This document shows positions 1-64,000 of a DNA stretch of 64,000 nt, one piece after another. The DNA comes from Acorus gramineus (taxonomy: Eukaryota; Streptophyta; Magnoliopsida; Acorales; Acoraceae). Position numbers and translations under genes: made by a program. The notes beneath the pieces were generated by a model, which saw only the letters and a list, made by a program, of their open reading frames with translations, searched no databases and was not told where the DNA came from. Each line of letters begins with the position of its first letter. Position 1 is the stretch's first letter. The stretch is taken from assembly GCA_030737835.1 (NCBI GenBank), contig JAUJYN010000018.1, positions 2,852,001 to 2,916,000 on the forward strand, written 5' to 3'.

Positions 1-205
1 GAATTCGACGAAATTTTCCTGAGCGGCTTGGAATGGCACCAGGGCACATAATATGCAGTTACATTTTCAATCGGAGCCCTCAATCTCAGGGTGATAGCTA
101 AAAGTCCGAAATTATAGCGGTTCGGACTAAAAAACGAAAAAAACCGAAAAACTGCCAGAATGGTCCAACGGTTACTAGAAGGTTAAAAGTGACACATATA
201 TAACA
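1..205 (-). mobile_element. Family A LTR fragment, cut by the window edge
   Basis: This is the right-hand end of a reverse-oriented family A gypsy-type LTR. Its last bases, read on the minus strand, are TGTTATATATGTGTCAC, the same start seen at 19950, 26800, 53363 and 58854. The block about amount-of-product codes nothing. The right flank is cgaga; the matching duplication would lie left of the window. LINE sequence begins straight after it, so the LTR probably sits inside the LINE endonuclease region. Whether it is solo or part of a full element cannot be seen. Confidence 0.8.
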
Positions 206-1279
206 CGAGAAGATGGAGGTTGGTTCACCAATTGGAAGGTATATATTCTATTTCTGTCATGTTGCAAGACATCAATACGAGGTGGCAATGGATGAATGGA
301 TGCTAAGATCAGTCTATGGTCCACAAGACGACGCCGGGTGAGCGGTCTTGTGGAGAGAGCTCTCGTTAGTTAAAGCTCAATGGGCAGTGCCATGGTGTAT
401 AACAGGTGATTTCAACATCACAAGATTCGTATTGGACCGCAATCGTGGGCAGGGGGCATGGAGTGCAATGAGCCATTTCTCTGAGTGGATTGATCAAGAA
501 GAACTACTCGATCTACCTCTTTCCAACCAGGCTTTCACTTGGTCCAATATGCGAGTCTCCAACGTTGGTGATGTTGGACCGACTTCTAATCTACCTAGAT
601 TGGGAAGATAAATTCCCAATGTGCTCGGTTACTAGACTCCCGAGGACGACTACAGACCATGTCCCCATTTTTCTTAGATCCATGGACCAAGTCATCAAAA
701 GGAGACCATTTCATTTCGAGAATTGGTGGATTGAATGTGAGGATTTGAAGGAGGTGGTTCACACAAGTTGGGCGAGGTCGGCCTGGGAGCTCACAAGAGC
801 GAGAGTGGTTTCTTTTAAACTGCGTCATTTGAAGCTACAGTTAAAGGAGTGGGGTAAACAAAGGAGGATTACCCGAACTCAAGACAAGGAGAGATGGAAG
901 TCAATCCATCTAAAGAAAACAGGGAGCTTTCAGGAGGGGAATGGGTGGATCGTTTACATGCTAAAGAACAATTTGTTAAGATTTTCAAACTAGAAGAAAT
1001 TGAATGGAGACAGAAGTCTAAGGCACTATGGCTCTCGGCAGGCGACGAGAACACCAAATATTTTCACAAGTTTGCAAGCCAAAGGAGGAGAGTTAACCGG
1101 ATTTCGAAGCTCCGAATCGGGGAGGATTGGTTGATTGATGGAAATATGATTAAAGACAAGCTGGTAAATCATTTCAAGCAGGCATTTCAAAAGGATTGAC
1201 ATTGGAGGCCGACATGGTGTGATCCAGAGTTGAAGCAAATTCCTAAGGACTTAATGGATGCGCTCAATGCTCCATTTTC
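206..1279 (+). pseudogene. LINE (L1-type) ORF2 remnant, endonuclease part
   Basis: This is the first visible piece of a plant non-LTR retrotransposon ORF2. It carries the apurinic-like endonuclease motif TGDFN near 400-415, the AFTWSN stretch near 530-550, and the TTDHVPIFL stretch near 650-675 (usual form SDHxPI). It is followed by the linker IEWRQKSKALWLSAGD and NTKYFHKFA typical of plant L1 elements (about 1000-1075). The reading frame changes near 575 and again near 890, and there is an in-frame stop near 339, so it is long dead. The piece ends at the TTTTC target site of the LTR at 1280 and resumes at 8383. Confidence 0.85.
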
Positions 1280-1796
1280 TGTCACGCCCCAGGGCGGCCG
1301 TCCCCAAGACGTGGCAATAATGAAATATCAGCTATCAATACCTGAGGTCAATAAAGACTCCAACAACAACACACGAGGTGGCAAAGCAAGGATAATGATA
1401 ACTGACTGAAAAGCGAAAGCATAATATATAAACAATGTCTGTAAACCAAAAACATTATTACAGACTCGAATACACAATCACTGTCCTGTGAGAGCCAAGT
1501 CTAGAACAAAGAAAATACAACCTGTGCCACATGCACGATTTACAATACATACAATGACTCTAGGACTGCTGACAGCCTCGCACTCGCCACCCGCCGGAAG
1601 AACGGTCCACGCCCATAAGACCACGCCACAGGAAAGCTCCAGCTCCACGCCCAACACTGCCCCTGAAAAGAAACAGTATGTGAGGGGTGAGCTACAAGCT
1701 CAGTGAGTGGCTGGAAACCAATCACCATACAACAGTTCAATACTAAAACAATTTCCTCTCGAGGAAAACAAGGGTGGAAACCCATGGATAACACGG

Positions 1797-1827
<31 letters not shown>

Positions 1828-2340
1828 CGGAGGGAGACTCTTGGGACTTTTGGGGAGAGACCATACCGTTGGTCAAGGAGACCTGGGATTACTGGTCTAC
1901 ACAACACTACTGGATCATCTACATCGGGATAACTGTCCAACGATGTCTTTGAACATCGATACGCAACCGGACCCAACAACTATGGGAACGGACGAACAAC
2001 GAATGGGTCACGCGGAGACGTGTCTTCACCTCATCCTCACCCTCACTCCCGAAGGGAGACTCTTGGGACTTTTGGAAGAGACCTAGACTGCTCTACACCC
2101 TTGGTCCACCGGTAGCCCTTTCCCCGGGTAGTCACTACCTGGTATACTCCCACGATCAGTACGCTTCCGAACGCCTCGGTGGTACCTACGGATAGGAGCC
2201 CTCTGTCAGAACAGCTTTTCCAACGCCGGGAAGTTCCTACATCGGATCCAACGAAGGGGAGAACGATTCCACGCTCGCAATATCATTCGTTAGCCCTCTC
2301 TCGGGTAGCCTCTACCTGGTACACTCCCACGATCAGTACG
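1797..2340 (-). repeat. C-rich minisatellite-like stretch in the family B LTR
   Basis: Short runs of (CCCTCA)n at about 1797-1826 and 2036-2048 each introduce a longer unit reading actcccgg/gaagg-agggagactcttggg. Two further similar units around 2100-2340 share ggtatactcccac and gatcagtacgc. On the minus strand these are (GGGTGA)n G-rich tracts. The same module appears in other LTR copies (13226-13950, 31749-32440) with different copy numbers. Confidence 0.6.
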
Positions 2341-2956
2341 CCCCCGAACGCATTGGTGGTACCTACGGATGGGAGCCGTTTGTCAGGACAGCTACAACCA
2401 GAGCCTCTTCAACACGGACAACATTGGGAGTAAACATTCCATGTTCGCAAAGCGAACCCATGGAAATCAACTACTCTCGATAATCACATATCGAAGAGAG
2501 CGAACACTATTGTACTCCCACACGGTTGCGTCACTCGGACACAAGGGGGTTGCCTCTGCTCTCACGCAGAAATAATCCCAAGGCACATAACCCAACAGAC
2601 GGTTGATATACATGCCTAGCATGGGTAGGCCTAGCCTAATGCCCCACTACCGGCTTAACAAAACCGATAAGGTAATAAATTCTCCTGAATTCCAAACGAG
2701 TGCATCGCTCGGATGCACGGGGGCGATTACATCGCTAGCGCTCTAACTAATAAGGTACAACCCGACAACGGGTCATACCCACGCCTATTTTAGATAGGCC
2801 TGATTAGTTTTAACATGCACATATATTTTATAGGAGAATTATATCTTAGTTATGTGCATGAACCATATGCACGATAACATATCAATTAATCATAGGGATA
2901 CTCCCTAATCATAGATTTACATCATAATAAATCATACAACATGCATACATGGTCAT

Positions 2957-5900
2957 TGTCACGCCCCAGGGCGGCCGTCCCCGGGACGCGGCAAGTGCAT
3001 ATAAAATATCAGAATCTACACAGGAGGTCAATAATATATCATACACAAACAACTAGAGTGACACACATGCAACAAAGGGGCTGACATGATATATACACCA
3101 AATGCGGAAGCAAAAGACTGAATCTGTAAATAAACATTCTACAGACTCGATACTCAATCATCTGTCCTGTGAGAGCCAATATACATAAATACAACTGAAC
3201 ATATACAAACACGTGCCAAGCACGGAAATCAAATACAAACAGTCAAGAAGGGATGCTGATAACCTCTGGCACTCGCGGGACGTGGCGCTGCTCCGCTACT
3301 GAAGGAATCCCTCGGAAAGCTCCAACCGCTGCTCTGGCTCTAGCTCAGGCTCAGTGACCACTGGGGAAAAACATATGCGAGGGGTGAGCCACACGCTCAG
3401 TGAACAGCACAACCCATGCATCACAGACAATATTTACCATAATTCCATTATTTATCCAGCCTCTAAGACATAACAACATAATCCAGTGGTTCGTACCTCG
3501 CCGAACCACCACACCCTCACCCTCACCCATCAATGGGTGACATAGGCTATTGGGACTGATATTCATCCATTCACAAATCTAGCAGGTCGCTCATCGCCAA
3601 CCCACTACACCCTCACCCTCACCCTACCACGGGTGACATAGGATTTTGGGACTGACTAGGCTGTTGGTCACCCTTAGTCCACCGGTAGTCTCTCCTCCAC
3701 TCCGTAGGCCACTTGGTCTCCACCCACAACTTCAGCACAGTCCGTCACAAATATCGGGAGGCGCCTACTGATGTGGGTCCTCCGAAGGACGGCCTTTCTA
3801 ACGCTGGGGTAGTCTCTACCGGATCCAATGAGAGAGAACAGAACAGCCTATCCATACGCATATGATCCACTCTGATCCGCCGACAACACATCTCTACAAC
3901 TCAAATGTCATGAACTCTTCAGAGTTCCTCCAGGGTGCATAACCACGATGCGGGGAAATAAGTACAATAAAAACAAGGTTGAAATATCATCGGGGGAAAG
4001 AGACTCGGGAGGGCGGTGTGAGTTCCCGTTATAGGATACCCCGACAACCAAACAAGGAACACGGAGTACCCTAACCCGGGTCTCACCGCTGTCCTCGCAA
4101 GGCCCCTCCCCTATAATATTCACTAATATGCTAATAATCATACTAATCATACAACATTACTTATAATATTACTGGGACTAGAAACCTTGGGAGGGCAGCA
4201 TGAGGTCCCGATACAGGACATCCCGACAACCAAACAAGGAACACGGAGTACCCTAACACGGGTCTCAATGTTGACCTCGCAAGGCTCCTCCCTATAATAT
4301 TATCTAAGGCATGCGATTTAACATACACTAGCATTTAATTTAATAAATAAACTAGTAGGACGCATGCATAGGCCGAGGTTTCCTAGCATGAAAACAGGGG
4401 ACATGGTGCATGGCTCTCACACCTATCCTATGGGTGCAAGTCCCTAACATAAAAGCCTAGGGTAGCATGCATTCTGTATTTAAAATCATGCTCACATGCA
4501 ATACATATTACTACAGGTTAATATAATCCACGGTGCCCCAGGAGAGGTCGGTATACGCCCAAGTGCGTATAACGCCTCTCTACTGGGTTGGATTGTCCCA
4601 CTCACCAGTATCTGGGTCGTCGCGCGACCGTCCGTCCAGATCTGCAAGACAGACATTCAATATGGTGAGAACAATACATAAATACTCTAAAATACCCAAA
4701 CATACAAAACCCACAACTAAACACCTAACACTCGGGCAAACGTGCATACGACCCGCACGCACGCTAGCCCGAGCACCCCCGGCAACCACCCGCACGGCCG
4801 CCCGACCACCCGGGTGCACCGCCGAGCCTCAGCCAACGCACCCCGCGCACCGCCGGACCTCCCGGGTGCACCGCGCGCCCCCTGCACCCCAGCGCAGCCG
4901 CCCGTGCACACCCCGCATGCCTCGCGCTGGCCCGCGAGCACCCCGCACGCCCCGCGCGCAGCGCCTCGCCCCGCGCGCACCCCGTGCGCACCACCTCGCT
5001 CCGCGCGCACCCCGCGCGCACCACCTGCCTCTACCCGCGCGCACCACCGGCGCCTCAGCCCAGCGCCCGGTATCCGCGGCCCAGCACCTGACGCTCAGTG
5101 CCCAGCACCTGGGACCCTCACCCAGCGCCCACGCGCACGCACGTGCAACACGCGCCCAGCGCGCCTGGCAGCACGCGCCCAGCGCGCCTGCCAGCATGCC
5201 CACACTGCTGCCCACATTGCCTGCCTGCACGCGTCGCCGAGTGGCCCGAGCACCGTTCGCCTGCACGCCCGGCACTGCTCGCCTGATGCCCGAGCACCTC
5301 CTGCCCTGCTCACCTGCGTGCCCACCCTGCCAGCCCGGCCTGCCCGCGCGCACAGCCCACAGCCTGCCTACCTGCATGCCTCTCCCTGCACCCCCCCCCC
5401 GAGCGCACGCCCGCGCGCGCACCCGCGCGCACGCGTTCACATGTCCGGCAACCTAGTGCACTTGCTCCCAGCCTACCCGAGCTAGCCCTGCCAGCCTGCC
5501 CAGCGCTCACGCCCAGCCCTGCTGGCCCCCAGCGCCAGCCGAGCGCCCGCACGCCCAGCCCTTCTGGCCCCCAGCACCGCCCGAGCGCACGCACGCCCGC
5601 GCCAACCACTGCGCCTGCACCACCCAGCGCTGCTGCCCTGCCCGAGATAGCAGCCCGCCAGCCCGAGCTGCACGCCTGCCAGCCCGAGCTCCTCTACCAC
5701 CCACCTCTGACCACCACCACAGCCTCCGACCGCCTCCCACAGCCCTCCGACCGCCTCCCACAGCCCTCCGACGGCCACCCACCGCCGCCAACCTCCACCC
5801 AACCCCATTTCCACCCTCCTAGCATACATTGAAGCAAGAAAGAGAGGAAAAAGAGGCTTACCAAGGGGAGGAAAGGAAATCCGGTTGCTCTCCGCGCACT

Positions 5901-6433
5901 GAAACCTCTCCCAAAAGGTTTCCAACGCCCGGATCTACTCCCACCTTCGAAAAGGGCCAAAACAGAGGAGAAGAGAGGGCGGACGGAGGGGCCAAACTCG
6001 TCAGAATCGGGATTTGAAACCACCGGTGTGTAGATCGGGACCCGATCTACACTTCCTAGGTTTTAGGTTTTTAGGTTTGAGGGTGAGAAAAGGAGAGAGG
6101 GGAGAGAGAAAACTCAGTTGGTAGGGATGATGAATAGTGCCTCTCAAAATTAGATCCCACCTTTATATAGTGAGCGACTTAAAAACCCGGATACGCCCCG
6201 GAACTGTGAAATTTTGGGAACGTTACCGGAATTCGATGAAATTTTCGTGAGAGGCTTAAAATGGCACCAGGACACCAAATATGCAGTTAGATTTTCAATC
6301 GGAGTCCTCTAACTCAAGACGATAGCTAACAGTCCAAAAATTAGCGGTTCCGATCAAAAACCGAAAAAAATTTGAAAAACTGCCAGATCGCTCCAACGGT
6401 TACCAGCAGGCTAAAAGTGACACAAATATAACA
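2957..6433 (-). mobile_element. Family A solo LTR nested in the family B LTR
   Basis: A 3.5-kb reverse-oriented LTR starts TGTCACGCCCCAGGGCGG and ends GTGACACAAATATAACA, the reverse of the family A start. It carries the full family A layout: a (CCCTCA) tract at 3505-3625, two related segments at 4010-4110 and 4185-4290, the conserved block at 4540-4680, and a GC-rich core at 4741-5820. No clean 5-bp target duplication was found. The flanks instead show an 11-bp near repeat, TACATGGTC(A/G)T, at 2946-2956 and 6434-6444. No internal coding region is present. Confidence 0.75.
4741..5820 (-). other. GC-rich, CpG-dense LTR core (longest copy)
   Basis: About 1.1 kb of very GC-rich DNA full of gcgcgc, cgcacc and cccagcgcc runs sits between AT-richer LTR parts. 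Long frames open in several phases on both strands but encode only Arg/Ala/Pro/Cys-rich low-complexity sequence, so they are compositional and not genes. Shorter versions lie at 7180-7500, 9940-10270, 20830-21370, 33790-34090, 54190-54830 and 59740-60430. Confidence 0.7.
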
Positions 6434-8382
6434 TACATGGTCGTTAATCACATAAGCACACAAGGCCTAACTTAAGCATGCGTTGGATATCACCAACTTA
6501 AAACAAACGGTCAACCGCGATCTCGCGCAGTAACAGGTGCATGCCAATATTCCAAACGAACCTGAGTCGAGTAGGAAATCGCATCTACTTACTCAGTTCT
6601 TTCAGAGGGAGAGGGCGAGAGAGATCATCATCTCATGAAGCTGGTCATAGCTTTGCCCCCATTAGCATGGGCGCAACAACTACACCACGCCCTCGAGTCT
6701 TATCGCAAGGGAATATTAGGCAGGTGCCCGTTATTAACCCAGACTTAATCATGCTGGATATTCCAATTAATATGGTGGGAGTAGTATTACAATACTACCT
6801 AAGGCATGCCATATTCTATACATCCATACACATTACCAAAAATACATGCCCATACTAGAGGGGCTCATGCAACACAATCATTCATACATGAATACAATAC
6901 ATGTATATAAGCCTAGCATGCAAGATATCTACATATTATAGCTTAAGCATGGCCATACTACTTATCTACACAAGTAGTATAGCTAGGGGGCCCCATCGAT
7001 GCGCGACGCGCGACTACGTGCGTCGAGCGCATCCCGAGGGGGGGGATTGGATCGAACCACTCACCGTAACCCGGGACCTCGCGCATCCCATCCGACGAGA
7101 TCTGCAAGGTAAGGGCATCAAATTTGGTGAGTAACATCACAATTTAACACTTAGAAATCACTAGAAATACCAAAGACTTAGACATGCACGCATACGGGCT
7201 CGCACGCGCGTACGCACGCATGCCCAAGTGCCCCAGCACCTACCCGAGACCCTGGGCAGCCCCACGCATGCCCCAGCACGCGCACGCACGCGCACGCACG
7301 CGCGCGCGCGCACTGGCACCCAGCCGCGGGCCCAGACACATGCCTAGGTGCACTTGCCCATGTGCGCGCATGCACGCACGCACTCGCACGCACGTTTTGC
7401 GTACACCCCGCTTGCTGCCAGCGTCCGCGCGCGCCTGCGCGCCTGCCTGTGCCTGCCAGCGCCCCTCTATGCACGCGCCTGCGCGCGCCCAGCCATCCTT
7501 AACCCCTTTTTAACCCCTTTTAACCCCTCCCCCACACTTCTCACTCACCCTAAACCAAATACCTAGCATGCATGACTTCCCCACAACCCCCTAAGCCATG
7601 AAAAACCAAGAAAAGAAGGGGAAGAGCTCACCTTGGGAGGGGGAATGAAAGGGGGAGATTCGGGGGCCCTCGATGCACCCGCGACCACCTCAACCACCAC
7701 CACCTCCTCAGCCCTCCTCAGCCTTCTTTGGCTGCAAATCAGGGGGGGGGAAGACATGAAAAGGGAGCTAGAGAGAGGGGGATCAACAACAACAACAACA
7801 CAAACACAAACCTTGCTCTTCCTCCTTCACCTTCTCCTTCCTTTGCTTCTTCCTCCTCCTTCTCCACACACAAAGAGAGGAAAAAGAGACCAAGAGAGGG
7901 AGAGAAAGAGAGGTCCACGAGTTGGGAGAGAGGGGGAGAGAGAGAGAGGGCAAAATGGTCATTTTCATGCCCAAATAGTGTTTTGGGTGACCATAAGGGG
8001 GTGGTGAGGTGAGATTAGGGTTAGGCTCACCCTCACTCAACCACTTATTTTTGCTTTATTGGGAAGCGTGCGGAGAAGCACCACACACTCAAAAATATCT
8101 CGCCCACCGAAACCCAGTAACGGCCAAACCCGGATGCGATTCAGAACTGCATATTTTTTAAAACATTATCGGAATTCGATGAAATTTTTATGGGTAGTAC
8201 TAAATGGTACCAGGACCCATAATATGCAGTTAGATTTCTAATCAGAGTACTCTAACTCCCGCAGGTGGCTAAAAGCCAAAATTTTAGCGGCTCCGATCGA
8301 AAAATTAAAAAGGCCCTGAATGACCCAGAAGTGACCAAGGCTTAACCGAAATGGCTCCAAATGACACAGGCATAACATTTTC

Positions 8383-8956
8383 GGTGGAGGAAATCCAAGC
8401 ATCGATCTTCGGTTGTGATGGTGACAAAGCCCCGGGGCCGGATGGGTTTGGACCCTGTTTCTATTAAGAGTTCTGGTAGGTAGTGAAGGAAGATATAGTG
8501 CATATGTTTGAGAAATTTCAAGTAGGGCAACAGAATATTGGATGTTTAAATTCTTCATCCTTTGTTCCAATCCCAAAGAAAGAAGGGCCCAAACAGATTG
8601 GTGACTATAGACCTATATGTCTGACAAACGGGCGGTACATGATGATTGCAAAAGTCCTAACTAACTGTATGAAACGGATCAATCCATTCATTATTGAGCC
8701 TTTCCAGTCTGCTTTCATTCTGGGATGCAATCTTCAAGAGGAGTTCTCAATTACGCAAGAACAAATAGCAAGTTTGCATAGGGATAAGAGGTGTGGATTG
8801 ATCCTTAAGCTTGATTTTGCAAAAGCCTATTATCGGGTCGATTGGGGGTTCCTCTTGCAAGTACTTGAGCAACATGGTTTTAATGAAAGTTGGATCCGCA
8901 TGATTCACCAATGCATTAGTACTGCAAAAGCGTCAATTCCTGTTAATGGCACTTCA
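8383..8956 (+). pseudogene. LINE ORF2 remnant, N-terminal reverse transcriptase
   Basis: This continues the LINE of 206-1279. The reading runs from APFS before the LTR into VEEIQASIFGCDGD and KAPGPDGF, the conserved start of the plant LINE reverse transcriptase. Later landmarks are DYRPICL (about 8605), PFQSAFI (about 8700) and LKLDFAKAYYRVDW (about 8807), where the family normally has AYDRVDW. A TAA stop lies at about 8465. The piece ends at NGTS, where the LTR at 8957 is inserted, and resumes at 11619. Confidence 0.88.
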
Positions 8957-9447
8957 TGTTATGCCTGTGTCATTTGGAGCGCTCTGATTGAAAATTTGGC
9001 TACATAATTTTTCTCCTCGAAGTTATGTATTTCCAATTTGGTATTTGGATTTGATTTTGTTAAAATCCAAGATGAAGAGGTTTAAATATGAGTTTATTAT
9101 GAGATGCTCAGTTTCGAGTTAGCTTTCATACAAAAGTGGAATTAGATCAACTGGATTCATGTAGTAAAAGTTATGGGTATTTTTCCAAGTATACCCCGGG
9201 GATGAAAAAATTCTGGCAGCAGCCCTGTTCAATGTTTAGCTCTAATTTCGGAATAGCTAGAGGGATTATTTGATCTTGGCATAAACATGAAAGTTGTAGA
9301 TAATCTTCTTGGCTTTCCAACGGATTTTGAATTGTGCAATTCGGAGCTATATTGAGGAAGTTATGGCTGTTCTAGTGAAGCATGTACAGAATTTCTAGTT
9401 AGGGATGAATTGGTCATTTCTATCCCTCCTTTAGATATTTATGGCCC

Positions 9448-9451
<4 letters not shown>

Positions 9452-9507
<56 letters not shown>
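9452..9507. repeat. (CT)n microsatellite
   Basis: About 28 uninterrupted CT dinucleotides lie inside the LTR at 8957-11618. A tract this long is likely to vary in length between individuals. Shorter CT/GA-rich runs occupy the equivalent place in other family B copies (for example near 12722-12750 and 34519-34560). Confidence 0.9.
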
Positions 9508-9509
<2 letters not shown>

Positions 9510-11047
9510 ACTCACACGTCTACTCTCTTGGGCCTCTCTTTCTCTCTTTCAAAGTCCCCTCCAAGTGTTTGTTTTATTTCCTCAAAGAGAAGGAGAAGGT
9601 GGAGGAGGAAGTGATGGTGAGAGTTAGTGTAAGTGTTGTTGTAGTTGTTGATCTCTCTTCTCTCAAGTTCCCTTTCATGAACTTTCCCCCCCTGATTTGC
9701 AGCCAAAGGAGGGCTGAGGAGGTGGTGGTAGTGGTGGTGGTGGTTGAGGTGGTCGCGGGTGCGTCGAGGGCCCCCGAACCTCCCCCTTTCATTTCCCCTC
9801 CCAAGGTGAGCCCTTCCCCTTCTTTTCTTGGTTTTTATGGCTTAGGGATGGTTGGGGAGGTCATGCATGTTGGGTAGATGTGTTAGAATGTGTGTGAGGG
9901 GTTGGGGAGGGTTAAAAAGGGGTTAGGGAAGAGTGGGCGCGCGCTGGGGGCTGTCTGCGCGCGTGCGCGCGCAGGCGCGCGCGCAGGAGGGCGCTGGCAG
10001 GCGCAGGCGGGCGCGCAGACGGCCGGGGGCGCGTGCGCGCGGGTGCGCGCGGAGTGGGCACGCGGGTGCTGGCGCGAGCGGGGGTGCGCGGGGGGAGTGC
10101 GCGCGAGTGCGCGTGGGCGCGCGTTAGCGTGCCCGCGCGGGGCAGTGCGCCTGGGCACCAGTGCGTGCGCGTGCGGGGGGCCATGCGTGTGGCTGCCCGA
10201 GGGTTCGGGTAGGTGTCGGGGCACTCGGACTCGCGTGCGCACGTGCGTGCTCGCATGCGTGCGAGTCCGTATGCATGCTTGTCCGAGTATTTGGTATTTC
10301 TAGTAAATTTCATGTATATTTGTGTAGTTTACTCACCATATTGAATGCCCATGTCTTGCAGATCTTGGCGAACGGTCACGCAACGATCTGGGTTGCGGTG
10401 AGTGGGTCAATCCAACCCAGTAGGGAGGCGTTCGATGCACGTAGGCGTGCATTGCCCTCCCCTGGGGCACCATAATTGCATATTAACTTGTGTCAATGAA
10501 AAACAATGTTAATACATGTTTTACTATGATGTAACCATGCCATATTAGACGATGTATGCTAGGGATATACATCCATGTATCATGTATAGAGGCCCATACA
10601 TGTCTAGAAGCCTTGATCTATGCATGTTTCCCATTTAGTTTAATTTAATTAAATAAAAAATGAGATTATGTTGGTATGAGCATGCCTTAGAAAATATTAT
10701 AACCTTGTTATTATAATATATGTTTCCCCGCATCTCAGTTATGCGCCCTGGAGGAATTCTTGAGAATTCATGACATTAGTAGTGTTAGAAATCGTTGTCG
10801 ACGGATCCAAGAGGATCGTATCCGTGTGAGTAGGCCGTTTTCTCCCCTTCGTTGGATCCGAGTAGGGACTCCCCGGCGTTGGGAAAGCTATCCTGACAGA
10901 GGGCTCCCATCTGTAGGTACCACCGATGCGTTCGGAGGGTACTGATCGTGGGAGTATACCAGGTAGAGGCTACGCGAGGGAGAGGCTACTGGTGGACCAA
11001 GGGTGGAGAGCAGTCTAGTCTGTCCCAAAAGGCCCATGTCACCCCTA

Positions 11048-11070
11048 AAGGGTGAGGGTGAGGGTGGGGT
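11048..11070 (+). repeat. (GGGTGA)n G-rich tract
   Basis: Consecutive GGGTGA units give four or more G-triplets within about 20 bases, a sequence able in principle to form a G-quadruplex. The same tract appears in most LTR copies at a comparable place: plus strand near 18563, 22163, 27925, 55575, 61330 and 61440, and as CCCTCA on reverse copies. Confidence 0.7.
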
Positions 11071-11618
11071 GGGTCGGCGGTGTTACGACCCACTAGCTTG
11101 TACAGTTCCTCCCGTTTAGGGACTTTAATTATTTTAAGGTTAATATGAGTTGTGTTGCATAGATTGTGCCATTCACTGAGCGTGTGGCTCACCCCTTGCA
11201 TATTCTTTTCCTCCAGTTGTTACTGAGTCGGATCTGAAGGAGGAGCTCCCCGAGGCATCACATCAGTAGCGGAGCAGCGTTCACGTTTTGGGTTCTGCGA
11301 GTGAGAGGCCATCAGCATCCCCTTCTTTGCTTGTATGTATTGTTATCCGTGCTTGGGCACAACACTTGTATATGGATGTCTTTGTTTATATTGGCTCTCA
11401 CAGGACAGTTGATTATGTATTCTGGTCTATAATATGTCTTTGAATTACAGACTCAGTCGTTTAAGCTTCCGCTATATGTATATATATTATGTCAGCTACA
11501 TTATTGACTGTGTTGTCATTTTCGATGTTGTTTAGAGTCTTTTATTGATCTCCTGTATGGACTGCTGATATTATATATATTTGCCACGTATCGGGGACGG
11601 CCGCCCTGGGGCGTGTCA

Positions 11619-11713
11619 CTTCATGTGGCTATTTTTCGATTAACCGGGGATTGAGATGGGGTGAACCATTGTCACCTTTTTTTTCTATTGTGGCAAATGT
11701 TGTGAGTCGTATG
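11619..11713 (+). pseudogene. LINE ORF2 remnant, short reverse transcriptase segment
   Basis: After the CTTCA duplication the LINE reading resumes as CGYFSINRGLRWGEPLSPF, matching the reverse transcriptase motif usually written RGLRQGDPLSP. The piece is only about 95 bp long. It ends at GTATG, the target site of the Copia-type LTR at 11714, and the next LINE piece starts at 16659. Confidence 0.85.
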
Positions 11714-12276
11714 TGTTAGAGTACTATCCTAAAAGCCATGACTTATGTAATAAACTCTATTATTAAGATGATCTTAGCATTTTGATGAGAATTATTATTG
11801 GTAAATGCTTGCATTATATTGTTTGGATTATTGTTCATGTTTTAATTTAGTCCTTTAATTTACGTTGTAGATAATCTGGTGTGTAGAGTTCAGCTTACAC
11901 ACGGAAGATTAGATTATCGATTCCCTATGAATTATAAGTTAAGGTTCACAACTTTAGATGGACTTGGATAATCCATTGGATAAAGGTTGTAGTGCAATTC
12001 ATCTTACGTAGTCTATCTTGACTATGAAAGACCGGTTCATAGGTTTTTGGGTGATTGTGCTAGTACACCTTGTGTGTATTGAACGGACCAAGTTGGGGTA
12101 ATTATTTTTGTACTGACTAGATAAAATAATTTACACCCCATGTTTATTATGATTGCTTATGCTCTTAATCCTAAAATGGTTCTTAGATATGTGCATTTGT
12201 TATTTGTCATTTTGATTCATTAAAGAGTGAGATTCTCCTATGGATCAATAGACTCGGTGAGTTAGGTGACAATAAC

Positions 12277-15200
12277 TGTTATGCCTGTGTCATTTGGAGC
12301 CCTTTTGGTTAAGCCTTGGTCGCATCTGGGTCATTCAGGGCCTTTTTCTTTTTCGATCGGAGTCGCTAAAATTTTGGCTTTTAGCCACCTGCAGGAGTTG
12401 GAGTACTCTGATTCAAAATCTAACTGCATATTATAGGTCCTGGTACTGTTTAGTACTACCCATAAAAATTTTATCGAATTCCGGTAACGTTTTGAAAAAT
12501 ATGCAGTTCCAAACCGTATCCGGGTTTTGAGAGTTCCTGGTTGGTCGAATAGTGTGAGATATTTTGGGGATGTGGTGACCCTTGGTAACCTTACCCCCAC
12601 CTTGCTTGGGGATGAAGAAACCATTGGTTATTTGATTTGTGAGTGGGTGAGCCTAACCCTAACCTCACCCACCCCTTATGGTCACCCCTAGGCACTATTT
12701 GGGTATGAAAATGACCTTTTTGCCCTCTCTCTCTCCCCCTCTCTCCCATTTTGTGGAACGCTTTTCCTCCATCTCTTATGGCTCTCTTTCTCTCTTTCAA
12801 ACACTCCCCAAGTGTTTGATTTTATGCCAAGGAGAAGAAGATGGAGCAAGATGAGGAGGTGCAAGTGCAAGAAGGTGAGTTTTGTGCATGTGTTGTTGCT
12901 GTTGTGGTTTCTCCTCTCTCAAGCTCCCTCTCATGTCTTCCCCCCCCCCTGTTTTTCAGCCAAAGAAGGCTGAGGAGAGGCTGTGGAGGTGGTGGTAGTG
13001 GTGGTGGTGGTTGAGGTGGTCGCGGGTGCATCGAGGGCCCCTGAATCTCCCCCTTTCATTCCCCCTCTTTTGGTAAGTCCTCTACCCCTTTTTTTTTATT
13101 TTTAGAGCTGTTGGGATGGTTGGGGAGGTCATGCATGCTAGGTAGTTTTGTTTAGGGTGAGTGAGGAGTGTGGGGGAGGGGTTAAAAGGGGTTAAAGGGT
13201 GCTGGGTGCGCACGCGGTTCTGTCCGCGGCGATGTGTCCTCACCTCATCCTCACCCTCACCCTTTAGAGGTGACATAGGACTTTTGGAAGAGATTAGACT
13301 GCTCTACACCCTTGGTCCACCGATAGCCCTTTCCCCGGGTAGCCTCTACCTGGTATACTCCCACAATCAGTACGCTTCCGAACGCATCTGTGGTACCTAC
13401 GGATGGAAGCCCTCTGTCAGGACAACTTTTCCAACGCCGGGAAGGTCCTACATCGGATCCAACGAAGGGGAGAACGATTTCACACTCGCAATATCATTCG
13501 TTAGCCCTCTCCCGTGTAGCCTCTACCTGGTATACCGCTCTACACCCTAACGGACGAACAACGAATGGGTCACGCGGTGATGTGTCTTCACCTCATCCTC
13601 ACCCTCACCCTTTAGAGGTGACATAAGACTTTTGGAAGAGACTTAGACTGCTCTACACCCTTGGTCCACCGGTAGCCCTTTCCCCGGGTAGCCTCTACCT
13701 GGTATACTCCCACGATCAGTACGCTTCCGAACGCATCGGTGGTACCTACAGATGGGAGCCCTCTGTCAGGACAGCTTTTCCAGTGTCGGGAAGTTCCTAC
13801 ATCGGACGCAATGAAGGGGAGAATGATTTCACACTCGCAATAGCATTCGTTAGCCCTCTCCTGGGTAGCCTCTACCTGGTACACTCGCATGATCAGTACG
13901 CTTCCGAACGCATCGGTGGTACCTACGGATGGGAGCCCTCTGTCAGGAGTGCTTTAACCCGGCCCGCTTCAACACGGACGACATTGGGAGGAAACACTCC
14001 ATGTTCGCAAAGCGAACCCAATGGAAAAACAACTACTCTCGTTAATCACCTACTTAATGCCCAAGCTACCGGTTTAACAAAACCGATACAACAAATGAAT
14101 TCTCCTGAATTCCATTCATGTGCATCACACGGACGCAGGGGCAATTACATCACTCGCACACTAACTAATGAGGTACACCCCAACGACGGGTCGTACCCAC
14201 GCCTATTTCAGATAGGCCTATTTAGTTTTTTTAACATGTGCGTATATATAACAGGAGAATCATATCATAGCTATGTGCATGAACCATATGCACGATCATC
14301 TAACAATTGATTATAAGGGTAACCCCTAACATGGATTTACATCATAAACAACATGCATACAAGGTATGGCCATTAATCATATAAGCACACAAGGCATAAC
14401 TTAAGCATGCGTTGGATATCACCAACTTAAAAAGGAAGGGTCAAGCGCGATCTCGCGCACTAATAGGTGCATGCCAATATTCCAAATGAACCTGAGTCGA
14501 GTAGGAAATCGCATCTACTTACTCAGTTCGTGCAGAGGGAGAGGGTGAGAGAGATCATCATCTCATGAAGTTGGTCATAGCTTTGCCCCATTAGCATGGG
14601 CGCAACAACTACACCACGCCCTCGAGTCTTATCGCAAGGGAATATTAGGCAGGTGCCCGTTATTAACCCAGACTTAATCATGCTGGATATTCCAATTAAT
14701 ATGGTTGGAGTAGTATTACAATACTACCTAAGGCATGCCCTATTCTATACATCCGTACACATTACAGAAATACATGCCCATACTAGAGGGGCGCATGCGA
14801 TACAATCATTCATGCATGGATACAATACATGCAATATAAGCCTAGCATGCAAGATATCTAACATATTATAGTTTAAGCATGGCCATACTACTTATCTACA
14901 CAAGTAGTATAGCTAGGGTGCCCCATCGATGCGCGACGCACGACTACGCGCGTCGAGCACATCTCGAGGTGGGGGGATTGGATCAAACCACTCACAGATA
15001 CCTGGATCGTCAGCCGTCCGGTCTACGAGATCTGCAAAACACAACCAATGATCCACAATTAAAATATGGAACCTCCTATCACACATATAAGCCTACTTCA
15101 TGAAGACCCTAACCCCTGATACTTCCATATTATCACCCAAGACACATGCAAACAACTCCTTGACACTCAACCAAGCAAAACTGCCAAACCTGCTGCAACC

Positions 15201-16323
15201 AGCCCTACTAATTGATCTCCACAGCACCCAATACACTTTCAAAAATTATGAAATAAAACATGCACATTCTCTGATATGCTGGGATCATAATCCATGAAGA
15301 CATTAGAACCTAATTTTGCCTCTACAAGCCCGAAATAAATTATTTCCAGAAGCAGGTCAATTCCTACGCGAATCTTGACAGGCCATGAAAAATAGGTTCT
15401 AACTTACACCACAGATATCATAATGACCCCAAATTTCATATATAACAACTAGACACATAGATGATCATATCATATGCAGACATAATCCTAAAAATGTGTC
15501 TCTAAATACTAGATTCACTGAGATCTTTAAAATACAGAGTGCTGCCTTACCAAAACAAGGGGAGGGAAATGGGGAGATGCGGGGTTCTCGCCACACCCAC
15601 GACCACCTCAACCACCACCACCACTACCACCACCTCATCAGCATCTCCTTAAGCCCTTCATGGCAGAAAACAGGGGTGCAAAAGGGGCATGAGAAGGGGA
15701 TAGAGAGAAGAGAAACAACAACAACAACAACACATACTCACCCTTTCTCACTCTTTCTTGTGCTTCTTCTTCATCTTTTCCTTCAATTGCTTCTTCCTCC
15801 TCCTTCTTCACACACAAAGAGGAGAAAAAAAAAGAGACCAAGAGAGGGAGAGAAGGTGTTCCACGAAATGGGAGAGAGGGGGAGAGAGAGAAAGGGCAAA
15901 AAGGTCATTTTCATGCCCAAATAGTGTCTAGGGGTGACCATAAGGGGGGTGGTGAGGTTAGGGTTAGGCTCACCCACTCACATACCAAAAGACCAAAGGT
16001 TTCTTCATCACTAAGCAAGGTGGGGGTAAGATTACCAAATGTCACCACATCCTCAAAATATCTCACACTATTCGACCAACCAGGAACTCTCAAAACCCGG
16101 ATACAGTTCAGAACTGCATATTTTTCAAAACATTACCGGAATTCGATGAAATTTTTATGGGTAGTACGAAACAGTACCAGGACCCATAATATGCAGTTAG
16201 ATTTTCAATCAGAGTACTCCAACTCCCGCAGGTAGCTAACCAATCGAAAAAGACAAAGGCCCTTAATGACCCAGATGTGACCAAGGCTTAACCGAAATGG
16301 CTCCAAATGACACAGGCATAACA
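12277..16323. mobile_element. Head-to-head pair of family B LTR parts (inverted repeat)
   Basis: The left edge reads TGTTATGCCTGTGTCATTTG and the right edge is its inverted copy, CAAATGACACAGGCATAACA. Both outer edges are therefore the 5' end of the same LTR family. The arms, about 12277-13080 and 15545-16323, are roughly 0.8-kb inverted repeats. Orientation switches near 13230. The flanks (ataac, ctcta) do not form a target duplication. Comparison with 36050-37445 shows about 0.5 kb of the host LTR is absent here. Two opposite insertions fused by rearrangement is the simplest reading. Confidence 0.8.
13226..13900 (-). repeat. Tandem duplication of about 345 bp
   Basis: Two consecutive units begin gatgtgtcctcacctc (near 13232) and gatgtgtcttcacctc (near 13578). 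Each holds the (CCCTCA) tract, tagactgctctacaccc and a gatcagtacgc segment. They lie in the reverse-oriented half of the fused LTR pair and are a longer form of the minisatellite module at 1797-2340. Confidence 0.65.
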
Positions 16324-16658
16324 CTCTAGATCCAGAAAAGGTGTGGAAAGAAGAGAAAGAGAGCGAAGGGATTCACGGTTGCCGTTCGAAGCAAGAAGGA
16401 GGCCACATTCCGCCACGGATCTACAACATAGGAAGGACATACGGCAGAAGATCTAAAAGTTTTGATTGAGCTATCCATCGTCATCTATCAGATCCAATCT
16501 TCTTCTTTGATAAAACTCTGATCAGAGTTTTGAAGGTAAATTCTAATTCCGCCTTGTAGGGTTTGAATGGAGAAGATTTTATAAAAAAATTTGTTATCCG
16601 ATCTATACCTCGATCGACGGATCTTGGCAGGCGGGATTTATTTTCTCCCAACAGTATG

Positions 16659-17817
16659 TGCATCAAGGAAGAGGCGAGGGGTTGGAGGGTGGGACACAAG
16701 TGACTCACTCACAATATACGGCTGACACAACCATGTTTGTATATTCTGAGATTGAAGTTGTTCGGGGGCTTCGATTCATTTTAGCCTATTTCACACTCTT
16801 ATCGGGATTGGAGCTTAATTGGAGCAAGAGTACAGTTTGGACAGTGAACGTGGAGAGGTGCAGGGCATCAAAGATGGTTGGTTTCTTGGCATGTGATATA
16901 TTAGAGGCACCACAGAGGCACTTGGGACTCCTGTTGATAAAGTCATGTTTGCTCTATCGGGATTGGCAACCATTGACTAAGAGGATCGAGTGTAAGCTGG
17001 CTGGATGGAAAAACAAGGATCTCTTGACCGGTGGGAAGGTCATCCTCCTGCAGTCAATAATTTCTAACCTTCCTTTGTTTTACTTATCCACATTCAAAGT
17101 GCCAAAGGGTATATTGCGCAAGATCGATTCCATTATGAGGCATTTCTTATGGAATGGTTCAAAGAGTAGCTCCTCCAAACCATGCATGGTTAAATGGGAA
17201 AGGATTTGTGAAGTGAAGGAGAAGGGTGGACTTGGAATCCTTGATCTTGACATGATAAATAGGTCGTTGCTGTCAAAATGGTTGTGGAACTGGGTTCATA
17301 ACCCGTCACTTTGGTGGGTGCAACTCTTTAAAGAAAGGTACGGAGGTGGCTCTTCTTGTTACCCGGCAGTCTCATTGCACACTTCATTCCTATGCAAAGG
17401 ATGGTTTGAGCTTGGAGGAGAATTCATGCCGTCCCTAAAGTGGAAAGTTGGGGGGGGGGGTGATCAAATCCGCTTCTGGAGGGATACATGGAGGGAGAGG
17501 CTCCGTTCACTGTAAGTTGTCCATTGCTTATCAATATTGCCAACAACAAGGAGGAGACGGTGCAGCAAGTATGGGATGAGGTGGGAAGGGCATGCCACTG
17601 GAATCTTAACTTCAAGCAAATCACTTCAGAGGAACAAGTCACAGAAGCTGCAAGTCTGCAGGAAGCTCTAAGTACTCAAGTCCTTGGACATGCAGAGGAC
17701 CAAATATGTTGGCTAGGTGGTAAAATAGAGGTATATTCAGTAAAGTCTAGTTACCGGTGGTGGAAGAGAGAGTCGCTAGAGGTCCCGTCAATGGCGGCCA
17801 AGACACAAAAAATATGG
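16659..17817 (+). pseudogene. LINE ORF2 remnant, C-terminal reverse transcriptase and tail
   Basis: This is the last piece of the plus-strand LINE. An open stretch of 285 codons starts at 16658 and covers the reverse transcriptase thumb: LSGLELNWSKS, HLGLLLIKSCLL, LAGWKNKDLLTGGKVILLQS and KEKGGLGILDLDMINRSLLSKW. The catalytic box usually read F/YADD is degraded to YTADTT near 16720. After a frame change near 17500 the tail continues (VYSVKSSYRWWKRES, then KIWL), which corresponds to the start of the zinc-binding reverse transcriptase region. Homology stops near 17817, where LTR sequence begins without a poly(A) tail, so the LINE 3' end is missing. Confidence 0.85.
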
Positions 17818-19155
17818 CTGCACGTAGTCGTACATCGCGCATCCATAGGGCACCATAGCTACATTTTAATCATGTTTGATAGATTGCATTGATATATTCA
17901 ACCCATATCATTTTAGATAACATGCATCCTAGAGTTATATCATTGTATCTCGTGGAGAAACCTATACTTAACTATATCATTGCCACATGCAAGCATAGTC
18001 ACATTTCTATATGCTCCCATCTAATATGAACACATATTTAATCCATTAATGAATGCATGAGTATAAGGCATGTCTTAGTATGTCTTATAGTTTTACAACT
18101 ATGATTAGTTGTTACTTGCATGAATAAATTTCATGTATAATTTTATAATCCATGTTGTTTGCTTTGATTATGTGGTTTAATAATATGCCTTGCCTAACTA
18201 AATTAGGCACGTCCTTAGGGTCATATTAAGGCATTGGTTAGTATTTGGGCTCAAATGTCTTCCCCGCATTTGATTGATCCATCTATGTGGGAATTCATGA
18301 GAATTTGATACCATATTGGTGATTGATCACTGATGATGGAGGATCGTATTGCGAGCGCTACTTGTATGGTGTCCAGTGTTGAAGTTGTCGTGTATGGTGC
18401 TGCTACTTGTAGATGCCCCCGATGTGTATTGTGATACCCATATGATTGACGTACAGATCATGGAAGGCCGCCAGGAAGAGGGCTACCAAGGAGAGGGCTA
18501 CCGGAAGATGAAGAATGTAGACGAGATAGATTTCTCTTAATAATCCCATGTCACCCTTATAGGTGAGGGTGAGGGTGAGGTGAGGTCATGTTGCTACGTG
18601 ACTCATCTACTTGTTGGTTTGATTTCCATAGTTATTGGGACATCACTTATTCACCAAGACAAAAGCATAGACATTTAATTGCATTATTGGGATAATATGG
18701 GTTATGGTATTTGGATTCTTACCATTCACTAAGCTTGTAGCTTACTTCTCACATGTTGTTTCTCTAGTTGGCTGAGCTAGACTTGAGGGAGGAGCCTCGT
18801 GAGGCATAGTTCCAGTAGTGGTTGTAGCATCTAGTGTCTTGGGATTTTGCAAGTGAGAGGTCATCGTCATTCCTTCTTCATGCATGTATTGATACTTCTT
18901 AAAAAAACATGTTGTTATATTGTATGTTTTGGCTAGACTTGGCTCTCACATGACAGTGATTATGTATTAAAGTATGTAATATTATTTTTGGGTTACAGCC
19001 TTATTTTTTTCGTTTATGCATATTTTGATAGCTGTCACTTATCATTGCTTTCCCACCTTGTGTGCTTTATGTTGATATCATTGTTGACCTCATATATTGA
19101 AAACCGATATTCATTTACTGTTACGTTCCGGGGACGGCCGCCCTCGGGTGTAACA
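17818..19155 (+). mobile_element. Old family C LTR, 3' part
   Basis: This is the right-hand part of an older gypsy-type LTR. It opens with a segment like the ggcaccatag region of other LTRs, has a (GGGTGA) tract at about 18560-18580 and the cattcactaagc/ttgtagcttac motif, and ends gacggccgccctcgggtgtaaca. A primer-site-like sequence (aagtttgtatgagagcc) follows at once. It belongs to the element whose gag fragments lie at 19268-19928 and 35219-35560. Its own left end is missing at the LINE junction. Confidence 0.75.
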
Positions 19156-19267
19156 AAGTTTGTATGAGAGCCTGGTCCTGTCAAGAGCCAAGTTGAGTTG
19201 TGTAGATGAGTCTTAGGATTTATTTCTAAGTATTATGATCCTAGTATTTGCTTAATAGATTGTTGAT

Positions 19268-19928
19268 ATGCCTCCTCACATCCGAGTACATGGACGTGGT
19301 CTCCCTCAGGCCCCGGAGTGTTCTAAACTTGCAGGTGGAGAGGAGTCTGTTGGAGTGTCCACTACCGTGGGGCCACGGCTTGCACCAGAGCCTCCTGCTT
19401 GGGAGCATGCTTTTGCTTGCTTAGCGGACCTTCTTGAAACTCTATCCAGGATAGTAGAGGACGATTAGGGTTTTGCAAGAGGCCCGTGATGCATCCCTGT
19501 AGGTGTTGTTAGTACCTGATTAACTGGTGATACAAGAGGTACCCAGAGCTCATGTGGAGATCCCTGTCGCAAGAGTTCAGAGACCCCTGGAGATGGAGGA
19601 GTTAGAGGCTGAAGTTCTTGTGCATCAAGCAGGACTCATCACCTTTCTAAAGCTCCATCCCCATGAGTTCCATGGGGTGACGACGGACCCCCTTGCCCCT
19701 GAGCGTTGATTGATGGAGATAGACAAGATCTTAGTGACCATGCACTGTATTGATTGCTAGCGCATCTCGTTGCCACTTTTATGCTGAAAGATGACGTTGC
19801 AGATTGGTGGGGCATCGAGGCAATGCACATCCCGATGGTGTAGGACAACTTCTTCGGACCGGGTTTCGGAGTTACTACTTGGTGGAGTACTTCCTTATTC
19901 CAGCGTCGGAGCGTGATGAGGGAGTTCG
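19268..19928 (+). pseudogene. Old Ty3/gypsy gag fragment, first part
   Basis: The translation begins MPPHIRVHGRG, parallel to MPPRRGRRGRG of the younger elements at 22839 and 62139. It keeps PPAWEHAFACLADL and LKLHPHEFHG, so it is the N-terminal half of a Tekay/Del-type gag. It is clearly older and broken in several places. It stops at GTTCG, the target site of the reverse LTR starting at 19929. The same gag resumes after the matching GTTCG at 35214-35218. Confidence 0.8.
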
Positions 19929-19949
19929 TGTTACACCCCGGAGCAGCCG

Positions 19950-22717
19950 TGTTATATATGTGTCACTTTTTAGCCTTCTGGTAACCATTGGAGCATTTTG
20001 GCAGTTTTTCAACTTTTTCGTTTTTCGATCGTAACCGCTAAAATTTTGGACTTTTAGCTATCATCCTGAGTTTGAGGACTCCGATTGAAAATCTAACTGC
20101 ATATTATGTGTCCTGGTGCCATTTCAAGCCACTCATGAAAATTTCATCGAATTCCAGTAACGTCTCAGAATTTCGCAGTTTCGAATCGTATCTGGGTTTT
20201 GACCGAGCGGAAAGTCATTGGGAGACTTGACTTGGTCGAAGTTGACCTTTGACTTGGTCAATGGGTTTTGGTTTTTAGTGTGGTTGGGTTGACTAGGGTC
20301 AAAGTGCACTTAGACCTAACTAAACCTAGCTTAACCTAATCTTTTTTTTTTCACTAAGTGTAAGTGGTGAGTGTGTGAGGTGTGTGTGTGGCCCCCCTTT
20401 AAGTCCACGCCTAGGTATAGTGCCCCCCCACTATTCATCATCTTCTCCACCTCTCAATCTCTCTCTCCCTCTCTTTAAAACCCCCCTTTTGATCTAGCTA
20501 GAGGTGTTGAATCAAGAAACCCTAGAAGGAGAAAAGATAGGTGAGGACCCGATCTATCTTCCTATGGTCTCGGATTCGAGTTCCCTCATGTGTGACCCCC
20601 TCTTATGGTCCCTTTTCTCCTCAGATTTCAGCCACTTTTAGGGCTTGGTGGTGGTGGCCTTGGAGGTGGTGTTTCGGTGCGCGAAGAGCACCCGATCTTC
20701 CCTTCCTCTCCCTTGGGTGAGCTTTCTTTCCTTCCATTTCTTGCTTAGATGCATGTTTAGGAGGTGTTTTTGGATGTGCAAAGTGAGCATGAGTGTTTGG
20801 GGTGGGGGAGGGCTGAGGGAGGTGGTAGAGTCGGCTTGGGCAGTGCGGGCTCATCGGCGCGTGCGCGCGAGCCTGCGCGCGCAGGCGGGCAGGCTGGCAG
20901 GCGCAGGGCAGGCGCGCTGTCGGGAGAGCTAGCAAGGGACGCGCGTGTGCGCGCGGGTGCTGCGCAAGGGGCGTAGTACGCGCAGGGCGAGCAGGCGTGC
21001 GCGTGGGGTGCGCGCGGGGTGCTGCGCTGGGGCGCAGTGCGTGCGGGTGTGCGCGCGAGGTGCTGCGCTGGGGGGCAGTGCGCGCGGGTGCACCCGGGGC
21101 TGCACGCGCGGTGCGCGCAGGCACGCGCGAGCGTGCGCGCGACGTGTGGCGGGTCTGGGCGTGCGGGCAGAGGCGCGGCAGCGCGTCTGGGAGCGCGGGC
21201 TGGGGCGCGGCAGTGCGCCCGGGGCTCGGGCGTGCGTGCGTGCGTGCACAACCGTGCGTGCGTGCGTGCGCACCCGTGCATGCGCGTGCGGGTGGCGGTG
21301 CGCATGGCTGCCCGGGGGTGCGGGAGTGAGTCGGGCACTCGGGCTCGCGTGCGTACGGGCCGTATGTACGCTTGTCCGAGTGTTGTGTATTTTTAGCGTA
21401 TTTTGTATGTATTGTGTATTTTACTCACCGTGTTGAATACCCTGTCTTGCAGATCTTGACGGACGGTCACGCGATGACCCGGGTATTGGTGAGTGGGACA
21501 ATCCAACCCAGTTGGGAGGCGTATATGCTCTTAGGCGTGTATCGTCCTCCCCTGGGGCACCATGGTTTAATATTAACTTGTATAATATGTAATCTATGCA
21601 GGCATGATTGTTATGTAGTGTGCATGCCACCCTAGATCTTGTATGTTAGGGACTTACACCCTTAAGATATGTGTAAGAACCATGCATCCTGATACCATAT
21701 TTTCATCCTAGGAAGCCTTGACCTACGCATGCGTCCCATTTAGTTTAATTTATTTAAATCAAATGTGAGTTATTGATAATTAGCATGCTTAGTGAATATT
21801 ATAACCTTGAAGTTATAATATAGGCTTCCCCGCATCTTAGTTATGTGCCCTGGAGGAATTCTGAAGAATTCATGACATTAGTAGAGTTGCAATCGGCGTC
21901 GACGGATCCAAGTGGATCGTATCCGTGTGGGTAGGCTGTTTCTCTTCCCTTCATTGGATCCGTATAGAGACTGCCCCAACGTTAGACAGGCCGTCCTGAC
22001 AGAGGGCTTCCATCAGTAGGTACCTCCTGATTTGGTTTCGGACTGTGCTGAATTGTGAGAGTAGACCAGGCGGGCTACGGAGTGGAGGAGAGACTATCGG
22101 TGGACCAAGGGTGATTAACAGCCTAGTCAGTCCCAATAGACCGTGTCACCTATTGGAGGGTGAGGGTTAGGGTGTGGTGGGTCAGCGATGTATCGACCCA
22201 CTGGATTGTGTAGTTTCTGCCACTTAGAGGCTTTGAATAATTTCTAGGTTAATATGAATTGTGATGCATGGGTTGTGCTATTCACTGAGCGTGTGGCTCA
22301 CCCCTCGCATATTTTTCTCCAGTTATCACTGAGTCGGATCTGAAGGAGGAGCTCCCCGAGGGACTTCATCAGTAGCGGAGCAGCGCCACGTCCCGCGTGT
22401 GTTAGAGGCTATCAGCATCCCTTTTTTATTGTATGTATTATATTTCCGTGCTTGGGCACCCGTTTGTATTATATTTGATGTCATTGTATATATTGGCTCC
22501 CACAGGACAGTTGATTATGTATCGAGTCTGAATGTGCCTTTGAATTACAGACTTAGTCTTTTAGCTTCCGCTATTTGTGTATATATCATGTCAGCCTTGC
22601 TTTTGTCTGTGTTGTCATTTTTGGTGTTATTTAGAGTATGTTATTGATCCTGTATAGACTGCTGATATCATATATACACTTGCCGCGTCCCAGGGACGGC
22701 CACCCTGGGGCGTGACA
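19950..22717 (+). repeat. 5' LTR of the chromovirus
   Basis: This 2768-bp LTR starts TGTTATATATGTGTCAC and ends GGGGCGTGACA. It contains the GC-rich core (20830-21370), the conserved block (21420-21540), a gagggtt/ggtgtgg tract near 22160, and the cactgagcgtgtggctcacc motif near 22290. The paired 3' LTR is shorter, mainly because it lacks the GC-rich core. Confidence 0.9.
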
Positions 22718-22738
22718 AAAGTTGGTATCAGAGCCTAG
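22718..22738 (+). promoter_or_regulatory. Primer-binding site, tRNA-Met type
   Basis: The sequence ttggtatcagagcc, a few bases after the LTR end, is complementary to the 3' end of plant initiator tRNA-Met, the usual reverse transcription primer of plant gypsy elements. The element at 58854 has the near-identical ttggtatcaaagcc at 62023-62036. Confidence 0.85.
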
Positions 22739-22838
22739 TCCTGTCAGAGCCAATGGGCTTTTTTTTTCGTAGAGATGAGTCCTAGGATTTCTATATGAGT
22801 GTTCTGATCCTAGTATCTGGTTTTCTTAGGTTGCTGAT

Positions 22839-24094
22839 ATGCCTCCTCGCAGAGGAAGGCGCGGACGTGGTCCCTCTCGACCTTTGGAGGTTCCCGGACC
22901 TACCGGAGGTGAGGATGCTACTGGAGTGTCCTCGGCTGTGAGGCCAGGACTGGCGCAGGAGCCTCCTGCATGGGAGTGTGCTTTCGCTCGGATAGCGGAT
23001 TTGGTGGAGACTCAGACCAGGTACTGGAGGCCCAGACTAGGGTGTTGGCTGAGCAGGCTAGAGAGATTCAGGAGCTGAGGACGGCCCGTGATGCAGTTTC
23101 ACAGGTCCCCTTGGTGGCAGATTTGCCGGTGGTGCCCGACGTACCCCCAGTCCCTGTGGTGATTCCGGCGGTGAGAGTTCAGGATCACCAAGAGAGGGAG
23201 GTGGAGCTGGAGGCTGCGGCGCGAGTGCGTAAGAGTGGCCTCAATGCCTTTCTGAAGCTCCACCCTCTCGAGTTCCATGGCCAGACGGTGGATCCCCTTG
23301 CCCCAGAGCGTTGGTTGATGGAGGTGGACACAATCTTCTCGACCATGGATTGCACCGACCGCCAACGAGTCTCTCTGGCCACCTTCATGCTGAAGGGTAG
23401 CGCCGCCGACTGGTGGGCTACTAGATCGGTGGACATTCCAGAGGGAGTAGAGCAGCTTCTATGGGCGGGATTCCGGAGGTATTTCTTGGAGGAGTACTTC
23501 CCGTTCTCGACGCGCCAGATCTTGATGCAGGAGTTCGAGCAGCTAACGCAGGGCTCCATGTCTGTCGCTGACTACTCCACACGCTTGACGAGGCTTTCTA
23601 GATTCACCCCAGCCTTGGTGATGGATGAGGAGACCCGGTGCCGTCGTTTCGAGCTTGGTCTTAGTAGCGCCATTCGGGTGCATGTCACCTCCCAGGCTTT
23701 CACGAGGTACTCGGACTTGGTGTCTAGGCCGAAGATAGTCGAGCGAGACCTTGGGATCTCCGTGAGGGTTTCGACCCCTTCTGCAGACCAGAGACCTCCC
23801 AGGAGCCAGGACCAGGGACAGCGCAAGAAGAAGAGGCCCCGCTTTGATCAGTTAGCGGCCGCCTCTCCTCCAGTCGATGTGGTGCCAGCGCGAGGTCCAG
23901 CACCCATTGCGGCAGTGCCAGTCCAGGCCAGGCGACCGGAGACGCGACGCTGTTACCACTGTCAGCGCATCGGGCATATCTTGTATAATTGCCCTGATGC
24001 TGGCCAACCCCGCGTGCTGCCTTCGCAGCAGCAGCAGCAGTTGCAGCAGCCTCAGCGCCAGCAGCAGCAGCAGCCTCAGCGTCAGCAGCAGTAG
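22839..24094 (+). pseudogene. Chromovirus gag region
   Basis: The region begins MPPRRGRRGRG and contains the retrotransposon gag domain (LKLHPLEFHG, FMLKGSAADWWATR, YFPFSTRQILMQEFEQL, GSMSVADYSTRLTRLSRF). A basic segment (RKKKRPRF) and a CCHC zinc knuckle (RRCYHCQRIGHILYNCP, near 23943-23994) follow. Gag forms the particle that packages element RNA. A CAG-rich tract encoding glutamines closes the segment. The gag is broken and counted as a fossil. Confidence 0.88.
24026..24094 (+). repeat. CAG/CAA-rich glutamine-coding tract
   Basis: Consecutive CAG codons with a few CTC, CGC and TTG codons follow the zinc knuckle. The equivalent tract in the right-hand element (63327-63433) is longer, so the repeat number differs between copies of the family. 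Confidence 0.85.
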
Positions 24095-24666
24095 CCACAG
24101 GGTGGCCGTGTTGACCAGAGGAGGCAGCCTGTGCAGCCTGCGAGGCGTGCCCCTGCTCCTCAGCCGCAGTTTGTTCAGGGCAGAGTTGCAGCACTTTCGG
24201 CCGAGGAGGAGCAGGCTTCGGGTATCATGGTCCGAGGTATTGTTTTGATTTCCCAGCTCCCTATATATATGTGTGTTATTTGATTGCGGAGCATGAGTTT
24301 CCAGTAGAGTTAGTAGTGTTCATTAAGGGTGATGTCTTCTTCTAGTCTTCCTTCTCTGGATTAAGGGGCCTTGCGAGGTCAGCGTTGAGACCCGGGCTAG
24401 GGTACTCCGTGTTCCTTGTTTGGTTGTCGGGATATCCTATATCGGGACCTCATGGTGCCCTCCCAAAGTTTTTTTTTCCCAGTCAAGGAATACCTTGGAA
24501 GCATCAAATTGATGGTGGATTAAGTGCGAGTTTTGGTTGGAGCGTATGTCCTTTTTGGGCCATGTGATTTCCGGCGAGGGCATATCTGTGGACCCGGACA
24601 AGACGCTCGCCGTGTCGAATTGGCGTCGACCGTCGAACCCCCACAGAGATTCGGAGCTTCCTGGGC

Positions 24667-26751
24667 TTGGCGGGTTATTACAGGAGGTTTGTCGAGGGTT
24701 TCTCGAAGATAGCTGTTCCTCTTACCTGCCTCACTCGGAAGGATGTCCGGTTCAAGTGGTCCCCGGCTTGCGAGGAGAGCTTCCTGGAGTTGAAGCGAAG
24801 GCTCACCTCAGCGCCAGTTCTTACCCTTCCGTCTGGGAGGGGTGGGTTCGCAGTTTACTCCGATGCATCGCGGTTGGGTGTGGGTTGCGTCCTGATGCAG
24901 CACGGTAAGGTTGTGGCTTACGCGTCGCGTCAGTTGAAGCCCCATGAGCAGAATTACCCCACCCATGACCTAGAGTTGGCAGCGATCATCCTTGCGCTGA
25001 AGATGTGGAGGCATTACCTCTATGGCGAGGAGTTCGAGCTCTTTACCGATCATAAGAGCTTGACATATTTGCAGTCCCAGCCGGAGCTCAACATGCGTCA
25101 GAGACGTTGGGTTGAGTTCCTGAAGGACTATGATTGTGACATCGCTTACCATCCTGGTAAGGCGAATGTCCTGGCAGATGCTCTCAGCAGACAGCCCTTG
25201 GGCATGGCCGCCCACATGGCTGTACGTCGTTGGAGGCTTCTGGAGGAGGCCGTTTGCTGGATCAGCGTTCGAGAGACACCTGCGGGTGGCTTTTTGGGCA
25301 GGCTAGTGGTGCAGCCCATTCTTCTCGATGAGATCCGCACGCCTCAGGGGCAAGATCCTCATTTTCTAGTCCTCTCTGAAGGCGTCGCCCGGGGCGAGCG
25401 TCCGGACTACCAGATTCGCGAGGACGGGATCCTGCGGTTCAGAGGCCGAGTATGCATTCCTGACGACGCAGAGCTGAAGCAGAAGATCTTGGACGAGGCC
25501 CATCGTTCGAGGTACACAGTGCATCCTGGTGGCACGAAGATGTACAGGGGCCTTCGTCGTGGCTACTGGTGGCGCGGGATGAAGACGGATATTGCCCGTT
25601 TCGTTGCCCGATGCTTAGTATGCCAGCAGGTGAAGTCGGAGCATCAGCGTCCTACGGGGAAGCTGCAGTCCATTGAGATCCCTCAGTGGAAGTGGGAGCA
25701 GATCACCATGGACTTCGTTTTGGGTTTGCCGAGGTCACGTTCGGGTCGCGATGCCATCTGGGTGATCGTCGACCGACTGACGAAGTCTGCTCATTTCCTC
25801 CCCATCCGACTCACCGATTCTCTGGACACCCTGGTGCAGTTATTTGTCTCTGAGATTGTTCGTCTCCATGGCACTCCCGTCAGCATCATTTTCGATCGAG
25901 ATGCGCGATTTACTTCGAGGTTCTGGCGTAGCCTCCAGCACGCCCTTGGTACGAACCTCCACTTCAGTACATCGTTTCATCTGCAGACGGACGGCCAGTC
26001 GGAGAGGACGATTCAGACCTTGGAGGACATGCTGCGAGCCTGCGTTCTCGATTTTGGGGGCAGTTGGGAGAGGCACCTTCCGTTGGTGGAGTTTGCCTAC
26101 AACAACAGCTACCACTCAAGGATCCGGATGGCTCCATATGAGGCACTCTATGGCCGCAGCTGCAGGTCCCCCTTGTGTTGGGATGAGGTCGGAGAGCGCC
26201 AGTTGGAGGGACCAGAGATCATTCACCAGACCTCAGAGATGGTGAAGACGATTCGCGAGCGTATCCGAGTCGCTCAGAGCCGTCAGAAGAGCTACGCCGA
26301 CCGTCGTCGCCATGAGCTCGCCTTCGAGGTTGGTGACCATGTCTTCTTGAAGGTGTCCCCGATGAAGGGCATCTTCCGTTTCGGTGTGCGGGGCAAGCTG
26401 AGTCCGCGTTTCATTGGGCCGTTCCTCATCCTCGAGCGAGTTGGGGAGGTGGCCTATCGCATAGCTCTGCCCCCACAGTTGGCTCAGGCCCATGACGTCT
26501 TCCATGTCTCGCAGCTGAGGCGTTATGTCCACGATCCTGCTCACGTCATCCCGTTCAAGCCGCTCGTCTTCGAGCCAGACTTGTCATTCGTCGAGCAGCC
26601 GATTGAGATCCTGGACCGCCGTGAGAAGAGGCTCCGCACCAAGACCGTCCAGTTGGTCAAGGTGCGATGGCAGCACCGTTCCAGTGCCGAGGCCACTTGG
26701 GAGCTCGAGGACGCCATGCGTGACGCGTATCCGCATCTTTTCCCTTCCTAG
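24667..26751 (+). pseudogene. Chromovirus pol remnant: RNase H, integrase, chromodomain
   Basis: This 694-codon open segment holds the C-terminal half of a Ty3/gypsy pol. RNase H comes first (VYSDASRLGVG, TDHKSLTYL, NVLADALSR, about residues 58-178). The integrase zinc domain is AHRSRYTVHPGG to CLVCQQVK (about 278-322), and the integrase core keeps its acidic residues in TMDFVLGLP, FDRDARF and GQSERTIQT (about 347-446). The GPF and HDVFHVSQLRRY regions follow, and the end reads as a chromodomain (EILDRREKRLRTK, VRWQ, ATWELEDAM). The chromodomain directs integration to marked heterochromatin in related elements. It is part of a broken element. Confidence 0.92.
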
Positions 26752-26786
26752 ATGTTTTTGTATTTATTTTGAGGACAAAATTTTCT

Positions 26787-26799
26787 AAGGGGGGAAGAA
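26787..26799 (+). promoter_or_regulatory. Polypurine tract
   Basis: The purine run aaggggggaagaa lies directly before the 3' LTR start at 26800, where plus-strand DNA synthesis is primed in LTR retrotransposons. Confidence 0.85.
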
Positions 26800-28490
26800 T
26801 GTTATATATGTGTCACTTTTTAGCCTTCTGGTAACCATTGGAGCATTCTGGCAGTTTTTCAACTTTTTCGTTTTTCGATCGGAACAGCTAAAATTTTGGA
26901 CTTTTAGCTATCATCCTGAGTTTGAGGACTCCGATTGAAAATCTAACTGCATATTATGTGTCCTGGTGCCATTTCAAGCCACTCACGAAAATTTCATCGA
27001 ATTCCGGTAACGTTTTAGAATTTCACAGTTCTGAATCGTATCCGGGTTTTGACCGAGCGAAAAGTCATTGGGAGACTTGACTTGGTCAAAGTTGACCTTT
27101 GACTTGGTCAATGGGTTTTGGTTTTTAGTGTGGTTGGGTTGACTAGGGTCAAAGTGCACTTATAGCGTATGCTTGTATGTATTTGTGTATTTTACTCACC
27201 GTGTTGAATACCCTGTCTTGCAGATCTTGGCGGACGGTCACGCAACGATCCGGGTTTAAGTGAGTGGGACAATCCAACCCAGTTGGGAGGCGTATGTGCT
27301 CTTAGGTGTGTATCGTCCTCCCCTGGGGCACCATAGTTTAATATTAACTTGTATAACATGTAATCTATGCAGGCATGATTGTTATGTAGTATGCATGCCT
27401 AGACCTTATATGTTAGGGACTTGCACCCTTAGGATATGTGTAAGAGCCATGCATCCTGATACCATATTTTCATGCTAGGAAGCCTTGACCTGTGCATGTT
27501 CCCATTTAGTTTAATTTATTTTAAATCAAATGTGAGTTATTAGTAATGAGCCTGCTTAGTGAATATTATAACCATGAGGTTATAATACAGGCTTCCCCGC
27601 ATCGTAGTTATGCGCCCTGGAGGAATTCGCAAGAATTCATGACATTTAAATTGTTAGGAAGATGTTGCCGACGGATCCGATTGGATCGTATACGTGTGGG
27701 TAGGCTGTTTCTGTTCCCTTCGTTGGATCCGTATAGAGACTGCCCCAGCGTTAGACAGGCCGTCCTAACAGAGGGCTCCCATCAGTAGGTACCTCCTGAT
27801 TTGGTTTCGGACTGTGCTGAATTGTGGGAGTAGACCAGGCGGGCTACGGAGTGGAGGAGAGACTATCGGTGGACCAAGGGTGATTAACAGCCTAGTCAGT
27901 CCCAATAGCCGTGTCACCTATTGGAGGGTGAGGGTGAGGGTGTGGTGGGTTGGCGATGTAGCGACCCACTGGATTGTGTAGTTCTTGCCACTTTGAGGCT
28001 TTGAATAATTTTGTGGTTAATATGAATTGTGATGCATGGGTTGTGCTATTCACTGAGTGTGTGGCTCACCCCTCGCATAATTTTTCTCCAGTGTTATCTG
28101 AGTCGGATTAGCCGGAGGAGCTCCCCGAGGGACTTCAGCAGTAGCAGAGCAGCGCCACATTCCGCGAGTGTTAGAGGCTATCAGCATCCCTTTTTTATTG
28201 TATGTATTGTATTCTGTGCTTGGGCACACGTTTGTATTATATTTGGATGTCATTATATATATTGGCTCTCACAGGACAGTTGATTATGTATCGGGTCTGT
28301 AATATGTTTTTGAATTACAGACTCAGTCTTTTAGCTTCCGCTATCTGTGTTATATATCATGTCAGCCTTGCTTTGGTCTGTGTTGTCATTTTTGGTGTTG
28401 TTTAGAGTATATTATTGAACTCCTGCTCAGACTGCTGATATCATATATACACTTGCCGCGTCCCAGGGACGGCCGCCCTGGGGTGTGACA
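26800..28490 (+). repeat. 3' LTR of the chromovirus
   Basis: A 1691-bp LTR starts TGTTATATATGTGTCAC and ends GGGGTGTGACA. It matches the 5' LTR at both ends but lacks the GC-rich core. It keeps the conserved block (27190-27300) and the (GGGTGA) tract (about 27925-27942). Confidence 0.88.
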
Positions 28491-29007
28491 GTGTAATTCC
28501 TGCCACTTTGAGGCTTTGAATAATTTTGAGGTTAATATGAATTGTGATGCATGGGTTGTGCTATTCACTGAGCGTGTGACTCACCCCTCTTATATTTTTC
28601 TCCAGTTATCACTGAGTCAGATCTGAAGGAGGAGCTCCCCAAGGGACTTCAGCAGTAGCGGAGCAGCGCCACGTTCCGCGAGTGTTAGAGGCTATCAGCA
28701 TCCCTTTTTGATTGTACGTATATATTTCCGTGCTTGGGCACCTGTTTTGTATTATATTGGATGTCATTGTATATATTGGCTCTCACAGGACAGTTGATTA
28801 TGTATCGAGTCTGTAATGTGTCTTTGAATTACAGACTCAGTCTTTTAGCTTCCGCTATTTGTGTATATATATCATGTCAGCCTTGCTTTTGTCTGTGTTG
28901 TCATTTTTGGTGTTGTTTAGAGTATATTATTGACCTCCTGTATAGACTGCTGATATCATATTTATACACTTACCGCCTCCCGGGGACGGCCGCCCTGGGG
29001 CGTGACA
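27976..29007 (+). repeat. Tandem duplication of the LTR 3' end (about 515 bp twice)
   Basis: The segment 27976-28490 (gtgtagttcttgccac to gtgtgaca) is repeated as 28491-29007 (gtgtaattcctgccac to gcgtgaca). The two units differ at scattered positions. The sequence after 29007 (ggccg) still resembles the left target flank (agccg), so the duplication lies inside the element and not beside it. Confidence 0.85.
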
Positions 29008-31209
29008 GGCCGTCCCTAGTTTGTAACAATAATAGTCATATTAGAATATCATACAGGAGGCTAACAAGATAGCCACATATAAGGACTAGTAGAGCAAGAC
29101 TAGACTGAAAAGCATAAGCATAATATAAACAAGTTTGTAACCAAAAATATCATTACAGACAGAGGGTATACAATCACTGTCCTGTGTGAGCCAAGTCTGA
29201 TCAACAAAGAGAATACATACATCATATGCCCACGCACCAAAAAAGAAATACATACAAAAACAACAAGACTGCTGACGACCTCGCTCGCTAATCTCAAAAG
29301 ATGAACGTAACACATGCAGCCAAGAAACACCTCATGGGAACTCCTCCTTCATGACCTATTCTGCCTCCACTGGAGAGAAACAAAGGAAAATGAGGGATGA
29401 GCTAAAAGCTCAGTGAATAGTCAACCACCACACAATGAAGATAATACATAGTCAACACTTAAACGAATACACAACAAGTTGTCAACAAATACTCCACAAT
29501 CACTCCACGTCATCCGGTAGCCCTCTCCCAGGTAGCCCTCTCCCTGGCAGCCTGCCTACGATGGTACCAGTCACAGGGAGACACCTCACAGGGTAGTTTC
29601 AACGCACGATGATGTTGGGGTGATACACTCCACACTCGCGGGGATCACATTAATCAACGTATACCATACTCGATAACTAGCTAGTTGAAATCCATCAAAT
29701 TCCCAACAGGTGCATCACAAGGACGCGGGGGAAAGCTATTTCTTATCCACACTTACTAATGTTAATTATGACCTTATAAACTAGTCATACACACATCTAT
29801 CTTTAAAAAAAAAAGGTATAAAGTTATTACTATGAGCATGAGGTAATTAAGCACCCACCAAATGTGCAAACAGGGTGTAAGGACAAGTAGAGGCAAGAAT
29901 TATAGCTAACTCGAAGGAGCATATCAATAAGTATGTACAAATGATCCTAGAACATGGTATTTAATCCTACATAGCACATCCATCATCATATACAAGCAAT
30001 ACAACCCAAAAGTTCTCTATAATATCATCCCATTGCATAAAATACACTATAGTGCCTAACAAGCATGCTATTATTACTTCTATTGCATGGGTCGGACCAC
30101 TCACCAATACCAAATCGTCACTCGCTCAATCCACGAGGAGTTGATGTGGGATAGCGAGCAGGGCGGGAGTGGGAAGAGCACGACGCACTCCCACCCCAGC
30201 ACAAACTTGCAAGAAAATCAATAACTTATAGATCCTACAACCAATGGTGCTAAAATTGAATATGATAAATCCTGACACATAAACAAGCATATATCATCAA
30301 GGCACCAACTCCAGATATAGATCACAGCATGCATAATAGCATAAAAACTCACACATGCCAGAACTGGCTCGTCTACCCCCAAACATCCATGAACTTTCTT
30401 CACTCTAGCACCATGTACACGTCCAAAAATTCTGAAATAATTTACACACATTCATTCACATGTGAGGATCATAATCCATGAAGACATCAGAGTCTAATTA
30501 AGCTTCTAACTGCTAGACATAAATTAGTTCCAGAAGCTGGTCATTTCACACACGAATCTGGACAGTCCTTTGAGATTGACTCATAACTTCCAACACAGAT
30601 AACATTTTAACCCCAAATTTCATGCATAGAATCTAGACATCAGCATGATCATGGAACATGAAGACCTAAACCTCAGAATGTGACTCTGGGTACTAGTATT
30701 ACAAGGATTTCAAGAAGACAGAGATCTGCCTTACCTCTCTAAGCAATATCCAAGACTCCCATCACCATAATCAATTTCTCCTCAACTTAACTACTGCTGG
30801 TCCACACAAAACAGAGCAAACAGAGAGGGGGGAAAGGGTTAGGGAGGGTGAATAACATAATATAAGCATATACAAGCCACTCTACATACCTTAACACTCT
30901 CACAATTTCTCCAACAAAGATCCACCAAAAATTCCCAACACACTCCCCAAACCCTCTCATCAACTCAGCTGGGACAACAACAAAAGAGAAAGAAAAAGTT
31001 GTAGAAAATGAGACTCAGATGACATAAAGTTCCTATAGAAGGGTTTATATAGTGGTTAAGGTAATAAGGGGGTGAACTTAAGCTAATCCTACCCAACCAA
31101 TTACCAAAAAAAAGAAAACTAACCAATGGGAGGTGAGACTTCTTAAGCTCACCCAAGGTGTCCCTATCACACCAAAAAGGTTATAATTATCCATAGCTAA
31201 TCCACCACC

Positions 31210-34200
31210 TGTCACGCCCCAGGGCGGCCGTCCCCGAGACATGGCAATAATGAAATATCAGCTATCAATACCTGAGGTCAATAAAGACTCCAACAACAAC
31301 ACACAAGGTGGCAAAGCAAAGATAATGATAACTGACTGAAAAGCGGAAGCATAATATATAAACAATGTCTGTAAATCAAAAACATTATTACAGACTCGAA
31401 TACACAATCACTGTCCTGTGAGAGCCAAGTCTAGTCCAAATAAAATACAACCTGTGCCACATGCACGATTTATAATACATAAAATGACTCTAGGACTGCT
31501 GACAGCCTCGCACTCGCCACCCGCTGGAAGAACGCTCCACGCCCATAAGACCACGCCACAGGAAAGCTCCCGCTCCACGCCCAACACTGCCCCTGAAAAG
31601 AAACAGTATGCGAGGGGTGAGCTACAAGCTCAGTGAGTGGCTGGAAACCAATCACCATACAACAGTTCAATGCTAACACAATTTCCTTTCAAGGAAAAAC
31701 ATGGGTAGAAACCCAATGGATAACAGTGTCACACGGCGGCGCGACAAACCTCACCCTCACCCTCACTCCCGGAGGAAGACTCTTGGGTCTTTTGGGGAGA
31801 GACCATACCGTTGGTCGAGGAGACCCGGGATTACTGGTCCACACAACACTACTGGATCACCAACCTCACCCTCACCCTCACTCCCGGAGGGAGACTCTTG
31901 GGTCTCTTGGGGAGAGACCATACCGTTGGTCGACGAGACCTGGAATTACTGGTCTACACAACACTAGTGAAACATCTACATCAGGATAACTGCCCAACGA
32001 TGTCTTTGAACATCGATACGCAACCAGACCCAAAAACTATGGGAACAGACGAACAACGAATGGGTCACGCGGAGACGTGTCTTCACCTCATCCTCACCCT
32101 CACCCTCACCCCTTAGAGGTGACATAGGACTTTTGGAAGAGACTTAGACTGCTCTACACCCTTGGTCCACCGGTAGCCCTTTCCCTGGGTAGTCACTACC
32201 TGGTATACTCCCACGATCAGTACGCTTCCGAACGCCTCGGTGGTACCTACGGATGGGAGCCCTCTGTCAGGACAGCTTTTCCAACCGGGAAGTTCCTACA
32301 TCGGATCCAACGAAGGGGAGAACGATTCCACGCTCGCAATGTCATTCGTTAACCCTCTCCCGGGTAGCCTCTACCTGGTACACTCCCACAATCAGTACGC
32401 TTCCGAACGCATCGGTGGTACCTATAAATGGGAGCCCTCTGTCATGACAGCTACAACCCGGGCCTCTTCAACTCGGACGACATTGGGAGTAAACATTCCA
32501 TGTTCGCAAAGCAAACCCAATGGAAAAACAACTACTCTCGATAATCACATATCGATGATATCGAACACTATTTTACTCCCACACGGTTGCGTCACTCGGA
32601 CACAAAGGGGGGTTGCTTCTGCTCTCACGCAGAAATAATCCCAAGGCACATAACCCAACAGGCGGTTCATATACACGCCTAGCACGGGTAGGCCTAGCTT
32701 AATGCCCCAACTACCGGCTTAACAAAACCGATAAGATAATGAATTCTCCTGAATTCCAAACGAGTGCATCGCTCGGATGCACGGGGCGATTACATCGCTA
32801 GCGCTCTAACTAATAAGGTACAACCCGACAGCGGGTCATACCCACGCCTATTTCAGATAGGCCTATCAGTTTTTTAACATGCGCATATAAATATATCCAG
32901 GGGAATTATATCTAGCTATGTGCATGAACCATATGCACAATCATCTAATAATTGACCATAACTAACATGGATTTACATCATAAACAACAAATCATACAAC
33001 ATGCATACATGGTATGGCCCACTTAAACATGCATACGTGGCCATTAATCATATAAGCACACAAGGCATAACTTAAGCATGCGTTGGATATCACCAACTTA
33101 AAAGAAAGGGTCAAGCGCGATCTCGCGCACTAACAGGTGCATGCCAATATTCCAAACGAACCTGAGTCGAGTAGGAAATCGCATCTACTTACTCAGTTCA
33201 TTCAGAGGGAGAGGGCGAGAGAGATCATCATCTCATGAAGCTGGTCATAACTTTGTCCCATTAGCATGGGCGCAACAACTACACCACGCCCTCGAGTCTT
33301 ATCGCAAGGGAATATTAGGCAGGTGCCCGTTATTAACCCAGACTTAATCATGCTGGATATTCCACTTAATATGGTGGGAGTAGTATTACAATACTACCTA
33401 AGGCATGCCATATTCTATACATCCATACACATTACAAAAATACATGCCCATACTAGAGGGGCGCATGCAACACAGTCATTCATACATAGATACAATACAT
33501 GCAATATAAGCCTAGCATGCAAGATATCTAACATATTATAGTCTAAGCATGGCCATACTACTTATCTACACAAGTAGTATAGCTAGGATGCCCCATCGAT
33601 GCGCGACGCATGACTACGCACGTCGAGCGCATCTCGAGAGGGGGGGATTGGACCAAACCACTCACCGCAACCCGGGACCTCGCGCATCCCTTCCGACGAG
33701 ATCTGCATGGTAAGGGCATCAAATTTGGTGAGTAACATCACATTATAACACTTAGAAATTACTAGAAATACCAAAGACTTAGACATGCACGCATACGGGC
33801 TCGCACGCATGCGAGCACGCGCGTACGCACGCATGCCCGAGTGCCCCAGCACCTACCCGAGCCCCTGGGCAGCCCCGCGCATGCCCCAGCACGCGCACGC
33901 ACGCGCGCGCACGCGCACTGGCACCCTGCCGCATGCCCAGGCCCGCCCAGACAACCTGCCCCGCGCGCGCGCACGCTCGCGCGCACGTATTGCGCGCACA
34001 CGCGCCCGCTTGCGCCTGCCAGCGCCCCTCTGCGCGCGCGTCTGCGCGCGCACGCGCGCGGACAGACCCGCGCGCGCGCCCAGCATTCCCCAACCCTCCC
34101 CCCTTGCCCCTACATGCACCCAACTCAAAACACCTCACATGCATGCCCTCCCAAACACCCTAACATGCATAAAAGCCAATTAAAGAAGAGGGAAACTCAC

Positions 34201-35009
34201 CAAAAGAGAGGGGGAGGGAAGGGGGAGATGTAGGGGCTCGCAAGCGCACCCTTGACCACCTCGACCGCCACCACCACCTCCATCTTTGCTTCTCTTCTTC
34301 ATGGCTGAACCAAAGGGGAGGGGAAAGAAAATAAGGGGATCCACCATGGGAGGAGGAGAGGAAGGAGAAACAATCAACAATACATGCATACCCACACACA
34401 CTCACCTAGTCTTACACTTGCACTTCCTCTTCTTGCTCCATCTTCTTCTCCTTGACATTTCATCAAACACTTGGGGAGTGTTTGAAAGAGAGAAAGAGAG
34501 CCCCAAAGAGAGGTCCACGTGGGGAGTGGGAGAGGGAGAGGGAGAGGGAGAGGGAGAGAGAGAGAGACTTTTTTCTCACATGGGGGGGTGAGTGTAATGG
34601 AAAAATGTGGGGGTGAACCTAACCTAACCTCACCCACTAACACTTTAAATAACCAATTGGTTGCTTCACCACTAAGCAAAGGGGGGTAAGGTTACCCAAG
34701 GTCACCACATTCACCAAAATATCTCACACTATTCGACTAATCAAACCAGGAACTCTCAAAACCCGGATACAGTTCGGAACTGCATATTTTTCAAAATGTT
34801 ACCGGAATTCGATGAAATTTTTATGGGTAGTATTAAACGGTACCAGGACCCATAATATGCAGTTAGATTTTCAATCAGAGTACTCCAACTCCCGCAGGTG
34901 GCTAAAAGCCAAAATTTTAGCGACTCCGATCAAAAAATTAAAAGGCCCTGAATGACCCAGATGTGATCAAGGCTTAACCGAAATGGCTCCAAATAACACA
35001 GGCATAACA
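31210..35009 (-). mobile_element. Family B solo LTR, complete
   Basis: A 3.8-kb reverse LTR starts TGTCACGCCCCAGGGCGG and ends CACAGGCATAACA. It is flanked by perfect CCACC duplications (31205-31209 and 35010-35014). No nested insert is seen, making this the best family B reference copy in the window. It carries the minisatellite module (31749-32440), the conserved block (about 33650-33740) and a GC-rich core (33790-34090). No coding sequence is present. Confidence 0.92.
31749..31978 (-). repeat. Tandem repeat, two units of about 115 bp
   Basis: Two units start cctcaccctcaccctcactc at about 31749 and 31864. Each continues with a cccggagg-agactcttgg segment, a ggagagaccataccgttggt segment and a ctggtc(c/t)acacaacact segment. 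A single unit occupies the same place in the copy at 1797-1920, so unit number varies between LTR copies. Confidence 0.8.
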
Positions 35010-35218
35010 CCACCAACCAGTAACAAATGAAAATCCGGATACCAATTGGAACTGAAAACCCAAAAAAAAAATAAACATTTCCAATTACGCCGAGGCAGTT
35101 GTCAAATCAAAGAAAACACTGATAAATCATTCAACTAGGGGGAACAATCACCAAAACAATAATAATAATAACAACACCCATGTTATAAATTCCAAAATGA
35201 CACAAACTTAACCGTTCG

Positions 35219-35560
35219 AGCAATTGACTCAGGGCGGCATGTCAGTAGGATCCTACTCTGCACGATTCACAATTCGCCCCCGCCTTAGTTGCTGATGAGG
35301 AGATGCGGTGCTGTTGATTCGAGTTGGGGCTCAACAACACCATCAGGGTACACATTACCTCACAGACTTTGTTGAGGTACCTCACGGGCTTTGTTGAGGT
35401 ACAGTGACCTGGTGGTTCGTGTGGTGACTGTGGAGAGAGATCTTGGAGCACTCTTGGCAAGCTAGGCCACCTCAGTGAGCCAAAGACCCCCCCAGGCACC
35501 AGGACATGGGACGTCGCAAAGTTAAGCAGCCTCGCTTTGATCAATCAGCGGCCGATGCTA
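35219..35560 (+). pseudogene. Old Ty3/gypsy gag fragment, second part
   Basis: After the right GTTCG duplication the gag sequence of 19268-19928 resumes. The stretch gagcaattgactcagggcgg parallels gagcagctaacgcagggctc in the younger element at 23538. Equivalents of the DYSTRLTRLSRF and RCRRFELGLSSAIRVH regions follow in degraded form, ending near the basic segment. It is broken in several places. No further pol sequence follows; the next DNA is unrelated. Confidence 0.75.
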
Positions 35561-35570
35561 GCCCATTCCA

Positions 35571-36049
35571 TCTTCCTTCAAGTGTTCTTCAATTGTTGCA
35601 TTGACTTTTTCTCTTCCTTTTTGTTTGCTTCGTTCTGCTTCTTAGGCCGCTGTCCCACTACACGGTCATGAGTGGGAAAAGAAAGAGTGGAAATTCCAGC
35701 CATTGTTACGTTACGCGACATCCTTGTATCCTGCTTCCCCATTCCCGTCTTTTTATGTATCCTTTTTTGTCACTTAGAGAAAATATTCTCACGCCTGCTT
35801 TCGCTCCCTAACGACTTGATTCGTCAACATTTGTAGCGTGACGGTGCGCTTGAATAACACAAAAGACTGTGTGTTTTTCTAATCAAAATAGAGTACGATA
35901 TAGTGACGAGAGAATCTTCCACAAAAAGTGAATTTTCCCATGTCGGTCAAAGAATAAGCATGGAATCTTTAAGGTTGCAGGCATCAGTAAAGTCATATGT
36001 TTTTGTCTGTGAAACGAGAGTGACGACCAGAGTTTTTGGGGGTTTCTTG
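35571..36049. other. Unassigned DNA, possibly organelle-derived
   Basis: No gene or transposon was recognised. The base composition and wording (long moderately GC, non-repetitive text with phrases such as gaaagaaagagtggaaattc) resemble plant mitochondrial intergenic DNA. The same style continues on the far side of the Copia-type LTR from 37446 to 37923 and again at about 38411-39000. This is an impression only, without any recognised organelle gene. Confidence 0.3.
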
Positions 36050-37445
36050 TGTTAGAGTAGTGTCCTAAAAGCCATGACTTATGTAATAAACTCTATTATT
36101 AAGATGATTTTAGCATTTTAATGAGAGTTATTATTGGTAAATGCTTGCATTATATTGTTTGAATTATTGTGCATGTTTTAATTTAGTCCTTTAATTTTCG
36201 TTGTAGATAATCTGGTATGTAGAGTTCAGTTTACACACGGAAGATCAGATTATCGGTTCCCTGTGAATTATAAGCTAAGGTTCACAACTTTAGATGGACT
36301 TGGATAATCCATTGGATAAAGGTTGTAGTGCAATTCATCTTACGTAGTCTATCTTGACTATGAAAGACCGGTTCATAGGTTTTTGGGTGATTGTGCTAGT
36401 ACACCTTGTGTGTATTGAACGGACCAAGTTGGGGTAATTATTTTTGTACTGACTAGATAAAATAATTTACACCCCATGTTTATTATGATTGCTTATGCTC
36501 TTAATCCTAAAATGGTTCTTAGACATGTGCATTTGTTATTTGTCATTTTGATTCATTAAAGAGTGAGATTCTCCTATGGATCAATAGACTCGGTGAGTTG
36601 AGTGACAATAACACTTGTATGATGAATATTTGCTATTGATGGAATCCACGTCTCCTATAGGAGATTGATGATACTCTCTTGAGGATACTTATAAGTTTTG
36701 GTCATGTCTAACCCGGCCGGTGGATTTAACTATCCGACATGTCAAATAAGTTAAGCGGAAGATCTCAAGGAAAATAAGATGTTGTGAAATAATATTGTCA
36801 GTAATAATTATTTCATAACGAGTATTGGAATCTTAGCGTAGGGAGATATTAAGCATATAATATAAGGAGCTCGAAATATTATTTTGAGATTAGTGTATTT
36901 GGAGTGCAGTCATAATTCTTTAATGGGTTGAATTATGACTTATGGGCCTTTGGTTTTTAATTCTAGGTTGAGTTATGGTACCCAGGCCCATAGGAGCCAA
37001 TTATTGACTTGTCCTTTAGGTCCCTGCCCTAGCCTATAAATATGTGGCTTCCTCTCTCTCTCAAAATATATGATTTCGACCGAAATCAAAACCCTAACCC
37101 TAGAACCCCTTTAGGATCTCTAGATCCAGAAAAGGTGAGGAAATGAGAGAAAGAGAGCGAAGGGATTCGCGGCTGCCGTTCGAAGCAAGAAGGAGACCAC
37201 ACTCCGCCGCGAATCTACAACATAGGAAGGACATACGGCAGAAGATCTAAAGGTTCCGATCGAGCGATCCGTCGTCGTCTTTTAGATCCGATCTTCCTCT
37301 TCGGCAGAACTTTGATCTGAGTTCTAAAGGTAAACCCTAATTCCGCTTCGTAAGTTTTGCATAAAAAAGATTTAATAATTTTTTGTTGTCTGATCTATAC
37401 CTCAATCGTCGGATCTTGGCAGTTGGGATTTAATTTTTCCCAACA
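36050..37445 (+). mobile_element. Copia-type solo LTR
   Basis: A 1396-bp LTR starts TGTTAGAGTAGTGTCC and ends TTTTTCCCAACA. It is flanked by perfect TCTTG duplications (36045-36049 and 37446-37450). It carries a TATAAATA promoter-like box near 37035 followed by a CT-rich leader, as expected for an LTR promoter. No internal region is present. Its start and end resemble Angela-like Ty1/copia LTRs, but without coding sequence the lineage is a guess. It is the intact counterpart of the LTR at 11714-16653. Confidence 0.88.
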
Positions 37446-37923
37446 TCTTGTGTATTTTTCCTAACGGGTTGACGGTGACGATTTGTTCAAGCGAGAGCAA
37501 AGCAATCCCTGTACACGAAAGACCCGCACCGTTGGCTATCTGGGAATTCATTCAGTAATCTTGTTTTTCTTCTATATCAAGCTTTAGTTCCTATTTTCTC
37601 GCTTAACAAAGAAAGCAAAAAAGGGTTGGGGACAGAGAGAGGTTATCGGTACTTTACCTTGTGCGTTCTTGCCAAGAAAACGGTAGTTTTACCACATACA
37701 GTCGGTCTTAAGTCTTTTTGATCGGCGATAATAGTCCAACACGTCCTCATAAGTAAGCGTGCTTCCAGTAAATAATGGGTCATGACACCATCTGTGAAGT
37801 GTATGTGGAAGAACATTATAGTCGTATCGATAGGATAGAGAGAGGTTACACGTACTTAGTACAAAGAACTAGATCCGGAGCCAGTGTTATTAATATAAAA
37901 AGTCAGTTTTGAATCTAGAAGTT
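37446..37923. other. Unassigned DNA, possibly organelle-derived
   Basis: This continues the unrecognised sequence of 35571-36049 across the TCTTG target site. There is no open frame of note and no repeat. It ends at the left LTR of the TRIM element. Confidence 0.3.
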
Positions 37924-38410
37924 TGACGCCCGGTCTGTTGAACGGGAAGTCCATGGATTGAGTGAGGGTGAGGATTTGGTGTTTAGTCCCACATCGCTTA
38001 ATGGGAGGAGATAGTCAGTGCTTATATGTAAGCACAACTCTTACACACAAAGACGCGTTTTAAAGCCGTGAGTCCATTTAGGAACAAAACGGATAATTTC
38101 TTGCTGTGTAAGCATGGAGCGTTACAATTGGTATCAGAGCATGTCCCTTTCGCGATATGGGTGTGGCCCCACACGAGGACATATGACCCATTAGGGGGGG
38201 TGATTGTGATACCCGGCCCGTTGAGGGGGAGGCCCATGGATCGGGTGAGGGTGAGAGTTTGGTGTTTAGTCCCACATCGCCTAATGGGAGGAGATAGTCA
38301 GTGCTCATATGTGAGCACAACTCTTACACACAAAGACGCGTTTTAAATCCATAAGCTCATTTAAGAGCAAAACGGGCATTTTTCTTACTGTGTAAACTTG
38401 AGGTGTTACA
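37924..38410 (+). mobile_element. TRIM (miniature LTR retrotransposon)
   Basis: Two LTRs of about 203 bp (37924-38126 and 38207-38410) enclose only about 80 bp. The left starts TGACGCCCGG and ends GCGTTACA; the right starts TGATACCCGG and ends GGTGTTACA. A tRNA-Met primer site (attggtatcagagc) follows the left LTR, and a G-rich polypurine tract (ttaggggggg) precedes the right one. The shared core gtttagtcccacatcgc and aaagacgcgttttaaa is common in plant TRIMs. The element codes nothing and would depend on another element. A weak target repeat (agaag, ggaag) may flank it. Confidence 0.88.
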
Positions 38411-39600
38411 GGAAGCCCCTCTTGTCGAAGTGGAAACACGGCCTGGGAAAGAAAAGTAAAAGTTCAGTATTATGGAGGCTATTTGTAAGAATCAAACGCA
38501 AGTTGCTGATTTTTTATGCTAAGGATCTATCATTCGAGCATGGTTAGCAGGAAGCGAAATAAGGTGTGGTGGTCATCCTAACTAAGTTGAGACTACTGAA
38601 CTTTGTGATGTGAGATCACTCGTTAAGAAAGAAAGACAAAGCTCCACTACGTAACCCACCTAAAAGTGGAAAGCCAAAGTCAGGGACACGGCAAAGAACG
38701 AGTATATAAATATAGGAGGGGATATATCTATGGCAGTGGTTCAAGGCTAGTATGCGAAGCGAAGAAGATGAAACGCCTGACTTTCTTATCGCATAGAATG
38801 ACGGTCCATTAGTAGAGAAATATCAATATGGGCATGGGTTAGAGTTTTCCTATATTGGGGTCAGACCATACCATAGAAAGTTAATGAGTAACCTTGCTTC
38901 TTCTTCTTTGTTTACAGTCGATCTAGAACACATAAAGTTTTCGCATTATAGACCGTACAACGGTTAAGCCTCGAAATACTTTGTTCAATGTTGTACTTGT
39001 TAATCAAATTGGTCAATGTATGACCATAAAAATATGGATTGAATAGTTCTTTGGAACCTTTCAAAGAACAAGTCATACTAAGATATTGAAATATAGATTG
39101 TATTAGATAATTTCTTACATTGCGTTAGTGAGGTGATGAGTGTAAAGTTGCTACAAAATAGATTTACTGTATGAGTGCCTTTTTATTTATGTCCTCCCTT
39201 GAAAGCATTACTTATGTAATTCTACGAGCATTTTTTTACAAAGAGATAATTAAATGCGTGGCATCTTCTCTGGTTTGGGAAATCTTCAATGAAGTCAAAC
39301 ATCCTGACCTTTTATTTATTCTTTTTTTTTCCTTTTTGGTATTAAAGGCTCCAAAGGAGCTACAAGTCCCTCCAACATACATACAACAACAACATACCTA
39401 GAGGAGGCCTTACAACATACTGGGCCACTGCCAATGAAATCAAGCTCAACTGAGCTGTCATACTGGGCCACTACCCATGAGACCAAGCCCAATTGGGCTG
39501 TTCATCCACCTTTTTCTCCTTTCTAAACGCAAGGCTCAAACGGCTCACCTCTAAGAAGAGGTGCGGTGTTCCTTACCAACCAAGCAAAGGCTCACAAGAC
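38411..39600. other. Intergenic DNA, no gene seen
   Basis: About 38411-39000 continues the possible organelle-like text. From about 39000 the sequence is AT-rich nuclear-type DNA. A phrase containing actgggccact is repeated at about 39419 and 39464, and a short direct repeat of gcccaa/aagccc type follows. No coding region was supported. Confidence 0.4.
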
Positions 39601-40100
39601 TTGCACTTTATGCCCCGTTTGGATTGAGAATAAATGGTGGAATAGGTGGGAATAGAGGAGAATAAGGGAAAAAAAAAGTATTTGGATGGAGAGAATAAGT
39701 GAGTATAACTATGCAGAATTAGGTGAGAATAAGCTGGTATTTGTATTCCAACCCCCCGCCCCCCTAAAATTGTGTTATTCCTCCACTGATATAAAGAGAT
39801 CCACCTGTCAAATCATATGTCATCACCTCTTATACATCAATGGAATCTACATGTCAAATCAATTTTTTACACCTTATTCACATTTTATTCTTCATCAACC
39901 AAACAACTCAACCTTTGTTATTACGTTTCCCAATGAGAATAACAAAAAAACACAATCAAATAGAAAATCACTTATTCCATTGATAAAGTTATTTATTCCT
40001 AGAATAGGTATAAAACCCAGAATAGCTTATATCTCTACTCAAAGGGACACTTATGCTATAAGAAATTCATGGGTATACCAACTTACACTTTAAGTAGATG
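39600..40100. other. Possible MITE-like AT-rich repeat
   Basis: A stretch starting tgccccgtttggattgag at about 39612 has the opening wording of many plant miniature elements, and it is followed by (g)gaata-rich text. No clear inverted terminal partner was found, so the right limit is open. Short frames in it are probably chance. Confidence 0.25.
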
Positions 40101-40155
40101 TTTAAAAAAAAAATCAAGAAGAATCTCCCATACTTTCATGAACTCTCTCTATTTT

Positions 40156-40555
40156 CACTACAAGAAATTTGGTTTATGGGGTTTGTTTTACTATGGTTCT
40201 ATAAATCACAGGTATTTGTATGATGTGACTACGGTTTTAAGGTTTTAGTAACCTTGGTAATATAATTTATTTAATGTTGCTTTATATGGAAATTGCAACA
40301 ACTAATATAATTAATGCTAGGGAATTTTTAAAAACTGCAGCAGTAATGACCATTTATGGCTGCCACTTTATCTTCTCCATTGCAAATTTATCTCCCCATT
40401 CAAAAAATAGTTCATCACCATAAAGCTCCACAAGTCTTTTTTCAACTCCATCTATCACCCTCATTCCCCATCTTCTCCACATCACTTCATGGAGAATGAT
40501 CAAGCTGGCTCATATCACCCCTTTGAACCAACAAACCCGTGAGGATCCCTCTATC
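40156..40555 (+). mobile_element. CACTA-type terminal sequence (single end)
   Basis: CACTACAAGAAATTTGG at 40156 is a textbook CACTA transposon terminus, followed by AT-rich subterminal DNA. No matching inverted end was found before the FT-like gene, so this is probably a decayed or truncated copy. The right limit given is arbitrary and marks where the TRIM LTR begins. Confidence 0.35.
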
Positions 40556-40755
40556 TGGCCCAGGCCCAAAAGTCCCAAGAGACCCATGGATTAGGTGAGG
40601 GTGAGGGTGTTTAGTTTCACATCGCCTAATAGGAGGAGATAGTCTGTGCTGATATATGAGTACAGCTTTTACACACCAAGACGCATTTTAAAGCCGTGAG
40701 TCCATTTAGGAGCAAAGCGGACAATTTTTTGTTGTGTAAGGCTGGGGGTGTTACA
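40556..40755 (+). mobile_element. Degraded solo TRIM LTR
   Basis: The block contains cccatggattaggtgaggg, tttcacatcgcctaat, aggagatagtctgtgctg, aagacgcattttaaagccg and ends gggtgttaca. It matches the LTRs of the TRIM at 37924-38410 over nearly their whole length. No second LTR is nearby and no target duplication is clear. Confidence 0.75.
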
Positions 40756-41867
40756 TTGAGATTCTTGGGAATCCGGCAAAAAACAATTATATTTTTTTAT
40801 CCTATGATTTGTTGATGTTTATTTGTAAGATTAGTGATGTGACTCTTGATGTAAAATATATTTTGTGTATTTTTCTGTTTGGTTATGTTCTTAAATGTAG
40901 AATGTTTTTGTTCATTATAACTGATTATAAATAAATCTGATTTTTAAAATTATTATTTCAGGAAAAAATAAAAGATTATGTTGCTAATATGGGAGAAGAA
41001 AATGATGAGAATCATCTAGACGTACCGATTGAAGCTAAACAGATGATAATGGAGATGTTTCAGTATAATAATTCAGAGAGATGACAGAGAATAAAAACGA
41101 TGATCAACAAATGTAATAAAAAACTGAAGCACCAAGAAAAGAAGATGTAGGAAAAGATGCGAGAGATACAACAACAATAGTCAACTCTTTTTAGAATTTA
41201 GAATTTAGATACAATAGTCAATAAAACAGATCTTCTTCTTCAACGTCAATATTAGTATGAAAGAAAAATATAGCTTGGATGCAGGATGCTTTATTGATAA
41301 TCTGAAAGTAATTTCAGGGAAGAAAGGAAGGGTAGGATGTTGGCGTATATTATCATCATCTTCATCATTATCATCTAAAACTTTATGTATATGTGCTACT
41401 TTTTCTATACCCTTAAGTGCAAAAAATGGTATTCTAATCCATCTTTTAATTGAACTAGTTAAAAACACCTTTACAGGGCCAATAAAATAGATATTTCCAA
41501 CATATTTGTTGTCAAATGGAAATGGTGTTACAATACCATTTCAGTTTTATACCATTGTTTTATCACCCCATAAACCACTGGCAGAGGGGATCTAAAGGTT
41601 TAAGGATTTCTATGAATCTGAAAAATTGATTTTGTTCACTATCATTCTTGTACCTTCTTCTGAGACCATGTTCCCAATCATGCATGTCCCTGCTTTTTTC
41701 TTTCCTGGTTAACAAATAAGTACCATGTCCCTGATTTCAGTGCATATCAGATCACCAAATTTGACTTAAGAAATTGCCAAGCTCACTTCTGCTTTTATAG
41801 TACATGTAAAGTTCATTTGATGAGTGTTTGAATTGCCCAAACATGAAGTAGATGGTCCCACGCTTTG
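40756..41867. other. FT-like gene upstream region
   Basis: AT-rich intergenic DNA upstream of the FT-like gene. Around 40965-41095 a short stretch reads like eroded coding sequence (GEENDENHLDVPIEAKQ), without a recognisable family. Sites of possible regulatory interest are a CCAAT box at 41674-41678 and a palindromic RY motif CATGCATG at 41679-41686. No other gene is supported. Confidence 0.4.
41679..41686. promoter_or_regulatory. RY motif beside a CCAAT box
   Basis: CATGCATG lies about 310 bp before the start codon and touches a CCAAT box (41674-41678). In Arabidopsis, RY motifs in FT recruit B3-domain repressors, and CCAAT boxes are contacted by NF-Y. Presence of the motifs is seen; function here is inferred from FT and untested. 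Confidence 0.35.
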
Positions 41868-41877
41868 TTATATATAG
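41868..41877 (+). promoter_or_regulatory. TATA box of the FT-like gene
   Basis: TTATATATAG lies about 120 bp before the start codon, a normal position for a plant TATA box with a leader of roughly 90 bases. No other TATA-like match is as well placed. Confidence 0.6.
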
Positions 41878-41994
41878 CACACTCTGGCCCTTCAATCCTC
41901 AAACATATTTCACCAGTAGCAGTTTCTTCCCTACACTGCAAACTCAAAAGTTTAATAGCTATCTACATCTCCCTACTATCTTGTCTCAACAAAA

Positions 41995-43448
41995 ATGGCA
42001 AACCGAGATGGCTTGATCCTTGGACGCGTCATGGGGGATGTTTTAGATCCCTTCAACAAAACCATAACAATGAGGGTGACCTACAAAGACAGAGTTGTCA
42101 CAAACGGGTGTGATCTCAGGCCTTCAATGGTGGAAAATCAACCACAGGCTGTTATTGGTGGAGATGATATGAGGGTCTTTTACACCCTGGTGAGACATGA
42201 ATTTCACTATGAACATAGTGATCTTTATTACATGTGATTTATTCTTTAAAGTGTGTTGATGCTTGTTTTGGGCAGGTGTTGGTTGATCCAGATGCTCCAA
42301 GTCCAAGTAATCCACATTTGAGGGAGTATCTGCACTGGTGAGTTATTTAAACTAAGGAAACTAATTAAAGCATGCACAAAAACACAGAGATCTGAACTAT
42401 ATATAGTTGAACAAACATTGGCATTACTGATATGCCATTTCGGTAAGATGAGTTGAAAACAGAGAAGTTAGATGTAAATAGTGTCCCTTTAAAAAGAACC
42501 AGTTAGATAAATATTGCTCTGAGATGTCTGTACAAGAACATGAAAGGAGTGATGAAATTGTACAATTTCAATCAGATGCCTTGTCAGCTTGGCCGTTGGA
42601 CTCAACAGTATCACAGAATCCAAGTTTGTCAGTTAAATGAAGTGGGATTTGTCAGACAAAATGCAAGGCCACATTCCTCGTATCTGTTATTAAACTGTTC
42701 CATGCATTATAATTCACGGCAGCATCTTTGGTAAATTTTTGTCACATGTCATCTCATATACAGAGAGGTCATATAACAATAAATGTGTTATTAAGGTAAT
42801 TATTATTTATAATTTTATAGTTTTTGAAAAAAAATATTAATCTTGAAAACAATCAGCCAATGAAATATTTCTTTTTCCCCCAAATGGATGTTACTGTGTG
42901 CTAGTAAAGGAGCTTTCTTAAGAGTGTGACTATTCATGGTTTCATATTGTATTTGTTCCATTCACTATACAAACACATAACAGAAAGAGAAGAATATATT
43001 TCATTGTACGAAGTACTGACAGTGGAAACACATTGTGATTCAGGCTGGTTACTGACATACCAGGGACAACCAGTGCCAGTTTTGGTGAGTTTCTATTATT
43101 GAATGTTGATGTTTTATTATGTTATGACTTATGAGTGTGACCACCAATAGTAAGAAACAGAGGCCAACAGAAAATGCAATGCACATTGTAACTCGTTTGA
43201 ATTTCCGGTTGATCAATATAGGCCAACAAGTGATGTGCTATGAGAGCCCGAGACCGACGGCAGGGATCCACAGACTCATCTTTGTATTGTTCAGGCAACT
43301 GGGCAGACAAACTGTTTATGCCCCAAGCTTCAGACACAATTTTTGCACAAGGGATTTCTCAAGTATGTACCATCTCGGATCTCCAGTGGCTTCCGTATAC
43401 TATAATTGCCAGAGGGAAGCCGGTTCTGGTGGCCGACGCTTCCGTTGA
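41995..43448 (+). CDS. FT-like PEBP protein (FLOWERING LOCUS T family), four exons
   Basis: Exons are 41995-42189, 42276-42337, 43044-43084 and 43222-43448 (195, 62, 41 and 227 bp). Exons 2 and 3 have exactly the FT lengths, all splice sites are GT-AG, and the product is 174 residues against 175 in Arabidopsis FT. FT-type proteins move from leaf to shoot apex and bind 14-3-3 and the bZIP FD to control flowering. Seen here are the PEBP motifs DPDAPSP and GIHR, the pocket residues D69, H85 and H116, and the FT-diagnostic Tyr83 (FT Y85; TFL1 has His). The 14-3-3 contacts R60, P92, F99 and R128 are also present. Odd are F136, H138 and H150, where FT has W138, Q140 and N152. Introns are 86, 706 and 137 bp. 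FT-clade membership is firm; promoter or repressor of flowering is open. Confidence 0.93.
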
Positions 43449-44091
43449 TCATTTCAAACTATGCCAATTTTCCCATCTAAATATCGAACATCTTTACCTG
43501 ACTGTTATGTCAATCTCTCAATTTTCATGAGTATGATGTACCACGCCAATGTTGTGCATCATTTGAGTTTGTACCTGCCATCATTTGGTATTGATGGCCT
43601 ATGTATGATTTAGTATTTACTAATATATTGAGTGTTCTGTTTTGGTTTTTAAAAAAAAGGTTCACTTACAACTGCTTGAACTCAACGTATGTTCTACAGA
43701 AGAAGTCCCAAACCGCTTCAAAGTTCAAACTAATATAAATGTTGAATAATTGAAAGAATACATTGAGAAAATGGAATATGGATAGAAATTGTAAACAAGT
43801 CAGGATCTGTCACTACAGTCAGTATCGGATGCAAGGAAATGGATGGTGCCTATAAATGTACTTTTGGTGCTCAATATCAAAAGTTGTTTCAACTGAAAAA
43901 TTCTCTTGTACTTTTGGAGTGCTCACTAATTTTTCAAATCAAAATTAGAACCATTTATGGTGATCGATGTAATAAAAAAAAAACATTTAAATGCTTCACG
44001 AAGAAGATTTTCTATTGTACTAGAGGTACATGATTTTTTAAACCACCTGGATCACATTCATTGGGTTGGTTTGAAGTTGATTAGAGGATAA
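43449..44091. other. FT-like gene downstream region
   Basis: AT-rich 3' flank of the FT-like gene containing its untranslated end. No clear AATAAA signal could be assigned with confidence, and no further gene is visible before the Helitron candidate at 44092. Confidence 0.4.
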
Positions 44092-45062
44092 CTAGACTTC
44101 CCCCACGCTCGGCGTGGGTGTAAATAAAAAAATATTTTAGAAATTTTTTCAATCCATTTATATGTGATATAATATATCATATTATATATACATAAATGAT
44201 ATAATAAAATTCTAATAATGATAAAATAAATCATTTATAAAATTTAAAATGAAACATAAAAAAGACATGTTATAACTAAAAATGATTTTTTACATGTATA
44301 CCTCTCCACCAACCCTATATTGTAGTCATTTGAAAGTCTAAAACCAAAACAATATCGCTCGAATAGACAAAAAATAAAATTTATGTACAACTTAAATCTC
44401 TTAGAATTAGGGTGCAACTTGGACTGGTTGAACCCGACCCAACCTGAAATTTGAGCAGGTTTGGATTGAGATTTTAGCGTTTGGGTTCAATCCGAGCAAC
44501 CTAAATCTAATTTAGATTGGGTTTGGGTTGAGGGTTTAGGTAAACCAAACTAACTCGAACCCGAAATTTTCATATCTAAATAAAATATTATAAGTAAAAT
44601 TATAATTTTTTAATGTATATAATAAATTTTGAATTGTACAATTTATTTTTATGTAGAGTTTTCACTTCTACAATTTTTATATATTTATTCTCTAAATAAA
44701 GATGTTCCTCATTTTCATTTTTTTTATTTTTGTTATATAGAGAATTGACACTTTTTCAAAGTTTTAATTATTTAAAATAATACATTTTTTAAGTCAAACC
44801 TGAATCCAACCCAAGCCCAACCCGAACTCAACCCAACCCAACCCTAATCAAACCCGAACTCAACCCAATTCTAATCAAACCCAAACCCAACTTGAACCCA
44901 AACAAAACCCGACGGGTTGGGTTCAGGTTGAGCTTCTCAAACCCGATAGTCGGGTTGGGTTGTTGGGTTGGGTTAGGTTTGGATTGGATTTCCCTAACCT
45001 CGGATTGGGTTCGGGTTGGATCACATATTCTAAACTTTTACTTAGTATAAGAGCTAGATAGA
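44092..45062 (-). mobile_element. Candidate non-autonomous Helitron
   Basis: On the minus strand the element would begin TCTATCTAGCTCTTATAC after an A. It would end with a 7-bp-stem hairpin (CCCACGC, loop CGA, GCGTGGG at 44102-44118), six bases, then CTAG followed by T. These are the hallmarks of Helitrons: 5' TC, a 3' hairpin, CTRR, and insertion between A and T without a target duplication. The 971-bp body is AT-rich with AACCC/GGGTT-rich blocks and has no Rep or helicase coding sequence, so it would need a helper. The 5' end is the less certain boundary. Confidence 0.5.
44410..45030. repeat. AACCC/GGGTT-rich inverted stretches
   Basis: C-rich (cccaacccgaactcaaccc) and G-rich (gggttgggttgttgggttgg) blocks face each other at about 44790-44920 and 44918-45025, with a weaker set at 44410-44570. 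They could fold into a long imperfect hairpin. A similar but weaker block lies at 45985-46130. The repeats resemble degenerate telomere-like text but lack regular TTTAGGG units. Confidence 0.6.
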
Positions 45063-48000
45063 TGAGGATCAATTATAATATCTAAAATCAGGGATTACAT
45101 TTATTATTAGTTGTGTACTTTAAAAAAATGATATATTAAATATTCTTAATATTTTGAATACCCTATAATTAAATATAAATAATAATATATTTTAAGATGT
45201 AATATAAAATCATTAAAAAAATATTCCAAAAATATACTAAAAATATATTATAGAATGATTATGAGTAAGTTACAATTAAAAAATAATCCATTATATTTTC
45301 ATAATTGAATGAGATTTGGTGGATTTTGATATATTGTTATGGTATTTAAAATTTATATATTGTTCATGATTTTCTCAATTTAAATCTAATAAAAAAAATG
45401 ATGATGTGGTATGATCACCACCATTTTTTCAATATATTTTTAAAAAAATTATCAGTGTGACGTTGAAAACACTTTTAGTTAATAATAAAGATATATTTTA
45501 AGGATTCCAGAGGACCCGAAATTAATTTTTCCAAAATAAAATTAACTATCGTGTAAAATGTTAAGAATGTAGATCCCTCTCATATATTTCAGAAGCTCCT
45601 AGTGCTCTCTTAGACTTTTCCTCTCTTGTGCTTTTTTACACATAAATTGATCCATGTGTAGGCCTCTCAATGTATGAAAAGTATCTTTATATGTTGTGAA
45701 TTTATATTTGACAAATTAAAAAATTATATGATATTTAAATATGTGGAATGATGTAAAATTCGATGTAGATATAAATTAAAGGTATCCACACAAAACAAAT
45801 ATGTGATAATATACTATAAAATCACATATGTTTGTATAATGTATTTTTTAAAATAAATTATCTTATATGGTTAATCATAATATGTAAAAATCAAACATTA
45901 CCATTAAAAAATTAAAACATCCATGCACTCTTTTATGTGATCTTTGAAAAAAAAGATAAGTGTTGAACTGCACAGTTTATCCTCCCAACCCAATTTAAAT
46001 CAATCCCGAATCCAACATAAACATGAACCATTTCCGACGGGTTGAATTCGGGTTAGGCCTGAGTTTGAGTTAGCTTCATTCAATTTTGAGTTGAGCTTGA
46101 ATTGAGTTCATATTTAACCAATCCGTCTGAGTTGCACCCATACTCCTAGCCGTCTTAGCTTACCGGTGATTGAGCAAGATGTTATGTCAATTTGTTTTAT
46201 AGTTTCATTTTTTAAAAAAATATTTAATGCCCACGTCTTCCCATATAATCTTGTACATTAAAAATGGCATGACCAAATCATATATTTAATTAGAAAATCC
46301 CAATAATACAATGCTATTCACATATAATATTCTATGAAGCATTAATTTTATCTCTTTATCTTGTTATAAATGATAACAATAGGCATATATTGATGTAGGA
46401 GGATCAAACCACCAGAAGATGTTTGGAAAAAAAGAAGAGTAAAAATCACAGTTATTGACAATAATAATAACGATCTCAAAAATCTATGAAATTTGACATA
46501 GAGAATTAATTCATACGTATTTTTTAGATTAGTTGTTATACAATTGAAAATGCTTATTTTCATATCATTTCATAAGCCATTAATTAATTGAATTTGATAT
46601 TTAAAATAATAATTCACTGGTTGTTTTTAACTATCTATCTACATTTATTAGAATCTATCATTTCAATGAATTTCTAGGACCTCAAAATAAATTATGTCCA
46701 TTTAATTTTTATTTTATTTTAATAAATTCTATATTTTGGTTTTATTAGGTTACTAATTGAGGCTAATTGAACCAATATATGCACAGACTTGTAGACTTGT
46801 AGCCTCACAACAGATTTAACTTTTTATTAATAAATATTTGTGTTTTGGTTTAGTTTTATTTTTTTAGAAAGATCTTATGAGATTTGAATGTAGATCAAAT
46901 CAAATTGTAGTTGCGCATATACATTCAGTTTGAGATAAATAGAGTAAGATACTTTTTACATGAACCGTGCTGCATATAACTAACTGTTTGGATGGAAAAT
47001 GACACTGAGAGAAAAGACTAGTTCAAGCAGTACCTAGTTCCCAGTAGCATAAATTAATATGCTTATTGGTTAAATGTACGTGATGTCATTGTGTTGTAGC
47101 TTCCCCACAACGATATTTGTACAATGTATAAAGCAAATATATTTTTTGGAGTTTTAAATATTTTTTAAAAGTATTGTAAATTTTTTGAAATGAAATAAAG
47201 TCCAATGTGTTGTTCCTCTCCCCTCCCCCTCCCCCTCCCACTCCCACGCTGCTCTGCCAAAGCGGATAAGGACACCACGTGAAGGGCGTGATCAGTCCTT
47301 TTTGGGCTTGTATTGTGGGCCTTAGCCCATGGTTTGTTTCTAGGTCCATACTGTCCTAATGGTTTGTACTAGTACACTAGGATGGGATCTTATAGCTCTC
47401 AGGAGTCTCTTTGTACTATATAAAAAAAATTAAAAAAAAAGTAGAGGAATTTCTGACAAATGTGGATAAATTAACCATCTAAACTAAAACGAGTTGCAAA
47501 GGTACACCATGTTATTGGGATATTGTTTAAGTGTTTTTCAAATATATGAGATTCTTTAGAGTGGGGGAGTAACATTTCATACCTTCAATCAATACCTGCG
47601 AAACTATAAAAAATGTTAGGCATAGTCATGTTTACAACTCCATCCTCAATCCACACCATATTTCTTTTTTTAAAAAAAAATAGTTTATTCGATCAATGAT
47701 ATACACTTTTTTAAAAATTAAAAATTCATTTCAATGAATTATATGGATGTATTTATAAATAATATCAAATATTCTAACGACATATATATATAACTCATTT
47801 ATATCTTAGTGCAACTGGTTAACTAGATATATAAAATTATAGGTGGTGATGTAAATGAGGCTGTGTACAACATGGCCAAAAAAAAATACATCTTTTTCCC
47901 GGTCATCATAACTAACAAAAAAAAAAAAAAAATATCACGTATCAATATTCAGTTGGATTTTAAACCTAGCTAGCAGTAAGTCATATCATCATATACAAGT

Positions 48001-49029
48001 GAATGCAGGGTGACAGTGATCCATCTAGCTTATCAATCCGTATATGAAGACACCAAAGTCCTGTATTAGCCACCCCGTATCAACCTTTTTTTTTCTTTTT
48101 TTTTTTCGAGTTGTTTGTATGAACTTGGTGATTGACAACTCAAGAAGTGGAAGGGTGGTCCTTTTTTACCTTGTTCAGGTTACTGTTCAAAGAACCAATA
48201 TGTAACATGCATGTCCAACACAGCCTAGTCATCTTGATTAATTTTGTTGCAGTACGTACTGTTGTTGTTTCTGCATAATTTTGTTCCCAAGTGTCCGTTC
48301 CAGTACTGTTTTCTTCCTTAGGAACAGGGCACAGAATAATGGCCTGTGCTTTTTTGGAACTATTTATGTGTCACATTTCGTAGAACATAACAGTCTAGCA
48401 CCAACTAGATCAACCAGTCTGCAATCTGCATGCTATATCAATCATGAGGTGCAACTGATTTAAAAAATATGTGGCCCTCCTCTAATCAGCAGAAACAATG
48501 GATCAAAAATAAATATGTGGTTTAATGTAGCATACTAGCATGATAGGGAACACAATCTGATCACTTAGATTAAATCTTAGTCACTATCCCTTTTGTGGGT
48601 CTGACACAAGATTATTCACTCCTGATGACTATACCGAAATAGATAACTATTTATGCACAATAAATAAATTTTTCTTTAGTTTTTTTTTTTGTAATTATCA
48701 TTGAGAAACATAAAAGTGATATTTTTTATTTGATTCAAATTGGATAAAGTGAGGATAATTGATGAATAAGATATGGATATGAATTTATGACTTTTAAATG
48801 ACAACTACATTCCTAATTTTTTTTTTAAGGATGACCCCGCTATTTTTTTTTTAGGTTTGATTAATTGTGATTTATAATTGGAGGATTAATTAAAGTGAGT
48901 AAATTTATGTCATTGAAGTTAGTTTTTCTTTTAATAAACAAAAGTTTGGCTTTTTAAAATCTCATTTGAAATCTTTTTTGACTATATGTGATTTTCACTC
49001 CTTGTATATAATTTTTTTGAGCCAAATGT
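45063..49029. other. AT-rich intergenic DNA, no gene seen
   Basis: About 4 kb of strongly AT-rich sequence with many A and T homopolymers (for example 47918-47932, 48088-48107). An AACCC-rich patch is at 45985-46130 and a C-rich patch (cccctccccctcc) at 47220-47245. A segment ending ttgtactatataaa followed by A runs near 47410-47440 could be a retroposon tail. No frame with recognisable protein content was found on either strand. Confidence 0.5.
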
Positions 49030-52000
49030 AGTCATTTCTATTCCCAAAAAAAGAAAGAACATGACCAAAGAGGGTTAGAGAAGAGAAGAACAGCATAGCT
49101 CATAAGGAAACAAAAAAAAGGAAAAACCAAATAAAATTTAACACGAGGCGCCACGCTCCCTTATTCGAGCATTCGATGGCGGCCCCTATGACGGATGAGC
49201 AGAAAAGAGTTCTAACCCACACCCCTAGAGGGAGCCACACTACTTTGAGATATGGAACACGTTATCCTTGATCTGGATACTCCACCCATACATGTGCAAT
49301 CTTCCTTGAGGAAATGGATTGTCGACTCCTAGAGGTTCTCCAAATAGAAAGCCGATCCCTTAAAAATTACATCACTTCTCGCCCTCCAAATAGCCCATGC
49401 CCCAGCCAAAATCACCGAGAGTCAAACTAGTCTCGCTTTGCTCTTGTCATTCTTCATTCTCATTCGCTGAGCCACCTCCCATAGATCCTCCAACAATCTG
49501 AATAGCAGTGGTTTCCTAGAGGCCGCCGCAAGCATACCCAAAGCCGGGACACCATAGGACAATGGCAAAACAGATGCTCAATAGTCTCGGCCTCCCCTCA
49601 ACATAGTGAACAATTAAACCAAATGAAGCATTTCACCTTCAAGGGAATTTTGGCTTTCCATATTACTGTAGCAAGAGCGATGAGCAAGCTATCTGCCGCG
49701 GCCTCCCGGGTCCACCGTTTGTAACCAAGCGAGACCGAGTAACATTGCCCCGATTTCCCCACCCAAGACCTCGAGTTCTCTCTCTCTTTGTCAAGGCTAA
49801 TCCCCTGCAATAGCCCTAGAAGCTCTGAGAATTGCATAATCCCCTCCTCTCTTAGTCCATGGCGCATGCGCGTGTCCAAGATTAGCTGGCACAAATAGTT
49901 TTCCCAGCCAATCTTGGAAACAACACCCGCAATGGACGACATCGGTCATCCCAGAAGTGAAACGCTAATTCTTCCCCAAGCTACCACACCACCTCCTCCG
50001 TGAATTATGGCCAAACATCAAAGAAACCTTTGCATAGCAGTGATCTCCACCTAGCTGGATCTGGCACCATCTCCTTGGCATCTCCTGCAATCACATATTG
50101 TTCTTTGAAAATGTGCACCCGTTTCGCGTCGAGGTTACTAACCCAGTTCCAACACCATTGGGACAACAACGCTTGGTTTATCATCTCCAAGTCCAGCACC
50201 TCGAGCCCCCCCCCCCCCCTCATTTTCTCTCCAGCAAATCACGCTCCAACGAACCAATCAAGGGGACTTGCATGCCCTAGAAGCCCCATGCCAAAAGAAA
50301 CGGTGTCGTAACATCAATGCGGTCAATACACCCTTTCGGAGCCTAGAAAATAGACATAGAGAATATGGGTAATGCCGAAAGCACAGCTTGAAGTAGCACA
50401 AGTTTTCCACCCCATGACAGTCCCCGACCTTGCCACCCCTCCAACCTTCGTTCCAAATGGTCGATGACTGGTTGCCAATCACTCCTGCCCAGCTTCCTTG
50501 TCTATGGGGGTAGCCCCAAGAAATGCCAAGGAAGATATTCCATTCGGCAGCCCATGATCTTAGCCATTTCCCTCATCCTCAAGTCATCCACGTTAATCAA
50601 GATCATTGAGCTCTTCGAGAAGTTGATGTTCAAGCCTAATAACAAGCTAAAGCACCAAAGGATGACCCATAAACCATAGATGACATTGACATCCGGCGGT
50701 GCCAATAGCAAGGTATCATCGATGAATTGCATGTGGGAGATCGCTATCCCCACTGTGTTAGTCTCTAGCTCCCAGATCCAATCCTCCATCGTCACCATGC
50801 TACACATCCTGATGAGGACATTCACCACGATGGTAAAAAGCACCAGAGAGAGTGGATCACCCTAATGGAGTCCCTTGTTCTTATTGAAAAACCTTGCAAC
50901 GTGTCATTAACAACCACAGGGGCCTTTCCGAACATATGCACAATCATCCGTAATGAAGGGGCAGCCAAGCACGTGGAGAAGGAACCCCCCCTATTCGATG
51001 TTGTCGTACACCCTTTCAAAGTCCACTTTGATGAGTGCTTCGCTTCGATCATCCTTGGGAACCTCCGAGATGATCTCCTAAGCCACTGCGAACCCGTCAT
51101 GTAGAGATCATCTTGGAATAAAAGCAGAATGTGCATCTTTGATGAGCGCGCAACAAACACATCTCAGTCTCACAGCCAACACCTTAACTACCAAGAGATA
51201 GGCATCGTTGAGCAGACATATGGGTCTGAAATCCGACACTCAGACCAGTCCCTCCCTCTTGGGTATGAGGATGATGAATGAAGCATTGAAACGACCGATC
51301 CTTGGTTCACCCCTCAACAGTTTGACAAAAACCTCCATCACATCCTCCTAGATGATATGCCATAAATGTTGATCAAATTCCAATCCAAACCCATCCAGCT
51401 CCGCCACCTTATTGCCATCCACCCCGAAGAGGCACCCCTGACCTCCCATAGTGAGAATTTGTACTCCAAATCCTCTAGACACTCTGGAGGAAGACACTGT
51501 AGGTCTTCATCGAACCATAGTGGCCTCCCATCTTCTACTCTTCTAGAACGCAACCCGGAAATGCTCGACTAAGTGCCCTCCAATTTCTCCCTCTGAGTCA
51601 ATCATCATGTCTACCACTAGTAACAAGGAAATTCTATTTGTGCGTCTTTGCTGCAAAGCGATTTTATAAAAAAAAAATCCATTTTGTTAGCGCCCGCCTT
51701 CAGCCACAACACCTTCAACCATTGACACCACTCCATTTCCTCATGTTTGAGCAGTCTCGCTCTTGTTCCCCTCGCAATTGTTTGACGGTTACGGGCCTAC
51801 ACATCCACCGGTCCATCCTCCTCCTCAAGATCAACCGCTGCAATTGTGCTAGTGAGCTCATTCACCCTCCTAACATGGACTTCTTTGGCTTGCTTCCCCC
51901 AAATCTGGAGGTGGTGCTTCAATCAACATAGTTTAATAACTAGGAGTTTCACCCCCCATAATCCGCTTGCGGACTCCTCCCAAGATTGGCAAACCAAATT

Positions 52001-52532
52001 CTCAAGCCCTCGACCTTAGTCCACTATGATTCAAATTTGAACTTTAACGGTTTTACCTGATAATGGGAATAGAAAAACAATGGGGAGTGACAAACATAAT
52101 ACACTGTGAACCATGTATCTCGTACCCCAGAAACATCTCTTCCCATTTGAGATCGATCATCACTCAATCCAGATGGACCAGCAAGAGCACCTCCCGTCAA
52201 CTACTCTAGGTAAAACGCTAGTTTTGAATGACAAGATCCAACAATTCCTCGTCATTAATCCACCCCGAGAAAACCCGCATGGAAGATGGTGCCGCATCAT
52301 CCCCATTCCGCTCACCACAGAAATGCGTGACATTGAAGTCAACCGTCATGCACCAAGGAGTATTCCACACTGCCCTCACCCCCAACAGTTACTCCTAGCA
52401 TTCAGCTCTATCCATAGCTCCATGAGGACCATACACCTTGGATAGGACCCATAACTCCCCTGACTTGTGCTCCCTAAACAAAACCAAGAGGGGAAAATAC
52501 CGCTCCATCCACTCCACCTTCTCCCAGAGAGT
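49030..52532 (-). pseudogene. LINE (L1-type) remnant: endonuclease end, reverse transcriptase, tail
   Basis: Read on the minus strand from 52532 down, the endonuclease gives KVYGPHGAMDRAEC (about 52400-52440) and a degraded continuation to about 52160. The reverse transcriptase follows at about 51550-50500, with a FIDDTLL catalytic box (YADD equivalent, about 50726) and LGLNINFSKSS. Then come LEVLDLEMINQALLSQW (about 50200) and the zinc-binding tail KIPLKVKCFIWF (about 49600-49660). Several frame changes and stops make it non-functional. The 3' end is placed near 49030, where a T run (A on the minus strand) occurs. The 5' part lies beyond the CACTA insertion at 57258-58853. Confidence 0.85.
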
Positions 52533-52549
52533 CACTAATACAAAAAAAA

Positions 52550-53050
52550 AAAGGTCACACAAACCGTGATCTACTGAGCTGTGATCTTTTGTTGGTGACC
52601 ATGATCTTTTGATTAATGATTTTATCACAGTGGATAACTGTGATTGTTTGTTGGTAAAGATCACGGTTTAATTGACGACCGTGATATTTTGTTAGGCAAC
52701 GATTATGTTTTTAGGCTACCCCATGATTGTTAGTTGGTTAACTATCACGGTGTTTATGAAAACGATGATTGTATCCTTAGTAATGATCACGGTTTATTAT
52801 TCGACTGTGATCATTTAGCATACAAACCATGATTTATAAGTACGAATAATTTACATTTTTTGCGTAACCGTGATCTTTTGTTGGGCAACAATTACAGTTT
52901 TAGGCTACACCATGATTGTTGGTTGGTTAACTATCATGGTGATTTTGAGAACCGTGATTGTTTTCTTAGTAAGGATCATGGTTTATTTGGTGATAATGAT
53001 AATTTACAATATGAGAAGATTACATTTACATTTGAATCGTGATCTTTTTC
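52550..53050. repeat. Left subterminal accgtgatc array of the CACTA element
   Basis: At least a dozen copies of (a)ccgtgat(c/t) or its complement occur here in both orientations, often spaced 20-40 bp. A longer unit with ttttgttgggcaac and ttaggctac occurs twice (about 52690 and 52875), indicating a roughly 185-bp internal duplication. Confidence 0.8.
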
Positions 53051-53362
53051 TCGAAACTGCATATATATTTAATACTAGTATTCATGAATAAAACCACCTC
53101 ATCATACCCAAAAAACCATTTTGACATAAAACAATCTCCGTACAATTGTTCTAATACATCCAACTATTTTCATGCTAATACAAGCTGAAAATATCTAAAA
53201 TAAATCTTGCATTTGAATCAAACACATCAAAATATCATGTTGAGCCTCAACTACTCAATAGTGGTGCCAATTTCAAAATAAAAAACTACAATATAATCAA
53301 AAGATGCAATTGTACTCACAATATTGAACTATATAAATTTTTGAATTATGTTGCACTACTCG

Positions 53363-56142
53363 TGTTATATATGTGTCACTTTTATTCTTCTGGTCACCGT
53401 TGGAGCATTCTAGCAGTTTTTCAGCTTTTTCTTTTTTCGATCGGAACCGCTAAAATTTTAGACTTTTAGCTATCATCCTGAGCTTGAGGACTCCGATTGA
53501 AAATCTAACTGCATATTATGTGTCCTGGTGCCATTTCAAGCCACTCACGAAAATTTCATCAAATTCCGGTAACGTTCAGAATTTTGCAGTTCTGAATCGT
53601 ATCCGGGTTTTGACCAAGCGAAAAGTCATTGGGAGACTTGACTTGGTCAAATTTGACCTTGAATTGGTCAAATGATTTTGGTTTTTAGTGTGGTTGGGTT
53701 GACTAGGGTCAAATCCCACCTAAACCTAGCTTAACCTAATTTAATGCTAAGTGTAAGTGAGTGTGTGTGTGTGTGGTGAGTGTGTGTGCTTTAAGTTGGG
53801 CGTCCCCTTCTAATCCCCTCCCCTATTCATCTTCTCCCCCATTTCAAGCTTTCAAAAGCTCTCACCTCCCTCTCTTTAAATCCCCCATTTGATCTAGCTA
53901 GAGGTGTTGGATTGAAAAACCCTAGAAGGAGAAAAGCTTGGTAAGGACCCGATCTACCTTTCCATGGTCTTGGAATTGTTTTCCCTTTTGTTTTTCCTCC
54001 TCTCATGGCACCTTTTCTCCTCAGCTTTCAGCCTTGCTAGGGCTGAGTGGAGATCTTGGTGGTGGTGGTCTTGGAGGTGGCGAATCGGTGCGTGAAGAGC
54101 ACCCGATTTCCTCCCCTTCCCTTCCTCTCCTTGGGTGAGCTTTCTTTCCTTCCTTTTCTTGAGTAGATGCTTGTTTAGGATGTATTTTTGGGTATGCATG
54201 GCTGTTGGGGGGCTGTTGGGGGTTTGGGGCGGCTCGGGCGCGCGTGCGGGATCATCCCTGCGCGTGCGCGCGGGCCTGTGCGCGCAGGCAAGCGCAGGCA
54301 AAGCAGGGCGCAGTCAGGCGAGCTGGTGTCGGGCGCGCTGGGCGCGTGCTATCGGGCGCGCTGGGGGCGTGCGTGAGGTGCTGCGCAGGGGGCGCAGTGC
54401 GCGCGGAGCGCTGCGCAGGGGGAGCAGTGCGCGCGGAGCGCTGCGCAGGGGCGCAGTGCGTGCGATGCGCGCGGGGAGGCGAGCGGGTGTGCGCGCGGGG
54501 TACTGCGCTGGGGCGCAGTGTGTGCGGGTGTGCGCGCGAGGTGCTGCGCTGGGGCGCCGTGCGCGCGGGTGCACCCGGGGCTGGACGCGCGGTGCGCGCG
54601 GGCATGCACGAGCGTGCGGCGTGTCTGGTCGTGCGGGCAGAGGCGCGCAGCGCGCCTGGGTGCTCAGGCTGGGGCGCGGCAGTGCGCCCGGGGCGTGGGT
54701 GTGCGTGCGTGCGTGCGCACCCGTGCGTATGCGTGCGGGTGGCCGTGCGCATGGCTGCCCGGCGGTGCGGGAGTGTGTCGGAGCACTCGGACTCGCGTGC
54801 GTACGGGCCTGTATGTATGCTTGTCCGAGTGTTGGGTATTTTTATCGTATTTTTGGCGTATTTGTGTATTATACTCACCATTTTGATTCCCATGTCTTGC
54901 AGATCTTGACGGACGGTCACGCGACGACCCGGGTATTGGTGAGTGGGACAATCCAACCCAGTAGGGAGGCGTTGGATGCACGTAGGCGTGCATTGCCCTC
55001 CCCTGGAGCACCATAGTTGCATATTAGCTAATATTAAATGTAAACTGTGCTATGCATGATCATTATGATTGTATCCATGCCCCCCTTAGACTTTGTATGA
55101 TAGGGATATGCACCCTTACATCATGTTAGAGGCCTATGCATGCCTAAGCACCTTGTCCCGACCTGTGCATGTTCCCGCCTAGTTTAATTTGGTTAAATCA
55201 AATGTGAGCATGCCTTAGAGAATATTATAACCTCTTGTTATAATATGTGTCTCCCCGCATCTTAGTTATGCGCCCTGGAGGAATTCGTGTGAATTCACGA
55301 CATTATTTAGCGTTACCATCGGTGTCGACGGATCCATAAGGATCATATCCGCGTGAGTAGACTGTCTTCTTCTTATTGGTTGGATCCGATGTAGGTACTC
55401 CCCGGCGATGGCTGACCTGATAGAGGGCTTCCGTCCGGTACCTCTGATGTGTTTGGACAGTGCTGGTAGTTGGAGTGGGCTAGGTCGAGGCTACGAGGGT
55501 GGGAAAGGGCTACCGGATGGACCAGGGATGGGAAAGCGGTCTAGTTGCCCCAAGAGACCTATGTCACCCATCGGAGGGGGTGAGGGTGAGGGGAGGGAAA
55601 GTGGGTTGGCGATGAGACAACCCACCAGATTGTGTAGTTGCTGCCACTTAGGGGCTAATGATTATTTAAGGTTAATATGAATTGTGATGCATGGGTTGTG
55701 CTATTCACTGAGCGTGTGGCTCACCCCTCGCATATATTTTTTATCCAGTGATATCTGAGTCGGATCTGAAGGAAGAGCTCCCCGAGCCACGTCAGCAGTA
55801 GTGGAGCAGCGCCACGTTCTGCGAGTGAGAGGCCATCAGCATCCGTTTATTGTATGTATTGTATTCTGTGCTTGGGCACACGTTTGTATTATATTTGGAT
55901 GTCGTTGTATATATTGGCTCTCACAGGACAGTTGATTATGTATCGGGTCTGTAATATGTCTTTTGAATTACAGACTCAGTCTTTTAGCTTCCGCTATTTG
56001 TGTATATATTATGTCAGCCTCATTGTTGTCTGTGTTGTCATTTTTTATGTTGTTTAGAGTATGTTATTGACCTCCTGTATAGACTGCTGATATCATGTAT
56101 ACACTTGCTGCGTCCCGGGGACGGCCGCCCTGGGGCGTGACA
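53363..56142 (+). mobile_element. Family A solo LTR in the CACTA element
   Basis: A 2780-bp LTR starts TGTTATATATGTGTCAC and ends GGGGCGTGACA. It is flanked by perfect ACTCG duplications (53358-53362 and 56143-56147). It has the complete family A layout: GC-rich core 54190-54830, conserved block 54870-54980, a ggggtgagggtgagggg tract near 55577, and the cactgagcgtgtggctcacc motif near 55707. There is no internal coding region. It is younger than the CACTA element that holds it. Confidence 0.92.
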
Positions 56143-56147
56143 ACTCG

Positions 56148-56925
56148 TTCCTCAATGTAGTTATTTCATCTTCTTTGTAGGAGACTATTCCTTTGAACTG
56201 CATGTACAATATAATTATGATATTAATTAGTCAATGAATTTAATTAAATATATCAACCCAAACAAAAAATAGAGATCTTACCTTTTAAAGAATGTGAATT
56301 TCTGGGATTTCGATGATATCTTTTATATACTTCATTACAAAATAACCATATTCGATGTTTCCTCTTTGCTTTAGGCACTACAAATATATGTAAATCATAA
56401 ATTCTAGGAAAAAAAATTTAAATAACATCATAGATATAATTTTCAATAGTTCAAAATAAAATGCAAATATTTGGGAGCAAACATAATGCATTACTACAAG
56501 AAACAAAAAACTTCGATCCAATTACTAAAATGCATTCACATTTAGCAATCATTTTAGTGGCCAAATATGTTATCTCACATTATTAGCAAATTAAATTTAA
56601 ACAATTAAAACTCTGCAAAAGGGAATAAAAAAAGAGTCATTCTCAACCTTTAGGGACTTATATATATGAAAGAAATGAAAGATTGTAAAAATATAAACAT
56701 TAAAAACAACTAAAGAGCACAAGTCTTCCATGTTCCAACATTTAAATCTATCCAAGCTAATGATCCAATGATTAAAACAATGACCTCTTTTTTCATCCCA
56801 CCATTCTTCTCCCTTTTTCATCCTTGTTTCTGGTATGCACATGGTTGTCTTTGGCTTTCTCCAGCACAGATTGTTTGAAGAAAAAAAGCATAAAATAATT
56901 TAGTAGATCACAAAATTATATAAAC
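56148..56925. other. Internal CACTA spacer, no gene
   Basis: AT-rich filler between the nested LTR and the right subterminal array. A cattactacaagaaacaaaaaac stretch near 56491 looks like a partial second terminus, perhaps from another CACTA copy. No transposase fragment was recognised. Confidence 0.4.
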
Positions 56926-57230
56926 TGTGATCTTTTTACTTCTACAGTAATATAACAAATAATTCCGAACACAATTTTTAATCACGCTTTTAATATCGCT
57001 GTGATCGTAGATTTACAAACCGTGATCAAATATAGTTATTTGATCACGGTCCACTAAAACTATGATAATAGAGTAGATTTAATCACGCTTTTTGTTGTAA
57101 AGATGATCAAATGTTAACATCAAAAAAAATTAAAATTGGTTTTATGCAGTCAACAATCATGGTTTAACGCAAATCGTGATCTTTAGTAGCTAGTATCACG
57201 TTTTAACACTAACCATGATCTTTACTACTG
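56925..57230. repeat. Right subterminal accgtgatc array of the CACTA element
   Basis: Copies of gtgatc with flanking aaacc, and of gatcacg with ggttt/gtcc, recur about every 30-40 bp up to the right terminus, mirroring the left array. Confidence 0.75.
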
Positions 57231-57257
57231 TGGGTTATTACAGTTTTTGTAGTAGGG

Positions 57258-58853
57258 AGTGGAGTCCCATGCAATGATGATACCCCCAGTTGACTTAATC
57301 GCGTACTTCCAGACCATATCATCCAGCCACCCCTCTCTAAACAATCTGAGAAAATTGTGATTCAGGCTCACCAATTTAGACTCCTGAATGCAACAAATTT
57401 GAATATTGGTCTCCCTCACCTCTCTCCCAACGCAGGTTTTTCAGGGGTCGTGCATTCCCTTATGTTCCAAGAAAGGCCCTGCATTAAGACCAATAAACTG
57501 TGTCCACACTAACCTCCAACACTGTCAAAGGCAGCCCTCCCGCACCAGAGCCAGGCTCAACCCCCACCACCGACGCTGGCTCCAGTCCATATTCTAACGA
57601 GAAAGCCCCATCAATCCAAAAGAAACTGAAATGATCGATCTGAAATGTTCATGATCTGAATGTTTCATAACGTCCATGCCAAGGACCACCGCACTCTTAG
57701 TGGGGACCAACAGGACCTCCTTTGGCGTCTCTGAAATATCCGTCCGCAACGCATCCGGTGCCTCACGCAAACCACCCCCAACAAAGAAGTTCGACCACGC
57801 CTCCATCGGTTACACGAGAGATCCAACCACCATCATGGGAGAAGTCGCGGTCAACCCTCCGCTCCATGCTGTGGTTGACAAGTTAAAGTTTGAACCACCT
57901 CCTCATCACGAACTAGAACAGACGTGCTGATCATGCCCCACCGAAAGAGTCCATCGGTGGCACCGAAACGAACGGACCATCCAACCTAGTAGGTGAAACA
58001 ACCTCCTCAGAGGAGTTTAAGTGACCAAGAGTTACCCTAAGATATAAGTGGGTGCCTGGGACAGGGCCCCAACCCACCAAGCCCATGACACAAGACTTTC
58101 AGGTAACCAACCTAAGTCCTAAACCTCAGCATGATGAGCCCCAATACAAGAGAAAGGCCCACTACCCAGACACTCAGCTCAACGGCAAGAGCCCTCCCAA
58201 CCATATTCAAATCCACTACCCTCACTGACATGCCCTCACCTTCGCCAGATTTTGGTCCACCCGTCAAATGTGAGACCAACGAAACCTTGTCTGACACAAA
58301 GCCCCTATCGCCCTCTGTCCCTACGCCAAAAGCACTGACCTGTCAAGTGACTAGGGGCCATTGGGAAGCCCGTCCATCCAATGCAGTAGGGATGACGTGA
58401 CCAGATGCAGCTATGCCGTACACCCCCTTGGGAAGACCGCCATCAGGCCAAATTGACCGATCGACCCTCCCTAACTTCGGCTCCCCCATAGACTATGGTG
58501 CCTTTCCAAGCCTGACCCATCGTGCTTCACCATCCTCCATCTAAGGGGGAAACCTCCCTCGCACCTGCCTTCTCAGCCAAAGAGCACGGGGGAGCCAAAC
58601 AACGAGGCGAAGCCTCCAACCCAACCTTGTACGTCTAACAACAGTCCCGTTAACTTCAACTGCCACAATTAATGTGTGCACCTCCTAGTGTACTGAATTG
58701 GAGTCTCCACTCCAATAGGTGGAAACCCCTCCTGACCACTCTTATAAACGATGATGAAGGACGGCGGACCGAAGTTGGGGAGTCCTCAACTGAATGATGA
58801 AAAAGCTCTCCCCCAACCGACATACACGGTCAACCGCACCTACGCCCCCCCCC
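57258..58853 (-). pseudogene. LINE remnant: ORF1 region and endonuclease start
   Basis: This is the 5' part of the minus-strand LINE. Nearest the CACTA element (57258-57420) the translation gives IQICCIQESKL and GGIIIAWDSTP, the start of an L1-type endonuclease that continues beyond the insertion as TLWEKVEW. Upstream on the minus strand (about 57600-58850) lie short frames of ORF1 type (for example RALAVELSVWV) without a recognisable domain. The element is truncated where the LTR at 58854 begins, so its true 5' end is not seen. Confidence 0.75.
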
Positions 58854-61800
58854 TGTTATATATGTGTCACTTTTTAGCCTTCTGGTAACCATTGGAGCAT
58901 TCTGGCAGTTTTTGAGTTTTTTTCATTTTTCGATCGGAACCGCTAAAATTTTAGACTGTTAGCTATCGTCCTATGTTTGAGGACTCCGATTGAAAATCTA
59001 ACTGCATATTATGTGTCCTGGTGCCATTCTAAGCCACTCACGAAAATTTCATCGAATTTCGGTACGTTTCAGAATTTCACAGTTCCGGGGCGTATCCGGG
59101 TTTTGACCGAGCGAGAAGTCATTGGGAGAGTTGACTCGGTCAAAGTGGGCCCATGACTTGGTCAACCCTTTTTGTTTTTTTGTGTGGTTGGGTTGACCCA
59201 AGTCAAATCCCACTTAAAACCCACTTAAACCTAATTAATCAAGCCTTAACCCTAGTTAACCCTAATTAATGTGGTGTTGACTTATTTAAGTGGGTAGCAA
59301 AAGTTGCCCTCCACTATTCATCATCTTCTCAAATGGTTTTTCTCTCTCCCCCTCTCTCTTTTTCTTGATTTTGAGCTACCTAGAGGGCTTGAAACTCAAA
59401 ACTCAAAGCATAGAAAGGTTAGATCCCATCCCGATCTATCCACCGGTGGTTTCGGATTCGAATTCCGGTGTGTTTAGCCCCTCCTCACACCCTCTTTTCT
59501 CCTCAGATTTCAGCCCCTTTGAGGGTGGGAAGAGACCTTGGTGGTGGAAGGCTTTGGGGAGGCGTTTCGGTGCCCGAAGAGCTCCCGGTTCCCTTCTCTT
59601 CCTCTCCTTTCCTTGGGTAAGGGTTCTTTCTTTCTTTTCCATGTTTAGATGCATGTTAGGGGGTGTTTTTGGGTGTGTGGTGGCGGTTGGTGGCTGTGGG
59701 TGGTGGTTAGGGGCGGTCGGAGGCCATTGGTGGTCGGATAGAGGAGGTAGGGTGGCTCGGGCAGGGTGGTTGTCTGTCCCGAGCAGGATGGCAGCACAGG
59801 CAGCAGCACTGGCAGCACAGGCAGCAGCACTAGCAGCACAGGCGCAGCAGGCGGAGCAGTTGGCAGGCCGCGCGCGCGCGTGCGCGCGGACGTGCGCGCG
59901 GGCGTGCGCTCGGGTTGAGCTGGAGGGCGTGTTGGGCGAGGGTGCTGGGCGCGTGTTCTGGGTGCGGGTGCTGGGCGCTGGGCGCTGGTGCTAAGCTCTG
60001 GGCACTGGGGCGCTAGGCGCTGGGCACCGTGCGGGAGCGTGCGCGCGGAGCGCTGTGCAGAGGTGCAAGCGTGCTGTGCGGGGGCGGTGAGGCGAGGCCG
60101 GTGGTGCGCGCGGGGTGCGCGCAGGTGAAGCGATGGGGCGCTGGGCGAGCGGTGGTGCGTGCGGGGTGCGCGCGGGGCGAGGCGTGAGGGCGCAGGGTGT
60201 GCGGCTGTGCGCGCGGGTTGCTGCGCTGGGGCGCAGTGAGCGCGCGGTGCACCCGGGGAGCTCGGCGGCGTGTCAAGGCGTGCGAGCAGGGGCTCGGCAG
60301 GGCGCCTGGGTGCGCGAGTTGAGGCGCGGCGGTGCATCCGGGGGCAGTGGCCGTGCGGGTGGTTGCCGAGGGTTCGGGAGTGAGTCGGAGTGCTCGGGCT
60401 CGCGTGCGTACAGGCCGTATGTACGCTTGTCCGAGTGTTGGGGTATTTTAGAGTATTTTTAGTTTATTTTGGGGGTATTTGTGGATTTTACTCACCTAGT
60501 TGGTTACCCTGTCTTGCAGATCTTGACGGACGGTCGCACGACGACCCGGTTTCTGGTGAGTGGGACGACCCAATCCAGTTGGGAGGCGCTATATGCACTT
60601 GGGCGTATACCGTCCTCCCCTGGGGCGCATAGTTAATATTAACCGATTAATATGTAATCTGTGCGAGCATGATTAGTGTGTAGAATGCATGCCACCCTAA
60701 ACTTTGTATGTTAGGGACTTGCACCCTTAGGATATGTGTAAGAGCCGTGCATCTTGTCACCTTGTTATCATGCTAGGAAAGCCTCGACCTATGCATGCGA
60801 CCTATTAGTTTGATTTATTTAATTAAATGCAAGCCTATGATATTGTTAGCATGCCTTAGGGAATATAAGGGGGCCTTGCGAGGTAAACATTGAGACCCGG
60901 GCTAGGGTAATCCGTGTTCCTTGTTTGGTTGGCGGGATGTCCTATATCGGGACCTCAGGTTGCCCTCCCAAAGTTTCTTTTCCCTATTATTTATTTTATA
61001 TGATTCCCCGCATCGTGGTTATGCGCGCTGGAGGAATTCTGAAGAATTCAAGACATTAGAGTTGTTGAGATGTGTTGTCGGCGGATCCGAGTGGATCATA
61101 TGCGCATGGATAGGCTGTTCTGTTCCCTTCGTTGGATCCGGGTAGAGACTGCCCCGGCGTTAGAAAGGCTGTCCCGTGCAGGGGCTCCCATCAGTAGGCA
61201 CCTCCTGATTTGGGACGGACTGTGCTGAATGTGGGGGTGGCCAAACGGCCTACGGAGTGGGGAGAGACTATCGGTGGACCAAGGGTGACCAACAGCCTAG
61301 TCAGTCCCAATAGCCTATGTCACCTGTTGAGGGGTGAGGGTGAGGGTGTGGTGGGCCGGCGATGTGGCGACCCACTGGATTGTGTAAGGATGATTATCAG
61401 CCTATTAAGTCCCAACATCCTTTGTCACCTATTGAGGGGTGAGGGTGAGGGTGAGGGTGTGGTGGTTCGGCGATGTAACGAACCCCCGGATTTGTGTTGT
61501 TTATCCCACTTTGAGGCTTTTGCTGATTAATTGTGGTTAATATGAATTGTGATGCATGGGTTGTGCTATTCACTGAGCGTGTGGCTCACCCCTCGCATAA
61601 TTATTTTTCTTCAGTGATTACCGAGGCGGACTTGAAGGAGGAGCTTCCCGAGCGACTGCACCAGTAGCGGAGTAGCGCCACAACCCTCGAGTTTTTGAAG
61701 CCATCAGCATCCTTCTTTTATTGTATGTATATATTTCTGTGCTTGGGCACCCAGTATGGATTGTATTTGGTTGTATATGTATATATATATTGGCTCTCAC

Positions 61801-62018
61801 AGGACATATGATTATGTATCGAGTCTGTAAAGTGTTGTTGATTTACAAATTCAGTCTTTTTAGCTTCCGCTTTCTGTGTATACATCATGTCAGCCCCTTT
61901 GTTGTCTGTGTTGTCTTTTTAGCTGTTGTTTATGGTATATTATTGATCTCCTGTATTGACTGCTGATATCATGTATACCCTTGCCGCGTCCTGGGGACGG
62001 CCGCCCTGGGGCGTGACA
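58854..62018 (+). repeat. 5' LTR of the right-hand chromovirus
   Basis: A 3165-bp LTR starts TGTTATATATGTGTCAC and ends GGGGCGTGACA. The GC-rich core is at 59740-60430 and the conserved block at 60488-60600. The (GGGTGA) region is duplicated: ttgaggggtgagggtgaggg recurs at about 61326 and 61433, each followed by ggtggg/ggtggt and ggcgatgt. Confidence 0.9.
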
Positions 62019-62138
62019 AAAGTTGGTATCAAAGCCTGGTCCTGTCAGAGCCAATTGTCTTCTTTTTCATAGAGATGAGTCCTAGGATTTCTATATGAGT
62101 ATTCTGATCCTAGTGTCTGGTTTTCTTAGGTTGCTGAT

Positions 62139-64000
62139 ATGCCTCCTCGCAGAGGACGGCGCGGACGTGGTCCCTCTCGACCTTTGGAGGTTTTCGGACC
62201 TACCAGAGGCGAGGATGCTATTGGTGAGTCCTCAGCCGTGAGGCCAGGATTAGCGCAGGAGCCTCCTGCCTGGGAGCGCGCGTTTGTGCTGATAGCAGAC
62301 TTGGTGGAGACGCAGACCAGGGCATTGGAGGCCCAGACCAGAGTATTGGCAGATCAGGCACGGGAGATTCAGGAGCTGCGGGCGGCCCGCGAGGCAGTTC
62401 CGCAGGTTCCCTTGGTGGCAGATCCACCTGTGGTACCTGACGTACCCCCAGTTCCCGTGGTGGTTCTGGCAGCCAGAGTTCAGAATCCCCAGGAGAGGGA
62501 GGTGGGGCTAGAGGCTGCAGCGCGGGTGCAGCAGAGTGGCCTCGCAGCCTTTCTGAAGCTCCACCCTCCCGAGTTTCATGGTCAGACGGTGGATTCCCTT
62601 GCCCTAGAGAGATGGTTGATGGAGGTGGATACCATCTTCTCGACCATGCTTTGCACCGACCGCCAGCGAGTCTCCCTGGCCACTTTTATGCTGAAGGGTA
62701 GCACCGCCGACTGGTGGGCTACTAGATCAGTGGACATCCCCGAGGGTGTGGAGCAGCTTACGTGGGCGGGATTCAGGAGATATTTCTTGGAGGAGTACTT
62801 CCCGTTCTTGACGCGCCAGATAGTGATGCAGGAGTTTGAGCAGCTGACGCAGGGCTCTATGTCTGTCGCTGACTACTCCACGCGCTTCACGAGGCTATCC
62901 AGATTTGCTCCAGCTTTGGTGATGGACGAGGAGACGAGGTGCCGTCGATTTGAGCTCGGTCTCAGCAGCGCCATTCGGGTGCACGTTACCTCCCAGGCAT
63001 TCACGAGGTACTCCGACTTAGTGTCTCGAGCGAAGACAGTTGAGCGAGACCTCGGGATCCTCGTGAGGGCTTCGACCCCGTCGGCAGACCAGAGGCCACC
63101 CAGGAGCCAGGACTGGGGACAGCGCAAGAAGAAGAGGCCCCGCTTCGATCGGTCAGCGGCTGCGTCTCCTCCAGCAGATGTGGTGCCAGTGCGAGGTCCA
63201 GCACCCATCGCAGCAGTGCTAGTCCAGGCGAGGCGACCAGAGACGCGGCGCTGTTATCACTGTCAGCGCGTCGGGCATATCTTGTATAATTGCCCCGACG
63301 CTGGCCGACCCCGAGTGATGCCTCCGCAGCAGCAGCAGCCGTTTCAGCAGCCGTTTCAGCAGCAGCGCCAGCAGCAGCAGCAGCCTCAGCGCCAGCCGCA
63401 GCAGCAGCCTCAGCGTCAGCAGCAGCAGCCACAGGGTGGCCGTGCTGATCAGAGGAGGCAGCCAGCGCAGCCGGCGAGGCGTGCCCCTGCTCCTCAGCCT
63501 CAGTTTGTCCAGGGTCGAGTGGCAGCGCTTTCGGCAGAGGAGGCTCAGGCATCAGGCAGCGTGGTCAGAGGTATTGTTCAGATCTCCCAGCTCCCTGCAT
63601 ATGTGTTGTTTGATTCCGGAGCCACACACTCGTTCGTGTCTCCCGCTTTCGCGAGACGGACGGGCGTGGCGTCCGCCCCTTTGGATGCTATCTTGGAGAT
63701 ATCATTGCCCGTGGGAGACCGTATTCTCCTCCGTTCTGTGTACCGAGGGTGTACGGTAGAGGTTGCGGAGCATGAGTTTCCAGTGGAGTTGGTGGAGCTC
63801 GCGATGACGGACTTTGATGCCATCCTGGGAATGGATTGGCTTGCAGCTAGTCACGCCAGCATCGACTGTTTTGCCAAGTCGGTGTCTTTCCACCTTCCGG
63901 GTCGGAGGTCCTTCCAGTTCGTGGGCGATCGTGACGTAGCCCCTTTGGGGTTCATGTCGTCCATGCAGGCGTGGAGACTCCTTCAAGGAGGATGCGAGGG
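62139..64000 (+). CDS. Gag and protease of the right-hand chromovirus (incomplete)
   Basis: One frame stays open from the ATG at 62139 (MPPRRGRRGRG) to the edge. It contains the retrotransposon gag domain (LKLHPPEFHG, FMLKGSTADWWATR, YFLEEYFPF), a basic run, a CCHC knuckle (RRCYHCQRVGHILYNCP, about 63247-63297) and a CAG-coded glutamine tract (63327-63433). A retropepsin-type protease follows, with the active-site motif FDSGATHSF near 63610 and ILGMDWL near 63825. Gag builds the particle and the protease cleaves the polyprotein. The frame looks whole to the edge; reverse transcriptase, RNase H and integrase would follow outside. Confidence 0.92.
   Translation, partial: MPPRRGRRGRGPSRPLEVFGPTRGEDAIGESSAVRPGLAQEPPAWERAFVLIADLVETQTRALEAQTRVLADQAREIQELRAAREAVPQVPLVADPPVVPDVPPVPVVVLAARVQNPQEREVGLEAAARVQQSGLAAFLKLHPPEFHGQTVDSLALERWLMEVDTIFSTMLCTDRQRVSLATFMLKGSTADWWATRSVDIPEGVEQLTWAGFRRYFLEEYFPFLTRQIVMQEFEQLTQGSMSVADYSTRFTRLSRFAPALVMDEETRCRRFELGLSSAIRVHVTSQAFTRYSDLVSRAKTVERDLGILVRASTPSADQRPPRSQDWGQRKKKRPRFDRSAAASPPADVVPVRGPAPIAAVLVQARRPETRRCYHCQRVGHILYNCPDAGRPRVMPPQQQQPFQQPFQQQRQQQQQPQRQPQQQPQRQQQQPQGGRADQRRQPAQPARRAPAPQPQFVQGRVAALSAEEAQASGSVVRGIVQISQLPAYVLFDSGATHSFVSPAFARRTGVASAPLDAILEISLPVGDRILLRSVYRGCTVEVAEHEFPVELVELAMTDFDAILGMDWLAASHASIDCFAKSVSFHLPGRRSFQFVGDRDVAPLGFMSSMQAWRLLQGGCE
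63327..63433 (+). repeat. CAG-rich glutamine-coding tract
   Basis: CAG codons interrupted by CCG, TTT, CGC and CCT lie between the zinc knuckle and protease. The tract is longer than the one at 24026-24094. Confidence 0.85.

Follow-up and report, generated by a model that had tools for sequence, protein, structure and literature searches.

The residues W138, Q140 and N152 of FLOWERING LOCUS T (FT) are usually named together with a fourth, E109, as given in PMC9556947. In the monocot group MonFT1A (clade II, or FT-like II), Gln140 is replaced by Glu or His, and positions 138 and 150-152 are variable, as described in PMC7186885 and PMC9847362; the latter also describes seven sites of divergence between clades I and II, and reports clade II as found only in monocots. 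His140 is reported for ZCN8 and for the banana proteins MaFT3, MaFT4 and MaFT12, which are described as grouping with ZCN8, rescuing ft-10 and speeding the flowering of Col-0 (PMC5517511). The banana MonFT1 genes are cited in PMC7186885 as being without effect in Arabidopsis, contrary to the abstract of the banana paper itself (PMC5517511). ZCN8, SbFT8 and SbFT10 of FT-like II are reported to induce flowering in Arabidopsis (PMC8982381), and in Table 7 of PMC9847362 six of the eight clade II rows are inducers (SbFT10 being printed as 'Introduction') and two repress. Soybean GmFT5a/b are described as flowering promoters with His140 (PMC8107440). According to PMC7816854, HvFT3 promotes and HvFT4 represses flowering, with Y134 and W138 missing in both; PMC9847362, in its text, adds a delay of flowering by HvFT3 and TaFT3 under short winter days. 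BdFTL9 is reported to form a weaker complex, and to promote flowering in short days and delay it in long days (PMC6379408).

Gene structure

The window analysed here is a stretch of 64,000 nucleotides (C56:2852001-2916000) from a genome of 398.6 Mb in 137 contigs, a plant by gene content. It holds an FT-like gene, called C56 below after its contig, whose four exons (195, 62, 41 and 227 bp) join into a single open frame of 174 aa. The introns (86, 706 and 137 bp) are GT..AG in all three cases. The exons, each identified by splicing and open frame, are:

41995..42189, plus strand, exon 1 of the FT-like gene, with the ATG at 41995
42276..42337, plus strand, exon 2 (62 bp), with DPDAPSP
43044..43084, plus strand, exon 3 (41 bp)
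43222..43448, plus strand, exon 4 (227 bp including the stop), with GIHR, segment B and the triad MYH

With phmmer, the C56 protein matched rice Hd3a at 4.5e-80 and FLOWERING LOCUS T at 2.1e-79, versus 1.2e-55 for TFL1; rice Hd3a and FT were its best solved relatives, far above TFL1 and CEN. The Pfam family PF01161 was matched at 40.4 bits (cut-off 24). The fold is hardly in doubt because the E-values to Hd3a and FT are near 1e-79. The marks of the FT subfamily were present (Tyr85, DPDxPSP, GIHR, and four exons with exons 2 and 3 of 62 and 41 bp). An earlier note, made from the letters of the window, had described an FT-like gene with core features, and the exon sizes, Y83, motifs, and R60, P92, F99 and R128 that it named were all confirmed. 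A pseudogene or a chance frame was rejected, given the intact frame, the splice sites and purifying selection.

Residues of segments B and C

Residues are numbered as in FT, the window protein being FT minus 2; the full FT row used in the comparison was provisional, and PDB chains show identical FT letters at these positions. C56 retained the FT letters at positions 62, 66, 85, 94, 101, 109, 130 and 134, and had S, F, H, M and H at 137, 138, 140, 150 and 152 (in window numbering R60, T64, Y83, P92, F99, E107, R128 and Y132, and F136, H138 and H150). As residues, the 14-3-3 contacts R62, T66, P94, F101 and R130 were all present. The alignment bore out the F, H and H that the earlier note had read for W138, Q140 and N152, and beyond these showed I150 changed to M within the triad MYH and G137 changed to S in the loop. 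Among the four cited positions, E109 was unchanged and three (W138, Q140, N152) were altered. Compared with canonical florigen-type FT (monocot clade I and Arabidopsis FT), W138, Q140 and the xYN triad were all absent, and C56 was not filed with that type because of its F138, H140 and MYH.

Paralogs

Three FT-like genes were found in the genome: C56, C9 (C9:13439073-13440460) and C3 (C3:27360372-27361663, minus strand, L034). The C9 protein is 84% identical to C56 and reads VYAPDYRHN...MYH, with H140, H152 and MYH as in C56 and Y at 138; positions 137-138 are S-F in C56 and D-Y in C9. The F/H/H of C56 is not a stray change, since H140, H152 and the MYH triad recur in C9, and because both genes carry the two histidines these probably predate the C56/C9 duplication. 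C3 reads VYEPGWRQN...LYN and retains W138, Q140 and N152, with Leu at the 14-3-3 contact F101 and Glu at A135. With Leu in place of F101, this textbook-looking W/Q/N paralog may be a compromised copy and has no clear claim to be the better florigen. At 1e-5, neither of the two 10-kb flanks of C9 matched the window at the DNA level, and none of their 197 frames of at least 40 aa matched it at 1e-3.

Two protein searches of the genome gave 36 and 37 exon matches (one a weak stray, E 0.93), amounting to at least 13 PEBP loci, and the PF01161 search added a fourteenth, on C5 (at least 14 in total); that family search missed the C56 gene itself, and the counts are lower bounds. Six loci were fully modelled, two more were spliced and stood outside the trees (L038 and the plus copy of L040), and the remainder were classed by eye from fragments. 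TFL1-like genes were many, versus three FT-like genes found, and occurred in clusters (L040 and L041, C2:11074555-11115779; L037 and L038, C7:15386235-15400141; L035 and L036, C9:5165844-5186123). A complete spliced frame was not found for L036, L041 or the minus copy in L040. The near-identical divergent PEBP copies L042 (C60:727798-728639) and L043 (C64:1762458-1763299; 2768 of 2815 alignment columns) are probably a broken gene, because the normal 62-bp exon 2 was not found, in a segment that is probably duplicated or doubly assembled.

Comparison with described promoters and repressors

ZCN8 presumably has His152 and a C-terminal stretch of 12 residues as in C56; it would differ from the pair at 138, presumably M in ZCN8 versus F in C56 and Y in C9. 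ZCN8 and MaFT3/4/12 share His140 with C56, and the passage of PMC5517511 that gives it reports no Y85 change for them. GmFT5a/b likewise combine His140 with promotion but, unlike C56, are described as retaining W138 with Ile at 134, and belong to a eudicot lineage (PMC8107440).

The earlier note had taken the altered residues as a lost promoter surface. This was not upheld, given that His140 is found also in promoters and that the promoter HvFT3 is without W138; the more basic claim, that segments B and C are altered in an intact, constrained FT-like gene, was supported. Occurrence of the same residues in proven promoters, which that note had named as counting against it, was found for His140 (one of the three positions) but not for 138, with F not given for HvFT3, or for 152, where the His of ZCN8 is presumed. 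No proven promoter and no tested protein was found to carry all three of F/H/H, and a literature search for Q140H, N152H, W138F and W138Y substitutions in FT recovered only the yam paper PMC9865765.

With three of the four cited positions altered, C56 could be an anti-florigen, a live although less probable reading in which the protein would bind 14-3-3 and FD, fail to activate through its segment B/C surface, compete with the C3 florigen and delay flowering. FT with W138E becomes repressive (PMC11020210). CsFTL3, like C56 an FT-like protein with changed 138 and 140, is reported to delay flowering, and its silencing to speed it (PMC12845063); it has Y134S, W138L and Q140E, whereas C56 has Y134, F138 and H140. 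Repression is also reported for clade II AceFT4 (AcFT4) and SbFT12 (PMC9847362), for HvFT4 (PMC7816854) and, weakly, for tulip TgFT3 (PMC7693649). Sugarcane ScFT1, grouped with ZCN8 in one tree, is described as delaying flowering (PMC4033272), lily LhFT6, with Pro at 140, as binding FD weakly and not rescuing ft-10 (PMC7693649), and BdFTL9 as dominant-negative in long days (PMC7816854, PMC6379408). The yam proteins DRNTG_11087 (W138M, Q140H) and DRNTG_11086 (W138M) are changed at 138 as is C56, the former also having His140, and are suspected repressors according to their authors (PMC9865765). However, C56 keeps Y134, unlike CsFTL3 or BvFT1, and keeps E109; its W138 is replaced by another aromatic residue (F in C56, Y in C9), and His140 is compatible with promotion in the banana and soybean proteins. 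For C56, an anti-florigen is possible but not indicated.

Phylogeny

Six fully modelled PEBP loci of the genome entered one tree and five the other. With tool-given rows only, FT and TFL1 were split at 100/100, and C56 and C9 grouped at 100/99. ZCN8, with a provisional sequence, grouped with this pair at 86/92 in one tree and 66/81 in another. With the segment B/C columns removed, ZCN8 plus the pair was absent from the best tree and was not rejected (p-AU 0.223); the pair with C3 (p-AU 0.199) and the pair with Hd3a and RFT1 (p-AU 0.207) were not rejected either. The trees gave C56 a clear place on the FT side; the grouping with ZCN8 was not firm.

C56 fits the residue mark of MonFT1A or clade II (H140, F138 and MYH). 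Three of the clade I/II divergence sites (53, 138 and 149) were changed in both members of the pair but not in C3, and four of the seven (13, 16, 39 and 81) were unchanged in C56 and C9 and do not fit. It is the residues, and not the trees, that would place C56 and C9 in clade II.

Sequence evolution

Between C56 and C9, NG86 gave dN 0.092 and dS 0.677, with an omega of 0.136 (bootstrap 0.082-0.225, 300 replicates) that applies to this pair only, the synonymous distance to C3 being beyond estimation; YN00 gave dN 0.093 and dS 0.556. Over the 30 codons of the segment B/C part, dN was 0.091 and dS 1.16. A dN/dS near 1, which the earlier note had set against its own reading, was not observed. Two noncoding blocks were conserved with C9:

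41804..41881, plus strand, upstream block, 65 of 79 columns identical, with the TATA-like TTATATATA near its end
42972..43043, plus strand, end of intron 2, 58 of 73 columns

The upstream block scored 84, where the best of 100 shuffles reached 29, and the end of intron 2 scored 67, where the best of 100 reached 35. For introns 1 and 3, as for the 500 bp downstream and the next 500 bp upstream, no score rose above the shuffle maximum. Both C56 and C9 look like constrained, regulated genes. Decay of C56 as a duplicate of little function is very improbable: retrotransposon frames do lie within the window, but the frame and splice sites are intact, omega is low and the upstream block is conserved.

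Genomic context

At least two TIR matches were found in the genome, and few TIR matches fit a monocot. Beside PHYA, the phytochromes were one PHYC-like gene, two that are PHYB-like and a fifth gene on a long branch; a PHYA tree, at 53/48, gave no clear placement. The fifth, seen as a very divergent exon (L061, C3:6529429-6529959), matched PHYB at 636 bits versus PHYA at 548, and was called PHYE-like, its place in the tree being unsettled. Presence of PHYE speaks against most monocots; the PHYE-like gene thus makes a non-monocot host conceivable, although the TIR count points the other way, and this weighs on a clade II placement. An improbable combined reading has a non-monocot host, in which ZCN8-type FT with His140 and His152 would either predate the monocots or have arisen twice, and the C56/C9 pair as the main florigen, given that C3, the sole W/Q/N paralog found, carries Leu at F101. 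Exact strings of miR528, miR403 and miR444 were absent from the genome at 0 mismatches, a weak test. No plastid contig was seen, and matK and rbcL gave 12 and 5 fragment matches.

Within the window, Ty3/gypsy frames occupied 22913-26751 (in Pfam, a gag matching Ty3 capsid is followed by RNase H, an integrase zinc-binding match and, weakly, a chromodomain), a reverse transcriptase match (RVT_1, Pfam) lay at 8480-9007, and 16547-17515 was LINE-like by eye, with no Pfam match at 0.001. In four GC-rich stretches (4527-5832, 20621-21424, 54096-55049 and 59290-60463), probably repeat DNA, long frames overlap on one strand or on both, and their peptides are similar. A bacterial-type promoter scan of the window was discarded as meaningless for a plant gene.

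The pair might also have left flowering control for a storage-organ, dormancy or stress role, with the FT fold and 14-3-3 binding kept. Monocot clade II/III genes are reported with varied expression, and onion AcFT genes in bulbing (PMC9847362, PMC6274202), but no pointer to any of these roles was found within the window, and such a shift is unlikely.

Discussion

The intact, duplicated C56 gene, of FT ancestry, with its 14-3-3 contact residues kept and under purifying selection, is read with moderate confidence as a ZCN8-like FT gene that would work via 14-3-3 and FD, probably as a florigen, whether at full or at reduced strength. For its expression, movement, binding and sign of effect on flowering we infer the following course. 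The protein would be produced in leaves and travel to the shoot apex, where it would bind 14-3-3 via R62, T66, P94, F101 and R130, and hence FD, in a florigen activation complex. Changes in the loop would adjust the strength of this complex and not abolish it, and C56 would most likely promote flowering, perhaps weakly or conditionally, as is reported for ZCN8, MaFT3/4/12 and BdFTL9, the last in short days only. In our judgement, retention of Y134 and E109, together with an aromatic residue at 138, favours a promoter, be its strength full or reduced. Against a ZCN8-type promoter, PMC7186885 reads the MonFT1A residues as more TFL1-like and predicts repression.

Positions 138, 140 and 152 vary in promoters and repressors alike. 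C56 is a new member of a known, variable FT lineage, and its sequence alone does not indicate a block of flowering. As a caution, an FT repressor should not be called from W138, Q140 and N152 alone. The genome holds a natural test, with C56 and C9 differing at 137-138 and sharing His140 and His152, and C3 combining a nearly FT-like loop with a changed 14-3-3 contact.
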